Made by a program: the position numbers and the translations under genes. A stretch of DNA of 64,000 bases from Haloarcula sp. CBA1129 (GTDB taxonomy: Archaea; Halobacteriota; Halobacteria; Halobacteriales; Haloarculaceae). Below, piece by piece: positions 1-64,000 of the stretch; position 1 is the first letter of the stretch; each line of letters opens with the position of its first letter. The stretch is taken from NCBI RefSeq assembly GCF_008729015.1, contig NZ_RKSM01000001.1, positions 2,542,001 through 2,606,000 of the forward strand, in the 5' to 3' direction. The notes under the pieces were generated by a model, which was not told where the DNA came from, did no database searches, and worked only from the letters and a program-made list of their open reading frames with translations.

Positions 1-356
1 GATTGCTTGGGTACAATGCAGGCAGTCATATAAATGCGACTGTCATTTGTTGGACCACCACGAACCAGACGCACCCGAGAGCCGTCGGTTCTACGGCCAA
101 TCTGAGTACCCGATTATCACATCTGCCGTCACGGCCGTACGACTCTGTTGTTCGGGCACAACGCCCACTCTATTCGTCTCCCTCGCTGCTCGCGGGACGG
201 TCCTCCCCGCTCGCAATTCCGAACCCCTTCGTTTCACTCAGGGTTTCGCTGCTCGCGGCTCATTTCATTCGCCGCTCACTCGTCCTGCGATTCTCGCTCT
301 GCTCGAATCGCACAGCTGTCAACAGGTTCTTACGCCACCTCGGCCAAAGTAGAGTA
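1..356. other. Gene-free, hairpin-rich leader upstream of prf1
   Basis: No convincing gene is seen here. The frame of the release factor stays open upstream, but that stretch is pyrimidine-rich low-complexity sequence and does not look like aRF1. It has repeated words such as GCTGCTCGCGG and several short inverted repeats: GCGGC at 255-259 with GCCGC at 271-275, and TGCGATT at 286-292 with AATCGCA at 306-312. A TATA-like ATATAAAT lies at 29-36. Similar clustered words are common in haloarchaeal intergenic DNA; whether they do anything here is unknown. Confidence 0.6.
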
Positions 357-1613
357 ATGAGCGAGCAGCAGGAACAGGAGCAGTCGGACAAACAAAAATA
401 CGAGTTCCGGAAGGTAATCGAGGAGCTCAAGGACTATCAGGGCTCGGGGACCCAACTCGTCTCTATCTACGTGCCCGAGGACAAGCAGATCAGCGACGTC
501 GTCGCCCACGTCACCCAAGAGCACTCCGAAGCCTCGAACATCAAATCGAAGGACACCCGCACCGCGGTCCAAGACGCGCTCACCTCTATCAAGGACCGAC
601 TCCGATACTACGACGTGCGGCCACCCGACAACGGACTGGTCGTGTTCTCGGGCGCGTTCGACACCGGCGGCGGCCGGACCGACATGGTGACCAAAGTCCT
701 CGAATCACCACCGGACCCCATCGAGTCGTTCCGCTATCACTGTGACTCGGAGTTCCTCACCGAGCCGCTGGAGCACATGCTGGCCGACAAAGGGCTGTTC
801 GGCCTCGTCGTGCTCGACCGGCGCGAGGCCAACGTCGGCTGGCTGAAAGGGAAACGAGTCGAGCCCGTCAAATCCGCCTCCTCGTTGGTACCGGGCAAGC
901 AGCGAAAAGGTGGCCAGTCAGCCCAGCGATTCGCCCGCCTCCGGCTGGAAGCTATCGACAACTTCTATCAGGAGGTCGCCGGCATGGCGAACGACCTGTT
1001 CGTCGCCGACCGCCACGAAATAGACGGCATCCTCGTCGGCGGCCCCTCGCCGACGAAAGACGAGTTCCTCGACGGCGATTACCTCCACCACGAACTACAG
1101 GATATGGTGCTCGGGAAGTTCGACGTGGCGTACACGGACGAGTCAGGGCTGTACGACCTCGTGGACGCGGCCGACGAGGTGCTGGCCGAACACGAGATGC
1201 TCCGGGACAAGGAGCTCATGGAGGACTTCTTCAAGCAGCTCCACAACGGGGACAAGGCCACCTACGGCTTCGACCAGACGCGCCAGAATCTCAACATGGG
1301 CGCGGTCGAACAGCTACTCATCTCCGAGGACCTCCGGAAGGACGTGGTCGCCTACACCTGCGAGAACGGCCACGACGAGTACGACCTGATCAACAGCAAC
1401 GCCGAAACTGACGACCACGAGTGCTCTCGCTGTAGCGCTACCGTCGACGCCGCGGACGGTGAGCGCGAGGACGCCATCGACCATCTGATGGAACTGGCCG
1501 ACCAGCGCGGCACCGAGACGGTGTTCATCTCGACAGACTTCGAGAAGGGCGAACAGCTGCTGACCGCCTTCGGCGGCGTCGCCGGCCTGCTGCGGTACTC
1601 GACTGGCGTCTAA
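357..1613 (+). CDS. prf1: Peptide chain release factor aRF1
   Basis: This 418-residue protein recognises all three stop codons in the ribosomal A site and triggers release of the finished peptide. The NIKS stop-codon recognition motif is at residues 61-64, the YxCxxxF element at 127-133, and the catalytic GGQ loop at 185-187, followed by the C-terminal domain that in the family contacts other release and recycling partners. The start at 357 gives MSEQQEQEQ, the usual acidic haloarchaeal N-terminus, and the usual family length; the 118 extra upstream codons in frame are low-complexity DNA. It has no operon partner on its strand, and the next gene is convergent. Confidence 0.97.
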   Translation: MSEQQEQEQSDKQKYEFRKVIEELKDYQGSGTQLVSIYVPEDKQISDVVAHVTQEHSEASNIKSKDTRTAVQDALTSIKDRLRYYDVRPPDNGLVVFSGAFDTGGGRTDMVTKVLESPPDPIESFRYHCDSEFLTEPLEHMLADKGLFGLVVLDRREANVGWLKGKRVEPVKSASSLVPGKQRKGGQSAQRFARLRLEAIDNFYQEVAGMANDLFVADRHEIDGILVGGPSPTKDEFLDGDYLHHELQDMVLGKFDVAYTDESGLYDLVDAADEVLAEHEMLRDKELMEDFFKQLHNGDKATYGFDQTRQNLNMGAVEQLLISEDLRKDVVAYTCENGHDEYDLINSNAETDDHECSRCSATVDAADGEREDAIDHLMELADQRGTETVFISTDFEKGEQLLTAFGGVAGLLRYSTGV

Positions 1614-1735
1614 CGCACGTCGTTCGCTCTCGTATCTCCAGCAACTCTTCGGCGTAGACGACGACACAGTTAGTTTCGCTGAGACCACAGCAGCTCTGTC
1701 TATTGCGGTTCGAGGAGAATAGGCGATCCAGCCGC

Positions 1736-2125
1736 TCACAGCAACTGTTCGAGCTGCCGACGACGACGGCCGAGGTCAACGTGGGCCGCCTCCCCATAGC
1801 TGGAGTCGAGGCGGTCTAGTACCAGTAGCGGGTCGACGCCCTCGCGCTCGACTCGCTCCAGCAACGCGGTGATTTCCTCGCGGTGCATCGCAAGCGAATC
1901 GAGCAGCCCGACGAGCAACAGCAGCGGGACGGCTGCGCCGTCGTCGTCTGGAATCGCGTCACTGAGCCCGAAATCCGGAACAGCCTCCGGAGGGGCCGTC
2001 TCCGGCTGGAGCGCAAGGCAGACCCGGCAGACGCTGGCCCCCCGTGCGTTTCCGGGGAGAAACTGCCGGAGGTCAGCCGGGACTGGGAACGAAACGAGGT
2101 CGCCGCCGCAGTCGGGACAGGACAT
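1736..2125 (-). CDS. Zinc-ribbon hypothetical protein (DUF6276-like)
   Basis: A 129-residue protein of unknown function. It begins with a CxxC pair (C3, C6) and has a second CxxC pair at C33 and C36, which would make a four-cysteine zinc ribbon. A helical C-terminal part rich in Leu, Glu and Arg follows. I recognise it as a haloarchaeal conserved family resembling DUF6276, from memory. A TTG two codons earlier is possible, but ATG at 2125 places the zinc site directly at the N-terminus. It lies 55 nt downstream of atpD on the same strand and may be read through from it. Confidence 0.75.
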   Translation of the reverse strand: MSCPDCGGDLVSFPVPADLRQFLPGNARGASVCRVCLALQPETAPPEAVPDFGLSDAIPDDDGAAVPLLLLVGLLDSLAMHREEITALLERVEREGVDPLLVLDRLDSSYGEAAHVDLGRRRRQLEQLL

Positions 2126-2180
2126 ACTCAAGCACGAGCGTGAAAGCGCAAAAACGATACCGGTCGGACGGACACCGCGC

Positions 2181-2873
2181 TCAGTCGTCAGCAGTGACCG
2201 GCTCGGTCTCTTCTTCCGCTTCCTCCGCGGCTGCGAGTTCGTCCTCTTCCTCTTCTTTCTTGGCTTTGATCTTCTTCATGCGGAAGATCTCCTCGCGCTC
2301 CTGCTCTTCGAGTTTCTGCTCGATGTACTCTTGATTGTCATAGAGGTCGGGCAGGAGTTTGAATTCAAGGGCGTTGACGCGACGTTTCGTCGTCTCGATC
2401 TCTTCGAGCATCTTCTTCATCGCCGTCTCGACTTCAGCGGCGAGGATGATGTTCTCGAGCAGTTCCTCGTAGGCCTCGGCGGCCTCGTCGATTCGAGCCG
2501 AGGTCCCCATGACGCCGTAGCCGCGTTCGTCCAGCGACTTCCGGACCTTGCTGGACTCGATCTGCGGGACGACAACACCCATGATGTTCTTGGACTGGGT
2601 CGTCAGTTCCGGGTGTTCTTTCAGCGCTGCGGCGGCCCCGCGGACGGCCACGTCGCCCTCCATCGCTCGGGCCATGTTGATTGCGCGCTGGGCCCGCTCG
2701 TAGGAACCATCGAGGTCTTCACGGACGTCCTGTGCTTGGTCCAGAATGTCCATGAACTCCATGATGAGGCCATCACGCTTCTTCTCCAGCGTGTCGTGCC
2801 CACGCTCGGACAGCTCGATGCGGTCCTCGATCTGCATCAGATTCTTGCGCGTGGGTTTGACGTCCTTAGCCAT
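2181..2873 (-). CDS. atpD: A-type ATP synthase subunit D (central stalk)
   Basis: Subunit D is the coiled-coil shaft that turns inside the A3B3 head and couples it to the membrane rotor. The 230-residue product has the family N-terminus ([19 protein letters not shown]), long amphipathic helices at both ends and a haloarchaeal acidic tail rich in Glu and Ala. The start at 2873 removes 26 unlike upstream codons. It closes the ATP synthase gene order but is separated from atpB by the rhodopsin gene. The 108-nt gap upstream holds a possible promoter of its own (CCGAAATAACTGG, read on the minus strand, around 2917-2929). Confidence 0.96.
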
Positions 2874-2953
2874 TACGGGACTTTTTTCGACGTAGGCAGT
2901 TAACGGTTTCCAGTTATTTCGGTTCGAGTGCTGCCGCTTCCGGACAGACACGC

Positions 2954-2959
2954 AAAAAA
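2954..2959 (-). terminator. T-run after the rhodopsin gene
   Basis: Read on the minus strand, a run of six T occurs 23-28 nt past the rhodopsin stop codon. Archaeal RNA polymerase commonly stops at T-runs without a hairpin, so this could end the rhodopsin transcript and separate it from atpD. Confidence 0.45.
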
Positions 2960-2981
2960 CGAAGTCGGCGAACGGCAGTCG

Positions 2982-3734
2982 TTAGTCGTCTGCAGGCGTT
3001 GCGCCAGTGCTGGTCGATTCGGCAGCGCCGTCAAGCACGCCGTGGCTACGGAGCAGGATGATACCGAAGCCGACCTTTGCGACCAAGTCGATGACCATGA
3101 AGCCGGCCGTCTCGATACCGATACCGACGAGGCCGAGCCCTTCACTGCCGACAAGCCACCAGACTGGGTAGACCAGCCAGACGACAGTGACGAGGTTTCG
3201 AAGTGTCTTGAAGGTGCTCCGCGTGTCGCTTGGGAGGTCTGCGACCCGACCGGACAGCGAACTGAACAGGAAGTACAGCAGGACCAGCAGGAAGGCGGTG
3301 CTAATGCCCCACCAGACCAGCCGTTCCGCACCGGCCGACAGCACGCCGCTACCTGCGCTCAGCGTCGCGACCACACCGGTACCGATCATCAGCACGTCGA
3401 GGCTGACGAGCGAGTAGATGGTGTTTCGGTCTGCGCCTGCGAGCAGTCCGAGGTCATACAGCAGCAACGGCGTCGTGAACAGCCAGTCGGTGTATCGCGC
3501 CCAGTAGATGGGGTGTTCCGACCCGCCGAACTCGATAAACGTCAGGCCGAACCCGAGTGCCATCGCGAGGTAATTCACGAACGCGATTGCCGTGATAAGT
3601 ATTGTCGCGATGTAGAACTTCTGGCGTCTACTGTCGGTCTCACCCCAACCGCGCGCGATGAAGTATAGCATGCCGAGGAACATGCCCGCTGTACCTAACC
3701 ACAGCCAAATGGCTTCACTCCCTGGTTCTGGCAT
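2982..3734 (-). CDS. bop: Bacteriorhodopsin (cruxrhodopsin-type proton pump)
   Basis: A 250-residue seven-helix retinal protein that pumps protons outward in light. The pump residues are all present: R80, D83 (counter-ion, BR D85), T87, D94 (proton donor, BR D96), D113 (BR D115), E198 and E208 (proton release pair) and the retinal lysine K220 in helix G. The acid at position 94 rules out halorhodopsin and sensory rhodopsin types. The N-terminus and many loops match, from memory, Haloarcula cruxrhodopsins. It sits between atpB and atpD on the same strand with its own TATA element, so it may be made with or independently of the ATP synthase. No bat or blh regulator or retinal gene is nearby. 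Confidence 0.97.
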
Positions 3735-3779
3735 AGTGCATCCTAGTGTAGGGGGTCAACGCTAAACAGTCGCGTACCC

Positions 3780-3796
3780 AAAATATATGGTATAAA
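3780..3796 (-). promoter_or_regulatory. Candidate rhodopsin promoter
   Basis: The minus strand reads TTTATACCATATATTTT here, with a TATA box (TTTATA) at 3796-3791, 57-62 nt before the start codon, and a second AT-rich box beside it. A start site about 25 nt downstream would leave a leader of some 30 nt. No clear copy of the Halobacterium bop upstream activator element was seen. Confidence 0.5.
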
Positions 3797-3828
3797 TCGC
3801 AGGCTGCCGGAGAAAGTAAGCCGTGCCG

Positions 3829-5241
3829 TTAGGCTTCGACAGCTTCGGCGGTCTCGTCCTCGCGGTAGTGCTCCTCGATAAGGTCCTCGTCGATGCGGTT
3901 CAGCGCATCTTTCGGGAGCATCGAGAGCAGGTCCCAGCCGAGTTCGAGCGTCTCGTCGATGCTGCGGGCCGTGTCGGTCCCTTGATCGACGAACTCCTCC
4001 TCGAAGCGGTCGGCGAAGTCCAGATACTTGTTGTCCAGTTCCGACAGCGCCTCGCGACCGACAATGTTCACGAGGTCGCGCAGGTCCTCACCTTCCGCGT
4101 ACGCGGCGAAGATCTGGTCTTTCACGTCGGCATGGTCGGCACGGGTCAGCCCCTCGCCGATACCGTCGTCCATCAGCCGCGACAGGCTTGGCAGGACGTT
4201 GATCGGCGGCTGGATGCCCTGGCTGTTGAGGTCGCGGTCGATGTAGATCTGGCCCTCGGTAATGTACCCGGTCAGGTCCGGAATCGGGTGCGTGTCGTCG
4301 TCGCCCGGCATCGTCAGGATCGGGAGCTGGGTCACGGAGCCCTCGCGGCCCTCGATACGACCGGCACGCTCGTAGAGCTGTGCCAGGTCAGTGTACATGT
4401 ATCCGGGGTAACCACGCCGGCCCGGGACCTCCTCACGCGCGGCACCGATCTCACGCAGTGCCTCGCAGTAGTTGGTCATGTCCGTCAGAATTACCAGTAC
4501 GTGGTAGTCCTTCTCGAAGGCGAGATACTCGGCAGTAGTCAGCGCCAGCCGCGGCGTGATCGTCCGCTCGACGGCCGGGTCGTCCGCGAGGTTCATGAAG
4601 ACGACAGAACGTTCCAGCGCGCCGGTGCGCTCGAAGTCGTCCATGAACTCGTTTGCCTCTTCAGCCGTGATACCCATCGCGCCGAAGATGACGGCGAACT
4701 CGGACCCTTCGTCGTCGTCGCCTTCCTCCTCTTCCGGCACCGTCGCCTGTCGCGCGATCTGAAGCGCCAGATCGTTGTGTGGCAGACCGGAGGCGGAGAA
4801 GATCGGCAGTTTCTGGCCGCGGACGAGCGTGTTCATGCCGTCGATAGCCGAAACACCCGTCTGGATGAACTCCTCGGGGTACTCCCGGGAGAACGGATTG
4901 ATCGCTTCGCCGACGATGTCACGGCGTTCGTCGGGGACGATCTCCGGGCCGCCGTCGATGGGCTGGCCGGTCCCGTCCATGACCCGCCCGAGGAGGTCCT
5001 CGGTGACGGGCATCTTCATCGTCTCGCCGAGGAAGCGAACCGAGGCATCGCGGTCGATCCCTTCGGTCCCCTCGAACACCTGAATGGCGACGTAGTCGCT
5101 CGCGGATTCGAGCACCTGACCACGGCGGGTCTCGCCGTCGCTGAGCTCGATTTCGACGATGTCGTCGTAGCCGACCGGTTCGTCGGTCTCGACGAACACC
5201 AGCGGTCCGCTGATCTCCGTGATTGTCTGATACTCTTTCAT
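3829..5241 (-). CDS. atpB: A-type ATP synthase subunit B
   Basis: Subunit B (470 residues) is the non-catalytic nucleotide-binding-fold subunit that alternates with subunit A in the head. It begins [16 protein letters not shown], the family N-terminal beta-barrel, and has the [19 protein letters not shown] region in place of a true P-loop, followed by conserved head-interface sequence and a helical C-terminus. The start at 5241 leaves only two bases after the atpA stop, so the two are probably translationally linked. An earlier in-frame start at 5307 would lie inside atpA and is not needed. Confidence 0.97.
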
Positions 5242-5243
5242 TG

Positions 5244-7004
5244 TTAGTACAGCTCCCGCAGTTGAGACTCGATGTCGTCTTCGAGGTCGTCGATGTACTC
5301 GTTCCAATCCTCTTGGACGCCGATACGGTTGAGCCGTGGCGCGGCGTCGATGTCGGTGATCTCCTCGACCGGGACACCGGCATCGAGCGCCTCGAAGGCC
5401 GCATCGTTGTACGTCTTGGCAGCGTCCATGATGCGGTAGGTCTTCTCGGGCTCACAGAACGTGTCCACGTCGTGGAAGGCGTTCTGCTGCAGCCACGCCT
5501 CGCGCAGGTAGCGGGCGATCTCAAGCGTCAGCTGCTGGTCTTCCGGCAACGCGTCCTTCCCGACGAGCTGGACAATCTCCTGCAGTTCCGCTTCCTCGTC
5601 GAGCGTGTCGATAGCCCACTGGCGGGTCTCCGGCCAGTCGGCCCGGACGTTGTCCTCGAACCACGGGTCGAGCTGATCGCGATACAGCGAGTACGACTCG
5701 TTCCAGTTGATAGAGGGGAAGTGCCGGCGTTCGGCCAAGTCCGCGTCCAGCGCCCAGAACGTCTTGACGATACGCAGCGTGTTCTGGGTGACCGGCTCCG
5801 AGAAGTCCCCGCCCGGCGGCGAGACGGCCCCGATGACAGAGACGGAGCCCTCGGTGCCGTTGATGTTCTCGAAGTAGCCGGCGCGCTCGTAGAACTCACT
5901 CAGACGAGCGGAGAGGTACGCGGGGTACCCCTCTTCACCGGGCATCTCTTCGAGTCGGGACGAAATTTCACGCATGGCCTCGGCCCACCGGGAGGTGGAG
6001 TCGGCCATCAGCGCCACGTCGTACCCCATGTCGCGGAAGTACTCCGCGATGGTGATACCCGTGTACACGCAGGATTCGCGTGCGGCGACGGGCATATTCG
6101 ACGTGTTCGCGATGAGGCAGGTCCGATCCATCAGCGCGTTACCGGTGGTCGGGTCCTCAAGCTCCGGGAAGTCCTCGATAACCTCGGTCATCTCGTTGCC
6201 ACGCTCGCCACAGCCGACGTAGACGACGATGTCCGCGTCAGCCCACTTGGCGAGCTGGTGCTGCGTGACCGTCTTCCCGGACCCGAACGGGCCGGGAATG
6301 GCGGCCGTCCCGCCCTTCGCAATCGGGAACAGGCCATCGAGCACGCGCTGGCCCGAGATGAGCGGTTCCGTCGGGGTCTCCTTCTCGACGGTCGGGCGCT
6401 GCTGGCGCACCGGCCATTCCTGGTGCATCTGGATCTCTTCGCCGCTGTCGAGTTCGACAACCGTCTCTTCGACGTTGAAATTGCCGGACTCGATGGCGAC
6501 GACTTCGCCGCCCTCGGAGTCGGGCGGGACCATCACCTTGTGGTCGATACTCGGCGTCTCGGGGACGGTGCCGACGATGTCGCCGGCCTCGACCTCGTCG
6601 CCTTCCTCGACTTCAGGGGTGAATTCCCAGGTCTTCTCCAGGTCAATGCCCGGTGCGTCGACACCACGGTCGAGGAATGCCGACCCCATCTTCTCTTCGA
6701 GCACGTCGAGCGGGCGCTGGACACCATCGTAGATGGCGTCGAGCATGCCCGGCCCGAGGTCCACGGAGAGGGGCGAGCCCGTCCCTTCGACGGGTTCGCC
6801 GGGGGAGACACCGGAGGTCTCCTCGTACACCTGAATCGTGGTGATGTTTCCTTCGATCTCGATGACCTCGCCCATCAGCCCTTCCGAACCGACGTAAACG
6901 ACGTCGTTCATCCGGGCGTCGAGGTCCCGAGCCGTTACGACCGGTCCCGAGACGCTTTCGATAATGCCGTCCTCGCGGACGTCTGTGTCTGTTGCTTGAC
7001 TCAT
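5244..7004 (-). CDS. atpA: A-type ATP synthase subunit A (catalytic)
   Basis: The catalytic subunit (586 residues) makes ATP from ADP and phosphate. It carries the Walker A loop GPFGSGKT at residues 238-245, the large non-homologous insert between the N-terminal barrel and the P-loop that marks V/A-type A subunits (roughly 115-205), and the C-terminal helical domain. No intein is present, since the P-loop region is uninterrupted. It follows atpF by two bases and precedes atpB by two bases, a tight operon. Confidence 0.98.
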
Positions 7005-7006
7005 GG

Positions 7007-7330
7007 TTAGTCCTCGTCCATCAGGTCGATACCGATGGCTCGCTTGATCTGTTCACGCAGTCCGCCGCTCCCAGTACCGCCGCCGAGCGTGACCATCACC
7101 GGCTCGACACTCGTCTCCGCGTCCTGCCTGACACCGCGTGAGAGATGCGACAGATCGTCGTCGTGCATCACGACGATGCCGATGTCGTCGTCGTTGAGCA
7201 TCTCCTCGACGGCGTCGTCGAGCTGCTCGTCTTTCTCGTCGGCAGGCACGTCCGCGAACTTGCGGACGCCCGCCAGCCGAAAGCCCGTCGTGAACTCCGG
7301 GCTTCCGATGACACCTATTTCCTGGCTCAT
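7007..7330 (-). CDS. atpF: A-type ATP synthase subunit F
   Basis: A 107-residue central-stalk subunit that sits with subunit D on the rotor and influences catalysis. The N-terminal [19 protein letters not shown] segment is the Rossmann-like start typical of the family, and the acidic middle contains the [13 protein letters not shown] strand. Its ATG overlaps the atpC stop (ATGA), showing coupled translation within the operon. Confidence 0.95.
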
Positions 7331-8400
7331 AGTATTACCAGCTCCTGTTCGATTTCATCGGGGCCGAGGCCGGCCTCGCGACCGCGGGCGATGGCCCGGA
7401 TGTTGTCGACCTCGCGCTCCTTGGCGAGGACGTAGGACAACACCGGACAGACCGACAGGGGATAGCGGTTCGAGAGCCGGTCGGCGTATTCGAGCAGCGC
7501 CGCGTCCAGCGCCCGCTCGAAGTCGATGAGGTTGTCGGCCTCTTCGAGCGCCGACAGCGCCTGATCGAGGTCGTCGCCGTACTTACTCTCGCGAACGGCG
7601 CTGACCAGTTGGTCGAGATTCGTCGATAGCTGTGCGACCTCCTGTGCGTCGAACAGCTGTCCACCCTCGATGAAGTACTCCGAGGGGTCGATATCCGTAC
7701 CACTACGGGCCAGACGGAGCGCGTTCCGGAGGTTTCGGAAGTCGACTTCCGTCTCCAAAAACTCGACGTACAGCCCGGTCGGGCTGTCGATCTCCGGGTT
7801 GTCCGGAAGCCCCGACAGCAGCGTTTCGTAGAAAGCGCGGTCGAGCGCGTTCTCCAGTGGCACGAGGACGCCGCTTTCCTCGTACACATCGAACGCTTCG
7901 GCCAGCGTGTCACCGAAGATAGTGTCGTCGAGCTGCTCGACAACCTCCTCGATAGAGCCGGCGTTCAGCAGGTCCTCAACGCGCCGGTCGGTGAACTCGC
8001 CGGCCCGGATGAGGTCGTCCTCTACCTCGGTTCGCTCCGCATCCGAGTAGAGCCCGCGGATGACGGTCTTGACGTTCCACACGTCGAACTTCCGCAGGTA
8101 GCGGGCGATATAGTCGTACAGCGCCCCCTCGGACCAGCGAAGCAGGTCGTCGAAGTGTTTCGCGAGGTTGCGGTTCAGCGCGTACTCGACGAGGTCGACG
8201 CCGTCGTACCGGGAGCCGAGCGCGTTCATTTCGGTCTCGTACTCGGTTTCCTCCATGAAGCGGGCGATCTCGCCCGTCCCCATGCGGACCAGCTTCCGGT
8301 AGTCGTCATCGTCGAACAGGGATGCGCTGCGGGCGCGAACCCGTGCGATGACGTACTCGTAGTTGCTTCCCTGGCCGCTCGTTCCCGTTCGCGAACTCAT
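7327..8400 (-). CDS. atpC: A-type ATP synthase subunit C
   Basis: A 357-residue all-helical subunit of the V-type d/AC39 family. It forms the funnel-shaped socket that joins the central stalk (D and F) to the ring of K subunits. The sequence shows the three-fold helical repeat character of the family and no membrane segment. It overlaps both neighbours by four bases (ATGA at the atpE end and at the atpF start). Confidence 0.95.
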   Translation of the reverse strand: MSSRTGTSGQGSNYEYVIARVRARSASLFDDDDYRKLVRMGTGEIARFMEETEYETEMNALGSRYDGVDLVEYALNRNLAKHFDDLLRWSEGALYDYIARYLRKFDVWNVKTVIRGLYSDAERTEVEDDLIRAGEFTDRRVEDLLNAGSIEEVVEQLDDTIFGDTLAEAFDVYEESGVLVPLENALDRAFYETLLSGLPDNPEIDSPTGLYVEFLETEVDFRNLRNALRLARSGTDIDPSEYFIEGGQLFDAQEVAQLSTNLDQLVSAVRESKYGDDLDQALSALEEADNLIDFERALDAALLEYADRLSNRYPLSVCPVLSYVLAKEREVDNIRAIARGREAGLGPDEIEQELVIL

Positions 8401-8981
8401 TGGTCTTCGAACAGGCGGTCGCTGATTGCTTTCAGGTTGTCCTCCCAGACGTCCTCAAGGATAGAATCGAACGTGTTGTTCACACGGACTCGTGACTCGC
8501 TGCTCTCGACGACGACGCCGCCGAGGCAGTCCCGCTCGCCGGCGTACGTCACGTCGTCGTAGTCTTCGAGTACATCCTTGAGAAGCGACTGGTCAGACGC
8601 ACGGCCGTACACCGACAGCTCGTCGCTGTCGTCGAATTCATCGACGGCGGCGTCAAGCAGTGCGCGTGTCAGTTCCTCTCGTCGATCCCCTTCGAGGGCC
8701 GCAAGCGCGTCCTCGACGTCGCCACGAACGTCTTCGAGGATGTCACGCCGGGCGTTGAGTCGAGCCTGCTTGGCCTCGAGCTTCGCGGAGGAGAGCCGCT
8801 GCTCTCGCTCCTGCTCGATGGTCCGCTCGACCTCAGCCTCGCGTTCCTCACGGATCTGCTCGGCGTCGGCCTCGGCGTCGGCGATGATCTCCTCGGCACG
8901 TTCGTCGGCCTCGTCGCTAATCTCCTGAGCACGCGCGCGGGCCTCGTCGCGGATATCCTCTACGACTGTTTGAAGGCTCAT
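8397..8981 (-). CDS. atpE: A-type ATP synthase subunit E (peripheral stalk)
   Basis: A 194-residue stator subunit. Residues from about 5 to 90 form a long charged coiled coil rich in Glu, Arg and Ala (for example EISDEADERAEEIIADAEAD), followed by a compact globular domain that binds the top of the head. With subunit H it builds the peripheral stalk. It lies 21 nt after atpK and overlaps atpC by four bases. Confidence 0.96.
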   Translation of the reverse strand: MSLQTVVEDIRDEARARAQEISDEADERAEEIIADAEADAEQIREEREAEVERTIEQEREQRLSSAKLEAKQARLNARRDILEDVRGDVEDALAALEGDRREELTRALLDAAVDEFDDSDELSVYGRASDQSLLKDVLEDYDDVTYAGERDCLGGVVVESSESRVRVNNTFDSILEDVWEDNLKAISDRLFEDQ

Positions 8982-9002
8982 TATTGGAAAAGGGAGAAGT
9001 GG

Positions 9003-9266
9003 TTAACCGAGGATGAAGACGACGACCAGCGCGAGAATGACGAGCGTCTCCGGCAGGACTGTCAGGATGAGCCCACGGCCGAACATGCTCTCGTCCTCCG
9101 CGATGGCGCCGACGGCGGCGGCCCCGATACCACGCTCTGCGTACCCCGCACCGAGTGCAGACAGTCCGACAGCGAGGGCTGCAGCAGCCCCCGCAGGGAT
9201 AGCCGGAGCAGCAGCGCCACCTTCTTGCAGTACAGCGTTGACAACGAGTGCGATAGTTTCTATCAT
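9003..9266 (-). CDS. atpK: A-type ATP synthase subunit K (rotor ring proteolipid)
   Basis: An 87-residue hairpin of two membrane helices, many copies of which form the rotor ring. Helix 1 is Gly/Ala-rich (residues about 22-45) and helix 2 (about 65-86) carries the ion-binding carboxylate E73 in TVLPETLVI. The start at 9266 (MIETIALVVNAVLQEGG) was chosen over an upstream start at 9389, which would add 41 soluble charged residues unlike a proteolipid. A 218-nt gap separates it from atpI, unusual in this compact operon, and holds a candidate internal promoter. Confidence 0.95.
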   Translation of the reverse strand: MIETIALVVNAVLQEGGAAAPAIPAGAAAALAVGLSALGAGYAERGIGAAAVGAIAEDESMFGRGLILTVLPETLVILALVVVFILG

Positions 9267-9328
9267 GTTGTTGAGATCCTCTCTGAGGTTGCTCGTGTCC
9301 GAACAGGCGTATGTGACTCCACGGACTT

Positions 9329-9334
9329 CATAAA
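9329..9334 (-). promoter_or_regulatory. Candidate internal promoter for atpK
   Basis: The minus strand reads GGGAAGCTTTATGAAG across this site, giving a TATA-like TTTATG about 63-68 nt before the atpK start, inside the only long gap of the operon. It would allow extra transcription of the ring subunit, which is needed in many copies per enzyme. Confidence 0.35.
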
Positions 9335-9484
9335 GCTTCCCAAAACACTTCGTCAAGATGCTGTTCTGAGGGTTTAGCCACTCTCTCAACCACGGTTGTC
9401 ATCTGGTACCAGCCCCCGAGTATGCTACGTTAGTGCAGGAGCTACCGGGAGACCGACAAATACGGAAAGCAAAATCGATAGCGG

Positions 9485-11737
9485 TCAGTCGTCAGTGGTG
9501 TAGGTCCGCTCGTAGCCGAACGGATTGTACCGCTTGCCGCCGCCCTCGAAGAACTTGCCGAAGAACTCCACGTACTCGAGACGCACACCCTGCAGCCCGG
9601 CGCTGGTAATGCCCAGCACGAGGACGAGGAGGTGCCCCAGCACAAGGACGAGCAACCCACCGACGAGACCTGCGATGCCCGAGTGCATCAGGCCACCGAA
9701 CATGACCTCTGTGACTTCGTGGCCGTGGTAGACCCCTTCTTCGAGGTAGTGGCTCGGTGCATGGCTGATACCGAAGTGCCACGCTCCGTCTTCCGTGACG
9801 AACACGCCGAAGAACAGCAGATTGACCACGAAGGCCATCCCGGCCTTCGCAAGGAGCACTGCTGCCAGTCGCGTGTACGACAGCACGTTCACGAACACGT
9901 TGAGGAACTCGACGACTTCGATGGGGTCAGCAAGCGCCAGCAGCACGAGGCCGGCGAAAAACACCAGCAGCCACGCTGATATCGGGAACCCACCGACGCT
10001 GAACAGGTCAATAGCCGGGAGCCCAGCGAAACCAAGCGGGAACGGGTTCCCAGCGAAGATACCTTCCTCAGCGGTGTAGAGGAAGTCCGGTGCCGAGCCA
10101 GCTGCGCCGGAGAACACCCACGCCCAGAGCCCAAACAGCATCAGGAGCCATGAACCGCTCTCGGTGACTGCGTCCCAGAGGCCGTGATTCAGGTTCTCGA
10201 CGAAGTCGAACGTCCATCCCACAGCGAGGTGGAGCATCCCGGCCAGAAGGCTCAGCGTCAGCCATCCGATAGCGTACTCGCCGTACGCCGGCTGCAGTCC
10301 CTTATGGAACGGCGCCCCTTCGAACCCGAGAGCGGGCCACACGACGTTCGAAATCGTGTGCAGGCCGAAGATTTCGCCGTACAGCAGGCCGAACAGCATC
10401 GTAAATCCACCGGCCCACATTCCAACGCCACCGAGACTTTTCAGCACATCGCTGTCAACCGCTGAGTACAGCCCGTAGCCAAGCACGAGGTACAGCAGTC
10501 CATAGCCGACGTCACCGATCATGAACCCGAAGAAGGCCGGGAACGTCAGGAAGAAGGCGACTGTCGGGTCGAACTCGCCGTACTTCGGGCGGTTGACGAC
10601 TTCGACAAGGTCCTCGAACGGACGGACGCCGCTCGGGTTGTCCTGAATGACGGGCGGCGCGTCGTCACCCATCGTGATGACACCGCCATCGGCGACGGTC
10701 TCCTGTGGCTGGCGTTCGCTCTCCGGTTCAGGTGCGTCAACGGAACTGCCGACCGGTTCGCCGCCGTTGCCGCCTTCACCTTCGACTTCTTCGTGGGACT
10801 CCGCGTGTCCCTCGCTATCGTACTCGGCGATTTCGATCCGATCAATGTCGACGGCGTCGCCGACAGTACTCGAAAGGGCCCGCTGGAACTCCTCGTAGCG
10901 CTCGTTCGGAATCCAGCCCTCGGCGATGAAGGCGTTTTCCGTCGTCGCGAACGTGAGCGGGGCTTCGCCCTTCTGGGCCTCGATAGCCAGTTTCTCCTCG
11001 GCAGCGAGCAGGAATCCAGCGTGGTCGAGGCGGAGTTCATCGAGTTCGTCCTCGACAGTCGAGAGCTTCGATTCGAGCTGTTGTTTCTCGTGTTCCAGCT
11101 CTTCGAGATACGCCGTCGGGTCGCCATCGCCCTCGGGGACTTCGAGCCGAGAGAACGTGGCCCCGACGAGCACGTCCTGCAAGGCGTCTTCCTCAGCCTG
11201 TGCGAACACGGCGACAACGCTGTCCTCAGTGAACAGCTCGAACGTCCCGATGTCGCTGTCTGCGAGGACAGCCTCGATCTCGTCGCTGTCACCCTCGCCG
11301 ACGACGACAGACAGCGAGTCGTAGCCACGGAGCAGGTCGAGATCGATGCCGAGCGTGACGAACGGCGCCATCGTATTGATCTGGTCCTCGACGGCGCGAA
11401 GTTCGTCCCGAACATCGTCGCGCCGGTCGTCAAGTTCGTTGACTGCCGTGCGGACTTCTTCGAGTTGGTCCTCGATTGCCTCGTCGGTGACGACCCGGGT
11501 CGGACCCGCGTCTTCCTCGTTAACGTCCAGAATCGACTGTAGCGAGCGGACCGTAACGAGCTTGTCCGATACCTCGTTGGTGCCCTCGAGTGAGCTCCCG
11601 GGTTCGAAGCCGTCCCAGGAGTCGTCATACTCGGTGACGTGGAGCATATCGAGGTCGTGGACGGCCTCAATAGTCTGCTCCATCGTGCGTTTCGACCCCG
11701 TCACCGAGACGCGGCACATCTTCTCAGGTCTGAGCAT
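9485..11737 (-). CDS. atpI: A-type ATP synthase subunit I (stator a-type)
   Basis: A 750-residue membrane stator subunit that provides the proton half-channels against the K ring and anchors the peripheral stalks. The N-terminal half is soluble, with coiled-coil stretches and a His/Glu/Gly-rich acidic insert near residues 315-345. The C-terminal half has about seven to eight hydrophobic helices, including the conserved NVLSYTRLAAVLLAKAGMAF region with its essential Arg. ATG at 11737 gives MLRPEKMCRVSV, the family start; a start five codons earlier is also possible. The gene begins 14 nt before the atpH stop. Confidence 0.95.
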   Translation of the reverse strand: MLRPEKMCRVSVTGSKRTMEQTIEAVHDLDMLHVTEYDDSWDGFEPGSSLEGTNEVSDKLVTVRSLQSILDVNEEDAGPTRVVTDEAIEDQLEEVRTAVNELDDRRDDVRDELRAVEDQINTMAPFVTLGIDLDLLRGYDSLSVVVGEGDSDEIEAVLADSDIGTFELFTEDSVVAVFAQAEEDALQDVLVGATFSRLEVPEGDGDPTAYLEELEHEKQQLESKLSTVEDELDELRLDHAGFLLAAEEKLAIEAQKGEAPLTFATTENAFIAEGWIPNERYEEFQRALSSTVGDAVDIDRIEIAEYDSEGHAESHEEVEGEGGNGGEPVGSSVDAPEPESERQPQETVADGGVITMGDDAPPVIQDNPSGVRPFEDLVEVVNRPKYGEFDPTVAFFLTFPAFFGFMIGDVGYGLLYLVLGYGLYSAVDSDVLKSLGGVGMWAGGFTMLFGLLYGEIFGLHTISNVVWPALGFEGAPFHKGLQPAYGEYAIGWLTLSLLAGMLHLAVGWTFDFVENLNHGLWDAVTESGSWLLMLFGLWAWVFSGAAGSAPDFLYTAEEGIFAGNPFPLGFAGLPAIDLFSVGGFPISAWLLVFFAGLVLLALADPIEVVEFLNVFVNVLSYTRLAAVLLAKAGMAFVVNLLFFGVFVTEDGAWHFGISHAPSHYLEEGVYHGHEVTEVMFGGLMHSGIAGLVGGLLVLVLGHLLVLVLGITSAGLQGVRLEYVEFFGKFFEGGGKRYNPFGYERTYTTDD

Positions 11738-12056
11738 GTACCGCCTCCTCAAACAGGTCTGTGACGTATTCGACTACTTCGTCGATCTGTTCACTGGCCT
11801 GCTGTTCGAGATCGTCGCGAGCGCTCTCACCGTCTTCGATGATCTGCTCGCGCTCGGCCTCGATCTCTTCGCGAGCCGCATCAAGACGGTCTTCGGCAGC
11901 CGTCTCAGCCTCTTCCCGCGCAGATTCGCGGATTCCTTCCGCCTCTTCGCGAGCCTCCGCGATGCGGTCTTCGCGGTCTTGTTCGGCCTCTGCGACGATC
12001 TCGTCGGCCTCCTGCTCGGCCTCCTGTATCCTGTCAAGAACTTCTGGCCGTGGCAT
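11724..12056 (-). CDS. atpH: A-type ATP synthase subunit H (peripheral stalk)
   Basis: The 110-residue partner of subunit E in the peripheral stalk. Nearly the whole protein is one charged Glu/Ala/Arg coiled coil (EAEQEADEIVAEAEQDREDR and onward), ending in a short conserved VVEYVTDLFEEAV helix. It is the first gene of the ATP synthase operon. The 115-nt gap to the divergent methyltransferase must contain the operon promoter. Confidence 0.94.
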   Translation of the reverse strand: MPRPEVLDRIQEAEQEADEIVAEAEQDREDRIAEAREEAEGIRESAREEAETAAEDRLDAAREEIEAEREQIIEDGESARDDLEQQASEQIDEVVEYVTDLFEEAVHAQT

Positions 12057-12139
12057 TCTCTAATCACGTGAGCGTTGCCAGAGCGGCTATTTGGTAGTTG
12101 CGAAGTTTCCCTGTGTGATAGACCGGCCAAAATCCGGGG

Positions 12140-12146
12140 AATTATC
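12140..12146 (+). promoter_or_regulatory. Candidate promoter of the quinone methyltransferase
   Basis: AATTATC begins 32 nt before the ATG at 12172, the position expected for a TATA box of a leaderless archaeal transcript. Confidence 0.45.
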
Positions 12147-12171
12147 ACCGCCAAGTCCTAAGCTGGCAGTA

Positions 12172-12792
12172 ATGGGAGTCCTCGAGAACAAGGCCCGCGC
12201 GCGGACGTTCTACAAGTATCTCTCGAAGGTGTACGACCAGATCAACCCCTTCATCTGGGACGAACGGATGCGCGACGAGGCGATCGCAATGCTCGACCTT
12301 TCGCCCGACGACAAGGTCCTCGATGTCGGCTGTGGCACCGGCTTCGCCACCGAGGGTCTGCTCGAACACGTCGATACGGTGTACGGGCTCGACCAGAGCC
12401 CGCACCAGCTCTCGAAAGCGTTCGAGAAGTTCGGCAAGTTCGGCGACGTACGCTATCATCTCGGTGACGCCGAGCGACTTCCGTTCAAAGACGACAGTTT
12501 CGACGCGGTGTGGTCCTCGGGATCCATCGAGTACTGGCCCAACCCCGTCGACGCGCTTGCTGAGTGCCGTCGACTGACCAAACCCGGTGGTAAGGTCCTC
12601 ATCGTCGGCCCCGACTATCCGAACTCGACTGTCTTCCAGAAGATGGCCGACGCCATCATGCTGTTTTACGACGAGGAGGAAGCCGACCGGATGTTCACCG
12701 AGGCGGGGTTCAAGCAGTTCGAACACCATATCCAGCAGTCTCGGCCGGGGAGTCCGCGTGCGATTACGACGATTGCAGAAGTCCCAGAGTAA
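12172..12792 (+). CDS. SAM methyltransferase, probable (demethyl)menaquinone/quinone type
   Basis: A 206-residue class I methyltransferase with the SAM-binding motif VLDVGCGTGFAT at residues 49-60 and the acidic loop GLDQSP after strand 2. The N-terminus (KYLSKVYDQINPFIWDERMR) resembles the archaeal/plant MPBQ methyltransferase branch that methylates prenylated quinone rings. I therefore infer a role in respiratory quinone synthesis, which suits its place beside the ATP synthase and rhodopsin genes. It starts at 12172 rather than 81 nt upstream, because the family begins MGVLENKARAR and a TATA element sits 30 nt before. A mutated copy of its 3' end lies downstream. Confidence 0.82.
   Translation: MGVLENKARARTFYKYLSKVYDQINPFIWDERMRDEAIAMLDLSPDDKVLDVGCGTGFATEGLLEHVDTVYGLDQSPHQLSKAFEKFGKFGDVRYHLGDAERLPFKDDSFDAVWSSGSIEYWPNPVDALAECRRLTKPGGKVLIVGPDYPNSTVFQKMADAIMLFYDEEEADRMFTEAGFKQFEHHIQQSRPGSPRAITTIAEVPE
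12735..12790 (+). repeat. 56-bp direct repeat, copy 1 (end of methyltransferase gene)
   Basis: This segment encodes the last residues of the methyltransferase up to the first base of its stop codon. It recurs at 12888-12943 with two mismatches. Confidence 0.9.
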
Positions 12793-12887
12793 TCCGCCGC
12801 CACGAGCGAAGCGAGTGGCCGCTTTTTCGCCCACGTTTTTGCGGTGAGGGTGACCAGCAGTCACCCGAACCGGAAAAAGGTGGTCTG

Positions 12888-12943
12888 GCAGTCTCGGCCG
12901 GGGAGTCCGCGCGCGATTACGACGATTGCAGAAGTTCCAGAGT
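12888..12943 (+). repeat. 56-bp direct repeat, copy 2 (intergenic)
   Basis: This is a second copy of the 3' coding end of the methyltransferase, 153 bases downstream and identical at 54 of 56 positions, also followed by a stop (TGA). A shorter decayed echo (GCGATTGTAGAAGTATC) follows at 12949-12965. There is no start codon or gene body before it, so it is a duplicated fragment. Confidence 0.9.
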
Positions 12944-13026
12944 GACAGCGATTGTAGAAGTATCGCTACTGTCTCCGAGTAACAGCAGTTGATTCGCGAC
13001 AGGTGGAGCCGATCAGTCTCGCATCG

Positions 13027-14259
13027 CTACACCGATTCACTGACCGTGACCCAGACTCGGTCGCCGTTCTGTGTTGTGGCAGTAACCGTGTACGCTCCAC
13101 GAGGTTCGACCGTCCAGAGAACGCCGTCTGTGCCGGTCGTCCCGATTCGTTTCCCATTTACTCTGACAGTCGCATCTGCCGTAGAGCCCGTACTGTTGTC
13201 GGTGACCGAGACGAGCAGTGGTCCGGACTCGAACGATTGCTGGACGCGGACGCGAACTGACTGGTTCACGTTCGTCGCCACCTCCGATCGGTCGATGGTC
13301 GTCAGTTCGAGGGCCTGCGTCTCGTAGAAGACGTTCGTCGTACCGCCGTCGAGATAGGCTGTCAGTTGTCCGTTCGAGTGATCAGCCTGAATCTGGTAGA
13401 TAGCACTTCGACCGTATGTCTGAACGGACGGGTACTGCTCGCTGTAGAGCCACGGGTAGAGCGTCTCAGCCCGTGTGTTGACCGCGCCGAGGGAGTCGTT
13501 GGTCTGTGCGAACTGGTCGACTGCCGTCTGTTCGCGGTCTTGCCCGAGATATGTTTCACGCGTGTACTGGCCGTCCACGACTGTCGACAGCATATATCCC
13601 TCCGAGGACGCCTCAACGTACACCGCGTTTGGCTCAACCTTGCCGGCAGTTTCAGCGCTGATACGCTGACTTATCGGGCCGCGGTACGTCTTGAGCACGC
13701 CCCTGTTGTTTTCCAGTCGGAAGCGCTGGGCCGGAGACAACGAGTAGTCCGGTGCGGTACCGGTGGCCGTCCGAATCCGTCCAAGCCGAGCAGCCAGCTG
13801 GCGGGACGTAGCGTCGACCAGTGCCCGCTGTCGCAGGAACTCCGTAGCGGTTATCGCACCGTTGGCGTACTGCCGTATCGCGATCTGATTCCGTTGTTCC
13901 AGACTTGTTCGCTTGCTTTCGATATCGGTCAACGTCTCGTCGACGAGGCGGTCGCGAGCGGCCTCGCTGTCCTGCTGGAAGAACTGCCGTTCAAACGTGG
14001 TTGTCGCGTAATCGCTCCGAAGGTCGCTGGATCCGGTTGCAACCGCCACGCCGACATCGACCGAGGATCGGTTGTACGTCGTCGTCCGAACATCACTAGC
14101 CGGGATAGCGAGATGGTTCGTCGTGTTGTCGACAGCCGTGATCTGTGGCAACTGGTCACTGCCGTCAGCGGTCTGGGCCGGTGGGGCGACCCCGGTTACG
14201 GGGGTCGCCGCGGAGACGACCATGAGGAGGATCACACCGACTGCGGGGAGGAGACGCAT
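13027..14259 (-). CDS. Secreted/surface hypothetical protein (DUF7096-like)
   Basis: A 410-residue protein of unknown function. It starts with a signal peptide (MRLLPAVGVILLMVVSAATP), has a helical N-terminal half around residues 90-165 with many Arg and Gln, and ends in a beta-rich immunoglobulin-like domain (VTDNSTGSTADATVRVNG). Several NxT/S sequons suggest an N-glycosylated exported protein. I recognise it as a haloarchaeal conserved secreted family resembling DUF7096/DUF7094. It is divergent from the membrane winged-helix gene at 14414, and the pair may share the control region between them. A GTG at 14280 is a less likely start. Confidence 0.72.
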   Translation of the reverse strand: MRLLPAVGVILLMVVSAATPVTGVAPPAQTADGSDQLPQITAVDNTTNHLAIPASDVRTTTYNRSSVDVGVAVATGSSDLRSDYATTTFERQFFQQDSEAARDRLVDETLTDIESKRTSLEQRNQIAIRQYANGAITATEFLRQRALVDATSRQLAARLGRIRTATGTAPDYSLSPAQRFRLENNRGVLKTYRGPISQRISAETAGKVEPNAVYVEASSEGYMLSTVVDGQYTRETYLGQDREQTAVDQFAQTNDSLGAVNTRAETLYPWLYSEQYPSVQTYGRSAIYQIQADHSNGQLTAYLDGGTTNVFYETQALELTTIDRSEVATNVNQSVRVRVQQSFESGPLLVSVTDNSTGSTADATVRVNGKRIGTTGTDGVLWTVEPRGAYTVTATTQNGDRVWVTVSESV

Positions 14260-14394
14260 CAGCACCGAATACTCGCCCACCGTACAAAAATCCCCCCATT
14301 CTCCATATCACAGTAATCACCTGAGAGGCCACGAGACCTTTCAAAGCGTCGTCTGACGTTTTATTCTCGGATGGAAAGGGTTTTGCCCCCAGAA

Positions 14395-14410
14395 CGTTCA
14401 TCGATGAACG
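14395..14410. promoter_or_regulatory. Perfect 16-bp palindrome just before a start codon
   Basis: CGTTCATCGATGAACG is its own reverse complement and ends 3 bases before the ATG at 14414. Upstream lie TTTTATT at 14360-14366 and GTTTTGCCC at 14380-14388, possible TATA-type elements. Its position suits an operator or a small RNA hairpin over the start of translation. Confidence 0.6.
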
Positions 14411-14413
14411 AGA

Positions 14414-15508
14414 ATGACCCCGCGGGTATCAGGTGCCCCCCTCCTCCTCCTTGTCCTGTTTGCCCTGTTGGCGACCCCACCGCTTGCGGCAGCAGCGGTG
14501 GATACCGTCGCTGCCCAGCAGACGACCGGGACACCGGCACCGGTTGCGGAGAACACGACGTTTGCCCTTCAGATACAATCGAACGGCGATGCCAAGTGGA
14601 CGGTAACGGATACCTACGCGCTCGACGAAACCGAAACTGAGTCGTTTAGAGACACCGGCGAACGGTTCGCGAGCGAGGACACCGAGGCAGAGTGGCTGCC
14701 GTCGTTCCGGAAGGCGAGCGACGAGGCCAGCACCGTCACCGGCCGGGAGATGGAGATTACCGGCGTCGACCGTCGATACGAGGTGTCAGACCGCAAGGGG
14801 CAACTGATCCTCGAGTTTACGTGGACGAACTTCGCTGTTGTTAGCGGCGAAAATATCGTCGTCGGCGACGCGTTCAATTCGACGGACGGCACATGGTTCG
14901 GGACGCTAACCGCAGACCAGCGACTCGTTATCTCCCCGCCATCCGGGTACGGGGTAGAGAGTGCCCCCAGCGCTGTCGACGACGGAAAACTGGTTTTCGA
15001 GGGGCGGCGGACGTTCGAACCGGGGTACCTGTCCGTCGTGTACACTGGTGAACAACCGACTACCCAGACGCCGATGGAAACCCCAGAATCGATCTTCAGC
15101 GGCATCGGTTCGGCTTGGATCGGCGGGTTCGTACTGCTGTTGCTGCTCGTTGGGGCCGTCGGTTACATGTTCAAGACTGGATACACTGACGCGCTGCCAT
15201 CGGTTGCAGCCGGGGACGACGATGGAGACGACAGTGCTGGGGCGACAGTCCCAGTGGACGACACCGCGGCCTCGGACGATGTCGATGTCGAACTCCTGAG
15301 CGACGAGGAACGCGTCGAGCGACTCCTCGAGGAGAACGGCGGACGGATGAAGCAGGCCCGTATCGTCTCTGAGACCGGCTGGTCGAACGCGAAGGTGTCG
15401 CAGTTGCTCTCATCGATGGACGAGGAGGGCCGCATCGACAAGCTCCGTATCGGTCGGGAGAACCTCATTTCGTTCCCGGACGAGGATATAACCGACTTCG
15501 ACGAGTAA
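14414..15508 (+). CDS. Membrane-anchored winged-helix protein
   Basis: A 364-residue protein with a signal peptide (residues 1-28), an extracytoplasmic beta-rich domain to about residue 212, one membrane helix (233-253), an acidic linker, and a cytoplasmic winged-helix domain at about 293-355 (EERVERLLEENGGRMKQARI). The layout suggests a one-protein sensor that binds DNA from the membrane and responds to something outside. It resembles haloarchaeal DUF7345/DUF7343 proteins, from memory. The signal is unknown. A perfect palindrome overlaps its translation start and could be its own binding site. The neighbouring divergent gene encodes a secreted protein that could be a partner. Confidence 0.75.
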   Translation: MTPRVSGAPLLLLVLFALLATPPLAAAAVDTVAAQQTTGTPAPVAENTTFALQIQSNGDAKWTVTDTYALDETETESFRDTGERFASEDTEAEWLPSFRKASDEASTVTGREMEITGVDRRYEVSDRKGQLILEFTWTNFAVVSGENIVVGDAFNSTDGTWFGTLTADQRLVISPPSGYGVESAPSAVDDGKLVFEGRRTFEPGYLSVVYTGEQPTTQTPMETPESIFSGIGSAWIGGFVLLLLLVGAVGYMFKTGYTDALPSVAAGDDDGDDSAGATVPVDDTAASDDVDVELLSDEERVERLLEENGGRMKQARIVSETGWSNAKVSQLLSSMDEEGRIDKLRIGRENLISFPDEDITDFDE

Positions 15509-15553
15509 CTGTCGGGACTATGTGAGTGTAAACAAGCCGGGCGTGGTTTCTGG

Positions 15554-15569
15554 TTCGAAAACGTTTATT
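15554..15569 (+). promoter_or_regulatory. Promoter of the etfBA operon
   Basis: TTCGAAAACGTTTATT combines a purine-rich BRE with a TATA box (TTTATT at 15564-15569) 24-29 nt before the ATG, so the mRNA is probably leaderless. Confidence 0.65.
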
Positions 15570-15592
15570 CGCTGTCCGGTCGGACCTCCAAT

Positions 15593-16384
15593 ATGAAAAT
15601 CCTTGTCACGGTAAAGGAGGTGGCAGCCGTCGACGACGAGTTCGAGATCGACGGACTCGAAATCGACGACCGCTACGTCACGGCCGACCTCAACGAGTGG
15701 GACGAGTACGCTGTCGAGGAGGCCGTCCAAATAAAGGAGGACCACGACGACGTCGAGGTCGTCACCGTCACCGTCGGCCCGTCCGAAACGGATGAGACAA
15801 TCCGGCAGGCACTGGCGAAAGGGGCCGACCGTGCGATCCGTGTCTGGGACGACGCACTCGACGACGCCGGCCTGCTGGACCCCGAGACGAAGGCTCAGGT
15901 GTTGGCCGCCGTCGCAGCCGAAGAGGAACCCGACCTTGTGCTGACCGGCGTCCAGTCCGCCGACGACGGGTTCGGGGCGACTGGCGTCACGCTGGCCGAT
16001 AAGCTCGACATGGAGTGGGGCGCTGTCGTCAACGATCTCGACTTCGATCCGGAGGCAGGTGTCGCTAGCGTCCACCGAGAACTGGAAGGCGGCGTCGAGG
16101 AACTCACCGACATCGAAACCCCGGCCGTGCTGACGATACAGACCGGGATCAACGACCCCCGCTACGCGAGTCTTCGGGGTATCCGGCAGGCCCAGAGCAA
16201 GGAGCTCACGGAGTACGCCCTCGCGGATATCGGACTTGACGCGTCCGGAATCGAGAGTCCGCTCGAACAGACCTCGCTGTACGAGCCTGAAACCGAGGGT
16301 GAGGCGACAGTGTTCGAGGGGAGTGCCGAGGAGACGGCGACCGAGTTGGCTGAATTGCTCGCAGAAAAGGGGGTGACCAGCTAA
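15593..16384 (+). CDS. etfB: Electron transfer flavoprotein beta subunit
   Basis: A 263-residue ETF/FixA family subunit that, with EtfA, carries electrons from acyl-CoA and similar dehydrogenases to the quinone pool. The N-terminus MKILVTVKEV and the segment LVLTGVQSADDGFGATG are characteristic of the adenine-nucleotide-binding beta subunit. It is first in a two-gene operon and its stop overlaps the etfA ATG by one base. No ETF-quinone oxidoreductase gene is present in the window. Confidence 0.95.
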   Translation: MKILVTVKEVAAVDDEFEIDGLEIDDRYVTADLNEWDEYAVEEAVQIKEDHDDVEVVTVTVGPSETDETIRQALAKGADRAIRVWDDALDDAGLLDPETKAQVLAAVAAEEEPDLVLTGVQSADDGFGATGVTLADKLDMEWGAVVNDLDFDPEAGVASVHRELEGGVEELTDIETPAVLTIQTGINDPRYASLRGIRQAQSKELTEYALADIGLDASGIESPLEQTSLYEPETEGEATVFEGSAEETATELAELLAEKGVTS

Positions 16385-17334
16385 TGTCGGTCCTTGCTAT
16401 CGCCGAACACCGGCGCGGGGAACTCCGACCAGTGAGCTTAGAACAGTTGGCAGCCGGTCGCGACCTCGCCGATCAACTCGGCGGCGAGCTACACACTGCC
16501 GTCATCGGCGGCGATGTCGAAGCCTTCGGGGCGGACCTGAACCGCGAGGGCGTCGACGCTGTCCACACCGTCGACATCGGTGAGGAGTTCAACCACGACG
16601 TGTACACGCAGGTCGTCACGCAACTGGCCACGGAGCTGGATCCGACCGTCCTCCTGATGCCAAACAGCGTCAACGGCCTCGATTACGCGCCGGCGGTCGC
16701 CAATCGGCTGGACAGGCCGCTCGTGACCGACGTGGTCGATATCGACGCCGAGGACGGCCTTACCGCCACCAGAGAGCTGTACGGCTCGAAAGCCGAGACG
16801 ACAATCGACGTCCACGCTGAGCAGGCGGCCGTGACCATCCGTCCGGCCGAGTGGCCGACCATCGAAACGGACGGTGACGCCGCCATCGAGGCGTTCGACG
16901 CGACCCTCGACGAAAGCGCAGTCAGGTCCACAGTAAAAGGCTTCGAGGAGGTCGGCGGTGGCGACATCGACATTACCGACGCCGACGTGCTAGTGTCCGT
17001 CGGCCGCGGGATCGAAGAAGAAGAGAACTTAGACATCATCCACGACCTTGCGGAGGCACTGGACGCGACGGTGTCGGGTTCGCGACCCCTCATCGACAAC
17101 GGCTGGCTAGAGAAGGACCGACAGGTCGGCCAGAGCGGGAAAGTCGTCACGCCGGACGTGTACATCGCCATCGGTATCTCCGGGGCCGTCCAGCACGTCG
17201 CCGGGATGAAGGGCTCGGATACGATTGTCGCCATCAACACCGACCCGAACGCGCCGATCTTCGATATCGCCGACTACGGCATTCAGGACGACCTGTTCGA
17301 GGTCGTCCCAGCACTCACCGAGCAGTTCCAGTAA
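16384..17334 (+). CDS. etfA: Electron transfer flavoprotein alpha subunit
   Basis: A 316-residue alpha subunit that holds FAD in its C-terminal domain. The FAD-binding signature is clear from about residue 190 on: VSVGRGIEEEENLD, SRPLIDNGWLEKDRQVGQSG and YIAIGISGAVQHVAGM, followed by INTDPNAPIFDIADYGI. The N-terminal domain is an alpha/beta fold paired with EtfB. The TAATG overlap with etfB implies coupled translation. Confidence 0.96.
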   Translation: MSVLAIAEHRRGELRPVSLEQLAAGRDLADQLGGELHTAVIGGDVEAFGADLNREGVDAVHTVDIGEEFNHDVYTQVVTQLATELDPTVLLMPNSVNGLDYAPAVANRLDRPLVTDVVDIDAEDGLTATRELYGSKAETTIDVHAEQAAVTIRPAEWPTIETDGDAAIEAFDATLDESAVRSTVKGFEEVGGGDIDITDADVLVSVGRGIEEEENLDIIHDLAEALDATVSGSRPLIDNGWLEKDRQVGQSGKVVTPDVYIAIGISGAVQHVAGMKGSDTIVAINTDPNAPIFDIADYGIQDDLFEVVPALTEQFQ

Positions 17335-17395
17335 CGGCCACACACTGAATCGCGGGTGACAAGGTACTTTTTGTGGTAGTCCTAAGGAAGCGCTA

Positions 17396-18238
17396 ATGGA
17401 GTATCTCGAGCGCCGGCGAGACCGGGTCGAGGAGCGGTTGGAGGCGGTTCTCGACAGCGTGGAGCCGGACGAACTCGCAGATGAAGTGCGTCACGTGGCG
17501 CTTTCCGGGGGGAAGCGGGTGCGGCCGACGGTGACAGTGCTAGTCTGTGAGGCGCTGGGTGGGGAGCCGTCCGATGCCGTCGATTTCGCAGTCGGCATCG
17601 AACTCGTCCACAACGCCTCGCTGGTCATCGACGACATCATCGATGAGTCCGAACTCCGTCGGGGATCGCCGGCCGCTTGGGAGGCCTTCGGTCACGGCCC
17701 AGCCATCATCGCCTCCGACGGTCTGCTCGGCGAAGCGTTCAACCTGTTTTCCACGGACGAACGCGCCATGCAGACCGTCTCCGAGTCGATGGTCGAACTG
17801 GGCGAGGGCGAGGCGATGGAACTGGTCGCAGAGCCCTCCAACGAGAAGGAGTACATGGAACTGGCCCGCCGGAAAACTGGCGCGCTGTTCCGCGCCGCGG
17901 CGGAGCTGGGTGCGATTGCTGCTGACTCAGACCCGTACACGGTCGAGGCGGTCGGCCAGTACGCCGAACGTGTCGGTGTGGCCTTCCAGATGCGCGACGA
18001 CGTGCTCGATGCAACGGCCGACGCCGAAACCCTCGGCAAGCCGGCCGGGACCGACGCAGAGATGGAACGACCGTCGCTGGTAGAAGTGACAGAGCTGACG
18101 ACCGAGGAGGCAAACGAGCGAGCACGGGCTGAATCCGACGCCGCCTTAGAGTCCCTATCGACCATCGACGCTCCGGAGTCCCAGTCGATGGAGTACCTGC
18201 GCGACCTCGCGGAGTTCGTCGTCGTCCGCGAACGCTGA
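17396..18238 (+). CDS. idsA: Isoprenyl (geranylgeranyl-type) diphosphate synthase
   Basis: A 280-residue trans-prenyltransferase that condenses isopentenyl diphosphate onto allylic diphosphates, feeding archaeal ether lipids, carotenoids and quinones. It has the first aspartate motif DDIID at residues 79-83 and the second DDVLD in FQMRDDVLDA. The residue five before the first motif is a small Ala (A74), which in this family allows chains longer than farnesyl, consistent with C20 or above. It is shorter than the usual 320-350 residues. An ACTTTTTG box begins about 30 nt upstream of the start. Confidence 0.88.
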   Translation: MEYLERRRDRVEERLEAVLDSVEPDELADEVRHVALSGGKRVRPTVTVLVCEALGGEPSDAVDFAVGIELVHNASLVIDDIIDESELRRGSPAAWEAFGHGPAIIASDGLLGEAFNLFSTDERAMQTVSESMVELGEGEAMELVAEPSNEKEYMELARRKTGALFRAAAELGAIAADSDPYTVEAVGQYAERVGVAFQMRDDVLDATADAETLGKPAGTDAEMERPSLVEVTELTTEEANERARAESDAALESLSTIDAPESQSMEYLRDLAEFVVVRER

Positions 18239-18289
18239 AGACCGATCCGAACGGGAGGGCTTTTGCCCGCCGCTCGATTACGCCCGGCA

Positions 18290-18853
18290 ATGACAGTTAT
18301 CGGTATCGTCGGGCTGCCGGGCAGCGGGAAAAGCGAGGCAGCGAACGTCGCCGCCGAGATGGGTGTGCCGGTCGTGACGATGGGCGACGTCATCCGCGAG
18401 GAGTGCCGTGACCGTGGGCTAGACCCCGCATCGGACCACGGGACGGTCGCAAAAGCGCTCCGAGAGGAGAACGGTCCCGCCGCCATCGCCGAGCGCTCGC
18501 TACCGATGATCGAGGCGGAACTCGAAGCGAACGACACCGTCCTCGTCGACGGTATCCGGTCGGACGTGGAGGTCGAGGCGTTCGAATCGGCGTTTGGCGA
18601 CGCGTTCCTGCTGGTCGAGATTGACGCCCCGTTCGAACTGCGCGCCGACCGGCTCGATATCCGTGGGCGGGACGCCTCGGCCGAGGACGGCGGCGAATCG
18701 CTCGAGGACCGCGACGCCCGTGAACTCGGCTTCGGGATGGGTGAGGCTATCGAGAGGGCCGACCTGACAATCGAGAATACGGAGACGCTGGCTGCGTTCC
18801 AGCGCAACGTCCGTACACTGATTCGGGACGGACCGGAGGCGTTCGACCAATGA
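18290..18853 (+). CDS. P-loop kinase-like protein, UPF0200 family
   Basis: A 187-residue P-loop NTPase related to adenylate and dephospho-CoA kinases. The Walker A loop GLPGSGKS is at the extreme N-terminus, and DRLDIRGR with the acidic segment after it forms a lid-like part. The true substrate is unknown in the family. The start at 18290 puts the P-loop directly after MTVIGIV, and a CTTTTGCCC element lies exactly 30 nt upstream. Its stop overlaps the next gene by four bases, an association that is conserved in archaea as far as I recall. Confidence 0.85.
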   Translation: MTVIGIVGLPGSGKSEAANVAAEMGVPVVTMGDVIREECRDRGLDPASDHGTVAKALREENGPAAIAERSLPMIEAELEANDTVLVDGIRSDVEVEAFESAFGDAFLLVEIDAPFELRADRLDIRGRDASAEDGGESLEDRDARELGFGMGEAIERADLTIENTETLAAFQRNVRTLIRDGPEAFDQ

Positions 18854-19272
18854 GCGCCGTCTACTCCGTGGACATCCGAATCGAAGCCCCGGTCAACGAC
18901 ACCGAGGTGACCGACCGGGTCGCTGACGCGGTCCGAAATCTCTTCCCCGAAGCGGACCCGACGCAGCAACAAGGCGCACTCGTCGCCGAGGTGCATACGA
19001 TGGACGGGTTCTCCGAGCTGCTCCACCGGCGAGAAATTCTGGACACAGCCCGGTCGGTCTTTTTCGACAATCTAGAGGGGGACACGTTCGCGTTCGACGT
19101 CAAGAAGCAAGCGGCGTTCGAGGGGCGGATTAACTTCGCAGTCGGTGACCCCTCGGAACTGGGAGACATCCATGTGAACGTGACCGTCCACGAACCGTCG
19201 GCCGAGGAGTACATCGACTACGTCGCCCCGCCGACCGAGGACGGTCAGCCGGTCTACGACGAGGACACATGA
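18850..19272 (+). CDS. RNA-binding-fold protein, UPF0201 family
   Basis: A 140-residue archaeal conserved protein, often described as a 'coaE operon protein' because of its neighbour. The N-terminal half (IRIEAPVNDTEVTDRVADAV) and the middle look like an L5-type RNA-binding fold. No catalytic residues are evident. It overlaps both neighbours by four bases (ATGA), so the three genes 18290-19892 form one tightly coupled operon. Confidence 0.85.
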   Translation: MSAVYSVDIRIEAPVNDTEVTDRVADAVRNLFPEADPTQQQGALVAEVHTMDGFSELLHRREILDTARSVFFDNLEGDTFAFDVKKQAAFEGRINFAVGDPSELGDIHVNVTVHEPSAEEYIDYVAPPTEDGQPVYDEDT

Positions 19273-19892
19273 CGACGACCATCTGTTTCGATCTCGACGA
19301 CACGGTCGTTCACTACCCGGAACCGTACAAGAACATCATCCGCAAGACGGTCGAGGCTCACGGAATCGAGTACACAGACGAGCTCCGGGCGGTGAGCAAA
19401 GAGGTGTTTTACACGGCCTTTGAGGCACTTGAGCCGGAGCCGTACCGCCAGTCGATGGCTGCCGTCGTCGAAGCGGCCGGGGCGGACATCGACCTCGATG
19501 CACTGGTCGAGACGCTCAGAGAGACCGAATACGCGTCGACGACCGTCCCCAGCGCGGCTCGGGACAGCCTGTCCGCACTTGCTGCTGACAACCAACTCGC
19601 GATTGTCACCAACGGCATCCGGAAGCGACAGCTCGGCAAGCTCGACCACCACGGGCTAACGGACCTGTTCGACCTCGTTGTCGCCTCCTATGAGGTCGGT
19701 GCACACAAACCGGACAGCGCGCCGTTCGACCGGGTCCGGGCGGAGCTACCGGCCGACGAGTACGTGATGGTCGGCAACGAGTACGAAACCGACGTCGAAG
19801 GCGCGCGCAACGCCGGCTTCGTGCCGATTCACTACGAATCAGGCGACAACGGCGGACCGGACCTCTGGGATTCTGTCGACGCGTTACTCTGA
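19269..19892 (+). CDS. HAD superfamily hydrolase
   Basis: A 207-residue haloacid-dehalogenase-type phosphatase. Motif I DLDDT at the N-terminus contains the nucleophile and acid Asp, motif II Thr is in IVTNG, motif III Lys is in VGAHKPDSAPFD, and motif IV is GNEYETDVEGARNAG. The helical cap between motifs I and II is of the YjjG/2-haloacid type, so it probably removes phosphate from a small metabolite. The substrate cannot be read from the sequence. Confidence 0.9.
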   Translation: MTTTICFDLDDTVVHYPEPYKNIIRKTVEAHGIEYTDELRAVSKEVFYTAFEALEPEPYRQSMAAVVEAAGADIDLDALVETLRETEYASTTVPSAARDSLSALAADNQLAIVTNGIRKRQLGKLDHHGLTDLFDLVVASYEVGAHKPDSAPFDRVRAELPADEYVMVGNEYETDVEGARNAGFVPIHYESGDNGGPDLWDSVDALL

Positions 19893-20049
19893 CAGGCTGT
19901 AGACCGTCCCGAGACAGATACCGCCCAGAGCGGACGCGCCGTTCCGTCGGAGGTCACGACCGGGGGTAAGCGGATGGTACTGTCGCAGTGTCACCATGGA
20001 AGTGGAATAATCATCAAATAACTAACATCCCTGATTGGGAAGGGGGTAT

Positions 20050-20949
20050 ATGGTGGACATTGACAAAACAGGGCAAGCAGAGTCTATCGACCGCCGCCGC
20101 CTCCTCAGTGTCATCGGTGGCGGAGCCGCGACCGCGTTGCTCGGGACGGGAGTCGGTGCTGCGAAACCTGACCACGCGAACGGAAACGGGAACGGCGGTA
20201 AGAACGGCAACAACGGTGTCGGTCCGTGTACCTGCGACGGGTGCCCCGACGGAACGTTCTGCGGAAAAATCGAGGGGGCGCCGGAAGACGGCGAGACCTA
20301 CACCTTCGAGTCGGACGGGGACAGTTTCAGCGTGACAGTCGAGAGCGTGACCGAGAAAGACGACGGCGAGGTCACATGCTTCGAGTTCTCCAGCGACGAC
20401 GTGGTCAAGCAGGTGTGCGTCAAGGGCGGTCCGGACACCGCGACGTACGACGATGACCCGGAAGGGAAGCAACTGTGTGCGCCGGAGAACCCGGGCGGCC
20501 AGCAGTCGGAGATCAGCAACGTCTCATTTTGCGGAGCCAGACTGGAGTGTTACCAGATCGACCTCGTGGAGGGCAAGGTAATAGAGGACTTCGGCGACGA
20601 AGGCGCGTACGGCGACCGGAAGTTCGAGGACTTCAGCGTCTGCGAGGACGGGAGCAACGAGTATGGCCTCGAAGAACAGAACGACGGCTATGAGGCCGCC
20701 GGCTGTACGCTCAGCTGGGATGGGCTCGGCTTCGATGCGTCCGACAACACGGCACAGGTCGACGTGACGCTCAAATCAGCAGAATCCGAACCCTGCACGG
20801 TCACGCTGGCCGGCTACCTGCTTCCCGAGGGCGAAACGAAATTCAACCCGGAGACGCTCGAAGAGCAGGAGTTGCGAGGTTACGAGACGGAGGAACTCAC
20901 CGTCGACGAGTCGGCAACGCTGAAGATCGATCTCGACGGCGGCGATTGA
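20050..20949 (+). CDS. Tat-exported cysteine-rich hypothetical protein
   Basis: A 299-residue exported protein of unknown function. The N-terminus has a Tat signal (DRRRLLSVIGGG followed by a hydrophobic stretch to about residue 36), then a Gly/Asn-rich spacer (GNGNGGKNGNNG). The mature part holds 12 cysteines, including a CTCDGCPDGTFC cluster, and is very acidic. The even Cys number in an exported, prefolded protein suggests disulfides or metal binding. The ATG at 20050 follows an AGGGGG ribosome-binding sequence; a TTG five codons earlier is rejected. It stands alone and converges on the next gene. Confidence 0.7.
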   Translation: MVDIDKTGQAESIDRRRLLSVIGGGAATALLGTGVGAAKPDHANGNGNGGKNGNNGVGPCTCDGCPDGTFCGKIEGAPEDGETYTFESDGDSFSVTVESVTEKDDGEVTCFEFSSDDVVKQVCVKGGPDTATYDDDPEGKQLCAPENPGGQQSEISNVSFCGARLECYQIDLVEGKVIEDFGDEGAYGDRKFEDFSVCEDGSNEYGLEEQNDGYEAAGCTLSWDGLGFDASDNTAQVDVTLKSAESEPCTVTLAGYLLPEGETKFNPETLEEQELRGYETEELTVDESATLKIDLDGGD

Positions 20950-20982
20950 AACGCTCGTTCGGTGGTGCGAACCGACTCCTCG

Positions 20983-21327
20983 TCAGCCGATGACAGCAGT
21001 GAGGATGACACCGGTGTTCCACGCCGTCACTGCGACACCCAGAAGCGCCAGCCCGAGCGGGATACCGATGGAATACGGCCAAGAAACCCATTTCCAGATG
21101 GCGAAAAACCCAACGAGGACGGCCGCTTTCAGTCCGGTCAACACCAGCATCGCGTGCTGTTCCAACAGTAGCTTGACCACGGGGCTGAGTTCCGTCACGC
21201 CGGTAATGCTGTAGCCGACGAGTGTCGTGACGAGGTCGCCGACGCCGAAGAAGGCGACGGCGACCGCCCACAGGGCGACGGCGGTGTTCGACGGGCCGGC
21301 GAGTCGGGCGGGCTGCCGCCAGTTCAT
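20983..21327 (-). CDS. Small membrane protein (DUF5658-like)
   Basis: A 114-residue hydrophobic protein with about three to four membrane helices. It includes AVAFFGVGDLVTTLVGY, where a charged Gly-Asp pair sits inside a helix, a feature of a haloarchaeal family resembling DUF5658. The function is unknown. ATG at 21327 gives a short soluble N-terminus (MNWRQPARLAG); an open frame continues upstream to 21558, but its sequence is not protein-like. The 240 nt upstream hold only the presumed promoter. Confidence 0.65.
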   Translation of the reverse strand: MNWRQPARLAGPSNTAVALWAVAVAFFGVGDLVTTLVGYSITGVTELSPVVKLLLEQHAMLVLTGLKAAVLVGFFAIWKWVSWPYSIGIPLGLALLGVAVTAWNTGVILTAVIG

Positions 21328-21568
21328 ACCCCCGCTACCGCTCCACGGGACTTCGTTAGTGGTAGCTTCAGTGACAACTACGGATGGTAAGCTGCTCTTT
21401 CGGCCGGTGGCCCTGTCGTACTGTGTCGAGCGCCGAGTCAACGTAGAGGGACGGTGCGTCGGGGTGTACCCGTCCGAAGTAGATAGATACTGTAGGTAGT
21501 CTCCTCTTTCCACGCGGGACTGGCCCGGAAGAGAAGCGATCACCCCACTGTTGCGCATATGGACCCAC

Positions 21569-22624
21569 TCAGAACCCGCTCACAAATATCGCGAGCCACT
21601 CCCCGAGTTCGCGGCGCTTGCTGACCCGCACCGACTCAACCCACTTCACCCACTGGAACCCCCGACGGCCGGGCGCGACGAGGCGGAGCGGGTAGCCGTG
21701 ACCGTGGGCCAGTCGCTCGCCGTCGACGTGGGTGGCCAGCATAGCGTTACGGGCCTCCGACAGCCGAAGGCTCCATCGGTAGCCAGTGACAGAGCGGAAC
21801 TGGACCCACGCCGCCGCGTCGTCGGGGTCAGCGGCGTCAAGCAGGTCCCCGACGCGAACGCCCTGCCACTCGTGGCCGGAGTACCAACCGCTCGTGCAGT
21901 CAAGAACCGCTGCTTCGGTCGCATTCGGTGAGAGTTCGTCGGCGGCATAGCTGGTTTCGCTGGCAACCCTGCCGGCGACCGATAGCGACCACTCGGTCGC
22001 GTCGACCGGGTCCGGGTCGTCTGCGACCCAACTGGTGACGGGGAACCGGTTTCCGTCGTCGGTTCCGTCCTCCCGTGACCCGGTATAGCGGCGGTCAGCG
22101 CCGGCCGTGTCGAGGGCGTCATTAACTGGCCCCTGAACTCGCCAGAGAAGTGCACCGGCAGTTACCAGCCCGGCATATCGAAGCACGTCTCGACGGCCGC
22201 CGCGGGTCGCCTGTGCTGGGGAATAGAACCGGGCGCGGAGATGTACCAGTAGCAGTGGCGGCACCAGCAGGCCGAGCGCGACGTGCAGGTGAAACAGCCC
22301 CCACGGGCCGAGGTCGAGCGTGCCGCCGAAAATCCACCAGACACCAGTGCCGAGCGCCCCCAGCGTCACCGCGGCCAGACCGACCGAGAGAATCCGAGTG
22401 CCGGTCAGCCGCGCTGGGGAGACGCGGTGGGAGACGCGATGGAGCTTCACCGGCAACAGGAGCGTCAGCACCACGCCGGAGAGCGCGTGAACGTCGATTA
22501 CCCACGCGCTGCTGGGGATGCCTGCGAAGATGGTAGCGATACCGCTGGCAAGCAACGTCGCCACCGCCGCGAACAGCCCCCAGTCGACCGCCCGTGGCGT
22601 CGGCGTCAGCCGTCGGATGGCCAT
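21569..22624 (-). CDS. Molybdopterin-dependent oxidoreductase with cytochrome-b-like membrane domain
   Basis: A 351-residue two-part enzyme. Residues 1 to about 165 form four or more membrane helices with spaced His residues (DVHALSG, KLHRVSH, HLHVALG), like a b-type cytochrome. The C-terminal part is a sulfite-oxidase-type molybdopterin domain with the molybdenum-ligating Cys in VLDCTSGWYSGHEWQGV. The natural inference is electron flow from an external substrate through molybdenum to membrane heme and quinone. The substrate is unknown; the family includes sulfite oxidase and MsrP-like reductases. The start ATG is at 22624. Confidence 0.82.
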   Translation of the reverse strand: MAIRRLTPTPRAVDWGLFAAVATLLASGIATIFAGIPSSAWVIDVHALSGVVLTLLLPVKLHRVSHRVSPARLTGTRILSVGLAAVTLGALGTGVWWIFGGTLDLGPWGLFHLHVALGLLVPPLLLVHLRARFYSPAQATRGGRRDVLRYAGLVTAGALLWRVQGPVNDALDTAGADRRYTGSREDGTDDGNRFPVTSWVADDPDPVDATEWSLSVAGRVASETSYAADELSPNATEAAVLDCTSGWYSGHEWQGVRVGDLLDAADPDDAAAWVQFRSVTGYRWSLRLSEARNAMLATHVDGERLAHGHGYPLRLVAPGRRGFQWVKWVESVRVSKRRELGEWLAIFVSGF

Positions 22625-22672
22625 GGGAGTGATTAGCACTGGAGCGATTTATACTGTCATGGCGCGCTGTGG

Positions 22673-23638
22673 TCAGTACGACTGCCGCAGAACCGTCTCG
22701 CCGTCGGCGTTCCGGATGATAACGGTATCGCCGTCGTTGTTCCAGACCGCCCCGTTCCGGCCCCAGTAGCGTTCGGTGTCAGTATCGCTTCCACTGCCAG
22801 TGTATAGCATCACCGACGCGTTCGGCTCAAGGGAAAAGGGAGGGAACGTGTACTGGTGACCTGCATCGTCGCTGACCGTCCACCCGGACAGATCAAGCGC
22901 CGCGTCGCCGGTGTTCGTGAGCGTGACGTATTCGTCGTTCAAGTTCTCGTTATCGTTTCCAGCCGCGTTGGCGTTGATTTCCGTGATTGCGAGGCCGCTG
23001 GCACTCTCACTGATGGTCCCGCCGTCGGCGATAGCTGTCTGGGTCACAGCGCGTGGCTCTGTGCAGCGCCAGAGCCCGCGTCGTTCGGAGTGGGCCGACT
23101 CCTCGGCCGCGTAGAACCGCTCGGCTCGTTCGAATTCGCTGTCGTACACGCGCGCATGGCCGGTCTCGACGAGCCGGTAGTTGAACAGCGTCTCGTCGAG
23201 CACGACATAGGCCAGCAGCCGGTCGTAGTAGCCGCGCCGATTCAGGTTCGAGTCGAACGCGAGCCCGACCGTCTCGCCGAGGAGACGCTGCTTGGCGAGC
23301 GACGACGCGTTCGTGCCGGCCCCGCGGAGGCAGGACGCACCGGCGTCGGTCTCGGGGACGCCCTCGAACTCCGCTGGGTCGTTCTCGATGTGGACTTCGG
23401 GTGTGTCGACGCCGATGAGTCGGACCGTGTCACCAGTCCCGTTCTCGTAGGCGACCTGTATCGTGTCGCCGTCGACGACAGCGGTGACGGTCACCGTGAC
23501 AGCGGGGTTTGGAACGTCGACCGCCGACCGGCCATCGACGGCGGTCCCCGCGGACTGAGCTGGCGAGTCGGTGAAGCCACTGCAGCCGGCGGCGACCGCG
23601 AGGAGGACAACGAGAGCGAACGTGAGCCGGTGCATCAT
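22673..23638 (-). CDS. Thermonuclease-type lipoprotein with lamin-tail domain
   Basis: A 321-residue exported protein. A lipobox (VAAGCSG) near residue 18 indicates membrane anchoring through a lipidated Cys. Residues about 45-195 form a staphylococcal-nuclease (SNase) domain with VVDGDTIQV, VRLIGVDTPE and a downstream NRRGYYDRLLAYV strand that supply the Asp, Arg and Glu of the active site. The C-terminal third is a lamin-tail domain (ITEINANAAGNDN and LDLSGWTVSDDAG). Such fusions occur in surface nucleases that degrade extracellular DNA. Two adjacent ATGs exist, and the first is used. Confidence 0.88.
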   Translation of the reverse strand: MMHRLTFALVVLLAVAAGCSGFTDSPAQSAGTAVDGRSAVDVPNPAVTVTVTAVVDGDTIQVAYENGTGDTVRLIGVDTPEVHIENDPAEFEGVPETDAGASCLRGAGTNASSLAKQRLLGETVGLAFDSNLNRRGYYDRLLAYVVLDETLFNYRLVETGHARVYDSEFERAERFYAAEESAHSERRGLWRCTEPRAVTQTAIADGGTISESASGLAITEINANAAGNDNENLNDEYVTLTNTGDAALDLSGWTVSDDAGHQYTFPPFSLEPNASVMLYTGSGSDTDTERYWGRNGAVWNNDGDTVIIRNADGETVLRQSY

Positions 23639-23722
23639 CGGGATATCGGGAGCAGGCGACACAAGAGTGCCGGTGTCACCGGGCGGACTGTTATACGTCT
23701 GCCATGTCTGGCTTCCGGTACA

Positions 23723-24616
23723 ATGCTCGTCCCGATGCTAGTCAGAGAGATCATGCGGACGCCGGTCAGAACCATCGGCCCCGACGCTCCAGTCGTCAAG
23801 GCGGCCCAGCGGCTCCGCGACGAGGACATCGGCTCGCTCGTCGTCGAGGACGACGGCGGCTGCGTCGGCATCATCACAGAGAGCGACATCGTCGCGGTCA
23901 CCGCGGCCGAGGGTGACACCAGAGCACTGACGGTCGGCGACGTGATGGCCAAGGAACTGGTGACGGTTTCTCCCGATGCGGACATCGAAACAGCCGTCGA
24001 GCGGCTGCGGACGAACAACATCAAGAAACTGCCCGTCGTCGAGGACGGGACGCTCGTCGGCATCGTCACGACGACCAACCTCTCGGATTACATCCCACAC
24101 CTCACTCGGACGAGAGGAACGGCTGACGGGCCGCCACAGCGAAAGCGGTTCACCCGGCCGGACACGCTGTACGAAGACGAGAGCTGGACCTTCGAGAGCT
24201 ACGGGACCGCCGACGGCATCGATGTGGGTGATCACGTTCGATTCAGCAAGACGATATCCAAGGCCGATGTGGAAGCGTTCGCTGAGGCGAGCGGCGACAC
24301 GAACAGGCTCCACCTCGACGCAGCGTTCGCGGACGGAACACGGTTCGGCCGCCGAATCGCCCACGGAACGCTCGTGTCCGGCATCATTAGCGCGGCCCTA
24401 GCGCGGCTCCCCGGGCTGACAATCTACCTCTCCCAAGAGCTGAGCTATCAGGGGCCCGTCGGCATCGACGAGGAGGTCACGGCCCGGTGTGAGGTCGTCG
24501 AACGCATCAAGGACAACCGGTTCCGTCTGGCCACGGCCGTTGACGATGCCGAAGGCAACTGCGTTATCGAAGGCGACGCCGTCGTAATCTCCGACCCGAT
24601 TCCGGACACGGCCTGA
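23723..24616 (+). CDS. CBS-domain pair fused to a MaoC-like hydratase
   Basis: A 297-residue fusion. Residues about 5-125 are two CBS domains (VREIMRTPVRTIGP and VGDVMAKELVTVSP), which normally bind adenine nucleotides and regulate attached enzymes. Residues about 155-295 are a MaoC-type hot-dog domain with the hydratase signature SGDTNRLHLD and RIAHGTLVSG, like (R)-specific enoyl-CoA hydratases. I infer an enoyl-CoA hydratase controlled by cellular energy state, perhaps for fatty acid or polyhydroxyalkanoate metabolism. A TTATACG box at -32 supports the start. An alternative ATG lies four codons later. Confidence 0.85.
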   Translation: MLVPMLVREIMRTPVRTIGPDAPVVKAAQRLRDEDIGSLVVEDDGGCVGIITESDIVAVTAAEGDTRALTVGDVMAKELVTVSPDADIETAVERLRTNNIKKLPVVEDGTLVGIVTTTNLSDYIPHLTRTRGTADGPPQRKRFTRPDTLYEDESWTFESYGTADGIDVGDHVRFSKTISKADVEAFAEASGDTNRLHLDAAFADGTRFGRRIAHGTLVSGIISAALARLPGLTIYLSQELSYQGPVGIDEEVTARCEVVERIKDNRFRLATAVDDAEGNCVIEGDAVVISDPIPDTA

Positions 24617-24710
24617 GCCGACAGTCGGACACATCTCGTCACAGTCGACTGGAGGTGCTCTGAAAGGGCCTCAGTCGAATTTTGTGTTTTGTGTTACCAA
24701 ATAGCAATTG

Positions 24711-24717
24711 TTAATAT
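24711..24717 (+). promoter_or_regulatory. Candidate promoter of the GNAT gene
   Basis: TTAATAT lies 23-29 nt before the ATG at 24740 in an unusually AT-rich stretch (24680-24735), consistent with a strong TATA box of a leaderless gene. Confidence 0.5.
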
Positions 24718-24739
24718 TCTGCTAGTATACATACCCGAT

Positions 24740-25474
24740 ATGGACGCTGTCGAACGGCCGACATTCGAGACGAGCGCGGCAATGGAGGTGTATCAGTACG
24801 TCGAGCGACACGGGACAGCGGCACGGCACAGAGTCCGTGAGATGGTAGACCTCTCGCCGGAGGCGTTCGAGGAAGCGCTGACACACCTCCTGTCGAAGGG
24901 GTACATCGAGGACGATGGCGGAACCCTGACGCTAGCGCTCGATGTCGGGTCCGTCGAACAACACACCACAGACGAATTGACCTACACGATTCGGCCGGCC
25001 CACAACGACGATTTCGAGGGGCTCGTCCAGACCATTCGGAACGTCTCCAGCGATGGTACGTACGTCGTCGCCGAGAGCGTCGCCGAGCAGTTGCTGTACG
25101 AGGACGCAGTTACACGGCACAACACGGTCGAATCGAGAGTGTTCTTCGTCGCCACGGTCGACGGCGAGGTCATCGGCTGGTGTCACCTCGACATCCCGCA
25201 ACTGGACAAACTTCGCGAGACGGCCCAGCTCACCGTCGGCGTCAGGGAGGAGCAGCGAGGCCGGGGCATCGGCAGCCGGCTCATGCAGCGCGGGCTGGAC
25301 TGGGCGAAGGCTAACGGCTACCGGAAACTGTACAACAGCGTGCCGGCGATCACGGAGAACGCGATGGTGTTTCTGGAAGACCACGGCTGGCACACCGAGG
25401 GCATCCGCCGGAACCACTACACCGTCGACGGCGAGCAAGTCGACGAGGTGATGATGGCCTACACCTTCGAGTAG
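24740..25474 (+). CDS. GNAT acetyltransferase with N-terminal winged helix
   Basis: A 244-residue protein with a small winged-helix-like domain (about residues 5-65, VREMVDLSPEAFEEAL) followed by a GNAT N-acetyltransferase domain. The acetyl-CoA-binding motif A is clear: VGVREEQRGRGIGSRLMQRG, with the later ITENAMVFLEDHGWH typical of motif B. It may acetylate a protein Lys, a protein N-terminus or a small molecule. The fused DNA-binding-like part suggests self-regulation or targeting. The family matches haloarchaeal 'pat'-type enzymes in layout only. Confidence 0.82.
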   Translation: MDAVERPTFETSAAMEVYQYVERHGTAARHRVREMVDLSPEAFEEALTHLLSKGYIEDDGGTLTLALDVGSVEQHTTDELTYTIRPAHNDDFEGLVQTIRNVSSDGTYVVAESVAEQLLYEDAVTRHNTVESRVFFVATVDGEVIGWCHLDIPQLDKLRETAQLTVGVREEQRGRGIGSRLMQRGLDWAKANGYRKLYNSVPAITENAMVFLEDHGWHTEGIRRNHYTVDGEQVDEVMMAYTFE

Positions 25475-25494
25475 CGACGCTGCACCGTTTCTGA

Positions 25495-26541
25495 CTACAG
25501 CAACACGACCAGCGCCAGCGCGATCCAGACGATTTTCAGCCCCGTGTTGACGACGATGACTTTCGAGCCGAACTCCCGGCCCCAGATGCCGAACTGGAAC
25601 GGGATCGAGCGCTTGAACGTCGAGACGGCAAACGAGATGATGCCGCCGACAAGCATCGTCGCCACGGCGGTCCGGGCGGTGAAGGTCCCGTTTCTGATGA
25701 GCGGTGCGATGACCGTCGCCCCGGAGGTCGTGTCGAGGGCGTAGGCGGCGATGACAGGGATAGCTGCGCCGGGCAGCCCTAACAGTCCCGCAAACCCGTC
25801 GGCAGCGGCGGTGACAGCGGCCCCGTCGCTGCCAGCGAGGGCAAGAATCTCGTCGCCGTAGGCCACGAGTAGCGAGACGACGGCGTAGATAGCTGCCAGC
25901 CGCGGCAGGATGTCACGGACTTTCTCGGCCGTCGCGTCCAAGGCCGTCCTGATGGCTGCTCGGCGGCTGTCCGGACGGTCGTCGAACACGTCACCTGCCT
26001 CGTCGGCCGTCCCGCCGTCGGGGGCCGGACCGGCACCGGCGGCCGACCCACCGACGTTTGACGCGTCCAGCAGGGCCGCACCGGCCGCGATGCCGGTCAG
26101 CGTTATCGCCAGCGCGATGAGTCCGCGAGTGGCGACGTACAGCACCCCGACTCTGAACCCCAGAATAGGGATCAGTATCGGCGCATAGAACGTGATGATA
26201 TGCTGTGCGAAGCCGAAGAACGTGTTGATGGTGACGGCGATTATCGTCGCGCGGTCGGACAGCACGCCGGACTCGCGGAAGTCGGCGAGCATCCCGTAGC
26301 CAGCGGTCGTCGACGCCGTCGTCGTCAGGATAGCAGTGCCGACCTCGTCCGGGAGGTTCGCCGGCGACGTGAGATAGCGCGAGACGACGGCGATCTTCTC
26401 GACCAGCCCGAACGCGACCGCCAGCTCCGCGAGGAACACGCCAAACGAGAGGAAGAACGTGATACGGAGGACCCGGACGGCGACCTCCCCGAGGACAGCG
26501 ACTACCGGATGGCCAAGCACTGCGGCGACGAGCGACTGCAC
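25495..26541 (-). CDS. Nucleoside-recognition (Gate) domain membrane protein
   Basis: A 348-residue integral membrane protein with about eight to ten helices in two halves separated by an acidic hydrophilic loop (roughly residues 165-200). Repeated TTASTTAGYGML-like and DTTSGATVIAPL segments resemble the Gate/nucleoside-recognition domain found in transporters and spore proteins. The substrate is unknown. The start is uncertain: GTG at 26541 has a GCCTTTGCC element 30 nt upstream like several leaderless genes here, whereas TTG at 26568 would add nine residues. Confidence 0.75.
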   Translation of the reverse strand: MQSLVAAVLGHPVVAVLGEVAVRVLRITFFLSFGVFLAELAVAFGLVEKIAVVSRYLTSPANLPDEVGTAILTTTASTTAGYGMLADFRESGVLSDRATIIAVTINTFFGFAQHIITFYAPILIPILGFRVGVLYVATRGLIALAITLTGIAAGAALLDASNVGGSAAGAGPAPDGGTADEAGDVFDDRPDSRRAAIRTALDATAEKVRDILPRLAAIYAVVSLLVAYGDEILALAGSDGAAVTAAADGFAGLLGLPGAAIPVIAAYALDTTSGATVIAPLIRNGTFTARTAVATMLVGGIISFAVSTFKRSIPFQFGIWGREFGSKVIVVNTGLKIVWIALALVVLL

Positions 26542-26667
26542 GCCCGAAAGTAGCGGGCTGGCCGGCAAAGGCCCATCGGTAGCGACAGTCGCTTCGCGGG
26601 AGGGGCCGTCGCGTGTCCGCCAGCGGCGACCGCTCGGGACCGTCGATACTGCGGCGCGAATCCAATC

Positions 26668-27234
26668 TCAGACGAACACGCGGACAGCGCCGAACAGCAC
26701 CACCACGCCCAGCACGTCACAGACGTTCGTGACGACAGGGATGACCACGTCGTCGGGGTCCAGTTCGAACCGGTAGGCGGCGTAGGTCGTCACCGTCGTC
26801 ACGACGATAGCCAGCACAGCCAGCAGACTCCCGCTGACGAGCGCGACGAGAACGACTGTCCGGAGCGGGAGCGCAGTGCCGCCGATGACGGTCTGGAGGA
26901 GCCACGCACCGGCACCGACAAGCGGGAACAGCGTCACCGCGAGGGCAACGGTGGCGATAGCGTTGCCGGCGAGACGGTCGTCGGTCGCCGAAAACGACAG
27001 GAGTCCGAGATGGAACGCCGTCGAGAACCGCGCCGCGAGGATACTGCCGAGGTTCCCTGCCATGCCGATTGTCACCGGGACAAGCACGAGCAGCGACGGA
27101 TACTGCAACAACGTTCCCTCGAAGGTATCGAGGACGAGCCCGCTCCCGAGTTCGATAGCGGTGAGCACGACCAGAATGGGGAACATCGTCCGGACGATTC
27201 CCGAAACCGACCACTGGGAGGCGAACTCCGCCAC
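26668..27234 (-). CDS. MgtE-like magnesium transporter half (second of pair)
   Basis: A 188-residue protein made only of the five-helix MgtE/SLC41 integral membrane domain, without the N-terminal and CBS domains of bacterial MgtE. The motif AGNLGSILAARFSTAFHLG and the terminal ELDPDDVVIPVVTNVCDVLG carry the acidic residues that line the ion path in the family. It starts with GTG directly after the stop of the first half gene, with no base between. Together the pair probably form a pseudo-dimeric Mg2+ or other divalent cation channel. Confidence 0.83.
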   Translation of the reverse strand: MAEFASQWSVSGIVRTMFPILVVLTAIELGSGLVLDTFEGTLLQYPSLLVLVPVTIGMAGNLGSILAARFSTAFHLGLLSFSATDDRLAGNAIATVALAVTLFPLVGAGAWLLQTVIGGTALPLRTVVLVALVSGSLLAVLAIVVTTVTTYAAYRFELDPDDVVIPVVTNVCDVLGVVVLFGAVRVFV

Positions 27235-27813
27235 TCAGCCACCCCCCAGCGCGAGGACGAGTCGGGTCGCGCCCAGCAGCGTCGCGATGCCGACCACGTC
27301 GCCCGTCGTCGTCACGACCGGGCCGGCCAGCGTGTCCGGATTGAGCCCGCGGCGGTACCCGACGAACACGACAGACACGACAGCGAGAGTCAGCAACAGT
27401 CCGGAGACGAAGCCAGCGATAAGCGCAATAGCGACGAGAGTTGTGAGCGGGGCCGACGGTCGCCCGACCAGCGCGAGCAGGGCGACAGCCATCACCGCGG
27501 CGACGCCGCTGATGAGCACGCCGTTTGCCAGCGCCGCCGCGACGGCGGCGTTGATGCGGTCGTCGTCGAAGGAAAACCGCGGGTCGATGAGCCCCTGATG
27601 GAGCGCCGACCCCAGACGTGCGCCGAGCGAACCGTAGACGTTCCCCCGAGTAGCGAGCAGTGCCGGTACGAGTACGAGCAGCCCCGCAACATCCTGTAAC
27701 TCTGCGTCCATGCCACCGAGGACAACGCCCGCGAAGAGGCCACCGACCGCACTGAGCGCCAGCACCGGGAGCGACTCCCGGTAGGCTTCGAGTGCCACCT
27801 CGCGGACAGTCAT
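27235..27813 (-). CDS. MgtE-like magnesium transporter half (first of pair)
   Basis: A 192-residue five-helix MgtE/SLC41 domain protein, paralogous to the gene just downstream. It shows the corresponding motifs ATRGNVYGSLGARLGSALHQG and GLNPDTLAGPVVTTTGDVVG. The start at 27813 (MTVREVALEAYRES) gives a short amphipathic N-terminal helix before the first membrane segment, as in the family; the longer frame upstream is Arg-rich noise. The absence of regulatory domains means that Mg2+ sensing, if any, must come from elsewhere. Confidence 0.83.
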   Translation of the reverse strand: MTVREVALEAYRESLPVLALSAVGGLFAGVVLGGMDAELQDVAGLLVLVPALLATRGNVYGSLGARLGSALHQGLIDPRFSFDDDRINAAVAAALANGVLISGVAAVMAVALLALVGRPSAPLTTLVAIALIAGFVSGLLLTLAVVSVVFVGYRRGLNPDTLAGPVVTTTGDVVGIATLLGATRLVLALGGG

Positions 27814-27868
27814 TGCAGGGCGAAGGACGGCGAGCGAAAAAAAGCCCCCTGATAGCGCTGGCACCCCC

Positions 27869-28717
27869 TCAACCGGGAGCCGATTGTGCTCTGTCACGCC
27901 ACGGTGGCGGCCCGACCGTCGTGTTCCCGACCGCGGTAAATCTGACAGTTCTGGTGACGGTGACCGGTTCGCCCCCCTCCGTTGTCGTGTACGCAGTCCG
28001 GTAGTCGCGGACGAGTCCCGACCGAGTGACGTGGGCGACGAGCGTCGCATTCTCCCGGGACGCCCACGCTGTCGAGGTCGTGTTGTCCCGCAGCCGGTCG
28101 CCCCTGATGACGTAGACGGTGCCGTTTGACTGCTGGGACTGCAGGGTCCGGGTGTTAAACGGGGCGACGGTCCGAGTGACGTCAGCGGCTGGACGGCCGT
28201 TCAGCGCGGCGGAATGGACCCAGTACCGCCACGTTCCGGCGTAGCTGTCCGGCGGGTCGTACTCGTTGTAGACAGTCTGATTGTCGCGCACGAGCCGGCG
28301 GAGGTACGTGTCGCCGTCGGACCAGAACGACGCGGTCGCCGGCGGCCGACCGAGGAGCACCGGGGCCGCATGGCCGCGGACAGAGATGTTGGCGAGATGC
28401 GTCCGGTTCGCGTCCAGCGCGACACGAACGCGGAGGTGGGACCGCAACGACCCATTCGCATAGCGGACAGTTCGGTTCATCGTCAGCGTGTACCCGGTTC
28501 CGTTGAGTCGGTCGCCGTGAGCGGACCCGAGGAGCGATGGACTGGTGACGCCCGTGGATCCGACGCCAACTGGATACGGAGTCACGGAACCGGTCGGCAC
28601 TGGGGCAGGCGTCACCGGCGTCGACGAGTCATCGGCATCGCTGAACCCAAACCCCCCACAGCCTGCAGTAAGGACGACAGTGATGACGAGTAGCTGCCAC
28701 CCCATATCCCTCGTCAT
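27869..28717 (-). CDS. Lipoprotein of unknown function (DUF7537-like)
   Basis: A 282-residue exported protein. Residues 1-20 are a lipoprotein signal with LTAGCGG at the cleavage site, followed by a Thr/Pro/Val-rich linker and a beta-rich domain with repeated NxT/S sequons. The layout (YTLTMNRTVRYANGSLRSHL and later IRGDRLRDNTTSTAW) resembles LppX/LolA-like folds seen in a haloarchaeal family I recall as DUF7537. It is probably an anchored, glycosylated surface protein. It is divergent from the ABC transporter binding protein. Confidence 0.7.
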   Translation of the reverse strand: MTRDMGWQLLVITVVLTAGCGGFGFSDADDSSTPVTPAPVPTGSVTPYPVGVGSTGVTSPSLLGSAHGDRLNGTGYTLTMNRTVRYANGSLRSHLRVRVALDANRTHLANISVRGHAAPVLLGRPPATASFWSDGDTYLRRLVRDNQTVYNEYDPPDSYAGTWRYWVHSAALNGRPAADVTRTVAPFNTRTLQSQQSNGTVYVIRGDRLRDNTTSTAWASRENATLVAHVTRSGLVRDYRTAYTTTEGGEPVTVTRTVRFTAVGNTTVGPPPWRDRAQSAPG

Positions 28718-28811
28718 GGTATAACAAACCATTCAGGTCGGAAGAAGTCTACGGATCGCCATTTATTCGGAATCTGTCGGTATATAGATGTGAAATCGTT
28801 GATTAACCTAC

Positions 28812-28824
28812 CGAAACTATTATG
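28812..28824 (+). promoter_or_regulatory. Candidate promoter of the branched-chain-type ABC operon
   Basis: CGAAACTATTATG (from 28812) has a BRE-like CGAAA followed by a TATA-like CTATTATG starting 32 nt before the ATG at 28849. A second box, TATATAG at 28781-28787, could serve a longer transcript starting near 28810. Confidence 0.5.
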
Positions 28825-28848
28825 ATAGATACAGACACCGTATGGAAC

Positions 28849-30243
28849 ATGCCAACTAATGGCAGATCGGTCAACCGACGACAGTTGCTGAAGAGTACGG
28901 GCGTCGCAGGTGTGGCAGGGCTGACGGGACTGGCCGGTTGTTCCGGTGGCGACGGTGGCGACGGTGGTGGCGACGGCGGCGATGGTGGCAGTGATGGTGG
29001 CGGCGACGGCGGCGACGACTACCCGGCACTCGGAAACTTCCCGGTCGAGGGCGACACGGTCACCTTCGGGTTCAACGTTCCACAATCCGGGCCCTATTCG
29101 TCGGAGGGACAGGACGAACTTCGGGCGTACGAACTCGCCCAGAAGCACCTCAACAACGGGGGTGGCTGGGTGGACACCTTCGAGGACCTCAGCGGCGATG
29201 GCGTCCTCGGATACACGGTCGAGTCGGTGAACGGCGACACAGCGACCGACGCCGACACCGCCCGGCAGTCCGCCTCGCGGATGATAAACCGGGACAACGT
29301 GGTGATGATTTCAGGGGGCTCCTCCAGCGCGGTGGCTATCGCCGTGCAGGGGCTCTGTCAGTCGGAGAACGTCATGTTCATGGCCTGTCTGACTCACTCC
29401 AACGACACGACCGGGAAAGACTGCGCCCGGTACGGGTTCCGGGAGATGTTCAACGCGTACATGACCGGACAGGCACTCGCCCCGGTGCTTGAAAGCGAGT
29501 ACGGCTCGGACAACTCCTTCTACCAGCTGTACGCCGACTACTCTTGGGGCCAGACCCAGCAGGACTCGATGAACCAGTTCCTCTCGGAAATCGGCTGGGA
29601 GGAAGTCGACAGCGTTCCGACGCCGCTTGGGACCAGCGACTTCTCCTCGTATCTCTCGGAGGCCGCAAACAGCGGCGCGGACGTACTCGTGCTGAACCAC
29701 TACGGGCTGGACGGCGCGAACTCCGTCTCGCAGGCCGTCGACGCCGGTATCGACGAGGACATGGAGCTTGTCGTTCCGCTGTACAACCGCCCGATGGCGC
29801 AGGCCGCCGGTGGCTCCATCGAGGGTATCTACGGGACGATTGCCTGGGACTCCCAGATCGACAACGAGGCGTCGAACGCGTTCACGCAAGCGTTCCAAGA
29901 CGAGTACGACCGCGTCCCCTCCGGACCGGCCCAGCTCGCCTACGCACAGACGCTCCAGTACGCGGCCGCCGCCGAACGAGCGGGCACGTTCTACCCGCCG
30001 GAAGTCATCCGCCAACTGGAGGACTACGAGTACAGCAACATCGGCATGGGCGCGGAGACGATGCGTGCCTGCGACCATCAGGCCCAGCGTGACATCCCGG
30101 TCGCTCAGGGGCTCCCGGCGAGCGAGCAGGGCGACGGGAACTTCATCGAGATTGTCGAGATCACGTCCCGGGACGACGTCGGATACGGATGCGATTCCGG
30201 GCCAGCCGCGGAGTGCGAACTCGGCGAGTACGGGGACGAATAG
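28849..30243 (+). CDS. Branched-chain amino acid-type ABC transporter substrate-binding lipoprotein
   Basis: A 464-residue periplasmic-binding-fold protein of the LivJ/urea-amide receptor family. A Tat lipoprotein signal (NRRQLLKSTG, then GLAGCSGG) is followed by a Gly/Asp-rich linker of about 30 residues, then the binding domain (FGFNVPQSGPYSSEGQDELR). The ligand cannot be deduced; branched amino acids, urea and amides are all known in the family. ATG at 28849 gives a typical short Tat n-region; ATG at 28822 is the alternative. The permease and ATPase genes follow after a 131-nt gap, perhaps with partial termination so that more receptor is made. Confidence 0.9.
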   Translation: MPTNGRSVNRRQLLKSTGVAGVAGLTGLAGCSGGDGGDGGGDGGDGGSDGGGDGGDDYPALGNFPVEGDTVTFGFNVPQSGPYSSEGQDELRAYELAQKHLNNGGGWVDTFEDLSGDGVLGYTVESVNGDTATDADTARQSASRMINRDNVVMISGGSSSAVAIAVQGLCQSENVMFMACLTHSNDTTGKDCARYGFREMFNAYMTGQALAPVLESEYGSDNSFYQLYADYSWGQTQQDSMNQFLSEIGWEEVDSVPTPLGTSDFSSYLSEAANSGADVLVLNHYGLDGANSVSQAVDAGIDEDMELVVPLYNRPMAQAAGGSIEGIYGTIAWDSQIDNEASNAFTQAFQDEYDRVPSGPAQLAYAQTLQYAAAAERAGTFYPPEVIRQLEDYEYSNIGMGAETMRACDHQAQRDIPVAQGLPASEQGDGNFIEIVEITSRDDVGYGCDSGPAAECELGEYGDE

Positions 30244-30374
30244 GCCACAATTCGGACAGGGGCCGTACCCCTCATGATTTATAGTGCATGAGTTCGCCTT
30301 ACTTGATACACAAAAACTAGCATGATTAGGAATACGCAGATAGTACAAGAAGAGTGTGGTGGGGGGAATCCGGC

Positions 30375-31313
30375 GTGACGCTACTCGCGGATATCCTCAC
30401 CATCCTATTGAATGGGCTACAACAGGGCGCGATTTACGTCCTGCTCGCGGTTGGACTGTCGATTATCCTCGGGACGCTGAAGTTCGTCAACTTTGCCCAC
30501 GGGGCACTGTACCTCGTCGGCGCGTATCTGGGGCTGTTCATAACTGGACAGGTGCCGTTGAATAACGGCCAGTTAGCGGAGTGGGGAATCCAGTCGTACG
30601 GTATCGGACTGGGATTCATCGCTGCACTGATCATCGTGCCGATTGTCGTGTTCGTTATCGGACTGCTGATGGAGCGGTTCATCGCACAGGCGTTTTACGA
30701 CCGCCCCGACACCGACCAGATTCTCGTCACGTTCGGACTCGCAATCATCGTCCAAGAGATGCTCCGGGCACTGCTGGGCGGGAGTAGCCAGCCGTTCCCA
30801 CAGCCTTCGTGGGCATCCGGCCCGATAGCGCTGCCTGTGGTCGGGAACTTCCCGCGCTGGCGGCTTGGCGTCATCGCAATTACCGCAGTCCTCGTCTTGG
30901 GGGTGTACGCCCTCGTCGAGTACACTGACTTCGGCCTCATTGTCCAGGCCGGTACCCTCGACGGCGAGATGGTTCGCCTGCTAGGGATCAGACTGAGCAG
31001 ACCATACCTCGTCGTCTTCGGCATCGGTGCCGCACTCGCCGGCGTGGCCGGCGTCGTCGGCGGCCCACTCGCCAACGTCAATCCCAACATCGGCACTGAA
31101 CAGTTGGTGCCGGCGTTCCTGACTGTCGTCATCGGCGGCGTCGGGAAAATAGAGGGGGCCGTCGTGGCCGGCCTGATGCTGGGCACGCTGCAGGTACTCC
31201 TCATCCAGACCGGCTACGCCGCTTGGAGTCAGGTCGGTATCTACGCGCTCGCGGCCCTCGTCCTGCTGGTGCGTCCGCAGGGCCTGCTGGGCTCGGAGGT
31301 GGATGTCTCATGA
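30375..31313 (+). CDS. ABC transporter permease, LivH type
   Basis: A 312-residue membrane protein with about eight helices, one of the two permeases of the uptake system. The N-terminal LLNGLQQGAIYVLLAVGLSI and the C-terminal VIGGVGKIEGAVVAGLMLGT loop, which touches the ATPase, are LivH hallmarks. GTG at 30375 fits the family N-terminus and follows a GGGGGG stretch; GTG at 30354 would add seven residues. The stop overlaps the next gene (ATGA). Confidence 0.92.
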   Translation: MTLLADILTILLNGLQQGAIYVLLAVGLSIILGTLKFVNFAHGALYLVGAYLGLFITGQVPLNNGQLAEWGIQSYGIGLGFIAALIIVPIVVFVIGLLMERFIAQAFYDRPDTDQILVTFGLAIIVQEMLRALLGGSSQPFPQPSWASGPIALPVVGNFPRWRLGVIAITAVLVLGVYALVEYTDFGLIVQAGTLDGEMVRLLGIRLSRPYLVVFGIGAALAGVAGVVGGPLANVNPNIGTEQLVPAFLTVVIGGVGKIEGAVVAGLMLGTLQVLLIQTGYAAWSQVGIYALAALVLLVRPQGLLGSEVDVS

Positions 31314-32401
31314 GCGACGAACCGCGCGACGCGACCGCCACGGCAGCGGCCGACGCGGATGCGGAGGTCACCGGCGGGCTTGCCGACCGGTGGGCCAGCT
31401 TCCGCGACCGGGAGATATCGACGGTGCTGCTCACAGTTGTGGGCGTGGCCGTCTTCCCGTTCCTGTTCAACAACTTCCTCGACGGCTACACGCAGCTGGC
31501 GACGCTGATGCTCATTTACGGCATCTTCGCCGTCGGGTTCGACATCCTGCTGGGATACACCGGCCTGCTATCGTTCGGCCACGCCGTCTTCTTCGGCGGC
31601 GCGGCCTACGCCGCTGGTATCTTCAGTGCAAGCGTCAGTACCTCGCCGCTGCTGGTGCTGCTCGCCGGCACGGTGTTCGCGGTACTACTGGCGTGGATTG
31701 TCGGCTTCCTGTCGCTGCGCCGCGGCGGGATTTACTTCGCTATCCTGACGCTGACGTTCGGCCAGATGTCGTTCTATTTGGCGGCATCGCCGCTGGCCTT
31801 CCTCACGAACGGTGAGAACGGCTTCACCTCCGTGGACATCGGCCACCTGCTGGGCGTCATCGACATCCACGGCGGCGTGCCGTTCCCGCTGACGATGCTG
31901 GTCGACAACATGCTGTACGTGTTCGTCGCCGTCATGACGGTGCTGTCAGTCGCGATGGCGAATCGCATCCTGCACTCACCATACGGAACCGTGTTCCGCG
32001 CTATTCGGGAGAACGAGCGACGGGCGGAGTTCGTCGGGCTGGACGTCTGGCGGTACAAACTGATGGCGTTCATCATCTCGGCGGCCTTCGCCGGCATCGC
32101 CGGGAGCCTGTTCGCCATCGAGGGGAACTACGTGCCGCTGCAGTCACTGTACTGGACCGAGTCCGGTCGCATCGTCATCATGACCGTCCTCGGCGGTGTT
32201 GGGTCGCTGTTCGGGCCGCTGTTCGGCGCCGGGCTGTACCTGTACATCGAAAACATTGTCAGCGGGTTCGAGACGCTCGGCCCGTTCTGGCATCTCATCC
32301 TCGGTGTTGTGTTCGTCGTCGCTGTCGTCCTCTTCCCCAACGGCATCTGGGGCGGTATCGACTACGTTCGTGATATGGTTGTCGGAGGTGAAGACGAATG
32401 A
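31310..32401 (+). CDS. ABC transporter permease, LivM type
   Basis: A 363-residue permease partner. After an acidic Ala/Asp-rich cytoplasmic N-terminus of about 40 residues come about nine hydrophobic helices. Typical LivM sequences are GYTGLLSFGHAVFFGGAAYA, VFRAIRENERRAEFVGLD and VLGGVGSLFGPLFGAG. The start at 31310 overlaps the livH-like stop by four bases, and the stop overlaps the next ATG the same way. Confidence 0.93.
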   Translation: MSDEPRDATATAAADADAEVTGGLADRWASFRDREISTVLLTVVGVAVFPFLFNNFLDGYTQLATLMLIYGIFAVGFDILLGYTGLLSFGHAVFFGGAAYAAGIFSASVSTSPLLVLLAGTVFAVLLAWIVGFLSLRRGGIYFAILTLTFGQMSFYLAASPLAFLTNGENGFTSVDIGHLLGVIDIHGGVPFPLTMLVDNMLYVFVAVMTVLSVAMANRILHSPYGTVFRAIRENERRAEFVGLDVWRYKLMAFIISAAFAGIAGSLFAIEGNYVPLQSLYWTESGRIVIMTVLGGVGSLFGPLFGAGLYLYIENIVSGFETLGPFWHLILGVVFVVAVVLFPNGIWGGIDYVRDMVVGGEDE

Positions 32402-33156
32402 CGGTTCTCAAAACGGAACAGCTCACCAAGCAGTTCGGCGGCCTCACGGCCGTCGACGAGGTGGATCTGGAGATCGAACAGGGCGAAGGTGTGAGCCTCA
32501 TCGGCCCCAACGGCGCGGGGAAATCAACGTTTATCAACCTCGTCACCCGGCGGCTCGAACCGAGCTACGGTGAAATCGCCTTCCAAGGAGATTCCATCAT
32601 CGGGATGGACCCACACGAAGTCGTCCAGAGAGGGATGAGTAAGTCCTTCCAGACAGCCTCTATCTTCCCCGAGCTGACCGTCAAGGAGAACGCAACCATC
32701 GCGGCGCTGGCGGCCGAGCACGGCTCGTTCCGGTTCAACTTCTTCCGGCACCAGAACAGCTACCCGGCGGTCGATGAACTGGCGAACGAGGTCCTCGAGT
32801 CGGTCGGCCTCTACGACGAGCGGGAGAACAACGCCGACAGCCTCGACTACGGGAACAAGCGCCGGCTCGAACTCGGCATCGCGCTGGCCGCCGAGCCGGA
32901 CATGCTGCTGATGGACGAGCCGACCGCCGGCATGAGCCCCGACGAGACCAAGTCGACCGTCAAACTCATCAAGCGAGTCAAGGAGGAACTCGATCTGACC
33001 TTCCTGCTGGTCGAACACGACATGGAGATTGTCTTCGACATCTCCGACCGCATTGTCGTCCTCAACCGCGGGTCAGTTATCGCGGAAGGGACGCCGACAG
33101 AGGTACAGAACGACCCTGCAGTACAGGAAGCGTACCTAGGAGGTGTCGAAGAATGA
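32398..33156 (+). CDS. ABC transporter ATP-binding protein, LivG type
   Basis: A 252-residue ATPase that powers the transporter. Walker A is GPNGAGKST, the signature stretch is RLELGIALAAEPDMLLMDEP (Walker B with catalytic Glu at its end), and the switch His is in LVEHDMEIVFD. The signature loop lacks the canonical LSGGQ and reads LDYGNKRRLE, which is normal for LivG. Both ends overlap neighbouring genes by four bases. Confidence 0.95.
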   Translation: MTVLKTEQLTKQFGGLTAVDEVDLEIEQGEGVSLIGPNGAGKSTFINLVTRRLEPSYGEIAFQGDSIIGMDPHEVVQRGMSKSFQTASIFPELTVKENATIAALAAEHGSFRFNFFRHQNSYPAVDELANEVLESVGLYDERENNADSLDYGNKRRLELGIALAAEPDMLLMDEPTAGMSPDETKSTVKLIKRVKEELDLTFLLVEHDMEIVFDISDRIVVLNRGSVIAEGTPTEVQNDPAVQEAYLGGVEE

Positions 33157-33896
33157 CACTGCTCGACGTAGACAACATCAACGGCTACTACGGCGAGAGC
33201 CACATCATACAGGACGTGTCGATGAACGTCGACGACGGCGAAATCACGGCCCTACTGGGCCGTAACGGCGCGGGGAAGACCTCGACGCTCCGGTGTATCT
33301 CTGGGGCGACGCCGCCCGATGTCCGGAGCGGCGCGATCCAGTTCGACGGAACGGATATCACCAACGACCCGCCGGAGGACATCGCCGTCCGCGGCATCTC
33401 GCTGGTGCCCGAGGAACGGCGCGTGTTCACTGACCTCACTGTCGCGGAGAACCTGCACCTCGCGGACACCGTCCGCAACAAATCGAACACATGGGGTCGA
33501 AATCTCGATTTCCGCGACGAAGGGATGTCGACGGAGGAGATCTACGAGTACTTCCCACGGCTCGACGAGCGCCGGTCCCAGAAGGCCGGCACGCTCTCCG
33601 GCGGCGAACAGCAGATGCTCGCCATCGCCCGCGCGCTCCACCAGAGCACCGACCTGTTGATGCTCGACGAGCCATATGAAGGGCTGGCACCACAGATTAT
33701 CGAGTCCGTCGAGAACGCAATCGAGCGCATCAGCGAAGACGGGACGACGATACTGCTGGTCGAGCAAAACGCCGTGGCGGCGATGAAAATCGCCGACCGG
33801 TGTTACGTGCTGGACCGCGGGCAAGTGGTCTTCGAGGGGCCCGCCGAGGAACTGCAGAACGATCAAGAGATGCGTGACAAGTACCTAGGTGTCTGA
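33153..33896 (+). CDS. ABC transporter ATP-binding protein, LivF type
   Basis: The second ATPase subunit, 247 residues. It has Walker A GRNGAGKTS, signature TLSGGEQQML, Walker B LLMLDEPYEGLAP and the switch motif LLVEQNAVAAMKIADR. The EGLAP element after Walker B is characteristic of LivF. Its stop codon is followed immediately by the ATG of the thioredoxin-like gene, which makes that gene a member of the operon. Confidence 0.95.
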   Translation: MTLLDVDNINGYYGESHIIQDVSMNVDDGEITALLGRNGAGKTSTLRCISGATPPDVRSGAIQFDGTDITNDPPEDIAVRGISLVPEERRVFTDLTVAENLHLADTVRNKSNTWGRNLDFRDEGMSTEEIYEYFPRLDERRSQKAGTLSGGEQQMLAIARALHQSTDLLMLDEPYEGLAPQIIESVENAIERISEDGTTILLVEQNAVAAMKIADRCYVLDRGQVVFEGPAEELQNDQEMRDKYLGV

Positions 33897-34580
33897 ATGT
33901 CGGAAACCCAATCCGCCGAAGCACTACTCGACGCACTACAGTCGGAAGGTGTCGTCGTCATCGACGAGGAGACGGACGCGGTCAGCACAACGGAAGCGTT
34001 CGAGGCCGACCGCGGGGTGTACTACGACACCTACGTCACGATGGGCGAGACGGAGTTCCACGAGTCCGTTGCCGACGTGTTCGGCCTCGATTCGGCCGCC
34101 GAAGCGGCCGAGCGGGTCGACGAACTCGACGTGTCGCGCGAGGAGTTCGCCACGTTCCTGACCCTGCGGTCGAACGTCGACGACTCCTACACCACCGTGG
34201 AGCTGACGACGATGGCGCAGATGGCGACCGAGCTGGGGCCGGAGACGCCGGTCCCCGACGCGGTCGAACATCTCGACGACGACAGCTACGAGGCCTTCGT
34301 CGACGCCCACGACCGGTGTGTCGTGACCGTGTGGAAGCTGTTCTGTGAGCCCTGCGAAGCGATGAAAGAGGAGCTAGACGAGGTTCTGGCCGCGTTCCCC
34401 GAGGGTGTCCCAGTCGCCGGTATCGCCGGCGAGCGGTCGCCGGAGTTCTGTCAGTCGGTCGGTGTCAACGCGGCGCCCGCCGTCGTGCTGTTCGAGGACG
34501 GCGAGCCCGTCGAACAGATCACTGGCCGGACGGACCCGTCGCCGCTCGCGGAGCGAGTCGAAGAAGTGTACGGGGTCTGA
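33897..34580 (+). CDS. Thioredoxin-fold protein in the ABC operon
   Basis: A 227-residue two-part protein. The N-terminal half (to about residue 125) is acidic, helical and of unknown fold. The C-terminal half is a thioredoxin-like domain with the redox pair CEPC in VWKLFCEPCEAMKEEL and the cis-Pro region NAAPAVVLFEDGEP. It probably exchanges disulfides in the cytoplasm, as there is no signal peptide. Zero-base spacing to the livF-like gene suggests a link to uptake of a sulfur or redox-related substrate, but this is only inference. Confidence 0.78.
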   Translation: MSETQSAEALLDALQSEGVVVIDEETDAVSTTEAFEADRGVYYDTYVTMGETEFHESVADVFGLDSAAEAAERVDELDVSREEFATFLTLRSNVDDSYTTVELTTMAQMATELGPETPVPDAVEHLDDDSYEAFVDAHDRCVVTVWKLFCEPCEAMKEELDEVLAAFPEGVPVAGIAGERSPEFCQSVGVNAAPAVVLFEDGEPVEQITGRTDPSPLAERVEEVYGV

Positions 34581-34588
34581 CTGCGGCG

Positions 34589-34987
34589 TTACTCTTCTTC
34601 GCCACTACAGACCAGCACGGAGCGGTCCGTGCCAAGAATCACGCTCTGTGTGACACTCCCGAACAACACCTTGCCGGTCGGCGTCCGCTTGCGGCCGGCG
34701 ACGACAACCATGTCGGCGTCCTGCTCGTCAGCCAACCGGAGGATCGCGTCGGCGGGTTCGCCGCTTGACTCCTCTAAGGTGACCTCGACACCGGCGTCCT
34801 CGAGGACATCTCGTGCCCGGCGCACGGAGGCCACCTGATCGACGGACGCCCCTTCGGGGTTCTCCTCGAAGTCGTGCAGCAGCGTGACGCGGACCTGACT
34901 GGCGTCCATCGGAATCTCGGTTATCGCTTCCGCGATAGCGGTCCCACGAGCCTCGCTTTTGTCTATCCCAGCGACAATTTCGTACAT
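34589..34987 (-). CDS. Universal stress protein (UspA family)
   Basis: A 132-residue alpha/beta protein of the Usp family, which binds ATP or acts as a small stress-related dimer. The N-terminal VAGIDKSEARGTAIAEA and the C-terminal VVVAGRKRTPTGKVLFGSVT (a G-2x-G-9x-G(S/T)-like nucleotide loop) identify it. ATG at 34987 is preferred because the family starts at the first beta-strand. The upstream region holds a 7-bp inverted repeat. It converges on the thioredoxin-like gene with 8 nt between them. Confidence 0.88.
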   Translation of the reverse strand: MYEIVAGIDKSEARGTAIAEAITEIPMDASQVRVTLLHDFEENPEGASVDQVASVRRARDVLEDAGVEVTLEESSGEPADAILRLADEQDADMVVVAGRKRTPTGKVLFGSVTQSVILGTDRSVLVCSGEEE

Positions 34988-35006
34988 ACTCGCTTCATCC
35001 GTAGGA

Positions 35007-35031
35007 CGGGCCAACCCTTAGTTCTGGCCCG
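35007..35031. promoter_or_regulatory. Inverted repeat in the usp leader
   Basis: CGGGCCA (35007-35013) and TGGCCCG (35025-35031) are perfect 7-bp arms around an 11-nt loop, about 20-44 nt before the stress-protein start. It could be an operator or an RNA hairpin. Confidence 0.45.
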
Positions 35032-35096
35032 GATTTCGAACATAGATTATCAAAAATAACGTCCCAGATCACATCTCGCGGATCGGCAAAGCGGAG

Positions 35097-36500
35097 TCAG
35101 TCGCCGAACGGCCCCATACCGCCGCCGCCCATGCCGCCCATGCCGCCGCCGCCGCCCTGCTGCATCTGTTTCATCATCCGCTCCATGTCGCCGTCGCCCA
35201 TGCCTTGGAACTGCTTGAGCATCTGCTCCATCTGTTTGTGCTGCTGGAGGAGTTCACGCACCCGCTCCTCCGGCTTACCTGAGCCGCGGCAGATGCGTCT
35301 TGTTCGGGACTGGCCGACAACACGGGGGTTCTCCAGTTCTTCCTCGGTCATCGAGTCCATGATGACATCGAAATCCCGCATCCGCTCTTGGGTCACGTCC
35401 ATCGCGTCGTCCGGGAGCTGGTCCATCAGCCCGCCGCCCAAGCCGGGAATCATATCCATCACTTGGTCGAGCGGCCCCATGTTGTTCATCGTCTGCATCT
35501 GCTTGCGCATGTCCTTGAGGGTGAACTGCCCCTCCAGCATGTCCTCGGGGTCCCAGTCCTCCTCGTCGCCTTCCTGCGTTTCCTCCATCGCGCGTTCGAC
35601 GCGCTCGGTGAGCTGCTTGAGGTCGCCCATCCCGAGCAAGCGGGAGATGAACCCGGAGGGTTCGAACCGCTCGATGTCCTTGACTGTCTCCCCAGCGCCG
35701 AGGAATGCGATGGTTGAGTCGGTCTCGTTGACCGCGGCGAGCGCGCCGCCACCTTTCGCGGTCCCGTCGAGCTTCGTGATGACGACGCCGTCGATGCCGA
35801 TGGCCGCCTCGAAGTCAGCGGCCTGACTCTTCGCGCTCTGTCCCATCGCCGCGTCCAGCACGAGCAGGTCGCGATCAGGCTGGACCTCCTGTTCGATGCG
35901 TTCGATCTGCTCGATGAGCTCCTCGTTCAGGCCGTCACGACCCGCCGTGTCGACGATGCGCACGTCCGCGTTCTCCGTCGCTTCCAGCCCGTCGCGGGCG
36001 ATTTTCACGGGATCGTCTTCGTCGGGGTCGCCGTAGAAGTCGACCTCGGCGCGCTCGGCCATCTCCTTGGACTGGTCGTACGCACCGGGCCGGTCCGTGT
36101 CAGTCTGGATGATAGCCGGCCGGAGCCCCTTCGTCGAGAACCACCACGCCATCTTCGCGGCCGTCGTCGTCTTCCCCGACCCGTACAGCCCGGCGAGCAT
36201 GATGGTCTGCTCTTCGAGTGGTAGTTCGGTCGACTCGCCGACGAGATCGACCAGTTCCTCGTAGACGATTCGCAGGACCCAGTCCCGCGGCGTCGTCCCT
36301 GCCGGTGGTTCCTCCTCCAGTGCGCGCGTCTCGATGCTGTCAGAGAGGTCCTGTACGAGTCCGACATCCACGTCGGCCTGCAACAGCGACCGCTGAATCT
36401 CTTTGACGATGTCCTCGATATCTTCTTCGGAGAGCCGGGACTTCCCCCGGAGGTCATCAAGTGTCCCCCGAAGCGAACTCCCAAGATCGTCGAGTACCAT
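35097..36500 (-). CDS. srp54: Signal recognition particle GTPase SRP54
   Basis: A 467-residue SRP subunit that binds signal sequences and 7S RNA and pairs with FtsY at the membrane. It has the N-domain (residues 1 to about 95), then the G-domain with P-loop [23 protein letters not shown] (G3) and [11 protein letters not shown] (G4), and the methionine-rich M-domain with the RNA-binding [11 protein letters not shown] segment. It ends in a Gly/Met-rich low-complexity tail. ATG at 36500 gives the family start [13 protein letters not shown]. The receptor gene ftsY lies 3.4 kb away on the same strand. Confidence 0.97.
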
Positions 36501-36630
36501 TGTTGGCGCGAGATACGCGACCACGCGGGTAAAGGCTTGTTGTCGTGCTGTCGGCCCGTAGTCTCAGACGGGTACTGCCAAATCTGCCCGTGACGAAACG
36601 GTCAAAAGGTCGAACCGACTTGACGACAAC

Positions 36631-37539
36631 ATGGCCGTTCTCGGACAGCTCGGATTCATGATCGCGTTTCTCTCGGCCGGCGTCGCCGCCGGCCACTTCG
36701 AGCTGTTGACCGAGCGACGGACGGATATCCTCACCACACTCGTCTTTACCGTTGCACTACCGGCACTCATCTTCCGGTCTACGTACAACCGACCGCTGCG
36801 GGAAATTATCTCACCGGCGTTGCTCGGTGGCTTCTGGGCCGTCATCACGCTGACGGTCATCTTGGGCTGGCTCGTCCACCGGCGGCTGGAGTCCCCCGGC
36901 CGCCGCAGCGTCTCTGTCGTCCAGTCCTACCACAGCAACATGGGGTTTCTCGGCCTCCCGTTGGTGGCGGCGACGATGGGGAGCGACGCGACAGCGGTCG
37001 CCAGCGTCATCCTCGGTATCGGCGCGGTCACGCACGTCCCGGTGACGGTGTTCCTGCTGGTCCGCATCAACGGCAGCGACGCCTCGCTGCTGGGTGAGTG
37101 CAAGAAGCTCGTGACGAACCCGGTACTCATCGCGCTGGCGGCCGGCATCACGGCCTCAGTGCTGACGCTGTCCGTTCCGGAGCCACTCATCGGTGTGCTC
37201 GGTCCACCGGCAGAACTGGCGCTCCCGGTCGCCTTGCTATGTATCGGTGCGACGCTCGACACGGACCTCCCGGTGTCGGACCTGCAGAAGACCGTCAGCG
37301 TCGTCGGGCTGAAGGTGCTGTGGATGCCGGCGCTGGCGTGGCTGGTGTACTCATCGCTGTCGATGGACGCAACGGCGCTGGGCGCGGCGGTCGTGATGCT
37401 CGGCACCCCAACGGCGGTGTCGACGTACGTCTACACGACAGAACTCGGCGGCGATGCGGCGTTCGCCTCGCTGAACGTCTTCACCTCGACGGTGGTCTCC
37501 ATCGGAACGCTCTCAGTCCTCATCTGGCTGTTCGCCTGA
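36631..37539 (+). CDS. AEC family carrier (auxin-efflux-carrier type)
   Basis: A 302-residue membrane protein with ten predicted helices in two inverted halves. The segments VFTVALPALIFRSTYNRPL and GLPLVAATMGSDATAVASV are typical of the AEC (YwaL/malonate or auxin efflux) family, which moves organic anions out of or into cells. The substrate is unknown. It is divergent from srp54 and followed at 47 nt by a cupin gene. Confidence 0.87.
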   Translation: MAVLGQLGFMIAFLSAGVAAGHFELLTERRTDILTTLVFTVALPALIFRSTYNRPLREIISPALLGGFWAVITLTVILGWLVHRRLESPGRRSVSVVQSYHSNMGFLGLPLVAATMGSDATAVASVILGIGAVTHVPVTVFLLVRINGSDASLLGECKKLVTNPVLIALAAGITASVLTLSVPEPLIGVLGPPAELALPVALLCIGATLDTDLPVSDLQKTVSVVGLKVLWMPALAWLVYSSLSMDATALGAAVVMLGTPTAVSTYVYTTELGGDAAFASLNVFTSTVVSIGTLSVLIWLFA

Positions 37540-37586
37540 CACCCGACGTGGGCACGCTTTTGCCCGCTGACGCCCCCACCGAGGAT

Positions 37587-37961
37587 ATGGGCTATCATCA
37601 GATTGATCCGCAGGACCTGTCGGAAACCGAGGACTACCCCTGTGACCGGCGGGGTATCTCCGACGCCACCGAACTTCACGCACTCCACGCGGCCACCTAC
37701 GAGATGGCACCCGGCGAGGACCTCTCGCGGACCTACCACTACCACGAGACGCGCGAGGAACTGTTCTACGTGCTCGATGGGGCACTTCACGTCGAGACGC
37801 CCGACGGGGAGTTCGTGGTCTCCGCTGGTGAGGTGTTCGTCGCCGAGCCGGACAGCCCACACCGTGCGCACAACCCCGCTGATGCCGACGCGTCGGTAAC
37901 CGTTCTGGGCGTCGGCGCGCCGCCGACCGACATTGCGCGCCCGTACGACCCAGACGCGTAG
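37587..37961 (+). CDS. Cupin-domain protein
   Basis: A 124-residue single-domain cupin. Metal-ligand motif 1 is YHYHETREELFYVLDG (His, His, Glu) and motif 2 includes PDSPHRAHNPA (His), so it can bind a metal in a beta-barrel. It could be a small dioxygenase, isomerase or sugar-binding protein; nothing fixes the substrate. CTTTTGCCC lies exactly 30 nt before the ATG, a TATA-like element for a leaderless transcript. Confidence 0.83.
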   Translation: MGYHQIDPQDLSETEDYPCDRRGISDATELHALHAATYEMAPGEDLSRTYHYHETREELFYVLDGALHVETPDGEFVVSAGEVFVAEPDSPHRAHNPADADASVTVLGVGAPPTDIARPYDPDA

Positions 37962-38016
37962 CGAGGGGCTCGGCGGTTCAGACACGCTTTTCAGCTACCC
38001 CATCACAGTTGCGCCT

Positions 38017-38667
38017 GTGACGAGCAAACAAGCGGTACGACAACAGCTGGTCGACAGCGGTGTCACGGCAGTCCTGCGAGGGATTCCCGAAGAAAAGATG
38101 GTCGACGTGGCGACCGCCGTCCACGAGGGCGGCGTCACGGCGCTGGAACTGACCGCCGACGCGAAGCGCTGCTCGGACATGATCGCCGCCGTCGACAAGG
38201 CGCTCGACGACACTGACGCAATCATCGGGGCCGGCACGGTCATGGACGCCGCCGCCGCCCGCAACGTCATCGAGGCCGGCGCGGAGTTCGTCCTCGCGCC
38301 GAACTTAAACGAGGACGTCATCGACGTGTGTAACCGCGAGGGCGTCCTCGCGATACCCGGCGTCATGACGCCGACGGAGGCCGCCGACGCGATGGAGGCT
38401 GGCGCGGACATCCTGAAGATGTTCCCGGCAAACACGGTCGGCCCGGCCCATATCGGCGCGCTGCAGGGGCCGCTGGGCGACGTGCCGATTATGCCGACTG
38501 GCGGTGTCTCAGTCGACAACGTCGACGAGTTCTTCGATGCCGGTGCGGTCGCCGTCGGCGCAGGCTCGGCGCTAGTCAACTACGAAGCCATCGAGAACGA
38601 CGACATGGACGGCGTCCGCGAACAGGCCGCGGAGTTCGTCGCCGCAGTCGAGGCGGCCCGAGAGTAG
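38017..38667 (+). CDS. KDPG/KHG aldolase
   Basis: A 216-residue class I aldolase of the bacterial-type KDPG/KHG family, which splits 2-keto-3-deoxy-6-phosphogluconate into pyruvate and glyceraldehyde-3-phosphate, the last step of the semi-phosphorylative Entner-Doudoroff route used by haloarchaea for glucose. The Schiff-base Lys is in ILKMFPANTVGP, the phosphate loop is MPTGGVSVDN, and GAGTVMDAAAA matches the family. The GTG start has a CTTTTCAGC box exactly 30 nt upstream. No kinase or dehydratase of the pathway is adjacent. Confidence 0.9.
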   Translation: MTSKQAVRQQLVDSGVTAVLRGIPEEKMVDVATAVHEGGVTALELTADAKRCSDMIAAVDKALDDTDAIIGAGTVMDAAAARNVIEAGAEFVLAPNLNEDVIDVCNREGVLAIPGVMTPTEAADAMEAGADILKMFPANTVGPAHIGALQGPLGDVPIMPTGGVSVDNVDEFFDAGAVAVGAGSALVNYEAIENDDMDGVREQAAEFVAAVEAARE

Positions 38668-38713
38668 CGGCGGACTTTGGGCCGCTTCTCGGATAGACGG
38701 GCGGTTCAGCTGT

Positions 38714-39268
38714 CTACTCGTCGGTTCCGTTCTCAGCCGCCGCCGTCTCGTTGCTCGGCATCTCGATCACGTTACCAGACAGGTCTGTTTCGTTGCTCGG
38801 CATCTCGGTCACGTTATCAGACAGGTCTGTTTCGTTGCTCGGCATCTCGGTCACGTTATCAGACAGGTCTGTTTCGTTACCCGACACCTCAGTCTCGTTA
38901 TCAGACAGGCCTGTTTCGTTACCCGGCATCTCAGTCTCGTTATCAGACAGGCCTGTTTCGTTACCGGATAGTCCGGTCTCGTTTTCCGGGGTTCCGATTC
39001 CGGGTTCGTCGGTTTCCGTCTCGACACCCATATCGGTCTCTGCCTCCGTCTCGGCACCCATACCAGTCTCGGTTTCCATCGCCGACTCGGTATCGGCTTC
39101 GGTCATCGCGTCGGTTTCTTCGGCCGTGGGTGTGCCCGGGGCCTCGGCCCCGCCGCCGTCAGTCGCCGTACCGCCGCTGCCGCCGTCAGAGCCGCCACAG
39201 CCAGCCAGCGACACGAGTGCGCCGCCCGCGAGTTTGATTACGTTCCGTCGAGATGTGATTCGTTCCAT
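38714..39268 (-). CDS. Tat lipoprotein with tandem N-glycosylation sequon repeats
   Basis: A 184-residue surface protein of unknown function. The start is a Tat lipoprotein signal (SRRNVIKLAGG, then SLAGCGG). It is followed by a Gly/Asp/Thr linker and an extremely acidic Thr/Glu/Met region. The C-terminal half consists of 14-residue units of the type NETGLSDNETEMPG, which place an NET or NVT sequon every seven residues. No folded domain is visible. The likely picture is a lipid-anchored, heavily N-glycosylated, mucin-like stalk on the cell surface. It is monocistronic, with a TATA-like box (minus strand CATAAACC) about 35 nt upstream. Confidence 0.75.
   Translation of the reverse strand: MERITSRRNVIKLAGGALVSLAGCGGSDGGSGGTATDGGGAEAPGTPTAEETDAMTEADTESAMETETGMGAETEAETDMGVETETDEPGIGTPENETGLSGNETGLSDNETEMPGNETGLSDNETEVSGNETDLSDNVTEMPSNETDLSDNVTEMPSNETDLSGNVIEMPSNETAAAENGTDE
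38756..38965. repeat. Five tandem 42-bp repeats inside the lipoprotein gene
   Basis: Five back-to-back 42-bp units run 38756-38797, 38798-38839, 38840-38881, 38882-38923 and 38924-38965. Units 2 and 3 differ only at the last bases; units 4 and 5 are a slightly diverged subfamily. The length is a multiple of three, so the reading frame is kept and unit number can change without frameshift. A degenerate unit follows. Confidence 0.93.
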
Positions 39269-39878
39269 AGCGTTTACACGAAGTTCACCGGGGCGGTTTA
39301 TGAATGACCTGCTAAGTCTCGGGTGGAGCGCCGACGGAACAGATTAGCCACACCCGAAGGTGGGCCGGTTCGGAAAAGAAGCGTACACAGTCTGTTCCAG
39401 TCCATAATCGATGTCGAATCCGAGATTTTGGCCAGTTCACGGGCGGTTCCGTGGTTCGCTCGTCCGAAATTCGGCGTGCAGCGATATGGGCGGATAATCA
39501 GGTTACAACTATTCACGCTGCTCCCCGGCAGTTAGCAAGCGGATATATCTGCATACCCGGGGCCGCGCTGTCTGTTTGGTACCGGCCCTGCGCTGTGAGT
39601 CAGACGACCGTTCAGCAGTCAAAGCCCACTCGACCGGAGTTTAGTAACACAATAATCGTTGATTCAGTGAGTCCGTACCCGTATCGCTTGCTGCTCTCGT
39701 TCGGAGGGCGTTCGGTCCCGTAGTGCTTGGCGCGGTCAGCGCAGTTGATGAGCCGAGGGATGTCGGAGTCGGACAGTCCCAGAACTGGTTCCATCACTCC
39801 CCGTATCCACGGGCACTCTCGCAGCCGCGATTGTCGTCACCGCCATATAGCAGCAAAAGGAACCGCGAAGTCTGATGC
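39269..39878. other. Gene-free interval between the repeat lipoprotein and ftsY
   Basis: About 610 bases without a convincing gene. The end near 39299 holds the promoter of the repeat lipoprotein. Short open frames exist on both strands, the best being 61 codons on the minus strand (39797-39612) with partly haloarchaeal codon use, but no start signal or family is recognised. The stretch 39640-39670 is AT-richer than its surroundings. It may hold decayed coding DNA or an untranslated RNA; I cannot support either. Confidence 0.5.
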
Positions 39879-41168
39879 TTACTCGCCGATGAGACTGTCG
39901 ACGATTTCCTCGGGGTCGAACGGTTCGAGGTCGTCGTAGTCTTGGCCGGTCCCGAGGAAGAGGATCGGCTTGCCAGTGACGTGGGCGACGGAGATTGCCG
40001 CGCCGCCCTGTGGGTCGGCGTCGGCCTTCGTCAGGATCGCCCCGTCGATCTCGGCCGCGTCGTTGAACTCCCGCGCCCGGTTGACGGCATCCTGCCCCGC
40101 GACCGCCTCGTCGACGAACAGCGTCATGTCCGGGTCGATGTTGCGGTCGATCTTCTCTAACTGGGCCATGAGGTCGTCAGAGGTGTGGAGTCGACCGGCC
40201 GTGTCACCCAGCACCACGTCGATATCGTTGGCCTTGGCGTACTCGACGGCGTCGTAGACGACCGCCGTCGGGTCTGAGCCCTGCTCGTGAGTGATGATCT
40301 TCTTGTCGAGGTTCTCGGCGTGTTTCTCCAGTTGCTCGTTCGCGCCGGCACGGTAGGTGTCGCCGTTGGCGAGCACCGTCGAGAGCCCGCGGTCCTCGAA
40401 GTACTGAGCGAGTTTCGCTATCGAGGTCGTCTTCCCGACGCCGTTGACGCCGGTGAATACGATGGTGACCGGCTTGTCGGCCTGCTGAACACGTTCGTCG
40501 AAGTCGAACTGCCCGACGTTGATAACGTCGTACAGCGACTCCCGGAGCGCGTCCCGGACGAGATTGCCCGTACTGGAGAGCCGTCGACGGGTCTGGCCCG
40601 TGAGGTTCTCCTTGACGCCGTCGAGAATCTCGTTGGCGACGCTCATCTCCACGTCGCTCGACAGCAACGCCAGTTCGAGGTCGTCGAGGTGCCCCTGCAG
40701 GTCCTCTTCTTCGATGACCGTCTTGCCGGTCGCCATGAGCTTCGCCTTCGCGGCGAGCCCGCGGCCGCCGTCGTCGTCGTCGTCTTCTTCGGACTCCGCG
40801 TCCTCCGCAGTCTCCGCGGCGTCATCCGCTTTGGAGTCTTCTTTTGGGTCCGCTTCTTCGACTGCTGCAGACGGCTCTGTGGCTGACTCCGCTGTCGCCT
40901 CGGAGCCAGCGGCTGGCGGTTCAGAAGCAGCCTCGGGCTGGTCGTCCACGATTGCCGGCTCTGACTCAGCCGTCGCCGTTTCGGCATCTGACGGTTCGGC
41001 GTCCGCTGTCTCCGGCGCGGGCTCGGTGTCGGCCGCTTGATCGGCGGGCGCTTCCCCATCAGCCTCGTCGACATCCGGTTCGTCCTCCGCCTCGAGTGCG
41101 TCGTCGTCAACGTCTTCCTCGACGTCACTCGTGAACCCGCTGAGTTTGTCCTTCAGTCCGTCGAACAT
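39879..41168 (-). CDS. ftsY: Signal recognition particle receptor FtsY
   Basis: A 429-residue SRP receptor GTPase that docks SRP-ribosome complexes at the membrane. The first 130 residues are an extremely acidic Glu/Asp/Ala/Pro domain, followed by the N-domain and a G-domain with P-loop GVNGVGKTTS, the DTAGRLHTSDDLM switch, TKADADPQGG (G4) and the C-terminal FLGTGQDYDDLEPFDP. The long acidic N-terminus is common in haloarchaeal FtsY and probably lies near the membrane. It ends the minus-strand block LX, prefoldin alpha, FtsY. Confidence 0.97.
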   Translation of the reverse strand: MFDGLKDKLSGFTSDVEEDVDDDALEAEDEPDVDEADGEAPADQAADTEPAPETADAEPSDAETATAESEPAIVDDQPEAASEPPAAGSEATAESATEPSAAVEEADPKEDSKADDAAETAEDAESEEDDDDDGGRGLAAKAKLMATGKTVIEEEDLQGHLDDLELALLSSDVEMSVANEILDGVKENLTGQTRRRLSSTGNLVRDALRESLYDVINVGQFDFDERVQQADKPVTIVFTGVNGVGKTTSIAKLAQYFEDRGLSTVLANGDTYRAGANEQLEKHAENLDKKIITHEQGSDPTAVVYDAVEYAKANDIDVVLGDTAGRLHTSDDLMAQLEKIDRNIDPDMTLFVDEAVAGQDAVNRAREFNDAAEIDGAILTKADADPQGGAAISVAHVTGKPILFLGTGQDYDDLEPFDPEEIVDSLIGE

Positions 41169-41174
41169 GCGGCC

Positions 41175-41636
41175 TTACTCGTCTTCCTGCTCTTGCTGTT
41201 GCATCATCTGCTGCATCTGCTGCTGTTGCATCTGCTGGGCCTGCTGTTCGAGCTCCTCCATCTCGGTCTCGACTTCGGCCTTCTCTTCCTGCAGGTCGCT
41301 GATGTGGTCGTCCAGCGTCTCCTGCTTGGTTTCCAGCGTGCTGACAGCGCCGTCCTGCTCGCGCTCTGCGGAGTAGCCGCCACCGAGGGAGACGACGACT
41401 TCGTCGATGTCCTCGATAGTTGCGCGGATGTAGGCGTCGCCGCCGAGCGGGACCTGCACCGTGGAACCGGAATCGAGCGTCTCGATGGCCTCGATGGCCT
41501 CGTCGATGTCAGTCTGCTTCTCGCGGAGGCGTTCGATCTCCTCGTCGATGGCGTCGACTTCCTGCTCCATCTGCTCGATCTCCTGTGCGACCTGCTGCAT
41601 CTGACCGCCGCCGCCACCGCCGCCACCGCCCATCAT
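41175..41636 (-). CDS. pfdA: Prefoldin subunit alpha
   Basis: A 153-residue subunit of the hexameric chaperone that hands unfolded proteins to the thermosome. It has two long coiled-coil arms (about residues 12-48 and 105-145) around a beta-hairpin core (STVQVPLGGDAYIRATIE). The N-terminus is a run of nine Gly and the C-terminus is Gln/Met-rich (QQMQQMMQQQEQ), both low complexity. A strong ribosome-binding sequence (GGAGGTGG) precedes the ATG inside the end of the LX gene, with ATGA overlap. Confidence 0.94.
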   Translation of the reverse strand: MMGGGGGGGGGQMQQVAQEIEQMEQEVDAIDEEIERLREKQTDIDEAIEAIETLDSGSTVQVPLGGDAYIRATIEDIDEVVVSLGGGYSAEREQDGAVSTLETKQETLDDHISDLQEEKAEVETEMEELEQQAQQMQQQQMQQMMQQQEQEDE

Positions 41637-41806
41637 GCTGCCACCTCCTCAATCGTGATCTGTGTGCGCTTGAGGTTGTGCTGGGAACCGAAGTCGCTGT
41701 AAACGCGCTCCTCAGCGACGTTCTCGTTCGGTGCGTCGACCTCCTTCTCGAACTGTTGTGGGCCGTCTCGGGCCGGGAAACTACCGCGAACAGTGTACGT
41801 GCTCAT
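41633..41806 (-). CDS. rplX: 50S ribosomal protein LX (L18Ae/L20Ae)
   Basis: A 57-residue archaeal large-subunit protein, recognised by MSTYTVRGSFPARDGPQQFE and the ending GSQHNLKRTQITIEEV. The start at 41806 removes 27 unrelated upstream codons and gives the usual family length of about 58. It overlaps pfdA by four bases and belongs to the translation/targeting operon with pfdA and ftsY. Confidence 0.93.
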   Translation of the reverse strand: MSTYTVRGSFPARDGPQQFEKEVDAPNENVAEERVYSDFGSQHNLKRTQITIEEVAA

Positions 41807-41953
41807 ACACGCAGGTGCGGGCAGGGCAGGGAAGTATCTTCCCCTTCCGCCTTTTTCCAGTAAAGCAACTGTCCACGACAGAGCCAAGGGCCACTCACTG
41901 CTATCCAGCCCGTACCGACGGGACCCGTAATACGGGAACGGATACTTTGGCTT

Positions 41954-42091
41954 CTATTCGCTGGGTTCTGGCGCATACACCATATCACCACCACACTCCG
42001 GACAGGACGGCCTGAGCACACCTGTCGAGTAGTCACACTTCCGGCAGACGAGGCGGTTCTGGTCTTCGACGGCTGGGGTTCGCGGAACCAT
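41954..42091 (-). CDS. Tiny zinc-ribbon protein (rubrerythrin-like domain)
   Basis: A 45-residue protein: MVPRTPAVEDQNRLVCRKCD, then a second knuckle CPECGG, ending in APEPSE. The two CxxC pairs (C16/C19 and C30/C33) form a rubredoxin/rubrerythrin-like zinc ribbon. Its function is unknown; such mini zinc fingers are common in haloarchaea and some affect stress and biofilm traits. A GAATAATATAG box about 25 nt upstream supports a leaderless start. It is too short for usual gene-length cut-offs. Confidence 0.75.
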   Translation of the reverse strand: MVPRTPAVEDQNRLVCRKCDYSTGVLRPSCPECGGDMVYAPEPSE

Positions 42092-42187
42092 ATGTGCTAG
42101 TTTTACACACACTATATTATTCTTTGACACGGAGTATCATGGTCGCCGGGCCTGCCGGATTTGTCTGGGTAGTCCCAACATGTGACC

Positions 42188-42352
42188 ATGGGCGAGACGA
42201 CCTACCAGTGCCAGTGCGGTGTGGCCCTGCGGTTCAGGCAGGACCTAACGCTGGAACGGGGCGGGACCAGTCGGTCCCGGGCCTGTGGGGACTGCGGTCT
42301 GCCCGTTCAGGGCGTGATGGCGGAAAAGCTCAGCCACCAGCGGCCGCCCTGA
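42188..42352 (+). CDS. Tiny four-cysteine zinc-finger protein
   Basis: A 54-residue protein of unknown function. It starts MGETTYQCQCGVALRFRQD and has a second pair CGDC in ACGDCGLPVQG, so C8, C10, C33 and C36 can hold zinc. The basic Arg-rich segment between the pairs could touch nucleic acid. It lies between the divergent zinc-ribbon gene and the convergent aIF6 gene. Codon use (third-position GC) and the zinc site argue that it is real; no family was recognised. Confidence 0.6.
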   Translation: MGETTYQCQCGVALRFRQDLTLERGGTSRSRACGDCGLPVQGVMAEKLSHQRPP

Positions 42353-42379
42353 GTGGACGAAACGTGATAAAAAGCCGCG

Positions 42380-43045
42380 TCAGTCGATGTAGCCGAGCGC
42401 CGCGTCGATACGGCCCAGCTCCGGCCCGGAGGTGTCCGAGCCACAGATGTAGCCGTGGTCGTTGGCGATCAGCCCGGAGCCGACGAGCGGGCCACCGTAG
42501 TTGATGGTCCCGATGTCTGCGGGCACATCGAGGACGTCTTCGAGCGCGTCGAGTTCGCCGTCCGTAGCCTTCGGATGGCAGAGCACGCCCTTGTTGGTGG
42601 CGACGGCGGCAGTCCCGACGGTCGTGACACCGGCGATGACGCCGCGTTCGACGGGCACGTCTAGCCCGTCTCTGACCGCCTGCACGGCGTCCCGTGAGAG
42701 GTCGGGGTGGACGTACGCGCCGTAGTCGTTACAGCAGACGACGTTACCGGCGGCGTTGATCCGACCGGGCAGTCGCGTGACAGGCACGTCGACGACGTCC
42801 TGAATCCGTTCGATCTCGGTCTCACGGACGCGTTCGGAGACGACCAGCCCGTTCTCGTTGCCGGTCGCGAGCGCGCCGACGGTCCCGGAGCGGCCGACGG
42901 TGGTCGGCACGGCCGGCACCTCGAGTTCGTCGCTCAGGTCGTCGAGCAGCGATTCGTCTAGGTCTGGGCGAACCAGCACGCAGTCGTCGGTCGCACGGGC
43001 GAACACACCTACGTACGACGACCCGGAGAAAGCCGCGCGGAGCAA
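42380..43045 (-). CDS. eif6: Translation initiation factor aIF6
   Basis: A 221-residue anti-association factor that binds the 50S subunit and keeps it from joining 30S. The five-fold pentein repeat is visible as recurring segments ([76 protein letters not shown]). It begins with TTG two bases after the L31e stop; no ATG or GTG gives the conserved [15 protein letters not shown] start. It is third in the operon L39e, L31e, aIF6. Confidence 0.96.
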
Positions 43046-43047
43046 CG

Positions 43048-43326
43048 TTACTCTGCGGTCTCTGCTTCGACGATGGCTTCGCCCTCTTCCTCGAAGCGGG
43101 CGGCGCGAACACGGATCTTACTCGGCGTGTTGGCGCGACCGCGGGCCCAGGCCGCCTCGTTGATCGAGGGGTCGAGGCGAACGGCGTCCTCGTCGACAGA
43201 GAAGTGTTTGGCGAGGTGCTCGCGGATGAGGATCATCGCCTTGTCTGCGCGCTTGTGGTTCGGTTCAGCTCGCGCGTCTCGGAGCGGAATGGTGACGACA
43301 CGCTCCTCGAAGTCACTGGCGCTCAT
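43048..43326 (-). CDS. rpl31e: 50S ribosomal protein L31e
   Basis: A 92-residue large-subunit protein located near the exit tunnel. It is recognised by [34 protein letters not shown] and the [16 protein letters not shown] segment. An acidic haloarchaeal tail follows. The ATG overlaps the L39e stop by one base (TAATG). Confidence 0.96.
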
Positions 43327-43478
43327 TATTCGTCAGTGTCGTTGCGCCGCCAGTGGCGTCGTTTGTGGTTGCGCTGGACCTCGCGGTCAGTCTTGAGCAT
43401 GACCCAAGCCGGGACTCGACTGTTCTGGTTGTCGAGTTTGGCCAGTCGCTTCTTCGTAGCCTTCGATTTCTTACCCAT
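43326..43478 (-). CDS. rpl39e: 50S ribosomal protein L39e
   Basis: A 50-residue, highly basic protein that lines the peptide exit tunnel: [20 protein letters not shown], then [20 protein letters not shown]. Its length and sequence match the archaeal family exactly. It is the first gene of the operon and is easily missed because of its size. Its stop overlaps the L31e start. Confidence 0.95.
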
Positions 43479-43504
43479 GGTATGGTGCTTGTTCCGCGCC
43501 GTGG

Positions 43505-43510
43505 TTTAAA
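43505..43510 (-). promoter_or_regulatory. Promoter of the L39e-L31e-aIF6 operon
   Basis: The minus strand reads GGAATTTAAACCAC, a BRE plus a consensus TATA box (TTTAAA) 27-32 nt before the L39e ATG, which predicts an almost leaderless mRNA. Confidence 0.7.
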
Positions 43511-43601
43511 TTCCTTCCTTTTCGAACCGGTCACAGCCCGTTATCAGCGGCTATAACTGCGGACGTAGAACTAAGTAGCGCATAACCCTGATTATCAATG
43601 G

Positions 43602-44117
43602 ATGAAGCGCCGGAGATTCCTCCAGACAATGGGTGTCGGTGCAACAGTCGTCAGCTCTGGTTGTGTGGGTGGTGGCGGCGAGGTCGTTGTCAGCGTGCAA
43701 CAGGATGTCCGGGTCGAGCCACACGATGCGTGGATCAAAGCGGAGATCCCGGACGTCTCTGATCCCGGCGGCGAGATACAGTATATCGTCAAGGCGGACA
43801 TCCCGTTCAACGTGTACGTCTTCACCGATCGGGAAAATTTCGAACAGTACGACACGTTCATCAAGGGCCGAGAGCCCGACGAGACGCCGCCGGGGAACCC
43901 CAAGTTCAGCCAGACAGCGATCCAGCCCGAAGGGTCGGACATCTACGAAGCGTCGACGGACGACGACGGCGCGCGGGAGTCGCTGGACGAACCCGGGCCG
44001 TACTTTTTCGCAGTCGACCACTCGAATTACCGGATGGAAACCCGCGTTGAAGACTACGACGACCCGCTGCAGGCCTTCGTCGATCTCACTGTTATCCGCA
44101 GCAAACTCCCGTTCTAA
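43602..44117 (+). CDS. Tat lipoprotein of unknown function
   Basis: A 171-residue exported protein. The start KRRRFLQTMGVGATVV with SSGCVGG gives a Tat signal and lipobox Cys near residue 21. The mature part is a single acidic beta-rich domain (VSVQQDVRVEPHDAWIKAEI, VDHSNYRMETRVED) resembling a small sandwich fold. It has no catalytic motif or recognised family. The final bases overlap the end of the convergent ZIP gene by four. Confidence 0.72.
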   Translation: MKRRRFLQTMGVGATVVSSGCVGGGGEVVVSVQQDVRVEPHDAWIKAEIPDVSDPGGEIQYIVKADIPFNVYVFTDRENFEQYDTFIKGREPDETPPGNPKFSQTAIQPEGSDIYEASTDDDGARESLDEPGPYFFAVDHSNYRMETRVEDYDDPLQAFVDLTVIRSKLPF

Positions 44118-44926
44118 ACGAACGCAAGCGGCACCATCGCCAACACGCCGACAGCGATGCCAGCGGTCAGCTCGCGCTTGCCCCCACCCGGGAGACCGTC
44201 GCCGTACTCCAGCGCCTCTGGGACGAACTCCGTGAGCACGAGATACACCATCGCCCCGGCGGCAAAGCCGAAGCCGAACGGGAGAAATGCCTTCGCCAGC
44301 GTGACGAAGTAGTACGCGATCACGGCCCCGACTGGCTGTGGCAGCGAGGAGAACACCGCCCACCAGACCATCTTCCACTCGCTGACACCCAGCGAGCGAA
44401 GGGGAATGGCGATGGCGGTCCCTTCCGGAATATTGTGGATAGAGATGGCGACCGTCATGAACACGGCCAGCAGCGGGACGGAGACGCCGACGATACCTAC
44501 GGCGGATTCAGGCGTTGCCGACTCCAGCCCGAGTTCAGCGAAGGAGACGCCGACAGCGACTCCCTCCGGGAAGCTATGGACGGTCAGAATGCCCAGAATC
44601 AACAGGAGCTTCTTGAAATCCGCCTGCTCAAACTGCTTTGGAGACTGCTGGAAGTCATCCAGAAGTTCGTGGGCACCGACGACGAGCACGACACCGGCGA
44701 GGATTCCGGGAATCATAAGCAGCGGCGACCCATACGCGAGCCCCTCGCGGACGAGCCCGAACAGCGAAGCGGCGACCATGATTCCCGAGGCAAGTCCCCA
44801 CAGCAGTACGTTCCATCGGTCGGAGAACTCATCGACGAGAAAAAACGGGATCGCACCGAGCCCGGTAGCCAGTGCCGTGAGCAACCCCGCGACGAACACG
44901 AAAACAACGTTCTCGACGGCGACCAT
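44114..44926 (-). CDS. ZIP family metal transporter
   Basis: A 270-residue membrane protein with eight helices, likely to import zinc or another divalent metal. The binuclear metal site is formed by helices 4 and 5: HSFPEGVAVG and HNIPEGTAIA, both complete. The loop after helix 3 is short and not His-rich. A 9-bp inverted repeat and an AT-rich TATA sit directly at its start, suggesting metal-dependent repression by a regulator not in this window. Confidence 0.93.
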   Translation of the reverse strand: MVAVENVVFVFVAGLLTALATGLGAIPFFLVDEFSDRWNVLLWGLASGIMVAASLFGLVREGLAYGSPLLMIPGILAGVVLVVGAHELLDDFQQSPKQFEQADFKKLLLILGILTVHSFPEGVAVGVSFAELGLESATPESAVGIVGVSVPLLAVFMTVAISIHNIPEGTAIAIPLRSLGVSEWKMVWWAVFSSLPQPVGAVIAYYFVTLAKAFLPFGFGFAAGAMVYLVLTEFVPEALEYGDGLPGGGKRELTAGIAVGVLAMVPLAFV

Positions 44927-44953
44927 ATCGGTCTTACGTCGCTCAGACCGATA
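44926..44953. promoter_or_regulatory. 9-bp inverted repeat at the ZIP transporter start
   Basis: TATCGGTCT (44926-44934) and AGACCGATA (44945-44953) are perfect arms around a 10-nt spacer. The distal arm touches a TATA-like GATAATTTTTATC (minus strand, 44962-44950), so a protein bound here would cover the TATA box through to the start codon. This is a plausible operator for metal control. Confidence 0.55.
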
Positions 44954-45181
44954 AAAATTATCACTAACCTGATTTGTTTTGGTCGGCCTAAACAGTCTGC
45001 CAGTACACCGTACATAGCTACAGAGATGCCTAATTCATGCCCTCAGCGCGGATACCGCCAGTGCTACGACGGTCCCGATACCGACGCGCATTTCCTGACA
45101 ATATTCTGGTGATAAATAGCCATCAGCACCGTTCACATAGGACTCGTACCGGGAGCAGTCGCCAGCTGTGACGGCACACGG

Positions 45182-45745
45182 TCACAGCGCCACGGACTCC
45201 ACGGTTCGATACGTCGGGCCGTCGGGCCCAAGCACACTCTCTTTCAGGCGGAGTTCCTCGACCTGCAGGCGGCCCACGTCAGGATCGTCGTTCTCGACGG
45301 CGTTCTGTACCGTCTCTTTGCCCCCGGCGTGGTCCATTCTGGCGATAGTCGCGTGTGGCGTGAACTCGTGGTCTTCCGGGTCGAATCCCAGAGCAGTGGT
45401 TCGGTCCTCGACGGCTTCGTGCAGCGCGGTCAGTTCCGCGCGACCCCGGCGGTCGCGGACGCCGACCCAGACGACGCTGATGTAGGACAGCGATGGGAAC
45501 ACGCCGAGCCCGCCGAACTCGGCTTCGAACGGAGCGATGTCGCTGTCTTCGACCGCGGTTTCGAGGGCAGCAATGATGTCGTCAACGCGGACCGGGTCGG
45601 TGTCGCCGAGGAACTTCAGCGTGACGTGAGCTTGTTCGGGATCGGTCAGTCGGAGGCCCGAAACCCCGTCAAGCCGATCCTGAGCGGCCGCCACAGCGTC
45701 GCTGAGCCCGTCGAGGTCGACGCCGACGAACAGGCGTTTGGCCAT
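45182..45745 (-). CDS. thpR: RNA 2',3'-cyclic phosphodiesterase
   Basis: A 187-residue 2H phosphoesterase that opens 2',3'-cyclic phosphate ends of RNA, once called 2'-5' RNA ligase. The two catalytic H-x-T/S tetrapeptides are in HVTLKFLG and HATIAR, spaced as in the family. ATG at 45745 gives the family start MAKRLFVGVDL. The 255 nt between its stop and the ZIP gene contain no gene. Confidence 0.93.
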   Translation of the reverse strand: MAKRLFVGVDLDGLSDAVAAAQDRLDGVSGLRLTDPEQAHVTLKFLGDTDPVRVDDIIAALETAVEDSDIAPFEAEFGGLGVFPSLSYISVVWVGVRDRRGRAELTALHEAVEDRTTALGFDPEDHEFTPHATIARMDHAGGKETVQNAVENDDPDVGRLQVEELRLKESVLGPDGPTYRTVESVAL

Positions 45746-45790
45746 AACTAGCGGTTCCGGTCGGGTCCGCAAGAAGGCTACGGCAAGGAG

Positions 45791-46189
45791 TCAGTGGCTG
45801 CTGTGGTCTGGGCCCGTATACCACCGCCAGAGGCCGTGCCCGAGCCCCAGAGCGACCATCGCGACCGCGACGCCGAAGAGAGCGGGGATGGCGGTGTCGG
45901 GAAGGAGACCGAGGGACAGCCGGGCGAGGATGGCCACCATAATCAGGAGGCCCACCTGTGCTCGGTCCCGGGGCGTCTCGGCCGGACTGGCCACCCGACG
46001 CCAGAGCGCCGATAGCTGCGCGTAGTAGCGTCCGACGAGAGCCGTCAAAACGACCGTCCCGGCAACGCCCGCTCCAGCGGCGGGCAGTGACAGCGGGGCC
46101 TCGTTCGAGGTGATAGCAGCCCAGCTAACGACCGCGAACAGACCCCCGAAGAAGACGAGCAACGCGTCTACTGCCAATGGGTCCCGCAT
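45791..46189 (-). CDS. Small membrane protein of unknown function
   Basis: A 132-residue protein with four predicted membrane helices (ALLVFFGGLFAVVSWAAI; AGAGVAGTVVLTALVG; VGLLIMVAILARLSLGLL; ALFGVAVAMVALGLGHG). It has a short basic loop between helices 2 and 3 and a His-containing C-terminus. No family is recognised. It is 45 nt upstream of thpR on the same strand and may share its transcript. ATG at 46189 fits the first helix. Confidence 0.62.
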   Translation of the reverse strand: MRDPLAVDALLVFFGGLFAVVSWAAITSNEAPLSLPAAGAGVAGTVVLTALVGRYYAQLSALWRRVASPAETPRDRAQVGLLIMVAILARLSLGLLPDTAIPALFGVAVAMVALGLGHGLWRWYTGPDHSSH

Positions 46190-46272
46190 AGCCGAGAATC
46201 GACCGCAGGACACCTAAATCTTCACGGGCCGTGGACGTAGCCCTTAACCGGATTGGCCGTCAATCAGGGGGT

Positions 46273-47001
46273 ATGACAGACAACGACGACGATCACGCCT
46301 TCTCCGAGGGACAGGGGTTCGGCGAGCCCTACGAAGGGTTCGACCTCGAACCGCCGGAGTTCGAAGTGGACCCGGACAAGGTCGACCCCGTCGACTCGCG
46401 TGTCGTCACCGATCTACTGGACCAGCGGAACATCTCCTCTAACGCCGTCGACCCCGAGCAACTGCTCGACGTCGGCCTAGAGTATATGCACATCAACCGC
46501 CACGAACAGGCCGCCGAAACGTTCGAGCGCGTCGCTCAGTACACGGACGACGACCGGCTCAAGCAGGAGGCTTGGACGAACAAGGGCGCGGCCCACGCGG
46601 AACTCGAAGAGTGGGACGCCGCCATCGGCGCGTACAAGGAAGCGCTCAACTTCGACGAGGAATCCGACCACGCCGCCACGGCGGAGACGAACCTCGCATA
46701 CGCGCTCTGGAAATCCGGCCGCTCCGAGCAGGCACTCGAACACGCCGAACGCGCCGTCGAAATCGACCCCCGCTTCGGCGAAGGTTGGTACAACCGCGGC
46801 TTCTTCCTGCTCGAACGCGGGCTGGCCGACGAGGCTATCGACGCGTTCGACAACGCGGTCCGCCTCGGCTTCCGCAACGCCGACGTGCTCGAAGAGAAGG
46901 CCCGTGCCCTCGAAGAGGTCGGCGAGTTCGACCGCGCCGAGGAACTGGCCGAGGAAGTCGACGAGATGCGCGAGGAGGCCGAACAGCAGCTGCTTGAATG
47001 A
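46273..47001 (+). CDS. TPR-repeat protein
   Basis: A 242-residue cytoplasmic protein. An acidic disordered N-terminus of about 60 residues is followed by four or five tetratricopeptide repeats (LLDVGLEYMHINRHEQAAET, AWTNKGAAHAELEEWDAAIG, TNLAYALWKSGRSEQALEH, GWYNRGFFLLERGLADEAI). TPRs are protein-binding scaffolds; the partner is unknown. ATG at 46273 follows an AGGGGG ribosome-binding sequence and has a CCTTAACC box at -31. The stop overlaps the DUF424 gene by four bases. Confidence 0.86.
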   Translation: MTDNDDDHAFSEGQGFGEPYEGFDLEPPEFEVDPDKVDPVDSRVVTDLLDQRNISSNAVDPEQLLDVGLEYMHINRHEQAAETFERVAQYTDDDRLKQEAWTNKGAAHAELEEWDAAIGAYKEALNFDEESDHAATAETNLAYALWKSGRSEQALEHAERAVEIDPRFGEGWYNRGFFLLERGLADEAIDAFDNAVRLGFRNADVLEEKARALEEVGEFDRAEELAEEVDEMREEAEQQLLE

Positions 47002-47288
47002 TACTCAACGAACGCGACACCGACGAGGGGCTGCTCGTCTCGGTCTGTGACCCCGACATCATGGGCGAAACGTTCGAGAACGGCCCCGTGTCGCTCACCG
47101 TCAACGAGGAGTTCTACGGCGGCGAGACAGCGACCGAAGACGAAATCGTCGACAGCCTCGCCCGGTGTTCCGTCGCCAACATCGTCGGCGACGACGCCGT
47201 CAGCGTTGCCGTCGAGCACGGTTTCGTCGACGAGGAGAACGTCCTCGATTTGGGCGAGACGCGCCACGCGCAGTTGCTCTGGATGTAG
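46998..47288 (+). CDS. DUF424 family protein
   Basis: A 96-residue archaeal conserved protein recognised by MILNERDTDEGLLVSVCDPD and the middle LARCSVANIVGDDAVSVAVE. Its function is unknown; as far as I recall, the family is often seen near translation genes. It is translationally coupled to the TPR gene (ATGA), so the two may act together. Confidence 0.85.
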   Translation: MILNERDTDEGLLVSVCDPDIMGETFENGPVSLTVNEEFYGGETATEDEIVDSLARCSVANIVGDDAVSVAVEHGFVDEENVLDLGETRHAQLLWM

Positions 47289-47357
47289 CTGCGGTCGCTG
47301 TCACGTCCTTGATCCGGACCCCGACAGTCTTTGCGCACGCCTATCGAAGTTGCAGAT

Positions 47358-47804
47358 ATGTATTCGAGAGACCACGCTATCGTCTCTGTAGCCGTCGGGG
47401 CCGCCGGCGTCGCCGTCCTCCCGGTCCCGCTTCCTTGGTGGGCCGCCGTCGGCTACGCAGTCGTCGTCGGGGTCGCCATCGACTTCGATCACTTCGCTGT
47501 GGCTCGACTGGAGACCGGCGACTGGGCTGCGCTCCGCCGCTGTCTCCGCAATCCGAAGATTGTAGTGCTCGATCAGGACGAAATCTTCGGCTCGCAGGAC
47601 CTCTGGCCGCTCCAGCGCCTCCTCAGCCATCATCTCATCGGCGGCGCGGCCGTGTTCAGCCTCTGGCTCGTCTCCGAGCCGCTGGCGCTGTTTACCGCCG
47701 TCGTCCTGTACGCCCACGTCCTCGGCGACCTCGTCTGGGACAACTACCTGCTTGAGACCTACCGGGAACAGCACGCGATGGCCGCCGAGTCCGATTCCAG
47801 ATGA
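47358..47804 (+). CDS. YdjM-like membrane-bound metal-dependent hydrolase
   Basis: A 148-residue membrane protein with about four hydrophobic segments and metal-binding-type motifs: DHA near the N-terminus, IDFDHF after helix 2, LLSHHLIGG and HVLGDLVWD. These His/Asp clusters match the YdjM/LexA-regulated hydrolase family (DUF457-like). The substrate is unknown; a phospholipase-like role has been suggested for the fold. ATG at 47358 begins the family motif. Confidence 0.78.
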   Translation: MYSRDHAIVSVAVGAAGVAVLPVPLPWWAAVGYAVVVGVAIDFDHFAVARLETGDWAALRRCLRNPKIVVLDQDEIFGSQDLWPLQRLLSHHLIGGAAVFSLWLVSEPLALFTAVVLYAHVLGDLVWDNYLLETYREQHAMAAESDSR

Positions 47805-47880
47805 AACAGACTGGTTTCGGACGGGCAGAGTTCTAGGTGAACCGAAGGAATGTTGCCTGTTGAGCCCCTGCATAGAACCA

Positions 47881-49128
47881 ATGGGACACGCTGAATCTGA
47901 ACTACTGGACGTTGAGCGTATCCGCGAGGACTTCCCTATCCTCCAGCGCGAGTTCGGCGGCGAGCAAGTGGTGTATCTCGACAACGCGGCCACCACGCAG
48001 ACGCCCGAGCCGGTCGTCGAGACCATCGCTGACTACTACCGGACGACCAACGCCAACGTCCACCGCGGCCTCCACCAGCTGAGTCAGGAGGCCAGCGTTG
48101 CCTACGAGAACGCCCACGACCGCGTTGCCGAGTTCATCGGTGCCTCCGGCGAGCGCGAGGAGATCATCTTCACCAAGAACACCACGGAAAGTGAGAACCT
48201 CGTCGCCTACGCTTGGGGCCTGAACGAACTCGGTCCCGAGGACGAGGTCGTCCTGACGGAGATGGAACACCATGCCTCGCTGGTCACATGGCAACAGATC
48301 GCCAAGAAGACCGGCGCGACCTGCCGCTACATCAGCGTCGACGAAGACGGCACGCTCGATATGGACCACGCCCGCGAAATCATCACCGACGACACGGCGA
48401 TGGTCAGCGTCGTCCACGTCTCGAACACGCTCGGAACGGTCAACCCCGTCTCGGAACTGGCGGACATCGCCCACGACCACGATTCGTACATCTTCGTCGA
48501 CGGCGCGCAGTCCGTCCCGAACCGGCCCGTCGACGTGGAAGCCATCGACGCTGACTTTCTGGCCTTCTCGGGACATAAGATGGCCGGCCCGACCGGCATC
48601 GGCGTCCTCTACGGCAAGAAACACATTCTCGAAGAGATGGAGCCGTACCTCTACGGCGGCGAGATGATCAAGAAGGTCACCTTCGAGGACGCCACATGGA
48701 ACGACCTGCCATGGAAGTTCGAGGCCGGCACGCCCGTCATCTGTCAGGGTATCGCGCTGGCGGAAGCCTGTGACTACCTCGACGACATCGGGATGGAACG
48801 GATCCAGCGCCACGAGGAGCAACTCGCCCAGTACGCGCTGGAACAGCTCCGTGACGAGGGCGACGTGGAGACGTACGGCCCGCCCGCGGGAACGGATCGC
48901 GGCGGACTGGTCGCGTTTAACCTCGAATCGGTCCACGCCCACGACCTCTCCTCGATTCTCAATGACTCCGCCGTCGCTATCCGCGCCGGTGACCACTGCA
49001 CCCAGCCCCTCCACGACAAGATGGGCGTCCCCGCCTCCGCGCGAGCCTCGTTCTACATCTACAACACGCGTGAAGAAGTGGACAAGCTCGTTTCGGCTAT
49101 CGACGACGCTCGGCAGTTGTTCGCGTAG
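47881..49128 (+). CDS. sufS: Cysteine desulfurase SufS
   Basis: A 415-residue PLP enzyme that takes sulfur from cysteine for iron-sulfur cluster assembly. The PLP Lys is K233 in AFSGHKMAGPTG, the persulfide Cys is C373 in RAGDHCTQPLH (group II desulfurase context), and VDGAQSVPNRPVDV carries the PLP-binding Asp. It lies 764 nt from the scaffold gene sufU on the same strand, with a minus-strand phosphatase between. No sufBCD genes are in the window. Confidence 0.95.
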   Translation: MGHAESELLDVERIREDFPILQREFGGEQVVYLDNAATTQTPEPVVETIADYYRTTNANVHRGLHQLSQEASVAYENAHDRVAEFIGASGEREEIIFTKNTTESENLVAYAWGLNELGPEDEVVLTEMEHHASLVTWQQIAKKTGATCRYISVDEDGTLDMDHAREIITDDTAMVSVVHVSNTLGTVNPVSELADIAHDHDSYIFVDGAQSVPNRPVDVEAIDADFLAFSGHKMAGPTGIGVLYGKKHILEEMEPYLYGGEMIKKVTFEDATWNDLPWKFEAGTPVICQGIALAEACDYLDDIGMERIQRHEEQLAQYALEQLRDEGDVETYGPPAGTDRGGLVAFNLESVHAHDLSSILNDSAVAIRAGDHCTQPLHDKMGVPASARASFYIYNTREEVDKLVSAIDDARQLFA

Positions 49129-49232
49129 TCAGTCTCTCAGTCCACGTTGGACGTGAGCAGATGTGTTTCTTGCTTGACGCTCCGAATCGAATCGTCGCAT
49201 CGTGCCACCGTCTCTGGCTCCCGAGAAGAAAG

Positions 49233-49730
49233 CTATAGGCAGTGGTCCGCAGCAAGGTAGATCACAGCTAGCTCGTACAGTGCGGGATTCGGCGTCGCAA
49301 TCGGCCGAGCCGCCTGCACGTCCGCCAGCGCATCCGCGAGCGGCCGGCTTTCCTCAGCAGCGAGGGCGGTCGCAAGCAGCGTCGAACTCCGGGAAACGCC
49401 AGCCTTGCAGTGAATCAGTGCCGGACCGTCCGCTCGGACGAAGCGTCGGGCGGTATCGACGGCCGCCTCGAACGCCGGCCATTCGTTTCCCGGGCCGTCC
49501 GTGAGCGGGTGGTGGGCGGTCGTGAGCGGGTACGCCTCGCTCGTCGCCGAGAGGACGTGTTCGAACGACTGGTCGTGTGTCTCGGGTCGTGCCGCGTGCT
49601 TGTTCCCGAGGTACAGCGCCCGGTCGCCAATCTGTCGAAGCACCGGCGCATCGCTGACGAACCCCACGGGCCGAACAGCGGGGGTATCAGGGGCATCTGT
49701 ACCCGGAGACAGGGCATCGTTCCCTTCCAC
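49233..49730 (-). CDS. Dual-specificity-type protein phosphatase
   Basis: A 165-residue cysteine phosphatase with the active-site loop HCKAGVSRSS (Cys nucleophile and Arg) and a general-acid Asp probably in the TDGPGNEW loop. Residues about 30-60 (IGDRALYLGNKHAARPETHD) match the DSP N-terminal strand. It may remove phosphate from proteins or small molecules. GTG at 49730 is the only plausible start. It is on the opposite strand to sufS and sufU, so is probably not part of that pathway. Confidence 0.85.
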   Translation of the reverse strand: MEGNDALSPGTDAPDTPAVRPVGFVSDAPVLRQIGDRALYLGNKHAARPETHDQSFEHVLSATSEAYPLTTAHHPLTDGPGNEWPAFEAAVDTARRFVRADGPALIHCKAGVSRSSTLLATALAAEESRPLADALADVQAARPIATPNPALYELAVIYLAADHCL

Positions 49731-49892
49731 AGAATGATAGAAACAGATAGCGACACTAAATCCTGCCGCTGCTGTACCGCCAGTCCGTCTGCTTGCACGG
49801 CCTTAGATGGCTATTGTGGCGAACGGACAGACAGCGTGCGAACAGATACCTCGGAACGTTTTTCCGACTGACAGCCGTATCATAGTTCAATT

Positions 49893-50321
49893 ATGGGTAT
49901 CGGTGGCTCGGACATGTACCGGCAGCAGATCCTCGATCACTACAAGAATCCCCGGAACTACGGGGAAATCGAGGACCCGACGTTTACCCACATCGGCGAG
50001 AACCCGATGTGCGGCGACGAGATACGGATGGACGTTGTCCTCGACGAAGACGAGGAGACCATCGAGCAGGTCGCCTTCCAAGGCGACGGCTGTGCCATCT
50101 CTCAGGCCTCCGCATCGATGCTTTCCAAGGAGCTAGCCGGGATGGCAGTCGAGGACCTCGAAGCGATGGATCGCGACGACATCACGGAGATGCTCGGCGT
50201 CGATATCTCGCCGATGCGAGTCAAGTGCGCCGTTCTCGCCGAGAAGGTGGCACAGGACGGCGCAGAGATCTACTTCGGCGAGAAGGACATCGACCGGACG
50301 ACGACCGAAGACGACGACTGA
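49893..50321 (+). CDS. sufU: Iron-sulfur cluster scaffold/zinc-dependent SufU-type protein
   Basis: A 142-residue IscU/SufU-fold protein. The three conserved cysteines are C40 (in CGDE), C67 (in GDGCAIS) and C112 (in KCAVL), with D42 between. The QASASM loop and the 18-20 residue insertion after the second Cys match SufU rather than IscU. In SufU systems it accepts sulfur from SufS. The gene position near sufS supports this. Confidence 0.93.
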   Translation: MGIGGSDMYRQQILDHYKNPRNYGEIEDPTFTHIGENPMCGDEIRMDVVLDEDEETIEQVAFQGDGCAISQASASMLSKELAGMAVEDLEAMDRDDITEMLGVDISPMRVKCAVLAEKVAQDGAEIYFGEKDIDRTTTEDDD

Positions 50322-50376
50322 GAACAACTCGCACTCCGCCGACATCTTTTCACCGCTGCCAGTCACCAGAGCCGAT

Positions 50377-51141
50377 ATGCCCGACAACGAGTGGGACCCC
50401 GACGACTACGACGGCGGCCACGGCTTCGTTGCAGAGTACGGAGCGGACGTGGTGGAACTGCTGGACCCCCAGTCAGGTGAGCTCGTCCTCGACATCGGCT
50501 GTGGCACCGGCCATCTGACCGCCGAAATCGCCGACTGCGGGGCTGACGTGGTCGGCATCGACGCCACCGAAGAGATGGTCACCCGCGCCCGGGAACAGAA
50601 CCCCGAGCCGACGTTCGAAGTCGCCGATGCCCGGGAGTACGAGCCCGAAAGACGCTTCGATGCCGTGTTCTCGAACGCCGCACTCCACTGGATTCCGGGC
50701 GCGGACCACGACGCCGTCCTGTCGATGGTCGCCGATACACTGACCGATGACGGCCGCTTCGTCGCGGAGCTCGGCGGCGCTGGGAACATCACACGGGTCG
50801 AAACGGCTGTGCGGGCCGAACTCGCCGACAGGGGCTACGACACCGAGAATCCGTGGTACTTCCCGAGCGTCGGCGAGTACACGCCGCGGCTCGAAGCACA
50901 CGGGCTGGAGGTCACTGCGGCGTGGCTGTTCGACCGGCCGACCACACTGGACGGGGGTCCCGCGGGTCTGCGCGAGTGGGTCGAGATGTTCGGCGACGAA
51001 GTTCTCGCTCCCGTGGACGACAGCGAACACGGTGCCGTTCTCAATGGAGTCGAGGAGCGCCTGCGGCCGGAGCTGTACGACGCAGAGACCGAGACGTGGA
51101 CCGTCGATTACCGACGGCTGCGCTTCGTCGCCGGACGGTAA
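50377..51141 (+). CDS. Class I SAM methyltransferase
   Basis: A 254-residue methyltransferase with SAM motif I LVLDIGCGTGHLT, the acidic loop VVGIDATEEM, and FSNAALHWIPGADHDAVLSM, which resembles trans-aconitate and Tam-like methyltransferases. The real substrate is not evident. It has its own CTTTTCACC box at -31 and is followed 33 nt later by the convergent Cld-like gene. Confidence 0.85.
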   Translation: MPDNEWDPDDYDGGHGFVAEYGADVVELLDPQSGELVLDIGCGTGHLTAEIADCGADVVGIDATEEMVTRAREQNPEPTFEVADAREYEPERRFDAVFSNAALHWIPGADHDAVLSMVADTLTDDGRFVAELGGAGNITRVETAVRAELADRGYDTENPWYFPSVGEYTPRLEAHGLEVTAAWLFDRPTTLDGGPAGLREWVEMFGDEVLAPVDDSEHGAVLNGVEERLRPELYDAETETWTVDYRRLRFVAGR

Positions 51142-51174
51142 TTCGGACGCGGGACAACGATGGGAGCCGGGCGC

Positions 51175-53184
51175 TTACGCGAGGAACACGTGCCGTGGTC
51201 GGTCTGCCAGCACGTCCCGGCCCCAGCTCACCGTCTCGGAGAACTCGTCGGACCGGAAGAAGGCCATCGCGTCCTCCTGTGAGTCCCACTGGCTCGCGAT
51301 GAACATGTCGTTCTCGTCACCGTGGTTGAACAGCAGCGAGGTCTCACGGTGGCCGTCCATCTCTTCGAGCAGCCCGCCGACGGTGTCGAACTTCTCGACG
51401 AAGTCCTCGTGGTACTCGGGCTTGACGGTGTAGAACATCCCCATCGTCCCGAACCCGTCGCCCTCGCCGTGGCGACCGACGACGCCGGGGAGGTCGGTGA
51501 GGTAGTCGCTGGCGGTCCCCGCGGCGTCCTCGGTGTCCCAGAGCGACGCGACGGCCGAGCGGTCGCCCTCGCTGTCGCCGTACACCGTCGTCTTGACGTG
51601 GGTGTCGTAGCGGTCGAACGCGCTCCGGAGGTCTGTGACCTCCTCGTCGAGCGTCTCCGCGTCGGCTTCGGAGTACACGACCAGCGCGTACACGTCCTCG
51701 CCGTGTGGTTGCCCTGCGTAGACGCCCGCCGATTCGAGCGACTCGCGGATGGACTGTGACGATTCGGCGGTCTGTGCGTCGCTGCCGCCCTCGGTCTCTT
51801 CGCTCTCGGCCCCCTCACCGAGGGACCCGCCGAGCTGTTCGTCGACCCCGTCGATATCCTTCAGGAACCCGGCCGCCGTTTCGGCGGCGTCTTTCGCCGT
51901 CCAGATGCTGACGACGTAGGTCTGGCCGCTGTCAGCGCGCACGGTCGTCTGAACGTGGCGGTCGTAGTGGTCGAAGTTACTCTCGAGGTCGGACACGTCG
52001 TCGACGATGTCCTCCGCGTCCGCCGAGGAATGAAACACCAGCGCGTAGTCGCCGGCGTCGTAGGCGTCGCCCTCGTGCAGTCCCAGCCGACCGAGCCGCT
52101 GTGCGGCGTCATTGATCTCCTCGAAGTCAGCTGAGACATCTGGCCGGCCGCCCGAGCTACCTGACGATCCGGAGTCATCTTCCTCGGACGACTCCTCGGA
52201 ATGGGGATGATCGCCCTCACCCGCGCTCCCGGGGTGGGCCCCGCCGTGACTGCCGGTGTCGCCGCCGGCGTGTGCCCCCGCCTGCGTATCGCCCGCCGAT
52301 GGCTCTTCGGTGTGGCTATGACTCGCGCCGGTGTCAGCCGGAGCGTGCTCGTGTTCCGCAACGTCCGCCGGCGTCTCCGGGACCGACTCGTCGTCAGTCG
52401 GCACCCGCTGGCCAGCCAGAACGGCCGGCAACTCGGCGGGGTCGAACTTCCGGCCGACGTAAAACGGGCCGAACTCGGCGAACTGCGAGGTCGAGGGGTC
52501 GAATCGCATCTCGGTCAGCAGTTCCTTGATGTGGCGCATGTCGTCGCTCCAGAGGGTGATGCCCCACTCCCAGTCGTCGAAGCCGATAGAGCCGGCGATC
52601 ATCTGACTCACTTCGCTGCCGTAGCCGCGACCGATGTCGCCGTGGCGCTTGATGTGGGCCGCCCGCTCCTCGAATGAGGTGTCGTACCAGTTTTGGTCCG
52701 GCTGGCGGCGCTTGCTCATCGGGTAGAAGCAGACGAACTCCTCGTCAGGCACGTCGGGGTGGAGCCGGGCCTGAATGTACTGGGCCAGCCCGGAGTCGTC
52801 GTCCACCTCGCCATCGAAGTACTCGCGTGACTTCTCGGTGTAGCCCGAGGCCTCCGTCACGGAAACGTAGGAGAACTCCTGTTCGGTGAAGGCGGCGAAC
52901 TCCGTCTGCTCGAAGTGCCGTTCCGCAGCGTCGAGGTCACCCATCGTCGGCCGCAGGTGGAGGATCATGATGTCGGCCTTGTGACCCATGATGGTGTACA
53001 CCGCCGTCTGGCCCTCCTCGGCGTCTTCGACGGCTTCGTACGCGTCGAGGAAGCCGATCCCCTCCGAGAGCGCACGGTCGCGGACTCGCTGGGGGGCCTC
53101 GCGCCAAGCATCCCAGTCGATACTCCGGCAATCGTGCAGCGCGTACCAGCCCTCTTCCGTGGCTGGCGGCTTTCGTTGATCCAT
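51175..53184 (-). CDS. pitA: Cld/HemQ-like heme protein fused to ABM-like domains (PitA type)
   Basis: A 669-residue haloarchaeal fusion. Residues 1 to about 250 are a chlorite-dismutase/coproheme-decarboxylase domain with the YPMSKRR motif (Tyr154 aligns with the catalytic Tyr of Gram-positive HemQ) and the proximal heme His (H181) in KRHGDIGRGYG. Next comes a His-rich acidic linker (about 265-345), two related ferredoxin-like repeats (VFHSSADAEDIVDDVSD and VVYSEADAETLDEEVTD), and a C-terminal antibiotic-biosynthesis-monooxygenase-like domain (MGMFYTVKPEYHEDF). It may convert iron-coproporphyrin III to heme or act in heme handling. ATG at 53184 is the family start. Confidence 0.88.
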   Translation of the reverse strand: MDQRKPPATEEGWYALHDCRSIDWDAWREAPQRVRDRALSEGIGFLDAYEAVEDAEEGQTAVYTIMGHKADIMILHLRPTMGDLDAAERHFEQTEFAAFTEQEFSYVSVTEASGYTEKSREYFDGEVDDDSGLAQYIQARLHPDVPDEEFVCFYPMSKRRQPDQNWYDTSFEERAAHIKRHGDIGRGYGSEVSQMIAGSIGFDDWEWGITLWSDDMRHIKELLTEMRFDPSTSQFAEFGPFYVGRKFDPAELPAVLAGQRVPTDDESVPETPADVAEHEHAPADTGASHSHTEEPSAGDTQAGAHAGGDTGSHGGAHPGSAGEGDHPHSEESSEEDDSGSSGSSGGRPDVSADFEEINDAAQRLGRLGLHEGDAYDAGDYALVFHSSADAEDIVDDVSDLESNFDHYDRHVQTTVRADSGQTYVVSIWTAKDAAETAAGFLKDIDGVDEQLGGSLGEGAESEETEGGSDAQTAESSQSIRESLESAGVYAGQPHGEDVYALVVYSEADAETLDEEVTDLRSAFDRYDTHVKTTVYGDSEGDRSAVASLWDTEDAAGTASDYLTDLPGVVGRHGEGDGFGTMGMFYTVKPEYHEDFVEKFDTVGGLLEEMDGHRETSLLFNHGDENDMFIASQWDSQEDAMAFFRSDEFSETVSWGRDVLADRPRHVFLA

Positions 53185-53267
53185 AGCTGACGGTTGCAGG
53201 TCGACAGTAAGGAAACTTCTCATGTCGTGCTGGGACGGCGACTTCTGGGCCAGCAGTTCAGGCTGTG

Positions 53268-53275
53268 CTTTTATT
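53268..53275 (+). promoter_or_regulatory. Candidate promoter of the sppA operon
   Basis: CTTTTATT lies 33-40 nt before the ATG at 53308 and only 9-16 nt before an upstream GTG at 53284, which supports the downstream start. Confidence 0.5.
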
Positions 53276-53307
53276 AGTACGACGTGACAGCGAATCAATG
53301 TTGTCGC

Positions 53308-54234
53308 ATGAACAACCCAATCGATAGACGGGTCGCAGCTGCCCTCCAATCATATACGGTACTTGCGGTTATCGCCATTCTCATTGGTGCCGCCGTCGTG
53401 CCGTATGCGGCGTCGGTCGCCGAGGGTGACGAACAGTACGTCGCTGTAGTGAACATCGACGAAACAATCTCCGGCTCTAGCTCACAGGACACGATACAGG
53501 AGCTCCGCGAGCTCCGCACCAACGAGTCAGTCGAAGCAGTCGTCCTCCGGGTATCGAGCCCCGGTGGGAGCGCCGCTGCCAGTGAATCGATGTATCTGGC
53601 GGTCAAGCGGCTTTCGGCTGAGAAGCCGGTGTACACGAGCGTCAACCAGTACGCCGCCTCCGGCGCGTACTACACTGCGGTCCCGAGCGACCGCATCTAC
53701 GTGACGCCGGCCAGTATCGTCGGGCACGTCGGCGTTATCGGAACCGCGCCGAGTGACGGTCTGAGCGCCGCCGCCACAACTGGACCTGACAAGGCCCATC
53801 GAGGCATGACACGCGATGAGTACTACGCCAGTCTCGAATCGATGAAGCGGGCCTTCGTCGGTGCGGTCATGACCGAACGCGGTGACAGGCTCAAGGTCTC
53901 CCGCGAGACTGTCGCTGAAGCGTCAGCCTATCAAGGCGGTCGCGCCGTACAGACCGGCTATGCGGATGAAGTCGGTGGACTCGAAGCCGCGATAGCTGGT
54001 GCGGCCGAAGCCGCTGAACTCTCGGAGTATCAGGTCGTCTACCACAACCCCGCGGACCCACGGGGGCTGTTCCTTCTCACTGGCGGCAGTGAAGCCGGTG
54101 GGAACGCTACTGTCGCCGCCGAAGGCGCCCCGTACACGTTCCAGGGCGTCGACACAGTTCACTTCCTCATGATATACGGCACGCCGGAAAACCAGCAGGT
54201 CGTCTACAACAGCAGCGCACAGGGAGGTGCCTGA
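53308..54234 (+). CDS. sppA: Signal peptide peptidase SppA (S49 family)
   Basis: A 308-residue membrane-anchored serine protease that trims leftover signal peptides. One N-terminal membrane helix (about residues 15-37) is followed by the protease domain: VVLRVSSPGGSAAASE, the nucleophile S118 in NQYAASGAYYTA, SIVGHVGVIG, and a probable catalytic Lys at K162. It carries the GYADEVGGLEAAI end of the core. It overlaps the ribosome-binding site of the following gene, making a two-gene operon. Confidence 0.9.
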   Translation: MNNPIDRRVAAALQSYTVLAVIAILIGAAVVPYAASVAEGDEQYVAVVNIDETISGSSSQDTIQELRELRTNESVEAVVLRVSSPGGSAAASESMYLAVKRLSAEKPVYTSVNQYAASGAYYTAVPSDRIYVTPASIVGHVGVIGTAPSDGLSAAATTGPDKAHRGMTRDEYYASLESMKRAFVGAVMTERGDRLKVSRETVAEASAYQGGRAVQTGYADEVGGLEAAIAGAAEAAELSEYQVVYHNPADPRGLFLLTGGSEAGGNATVAAEGAPYTFQGVDTVHFLMIYGTPENQQVVYNSSAQGGA

Positions 54235-54235
54235 A

Positions 54236-55312
54236 ATGTCAGCCGATAGATCACGTCCGAGTACGGTTGCCCGAGCAGGGTTTTTCATCGGTATACTCGT
54301 TCTTTCAGTAGTTGTCGGCACCGTCGCGATTGGCGGTGGTGGTCAGGCAGCCCCCGATGTCACTCAGGTGAACGCCCCGTCGTTCAACAGCGACAAGTCC
54401 GTCGCGACGCCGGCAGACGAGAGCGGTGAGCTCTCGATGTCGGCCGACGCGTCCGGGAAGGTCGTCGTTATCGACGTCGCTCACGCTGGCGATATCGACC
54501 GCGAAGCCCTCACGCCGCTTGTATCGACCCTGACCCAAAACGGAGCAACGGTGCGCTACCACGTCGGTGAACGACAGAGCGGAAGCCCGCTCAACGAGTC
54601 ACTCCGTTCGGCTGACGCCTTCGTCGTCCTCGGTGCGGAACAACGCTACACCGAGAGCGAACTGAACGGTCTGACCGCATTCAGCGATGCAGGCGGTCGC
54701 GTGCTCTTGCTGAACGAGCCGTCACAGGCGAGTCCCGCCGGCTTTGGACTTTTCGGCCCGATTCGGTCGGATAGCGTAACCAACCCGATGTCCCCACTGG
54801 CGAGCCAGTACGGCCTCTCGTACGGGAACGGCTACCTGTACAACATGCACGAGTACGACACCAACTACCAGAACGTCTACGCGACGCCGACGGGCGATAC
54901 GGCACTCACCGAAGGCGTCGACCGAGCGGTCTTCTACGCCGCGCTCCCAGTTCAGGGCGGTGACACCGCGCTCACGACCACGGAACAGACAACGCTCTCG
55001 AAGACCCGGCGACAGGACACGTACGGCGTCGTTGCCCGCTCGGGGAACGTCGTCACCGTCGGTGATACGAGCGTGTTCACACAGGAGTTCCTCTACCGGG
55101 CCGACAACGAGCAACTGGTCGGGAATCTGCTTGATTTCCTCGTCACGGGAGAGAAATCGCCCGCAAACGCACCACAACCACCAGAATCCGGTGATTCTGG
55201 ACCCGGCGGCTCGCTCCCCGGGACCGGAATGGGCGGTGGCGGCGCACTACCATCTGAGCCGGACACAACCCCGGCATCCGAACCGAATGAGACCATGAGG
55301 TCCGACGAGTAG
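54236..55312 (+). CDS. Membrane-anchored DUF4350-like protein
   Basis: A 358-residue protein with one N-terminal membrane helix (GFFIGILVLSVVVGTVAI), then a Rossmann-like domain (KVVVIDVAHAGDIDREAL, RVLLLNEPSQAS, NVVTVGDTSVFTQEFLYRA) of the DUF4350/class-I-glutamine-amidotransferase-like type. A Pro/Gly/Ser-rich tail follows. A very good ribosome-binding sequence (AGGGAGGTG, 54221-54229) sits six bases before the ATG, inside the end of sppA. The function is unknown; the pairing suggests a surface proteolysis or quality-control partner. Confidence 0.75.
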   Translation: MSADRSRPSTVARAGFFIGILVLSVVVGTVAIGGGGQAAPDVTQVNAPSFNSDKSVATPADESGELSMSADASGKVVVIDVAHAGDIDREALTPLVSTLTQNGATVRYHVGERQSGSPLNESLRSADAFVVLGAEQRYTESELNGLTAFSDAGGRVLLLNEPSQASPAGFGLFGPIRSDSVTNPMSPLASQYGLSYGNGYLYNMHEYDTNYQNVYATPTGDTALTEGVDRAVFYAALPVQGGDTALTTTEQTTLSKTRRQDTYGVVARSGNVVTVGDTSVFTQEFLYRADNEQLVGNLLDFLVTGEKSPANAPQPPESGDSGPGGSLPGTGMGGGGALPSEPDTTPASEPNETMRSDE

Positions 55313-55389
55313 GGCGTCACCGCGACGTTCGTCGGATATACTGACAGAACAAGAGCAAAACAGCGATTGCCGAACCGCGGCCGGTGCAG

Positions 55390-55707
55390 TCAGTCGTCGA
55401 TGTCGAACACGCGACGCAGTTCGCGCTCGATTTCGTCGATGTATTCGGAGAGTACGGCGTCGAGTTTCTCGTCGTCGACGATGACCGCCGAAAGCCGCTC
55501 TGTCGGGTTCTCGGGTAGTTCGACGCTGAACTCGCCGTCCTCGTAGAACGGTTCTGACTCGTTGAGGATTTGCTGGTCAATCGCGTGGACCAGTTCGGAG
55601 TCGTACGTGTCGTTCATCCGCTCGAAGGCGTTCTTGTAGGCCTTCTGGAGCTCCGGGAAGTAGTTCGCGTACTTGTCCTCGAACTTCTCGGGATCGAACT
55701 CTGTCAT
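55390..55707 (-). CDS. Conserved haloarchaeal protein (DUF5783-like)
   Basis: A 105-residue soluble, very acidic, mostly helical protein (MTEFDPEKFEDKYANYFPEL, then IDEIERELRRVFDIDD). I recall it as DUF5783, a family of unknown function confined to halophiles. No motif for metal, nucleotide or membrane is present. The following gene on the same strand is 42 nt upstream. Confidence 0.75.
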   Translation of the reverse strand: MTEFDPEKFEDKYANYFPELQKAYKNAFERMNDTYDSELVHAIDQQILNESEPFYEDGEFSVELPENPTERLSAVIVDDEKLDAVLSEYIDEIERELRRVFDIDD

Positions 55708-55749
55708 TGCCAGAACGGTACGGGGCTGGGGATAAAGATGACCCGATGT

Positions 55750-55983
55750 TCACCGTTGAATCGTGCGCGCGTCCTTCTGGGGGAGATACATCGTGAGATA
55801 CGCAACGAAACAGATGCCGAAGATGCCACCCAGAACGAGAAAGACGCGGATATCTAGCCCGGCGATAGCGGTGATGATCTCTTGCAGCGTCGTCCGCGGG
55901 TTCGCGAAGCCAAAGGTCTCAGTGTAGGCTAACAGGCCGGCGACGACCACGAGCGCGAGATCGAACAGGCCCCGAGAGTCCAT
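55750..55983 (-). CDS. Two-helix membrane protein of unknown function
   Basis: A 77-residue protein with two to three membrane helices (LFDLALVVVAGLLAYTETFG and VFLVLGGIFGICFVAYLTMY) and a short basic tail. No family is recognised. It is upstream of the DUF5783-like gene on the same strand and may be co-transcribed with it. A CTTTTATTG-like AT-rich box lies near 56013-56022 on the opposite strand only. Confidence 0.6.
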   Translation of the reverse strand: MDSRGLFDLALVVVAGLLAYTETFGFANPRTTLQEIITAIAGLDIRVFLVLGGIFGICFVAYLTMYLPQKDARTIQR

Positions 55984-56078
55984 CGTGGGGTGTTCGGAGA
56001 AGCGGACGTATAGCTTTTATTGCTGATACCGGCTGCCGAGTGCTACTTCGCCGTACCGCTCGTTTTGCTGGGTTTCGG

Positions 56079-57542
56079 TTACGATAGTTGCTCGCTGATA
56101 ATCTCGTCAGCCGCGTCGATGAACGCCGCTTCCTCACCAGCCGGAATGGTTGCGCCCGCCGCGATGTCGTGCCCGCCGCCATCGCCACCGACGGACTGGG
56201 CGGCGTCACGCATCACGACGGACAGGTCGACACCTCGGCCCACCAGCGGGCCGGTCGCCCGCGAGGACACCTTTGTCTCGTCCGCGTCAGTGCTGGCAAA
56301 CGCGATGATGGGTTTGTCCGAATCGACGCCGTCGGTCCCCAGCGCCATCCCGGCGACGATGCCGACGATGGTCTCGCGGATGGCGTCACCGGCATCGAAC
56401 CACTGAACCGTCCCGGCCTTGGTGACGCCGCGCTCCTTGACGAGCGTGAGTCCGTCCGAGAGGTTCCGGCGGTGGTTCGACAGCAGCGTCCGCGCCCGCG
56501 CAAGCGGCGCGTCGCGTTCGCCGAGACACACCGCCAGCCCCACATCAGCCCGTTCGTAGCGGGCCGTGGCGTTCAGCAGTGTCGAAAACTCGCTCGCGTC
56601 CCTGAGTTCCGTCCCGCGCGGTTCCGCAGTCAGTGTGTAGGTCGTGCCGATGAGCGTCTCTATCTTGTCGGCCGGGACGCCGCGCTCGACGGCACGCTGG
56701 ACCAGCCCGCTGGCGACGGTCTGGCGCTCGTCGTCGGAGAGGTCCGCCCACGTTCGCCAGTCGCCGTCTGCTTGCAGGTCCAGACCGAGACCTTCGAGGA
56801 ACCGCGTCGCGCCGGCCTGATCGTTCGAGATGCCCGGAATCGGGACCTCCGTGGCGTACTCAAGCAGCTTCGGCAGCGGCCGGGTCTGTTTGCCGTACAG
56901 CGAGAGGTCGGTCCCCTCTTCCAGCACGTCAGCGGCGACGCCCTCCTCGACGAGGCCGGCGTTGGCCCCGACAAGTTCGCCGCCGACGGCCTGCATGTCT
57001 CCGACTGCGCCGACGACTGCCAACGCGGCGAGATCGCGGTTGTCCGTGTCCTCCGTGTCGAGGGCGCGAGCGAGGACGTACGCCGCACCTGCACCTGAAA
57101 GCTCTGACGCGCCGTTGATCCCTTCGAGGAGTGGGTTGAGATGGGTCTCGAAGTCGGCGTAGCCGTCGGTGTCGACGACCGCATCGGGATGGCAGTCGGC
57201 CGGGTCCGCAGGCTGGTGGTGGTCGGCGATGACCGCCTCGAAGTCGTCGGCCGCGACGTGCTCGGAGATAACATCGAGCTGGCCCGAGCCGAAGTCAGTG
57301 AACAGGACGGTGTCGTACTCGCGGGCCGCAATGCTCTCGATTTCGGCGGCGTCGAGTTGCTTTTTGAACACGGTCTCGACGGGGATGCCGGCCCGCGACA
57401 GCGCCGCGGTGGCGATAGCGGCACTGGTCAGCCCATCGGCGTCGATGTGGGAGGCCAGCAACACGCGGTCGGCCTGCCGAAGTCGGTCGGCACATACCGC
57501 CGCGCGGTCCGCGAGCGCTGGAACGGGGCCGGTCGTAGTCAT
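56079..57542 (-). CDS. RecJ-like DHH/DHHA1 phosphoesterase
   Basis: A 487-residue single-strand-specific nuclease-type protein. Motifs of the DHH superfamily are SHIDADGLTSAA (I), FTDFGSGQLD (II), IADHHQPAD (III) and the later AVVGAVGDM (IV). The C-terminal DHHA1 domain has the GGDGGGHDIAAGATIP nucleic-acid-binding loop. In archaea such RecJ homologues act in DNA repair and in the replisome with GINS (GAN), or on RNA. No replication gene is adjacent. Middle residues 200-330 form the linker and insertion typical of the archaeal type. Confidence 0.9.
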   Translation of the reverse strand: MTTTGPVPALADRAAVCADRLRQADRVLLASHIDADGLTSAAIATAALSRAGIPVETVFKKQLDAAEIESIAAREYDTVLFTDFGSGQLDVISEHVAADDFEAVIADHHQPADPADCHPDAVVDTDGYADFETHLNPLLEGINGASELSGAGAAYVLARALDTEDTDNRDLAALAVVGAVGDMQAVGGELVGANAGLVEEGVAADVLEEGTDLSLYGKQTRPLPKLLEYATEVPIPGISNDQAGATRFLEGLGLDLQADGDWRTWADLSDDERQTVASGLVQRAVERGVPADKIETLIGTTYTLTAEPRGTELRDASEFSTLLNATARYERADVGLAVCLGERDAPLARARTLLSNHRRNLSDGLTLVKERGVTKAGTVQWFDAGDAIRETIVGIVAGMALGTDGVDSDKPIIAFASTDADETKVSSRATGPLVGRGVDLSVVMRDAAQSVGGDGGGHDIAAGATIPAGEEAAFIDAADEIISEQLS

Positions 57543-57617
57543 TGTACTGGTGATAGGTGCGCTCCGGGATAAAAACGTTCAGACGTGGAGTCGTTCACAG
57601 TGGTCTGATATGGCCAG

Positions 57618-58169
57618 TCAGGCGACCTTCCGCTGGTCAGTGAGTGAAACCGCCCGGTCGGCCGTCTCGACGGTCGTCCGGACGGTTATCCAGCCGCCCG
57701 CCCGTTCGATGGCGAAAGCGTCACCGAACGACAGGTCGACGCGCCGGGTCGTGGTGTAAGACCCCCCTACTTCGAGCGTGCCCACGTCCTCAGAGCCCTC
57801 CCAGACCACGTCACCGTCGGTCGAGTTGCCCGCATAGATCCGCGTATAGACGGTGACATCCTCGGCCGTGCTGTTTTGCTGGTTCGTCAGTGTGGAGGTC
57901 ACGTCTCGGCAGGTCTGTCCGCACTCCTCGATGGCATCGACAGTGAACGTGAACGGCGGGGTGCTGGCCGCGCCGACAGCAGAACCAGCAGCACCCTCAG
58001 TGTTTGCGGTGCCGCTCTCAGTGGCTTCAGCGGTCCCCGTCGGGAACTCCGAGCGGTCCGAATCGCCGCTCTCCGCCTGAAACGGGCCGGTGCCGGCGAC
58101 GAACGCCCCGCCGACGCCCGCAAGCAAGAGCACGACGACGATGCCAGCGGCGAGTAGCCTCCTGTTCAT
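57618..58169 (-). CDS. Membrane-anchored extracytoplasmic beta protein
   Basis: A 183-residue protein of unknown function. An N-terminal helix (LLAAGIVVVLLLAGVGGAFV) anchors or exports it, followed by an acidic low-complexity linker and an Ig-like domain with the pair IEECGQTCRD, which could form a disulfide or bind metal. The domain resembles FxLYD-type folds (TVYTRIYAGNSTDGDVVWEG). Its ATG overlaps the stop of the upstream small secreted gene (ATGA), so the two are made together. Confidence 0.68.
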   Translation of the reverse strand: MNRRLLAAGIVVVLLLAGVGGAFVAGTGPFQAESGDSDRSEFPTGTAEATESGTANTEGAAGSAVGAASTPPFTFTVDAIEECGQTCRDVTSTLTNQQNSTAEDVTVYTRIYAGNSTDGDVVWEGSEDVGTLEVGGSYTTTRRVDLSFGDAFAIERAGGWITVRTTVETADRAVSLTDQRKVA

Positions 58170-58423
58170 CGGCCTACGTCCCATCCTGTCGCCTCACTCA
58201 TGCCCGGTCCCGGGCTGGCGTCGCTCCCGCCGGCGAGGAACTCCTGAATCGCTTCGATGATCGTCGTGACGAAGTCAGGGACCTGATCCGGGAGCCCGCT
58301 GGGCGGACCGACAGCGTCCGTTGTGTCGCCGGTGTCAAGCGCGGGCGCGGCTGAATCCGTCCCAGTCAAAAGCGTCAGCGCGAGTCCCAGCGTCCCAGCC
58401 GTCCGGAGTAGGGTTTGTGTCAT
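58166..58423 (-). CDS. Small secreted protein of unknown function
   Basis: An 85-residue protein with a likely signal peptide (LLRTAGTLGLALTLLTGTDS, cleavage near SAA). A short acidic Pro/Gly-rich mature part follows, with one amphipathic helix (VPDFVTTIIEAIQEFLAGG). It has no Cys and no known family. It is coupled by ATGA to the membrane-anchored gene downstream. ATG at 58423 is preferred over GTG two codons earlier. Confidence 0.6.
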   Translation of the reverse strand: MTQTLLRTAGTLGLALTLLTGTDSAAPALDTGDTTDAVGPPSGLPDQVPDFVTTIIEAIQEFLAGGSDASPGPGMSEATGWDVGR

Positions 58424-58540
58424 CGTCACTTGTTCGTTGATTCCGGCACCCCATCAAGTAGTCAGACGGTAAGATCGAATAGCCGTGGATTTCCGTCGTT
58501 TTAGTCGGGTAAACTCGAATTAAATCGAGTAATACCCTGT

Positions 58541-58550
58541 TATTATAATG
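58541..58550 (+). promoter_or_regulatory. Candidate pspA promoter
   Basis: TATTATAATG is a strong TATA-like box whose expected start site (25-30 nt downstream) falls almost exactly on the ATG of a 23-codon leader ORF at 58572, 68 nt before pspA. Two inverted repeats flank it: ACTCGA/TCGAGT (58513-58530) and ATGGT/ACCAT (58548-58561). Confidence 0.5.
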
Positions 58551-58571
58551 GTATCAACCATACGAGAGGAC

Positions 58572-58643
58572 ATGAGTGCTATCACGGCCGAGCCGCAGCC
58601 GGTGCCGAATCGAGTTATGTGTCCGGCGGAGCGGCCCCAATGA
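58572..58643 (+). CDS. Possible 23-codon leader peptide coupled to pspA
   Basis: An ATG following GAGAGGAC opens a 23-residue frame (MSAITAEPQPVPNRVMCPAE, then RPQ). Its TGA overlaps the pspA ATG as ATGA. The promoter position predicts a transcript starting at or next to this ATG, so ribosomes would read the leader first and reach pspA by reinitiation. The peptide resembles nothing known. It could be a chance frame. Confidence 0.35.
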   Translation: MSAITAEPQPVPNRVMCPAERPQ

Positions 58644-59365
58644 GCCTTCTCCGACGGTTTGCGTTTGCGATCCGCGCCAAGCTCAATGCCCTGCTAAACC
58701 GCACCTCGGACCCGACGGCGGAGCTAGACTACTCCTACGAGCAGATGCGGGACGAACTGCAGGACGTGACCCGCGGTGTCGCTGACGTGACCACGCAGAA
58801 GAAACGTCTGGAGATTCATCGCCAGCGGCTGCGGTCCAACGTCGAGAAACACGACACACAGGCCCGGGCTGCCCTACAGGAGGGGCGTGATGACCTCGCG
58901 CGCCGGGCGCTGGAAAAGAAGCAGGTGAACGTCAGCCAGATCACGGAGCTGACGGGCCAGATTGAGGACCTGCAGGAGACCCAAGACCGACTGGTCGGCA
59001 AGCGGGCCGAACTCAGCAGCCAGATCGAGCAGTTCCGCACGAAGAAAGAGACGATGAAGGCCCGCTATCAGGCCGCTGAGGCGTCAACACGGGTATCAGA
59101 GGCGTTTACCGGCGCGGGTGATACGATGGCCGACGTGCATCGCTCCATCGAGCGAGCGACAGAGCGCACGGAGCAGATGGAGGCGCGTGCGGCCGCGCTG
59201 GAGGAACTCGAAGCGAGCGGCCAGCTCGAATCCGTACTCGACGGGGGCGATTCAATCGATCAAGAACTCGACCGGCTGTCCAGCGAGCGCGCTGTCGAGA
59301 ACGAACTGGCGACGCTGCGGGCCGAGATGGACGAGCGCGACGCCGTCGGAGAAGCGGCAGAATAG
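58640..59365 (+). CDS. pspA: PspA/IM30/Vipp1 family membrane-stress protein
   Basis: A 241-residue ESCRT-III-like coiled-coil protein that binds and repairs stressed membranes. It starts with an amphipathic helix (LLRRFAFAIRAKLNALLNRT) for membrane insertion, then has long charged coiled coils (TTQKKRLEIHRQRLRSNVEK and QITELTGQIEDLQETQDRLV). A short acidic tail ends it. The start at 58640 is set by the family N-terminus and lies in ATGA overlap with a possible leader ORF. Confidence 0.9.
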   Translation: MSLLRRFAFAIRAKLNALLNRTSDPTAELDYSYEQMRDELQDVTRGVADVTTQKKRLEIHRQRLRSNVEKHDTQARAALQEGRDDLARRALEKKQVNVSQITELTGQIEDLQETQDRLVGKRAELSSQIEQFRTKKETMKARYQAAEASTRVSEAFTGAGDTMADVHRSIERATERTEQMEARAAALEELEASGQLESVLDGGDSIDQELDRLSSERAVENELATLRAEMDERDAVGEAAE

Positions 59366-59399
59366 CATCACAGAGGCGTCAGAAGCGAGTCCAGATTCG

Positions 59400-60203
59400 T
59401 TACTCGTGGTGTGTCGGTGCGGCCGCTTCGACGGCCGCGCAGGCCAGCGCCTCGAAGTCGGCCTGCTCAGGAACGACATCGACCGAGATACCGGCGTCCT
59501 CAGCCGTCTCTCGTGTTGGCTCGCCGATAGCGCCGACCGTCGCCTCGTTCAGCCCGTCGATAGCGGCCTCGCGGACCCCGCGGTCCGCGGCCGCGTCGAG
59601 GAAGTGCTCGACAGTGAGCGAGGAGGTGAACAGCGCCGCGTCGAGGTCCCCGCTGGCAGCCAGTTCGGCGGACTTGCCCGACTCTGGGGGCCGGACCAGC
59701 CGGTACAGCACGGTTTCGTGGACGTACGCCCCGGCGTCCTCCAGCCCGTCGGTCAGCACGGCGGAGCCGTGGTCCGACCGGGCGACTTCGACTCGCGCGC
59801 CGGCCACCGCCCCGGCCAGCGTTTCGACCAGTCCAGTCGAAGAGTACTCCGCGGGGATGATGTCGACGCCGTAACCGGCCTCGTGGAGCGCCTCGGCGGT
59901 CGATTCGCCGATGGCGCACACCGTCGCCTCACCGGGGCCCCAGCCGGCCGCGGCGGCGAGTTCGACGCCGGTCTTGCTCGTCAGGACGACGTAGTCGGCG
60001 TCGGTACGCGGCACGACCGGGGTCTCGTCGACGTTACGCTCATCGCTATTGCCGCGGTCACCGGCCGCCGTCGCCGGTTCGACCGCCAGCATCGGGTCCG
60101 GCACCGGATCGGCACCGAGCGATTCCAGCAGTTCGACCGCGCCGTCGAGGCGGTCGTCGTCGGGGCGGAACGCGGCGACGCGAAGGCGGGGTTCCTCGCG
60201 CAT
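59400..60203 (-). CDS. hemD: Uroporphyrinogen-III synthase
   Basis: A 267-residue enzyme that closes linear hydroxymethylbilane to uroporphyrinogen III. The fold's two alpha/beta lobes are visible (LRVAAFRPDDDRLDGAVELL, TVCAIGESTAEALHEAGYGV and ATVGAIGEPTRETAEDAGIS), with typical weak conservation. It is third in the minus-strand operon hemC-cobA-hemD and overlaps cobA by one base, which supports the assignment strongly. Confidence 0.92.
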   Translation of the reverse strand: MREEPRLRVAAFRPDDDRLDGAVELLESLGADPVPDPMLAVEPATAAGDRGNSDERNVDETPVVPRTDADYVVLTSKTGVELAAAAGWGPGEATVCAIGESTAEALHEAGYGVDIIPAEYSSTGLVETLAGAVAGARVEVARSDHGSAVLTDGLEDAGAYVHETVLYRLVRPPESGKSAELAASGDLDAALFTSSLTVEHFLDAAADRGVREAAIDGLNEATVGAIGEPTRETAEDAGISVDVVPEQADFEALACAAVEAAAPTHHE

Positions 60204-60964
60204 CAGTACCCCTCCAAGAACTCTACCACCCGGTCGCGCTCGCCGGCCACGTCGCCGATGACGGTGATGGCAGGCGGTTCGATACCGGCCTCGTCACGGA
60301 CCGAAACGATGGTGTCGAGGGTCCCGGTTGCGACCTGCTGGTCCGGCCACGTCGCGCGTTCGACGAGCGCCACGGGCGTGTCGGGGTCCATCCCCGCCTC
60401 GCGCAGGGCGTCGGTGTACTGGGGGAGTTTGCCGACGCCCATCAGAACGACGAGGGTGCCGCCGGTCGCCGCGAGCGCGGCCCAGTCGACGGCGGATTCG
60501 TCCTTCGTGGGGTCCTCGTGGCCGGTGACGAAAGACACAGAGGAGGTGTGGTCGCGGTGCGTGACCGGGATACCGGCCGCTTCGGGGCCGGCAATGGCGC
60601 TCGTGATGCCGGGGACGATTTCGACGGGAATCCCGTTGTCCGCGAGGTGGGCCAGTTCCTCGCCGCCACGGCCAAAGACGGTCGGGTCGCCGCCTTTCAG
60701 CCGGACGACAGTGTTACCCGCTTCGGCCAGTTCGACCAGCCGAGCGTTGGTGTACTCCTGAGGCGTCCACTCGCCGCCGGCGCGCTTGCCCACGTCCTCG
60801 CGTTTCTCCTCCGGAATCATCCCGATGATTTCGGGGCCGGGGAGCTTGTCGTGTAGCACTACGTCGGCGTCCTCCAGCAGGCGCTTTGCCTTGACCGTCA
60901 GCAGGTCCGGATCGCCGGGACCGGAGCCGACCAGATACACCTTGCCGGGCGCGGTATCCGTCAT
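60203..60964 (-). CDS. cobA: Uroporphyrinogen-III C-methyltransferase
   Basis: A 253-residue SUMT that methylates uroporphyrinogen III at C2 and C7 to precorrin-2, the entry to siroheme, cobalamin and, in archaea, heme by the Ahb route. The signatures are VYLVGSGPGDPDLLTVKAK, VVLHDKLPGPEI, RLKGGDPTVFGRGGEE and GITSAIAGPEAAGIPVTHRD. One-base overlaps on both sides place it in an operon with hemC and hemD. Confidence 0.97.
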   Translation of the reverse strand: MTDTAPGKVYLVGSGPGDPDLLTVKAKRLLEDADVVLHDKLPGPEIIGMIPEEKREDVGKRAGGEWTPQEYTNARLVELAEAGNTVVRLKGGDPTVFGRGGEELAHLADNGIPVEIVPGITSAIAGPEAAGIPVTHRDHTSSVSFVTGHEDPTKDESAVDWAALAATGGTLVVLMGVGKLPQYTDALREAGMDPDTPVALVERATWPDQQVATGTLDTIVSVRDEAGIEPPAITVIGDVAGERDRVVEFLEGY

Positions 60965-62115
60965 TATTCGTCTTCCTCTCGCGCCGTCGAGGCGTCGTCG
61001 TCAGCGTCTGTCGAGTCTCGCTTTGCCTCGGCGATGAGGTCGTCCGCGCCCTGCTCAGCGAGTTCGGCCGCGAGGTCCTGTGCCGCGTCGATGTGGTACT
61101 CGGCCGGGACGTCGCGACCGACCGAAACCTCCTCCGTGCCGTCCTGTGAGAGCACTCGGACCCGCGTGTGGACGACGCCCCCTTCCAGATGGGCGTGGAC
61201 GCCGATAGGCGCGACGCAGCCACCGCCGAGTTCTTCGAGAATCGTCCGCTCGACGGTCGTTTCGACGCGCGTCTGTGGATCGTCGATCCGGTCTTTGATG
61301 TCCAGCGCGAGGTCGCCGTCGACGGCAGTAACTGCCAGCGCACCTTGTCCCGGAGCCGGCACGAACCGGTCGGGGTCGAGGTCGGCCATGCCGACGTAGC
61401 GCGTGAGCCCGGCCCGGTGGAGCCCCGCCTTCGCCAGCACGATAGCGTCGTACTCGGTGTCCGGGTCCCGTTCCATCGCCCGCCGTTCGAACTCGGTGAG
61501 GTCGTCGAACCACTCCTCGACGGTGCGGTCGTAGGGGTGTTCTGCTTCCTCGTCGGTATCGGGGTCGCCAGCGTCGCCCTTCCGCTCCTGTTCGGCCTCG
61601 TGGCGCTCTTGATGTTCCTGCTGGAGCGATGGGGCCAGCAGCTTCGCGAGACGCGTGTCGACGTTGCCCCGAAGCGGTTCGACGGTGAGGTCGTCGCGCT
61701 CAGCGAGCAGCTGTGCCTTGCGTCGAAGGCTCGACGTGCCGACGGTTGCCCCCTCCGGCAGTTCATCGAGCGAGCGGCCGTCGGGCGTCACCAGTACGTC
61801 CTCGGCGGCGGCCCGCTCGGGGACCGCCGCGACGACGAGGCTGTCAGGCCGTTCGGTCGGCATGTCCTTCATCGAGTGGACTGCCGCGTCGAGTTCGCCG
61901 TCGAGCACCTTCTCGTCGAGGCTGCGAACGAACGCCCCGGTTTTGCCCAGTCGGTGGATGAGTTCGTCCCGTATCTGGTCGCCCGTCGTCTCCACTTCGA
62001 CGAGTTCGACCGAGAGTCGACGACTGCTCAGCGCGTCCCGGACCGTCGCCGCTTGGCGTAACGCGAGGTCCGAGCCCCGCGTCGCCAGTTGCAGTGTCTC
62101 CCCGCGTGTTGTCAT
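60964..62115 (-). CDS. hemC: Hydroxymethylbilane synthase (porphobilinogen deaminase)
   Basis: A 383-residue enzyme that links four porphobilinogens. It has the substrate-binding KTGAFVRSLDEKVLDGELD and HSMKDMPTERP, GTSSLRRKAQL, PLRGNVDTRL, APGQGAL, and the cofactor-bearing Cys (C300) in GGGCVAPIGVH. Residues about 160-222 are an acidic, Gln/Glu/Asp-rich insertion absent from bacterial HemC, between the RLAKL strand and the DAIVLAKAGL strand. The start at 62115 gives the family N-terminus LQLATRGSDLAL. Confidence 0.96.
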   Translation of the reverse strand: MTTRGETLQLATRGSDLALRQAATVRDALSSRRLSVELVEVETTGDQIRDELIHRLGKTGAFVRSLDEKVLDGELDAAVHSMKDMPTERPDSLVVAAVPERAAAEDVLVTPDGRSLDELPEGATVGTSSLRRKAQLLAERDDLTVEPLRGNVDTRLAKLLAPSLQQEHQERHEAEQERKGDAGDPDTDEEAEHPYDRTVEEWFDDLTEFERRAMERDPDTEYDAIVLAKAGLHRAGLTRYVGMADLDPDRFVPAPGQGALAVTAVDGDLALDIKDRIDDPQTRVETTVERTILEELGGGCVAPIGVHAHLEGGVVHTRVRVLSQDGTEEVSVGRDVPAEYHIDAAQDLAAELAEQGADDLIAEAKRDSTDADDDASTAREEDE

Positions 62116-62171
62116 ACTCGACACTCCTCGGCCAGCGCGTAAAAACGCACTTCTTCGTCGATTCGATGTCG

Positions 62172-62444
62172 TTACGCAGTCGTCTCGGCGAGCACAGTTC
62201 CGAGCACCCACTGCGAGACGAACCCCGCGATGAACGTCGTCACGCCGCCGGCGACGAGGGCGAAGTCGATCAGTTCGGTGAGGGTGTCGACGGGACCGAC
62301 GCTTACAGTGAGGACTACGTACGCGTGCAGGAGCACGTACATGACTGGTAGAAAGACCGCCGTACAGAGCACGCCGGCAGCCGTCGCGCGTCGGATGACC
62401 GGCGGGGCACGGCTAACGACCGGGAGGGAATCGGTCAGGGCCAT
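62172..62444 (-). CDS. Two- or three-helix membrane protein of unknown function
   Basis: A 90-residue hydrophobic protein with membrane segments at about 24-45 (GVLCTAVFLPVMYVLLHAYV) and 58-80 (FALVAGGVTTFIAGFVSQWV). No family is recognised. It lies 56 nt upstream of hemC on the same strand and could be read with it, but there is no sign of a role in heme synthesis. ATG at 62444 is used; a GTG just before is possible. Confidence 0.6.
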   Translation of the reverse strand: MALTDSLPVVSRAPPVIRRATAAGVLCTAVFLPVMYVLLHAYVVLTVSVGPVDTLTELIDFALVAGGVTTFIAGFVSQWVLGTVLAETTA

Positions 62445-62510
62445 CACAATTGGTGTTGTGTGCTATGAGTGTCGTTCTATGGGAGAACGCGACAGTAACG
62501 GCAGCCTCGG

Positions 62511-63056
62511 TTACCACGGCTCGTTTTTCAGGCCGAGCAGGTAGGCGATGCCGTTGGTGACGACGTGTAACACCGGCGTCGCAACGACGACGACGACCAG
62601 CACCGAGAGCGTGAACGTCCCAGTGAACCACGACGGCGCGGCCACGAACGCACAGAGCAACGCCCCGATGACGAAGTCCAGCTGGTCCAGCCCGGGAAAA
62701 GCCGCTCCGCGCTCGCGGCCCGTCCGACGTTTGAGGAAGGACGCGCCGATGTCCCCGAGCATCGCGCCGAAAGCGAGTCCAAGCCCTGCGCGGACCGGAA
62801 ACGTCGGGAGGTCGGTTCCAAGTGCGGCGCTCACGCTTGGTGAGACCTGCGTGAGTCCAAGCGCGAGTAGCGTCCCGGCGACGGTGCCGATCAGCGTCCC
62901 GCGCCACGTCTTACCGTCACCCAGCACTCGCCGCCCGCCCCACGTTCGGCCACCGTCTATCGGTCTGCCGCCACCGGCGAGTACCGCGGCGTTGTTCGGG
63001 ATATACGCCGGCAACATCGCCCACAGCGCCCAGACGACCGTGTCGACCGTCTCCAT
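62511..63056 (-). CDS. carS: CDP-archaeol synthase
   Basis: A 181-residue integral membrane enzyme that activates unsaturated archaetidic acid with CTP to CDP-archaeol, the branch point to polar ether lipids. It has about five helices and the CarS/CdsA-like signatures LPAYIPNNAAVLAGGG, GDGKTWRGTLIG and GDIGASFLKRRTGRERG followed by PGLDQLDFVIGAL, which hold the metal-binding Asp residues. ATG at 63056 gives the family start METVDTVVWALWAM. It works downstream of prenyl synthases such as the one at 17396. Confidence 0.94.
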   Translation of the reverse strand: METVDTVVWALWAMLPAYIPNNAAVLAGGGRPIDGGRTWGGRRVLGDGKTWRGTLIGTVAGTLLALGLTQVSPSVSAALGTDLPTFPVRAGLGLAFGAMLGDIGASFLKRRTGRERGAAFPGLDQLDFVIGALLCAFVAAPSWFTGTFTLSVLVVVVVATPVLHVVTNGIAYLLGLKNEPW

Positions 63057-63118
63057 ATCCTCGCGGTCTGGCCCCGTCGTCTTAATCTGTGTGACTCGCT
63101 GCTGCAGTGTTTGTCTCA

Positions 63119-63144
63119 GTCTCTGTAAACGCGAACACAGAGAC
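63119..63144. repeat. 8-bp inverted repeat between nfuA and carS
   Basis: GTCTCTGT (63119-63126) and ACAGAGAC (63137-63144) are perfect arms around a 10-nt loop, in the 155-nt gap downstream of the NifU-like gene and upstream of carS. It could be an RNA hairpin at the 3' end of the former or an operator of the latter. Confidence 0.4.
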
Positions 63145-63211
63145 AGCGACTCGCGCAGGCGGTTCCACACCTGCGGCTCACCACGGATCTAAGAAAGAGC
63201 GAGAGCTGACC

Positions 63212-63589
63212 TCAGAACGGCGCTTCGGGGCCTTCGTCTTCGTCGCCGCCGACATCGCCGCCGCGGGACTCGCCGGGGAACGAGGGGCTCATGCCGCCGC
63301 TGCCGCCGGCCATGCCTTCCTGCTGTTCCATCCCGGTTCGGGCGGTAACCTCGTTGATTTCCGGGATTTCCTTGGTCATGCGCGTCTTGATCGCCTGAAT
63401 AGTCATCGGCGAGATGCCACAGCCGGAACAGGCACCGCCGAGGCGGATTGTGACGCTGCCTTCCTCGCGGTCGATCTCCTCGATAGCCGCGCTCCCGCCG
63501 TGCATCTGGATCTGCGGGAAGTTGCGGCGCAGGAAGTTCGTGATTCGCTCTCGAAGCTCGTCTCCGCCGTCGTCTGTCTCGGTGCTCAT
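63212..63589 (-). CDS. NifU C-terminal domain (Nfu-type) protein
   Basis: A 125-residue iron-sulfur carrier. The core (residues 8-85) is the NifU_N-like Nfu domain with the CxxC cluster-binding pair C54/C57 in GGACSGCGIS. A Gly/Met/Ser/Asp-rich disordered tail follows. It probably delivers [4Fe-4S] clusters made by the Suf system to target enzymes. ATG at 63589 precedes the first helix (DELRERITNFL). Confidence 0.92.
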   Translation of the reverse strand: MSTETDDGGDELRERITNFLRRNFPQIQMHGGSAAIEEIDREEGSVTIRLGGACSGCGISPMTIQAIKTRMTKEIPEINEVTARTGMEQQEGMAGGSGGMSPSFPGESRGGDVGGDEDEGPEAPF

Positions 63590-63733
63590 AGTGAATTGTA
63601 TTCCGTCCCGGGAGGGCTTAGACCTTTGGACTAACATCTCTATCACGGGGGAGAAACCGTGACCCGCAAGGTCCCGTGTTGGTTACCCCGAACATACCTG
63701 AAGCTTCTACGGGCAGGGTGAGTAGCCCGACGT

Positions 63734-64000
63734 ATGACTCCCTCAGCTGACGAAACGCGGCTGTTCGAGTGTGCGACCTGTGGCGGCGTCGGCATCGGCG
63801 ACAACCGGCCGGAGTGCTGTGGCGAGCCAATGGCGGCGACCGAGACAGGGGACACGGCGGTCAGCGAGCCGTCTCTCGAAACCTTGCTACAGACCGTCTT
63901 CGAGATGTCCGGCACCGAACTGGACGTCTGTCTCTGCGTGATGGAGGGCGGTGAGCTGACCGTGGCGGAGCTGGCCGAGCAGATCGGTTACGACCGGAGC
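63734..64000 (+). CDS. Zinc-ribbon/helix-turn-helix regulator (partial, runs off the window)
   Basis: The first 89 residues of a protein truncated by the window end. It starts with a zinc ribbon (C13, C16 in CATCGG and a CCGEP knuckle) followed by the beginning of a winged-helix domain of the TrmB/MarR-like kind (MEGGELTVAELAEQIGYDRS), where the recognition helix would come next. It is probably a DNA-binding transcription regulator. It is divergent from the Nfu-type gene with 144 nt between them. Confidence 0.75.
   Translation, partial: MTPSADETRLFECATCGGVGIGDNRPECCGEPMAATETGDTAVSEPSLETLLQTVFEMSGTELDVCLCVMEGGELTVAELAEQIGYDRS

Follow-up and report, generated by a model that had tools for sequence, protein, structure and literature searches.

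What would a small lipoprotein carrying a regular row of N-glycosylation sequons do at the surface of a haloarchaeal cell, and is it the sequons or the DNA repeats encoding them that are kept? The question is raised by a gene in a 64,000-nt stretch of the genome of Haloarcula sp. CBA1129 (hereafter the window), which lies on a 3.48-Mb contig within a genome of 4.05 Mb. The features of the locus are collected in Table 1.

A lipoprotein gene with a heptad sequon array

The encoded protein consists, in order, of MERITSRRNVIKLAGGALVSLAGC, an acidic linker rich in Gly, Thr and Glu, and a heptad array that runs to the stop codon. In the window, this array is the strongest found by TRF (period 42, 5.1 copies, 93% matches, score 332), with the next non-overlapping tandem array scoring 77. 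Between units, identity ranges from 42/42 for units 3 and 4, through 40 of 42 positions for units 1 and 2, down to 31 of 42 for the most distant pair. The 12 sequons (nine NET, two NVT and one NGT) share a common 7-residue register with spacings of 7,7,7,7,7,7,7,7,7,14,7, where the 14 is due to one heptad broken by a T to I change. When the mature residues were shuffled 2000 times, the mean was 3.0 sequons and the maximum 8; a chance repeat can be ruled out by these shuffles together with the TRF score. An earlier note on this DNA had described five in-frame 42-bp units, a sequon every seven residues, a lipid-anchored acidic protein, and two near-identical units pointing to recent expansion, all of which were borne out, the lipid anchor by motif (twin-arginine plus LAGC). 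Its choice of 42 bp as the repeat unit holds for this gene but not for the family, as 42 bp correspond to two heptads and the protein repeats with the 7-residue heptad as its basic unit; on the upstream side the sequon register continues for two heptads beyond the 42-bp units, and on the downstream side for one. The lineage of the window owes its clean 42-bp period to a recent expansion, and L004 expanded independently. Elsewhere in the window, a Gly/Asp-rich tandem repeat with GGCGACGGT-type units is found at 28944-29019.

Table 1 Features of the lipoprotein gene and its neighbours, in window coordinates
Feature	Coordinates	Strand	Basis
ftsY (SRP receptor), conserved upstream neighbour	39879..41168	minus	TIGR00064, 294 bits; synteny
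TATA-like box TTCATAAA in conserved block CTTAGCAGGTCATTCATAAAC, centre ~32 nt before ATG	39297..39304	minus	orthologue alignment
Whole lipoprotein gene, 184 aa, ATG start, Tat-type, with sequon array	38714..39268	minus	ORF, orthologues and pN/pS
Signal peptide, residues 1-23, twin-arginine motif TSRRNVIK	39200..39268	minus	sequence
Cys24 of the lipobox LAGC, putative lipid anchor	39197..39199	minus	L21-A22-G23-C24 invariant in 15 orthologues
Acidic Gly/Thr/Glu-rich linker, residues 25-91, sequon-free in this species	38996..39196	minus	sequence
Sequon array, residues 92-182, with 12 intact N-x-T sequons among 13 heptads	38723..38995	minus	register, spacing and heptad conservation
Five 42-bp tandem units (38912-38953, 38870-38911, 38828-38869, 38786-38827, 38744-38785)	38744..38953	minus	TRF and unit identities
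Broken sequon NVI (ACC to ATC), unit 5	38765..38773	minus	sequence
KDPG/KHG aldolase (eda), conserved convergent downstream neighbour	37933..38667	plus	PF01081, TIGR01182; synteny

Within the signal peptide, R7, R8, N9, V10 and K12 are invariant in the 15 orthologues. The curated Tat model of NCBIfam, TIGR01409, scores it at 10.8 bits, below the cut-off of 16.7; this being a generic and non-defining model of short signals, the protein can be filed provisionally as a Tat lipoprotein by its motif and lipobox. The mature lipoprotein is acidic and entirely lacks K, R, H, W, F and Y. No Pfam domain, DUF4397 included, is matched in the 184 residues. A disordered chain is predicted for the mature part: the model built by AlphaFold2 from the single sequence has neither a helix nor a strand element and a mean pLDDT of 53.6, a model made without an alignment being weak evidence for disorder. 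A second short lipoprotein (RRRFLQTMGVGATVVSSGC) is encoded at 43602-44117 on the plus strand of the window and has no Pfam or NCBIfam match.

Upstream of the gene, TTCATAAA is unchanged in 14 of the 15 orthologues (L009 has TTCACAAA), and the distance from the block CTTAGCAGGTCATTCATAAAC to the ATG is fixed among them. This alignment suggests a promoter whose TATA box would give a nearly leaderless transcript. The orthologues, the pN/pS values and this conserved block together rule out a reading-frame artefact. In four aligned orthologues, another conserved block, TTCGGGTGTGGCTAATC, lies upstream of the TATA-like box at ~39340-39360 on the minus strand and is a possible regulator site.

The ftsY locus in the genus Haloarcula

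Close relatives of the lipoprotein were restricted to the genus Haloarcula in a protein search. A profile search of 32 Haloarcula genomes returned 15 full-length members, that of the window included, with E values from 9e-82 to 7e-48 followed by a steep drop; outside the genus, the best hit of the family-level search reached only 4e-10 and covered the signal and linker region. A weak second DNA match in the same genome (L002) falls within the gene of a substrate-binding-like lipoprotein without an array. Haloarcula mannanilytica and H. salina are the two named relatives that carry the gene. The 15 array-bearing genomes form exactly one clade of the FtsY tree (support 100/99). The locus order ftsY-[lipoprotein]-eda-cupin-permease-ffh is conserved, and in three genomes (G028, G023 and G004) a sulfite/nitrite-reductase-like gene intervenes between ftsY and the lipoprotein gene. 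In G013, ftsY was matched as three overlapping pieces in different frames (G013:C1:1864790-1865829), which suggests frameshifts or an assembly error. The variable unit number proposed in the earlier note is seen between species, with 9-15 sequons among the orthologues; the sample comprises one genome per species, and the differences in array length are differences between species.

The ftsY-eda interval is not empty in the sister Haloarcula clade, where it is occupied by a lipoprotein of the DUF4397 family (PF14344, 121-134 bits; L067-L070 and L073-L075). The two kinds of lipoprotein share the site by ftsY, the strand, usually eda beyond, and a Tat/lipobox start, and the array profile matches the sister-clade proteins at E values of 1e-9 to 1e-14. 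In contrast to the array protein, the DUF4397 lipoprotein has ~305 aa and two DUF4397 stretches, and the mature parts of two examples contain one and no sequon. Position and signal peptide are the only basis on which the two may be called homologous. In one more distant species, a 127-aa version with a few sequons is found at the ftsY locus.

In one species pair, recombination has exchanged the array. L013 (from G012) resembles L009 (G006) upstream of the gene and in its first 240 bp; where the array begins it switches to resemble L015 (G018), and shortly after the stop codon it is L009-like again. Informative sites divide between L009 and L015 as 175:22 over the 1,080 bp that precede the array, 1:69 in the tract from about +240 to +660, and 42:15 in the next 780 bp, and the switch of ancestry at the array has p < 1e-39 (flank entered as 178:28). 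The array of G012 is 98.7% identical to that of G018, while the 400 bp upstream are 79% identical. The tract of ~0.4 kb spans the sequon array and a short 3' spacer. Past +1440, L013 turns L015-like once more, a second switch near the cupin and permease genes; since recombination also occurs outside the array, the exchange need not mean diversifying selection.

Constraint on the sequons and competing readings

Conservation along the array was read from the 120 interior heptads of 13 orthologues, which lie between the outermost sequons and were counted in register whether or not they contain a sequon. Of these, 94.2% retain N and 99.2% retain T, the x position is E in 85%, and the commonest residue elsewhere accounts for 25-80%. 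At the T codon, silent differences are found in 67% of pairs and residue changes in 1.7%; some x positions vary (E, V, G, D, A, K, Q and M), with N and T unchanged. Among five close species pairs, the least diverged has a whole-gene pN/pS of 0.70 and the other four have 0.17-0.28; per site, non-synonymous differences amount to 0.006 for N, 0.008 for T and 0.018 for x, rising to 0.057 across the remaining array positions, and the linker diverges freely (pN 0.048). N and T together differ from the other array positions in these pairs (p=0.00015) but not significantly from x (p=0.36), and over the heptads N differs from x with p=0.03 (all heptads) or 0.08 (distinct heptads) and T from x with p=0.00004 (all heptads), values that serve only as guides because the heptads share ancestry and duplication and are not independent. 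As x is usually Glu and fairly conserved, and the comparison of N or N plus T with x is weak, the constraint may partly target the peptide NET itself. In most relatives, mean identity at a lag of 42 is mostly 0.55-0.67, so the DNA repeat has decayed while the sequons persist, and homogenisation alone can be ruled out as the cause of conservation for most species. These comparisons support the view in the earlier note of the sequon array as the feature under selection, with the sequon itself conserved and the remaining array positions variable.

A simpler reading is that the mature part is an acidic Thr/Pro/Gly-rich halophilic spacer, in which a PGNET seed was expanded, leaving the sequons as a by-product with glycans on few of them or none. 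Haloarchaeal proteins often have acidic tails of low complexity. At the same locus, the more distant species G001 and G026 carry short Thr/Glu stubs with the period-8 unit EETETGM and no Asn, in L014 the sequon-less heptad EMGETET stands in register with ELGENET and DMPGNET, and L150 has a DDAPGNS repeat without sequons. The mixed heptads of L014 suggest that single A/C changes could turn a Thr/Glu tract into a sequon array. Against such a by-product stand the decayed arrays, where N and T are kept most and divergence falls on silent sites and the other positions; the extra isolated sequons with varying x near the lipid anchor of L005, L007, L008 and L016 (NST, NAT, NGT and NGT); and the PGN-x-T heptads with differing x in unrelated proteins. 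On balance, we regard a bare spacer as unlikely, if worth keeping in mind.

Two further readings seem far less probable still. Were Thr rather than Asn modified, the protein would be a short, mucin-like, O-glycosylated stalk, which would suit the standing of T as the most conserved heptad position (99%), the Thr-rich linker, and the O-glycopeptides reported for Haloferax volcanii (PMC8241124); it would leave unexplained why Asn, two residues before T, is kept in 94% of heptads, and we give this version very little credence. The array could also be a contingency repeat whose copy number shifts between strains to alter the surface, for example for virus adsorption. The two identical 42-bp units, the unit number differences between species and the one clear tract of interspecies exchange would agree with this, but every unit is in frame and on/off switching is thus precluded, the DNA repeat of most relatives looks too diverged for frequent slippage, and the recombination near the permease gene means that the array tract need not be a selected one. 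No link to viruses was found, and the adhesion or phage-defence coat suggested in the earlier note is unsupported, with neither a neighbouring gene nor other evidence found for it. A contingency role has, in our judgement, a slight chance of being correct.

A candidate N-glycan stalk and its known counterparts

The reading that we favour, and consider fairly probable, is that the gene encodes a Tat-exported, lipid-anchored and disordered surface stalk that is glycosylated by AglB and displays a row of N-glycans. The prolipoprotein would be exported by the Tat pathway and lipidated at Cys24, as its motifs indicate, and the acidic linker of ~67 residues may hold the array off the membrane. All 12 sequons, or a subset of them, could then be glycosylated by AglB; on an extended chain the sequons would lie ~2-2.5 nm apart. 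AglB is encoded in the same genome (PF02516 over cut-off, G000:C1:435120-436451, with the WWDYG motif present), and in Haloferax volcanii, AglB-dependent N-glycans occur on Tat and Sec lipobox proteins such as HVO_1624 (PMC8241124). The outcome may be a brush of glycans above the membrane, hydrated and with a strong negative charge, that stands within the S-layer or passes through it and serves as a spacer or a local glycocalyx. Matches to the S-layer family TIGR04216 in this genome are all below threshold. Over time, the number of units would drift through in-frame slippage or unequal recombination, and whole arrays can pass between species, as shown once. In a bolder form, the domainless lipoprotein of the ftsY locus, where the sister clade has its DUF4397 protein, would be a pure scaffold for spacing glycans, with the DNA repeat setting their number and pitch, selection holding each sequon, and species swapping array cassettes to change their coat; this we think doubtful.

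An array free of domains isolates the number and spacing of N-glycosylation sites, and could make the density of glycans on an archaeal surface directly testable. Since the mature part lacks Lys and Arg in this species, trypsin releases no internal peptides from it and standard tryptic proteomics would not detect the protein; archaeal glycoproteomes may contain an overlooked share of such proteins.

In the limited library searched, no description was found of a conserved, domainless sequon-array lipoprotein, and its features can be compared with several known systems. Like the haloarchaeal Tat lipoproteins of the halocyanin type (PMC2945643), it has a twin-arginine signal, the lipobox LAGC and a low-complexity linker after the Cys; in those proteins a folded domain typically follows the linker, whereas here the array ends the protein. 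With the AglB-dependent N-glycoproteins of Haloferax volcanii it shares predicted export, N-x-S/T sites and an AglB in the organism. Those include the secreted HVO_2160, with 19 sites, and HVO_1624, a Tat lipobox protein; the available part of that report (PMC8241124) describes no regular tandem sequon array over a whole protein, and the N-glycans of the Haloarcula array are predicted ones. Halomucin of Haloquadratum walsbyi, the length of which varies between strains, is likewise proposed to be a protective hull at the cell surface, but it is a secreted protein of 9159 aa with a Sec signal, and neither a small lipoprotein nor a sequon heptad array (PMC4378361). Mucins and halomucin are large and secreted, with mucin-type domains or Pro/Thr/Ser tracts; the protein described here has 184 aa, a lipobox, no domain match and an N-x-T unit. 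The term 'mucin-like' used in the earlier note is thus apt as an analogy only, the conserved unit being an N-glycosylation sequon and not a Pro/Thr/Ser tract for O-glycosylation.

Counterparts in design are other haloarchaeal surface proteins with N-x-T at every seventh residue, often as PGNxT (L087, L088/L089, L149 and L151), which differ in having other signal peptides and mostly large domains, and with which no homology is seen beyond the low-complexity array. For instance, the heptad sequons of the subtilase-like L088 and L089 form an N-terminal region (PPSDNTT EAPENET; PPSDNTTEAPENET in the subtilase-like protein), and L087, PhoX-like by reading of its sequence, has a tail of PGNSTDA heptads. 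L149 (G201), a large protein of surface type from another family, contains an extended PGN(A/G)TER run (PGNATER/PGNGTER), which has the same pitch, another x, and Arg beside an acidic residue. L151 (G306), from another haloarchaeal family, is a 232-aa open frame of exported appearance made up almost entirely of PGNDTAT-type heptads (~18 sequons), and is possibly an independent stand-alone sequon array. Since heptad N-x-T arrays recur in such unrelated proteins, the Haloarcula lipoprotein can be viewed as a stripped-down variant of the sequon-rich linker, a kind known in outline.
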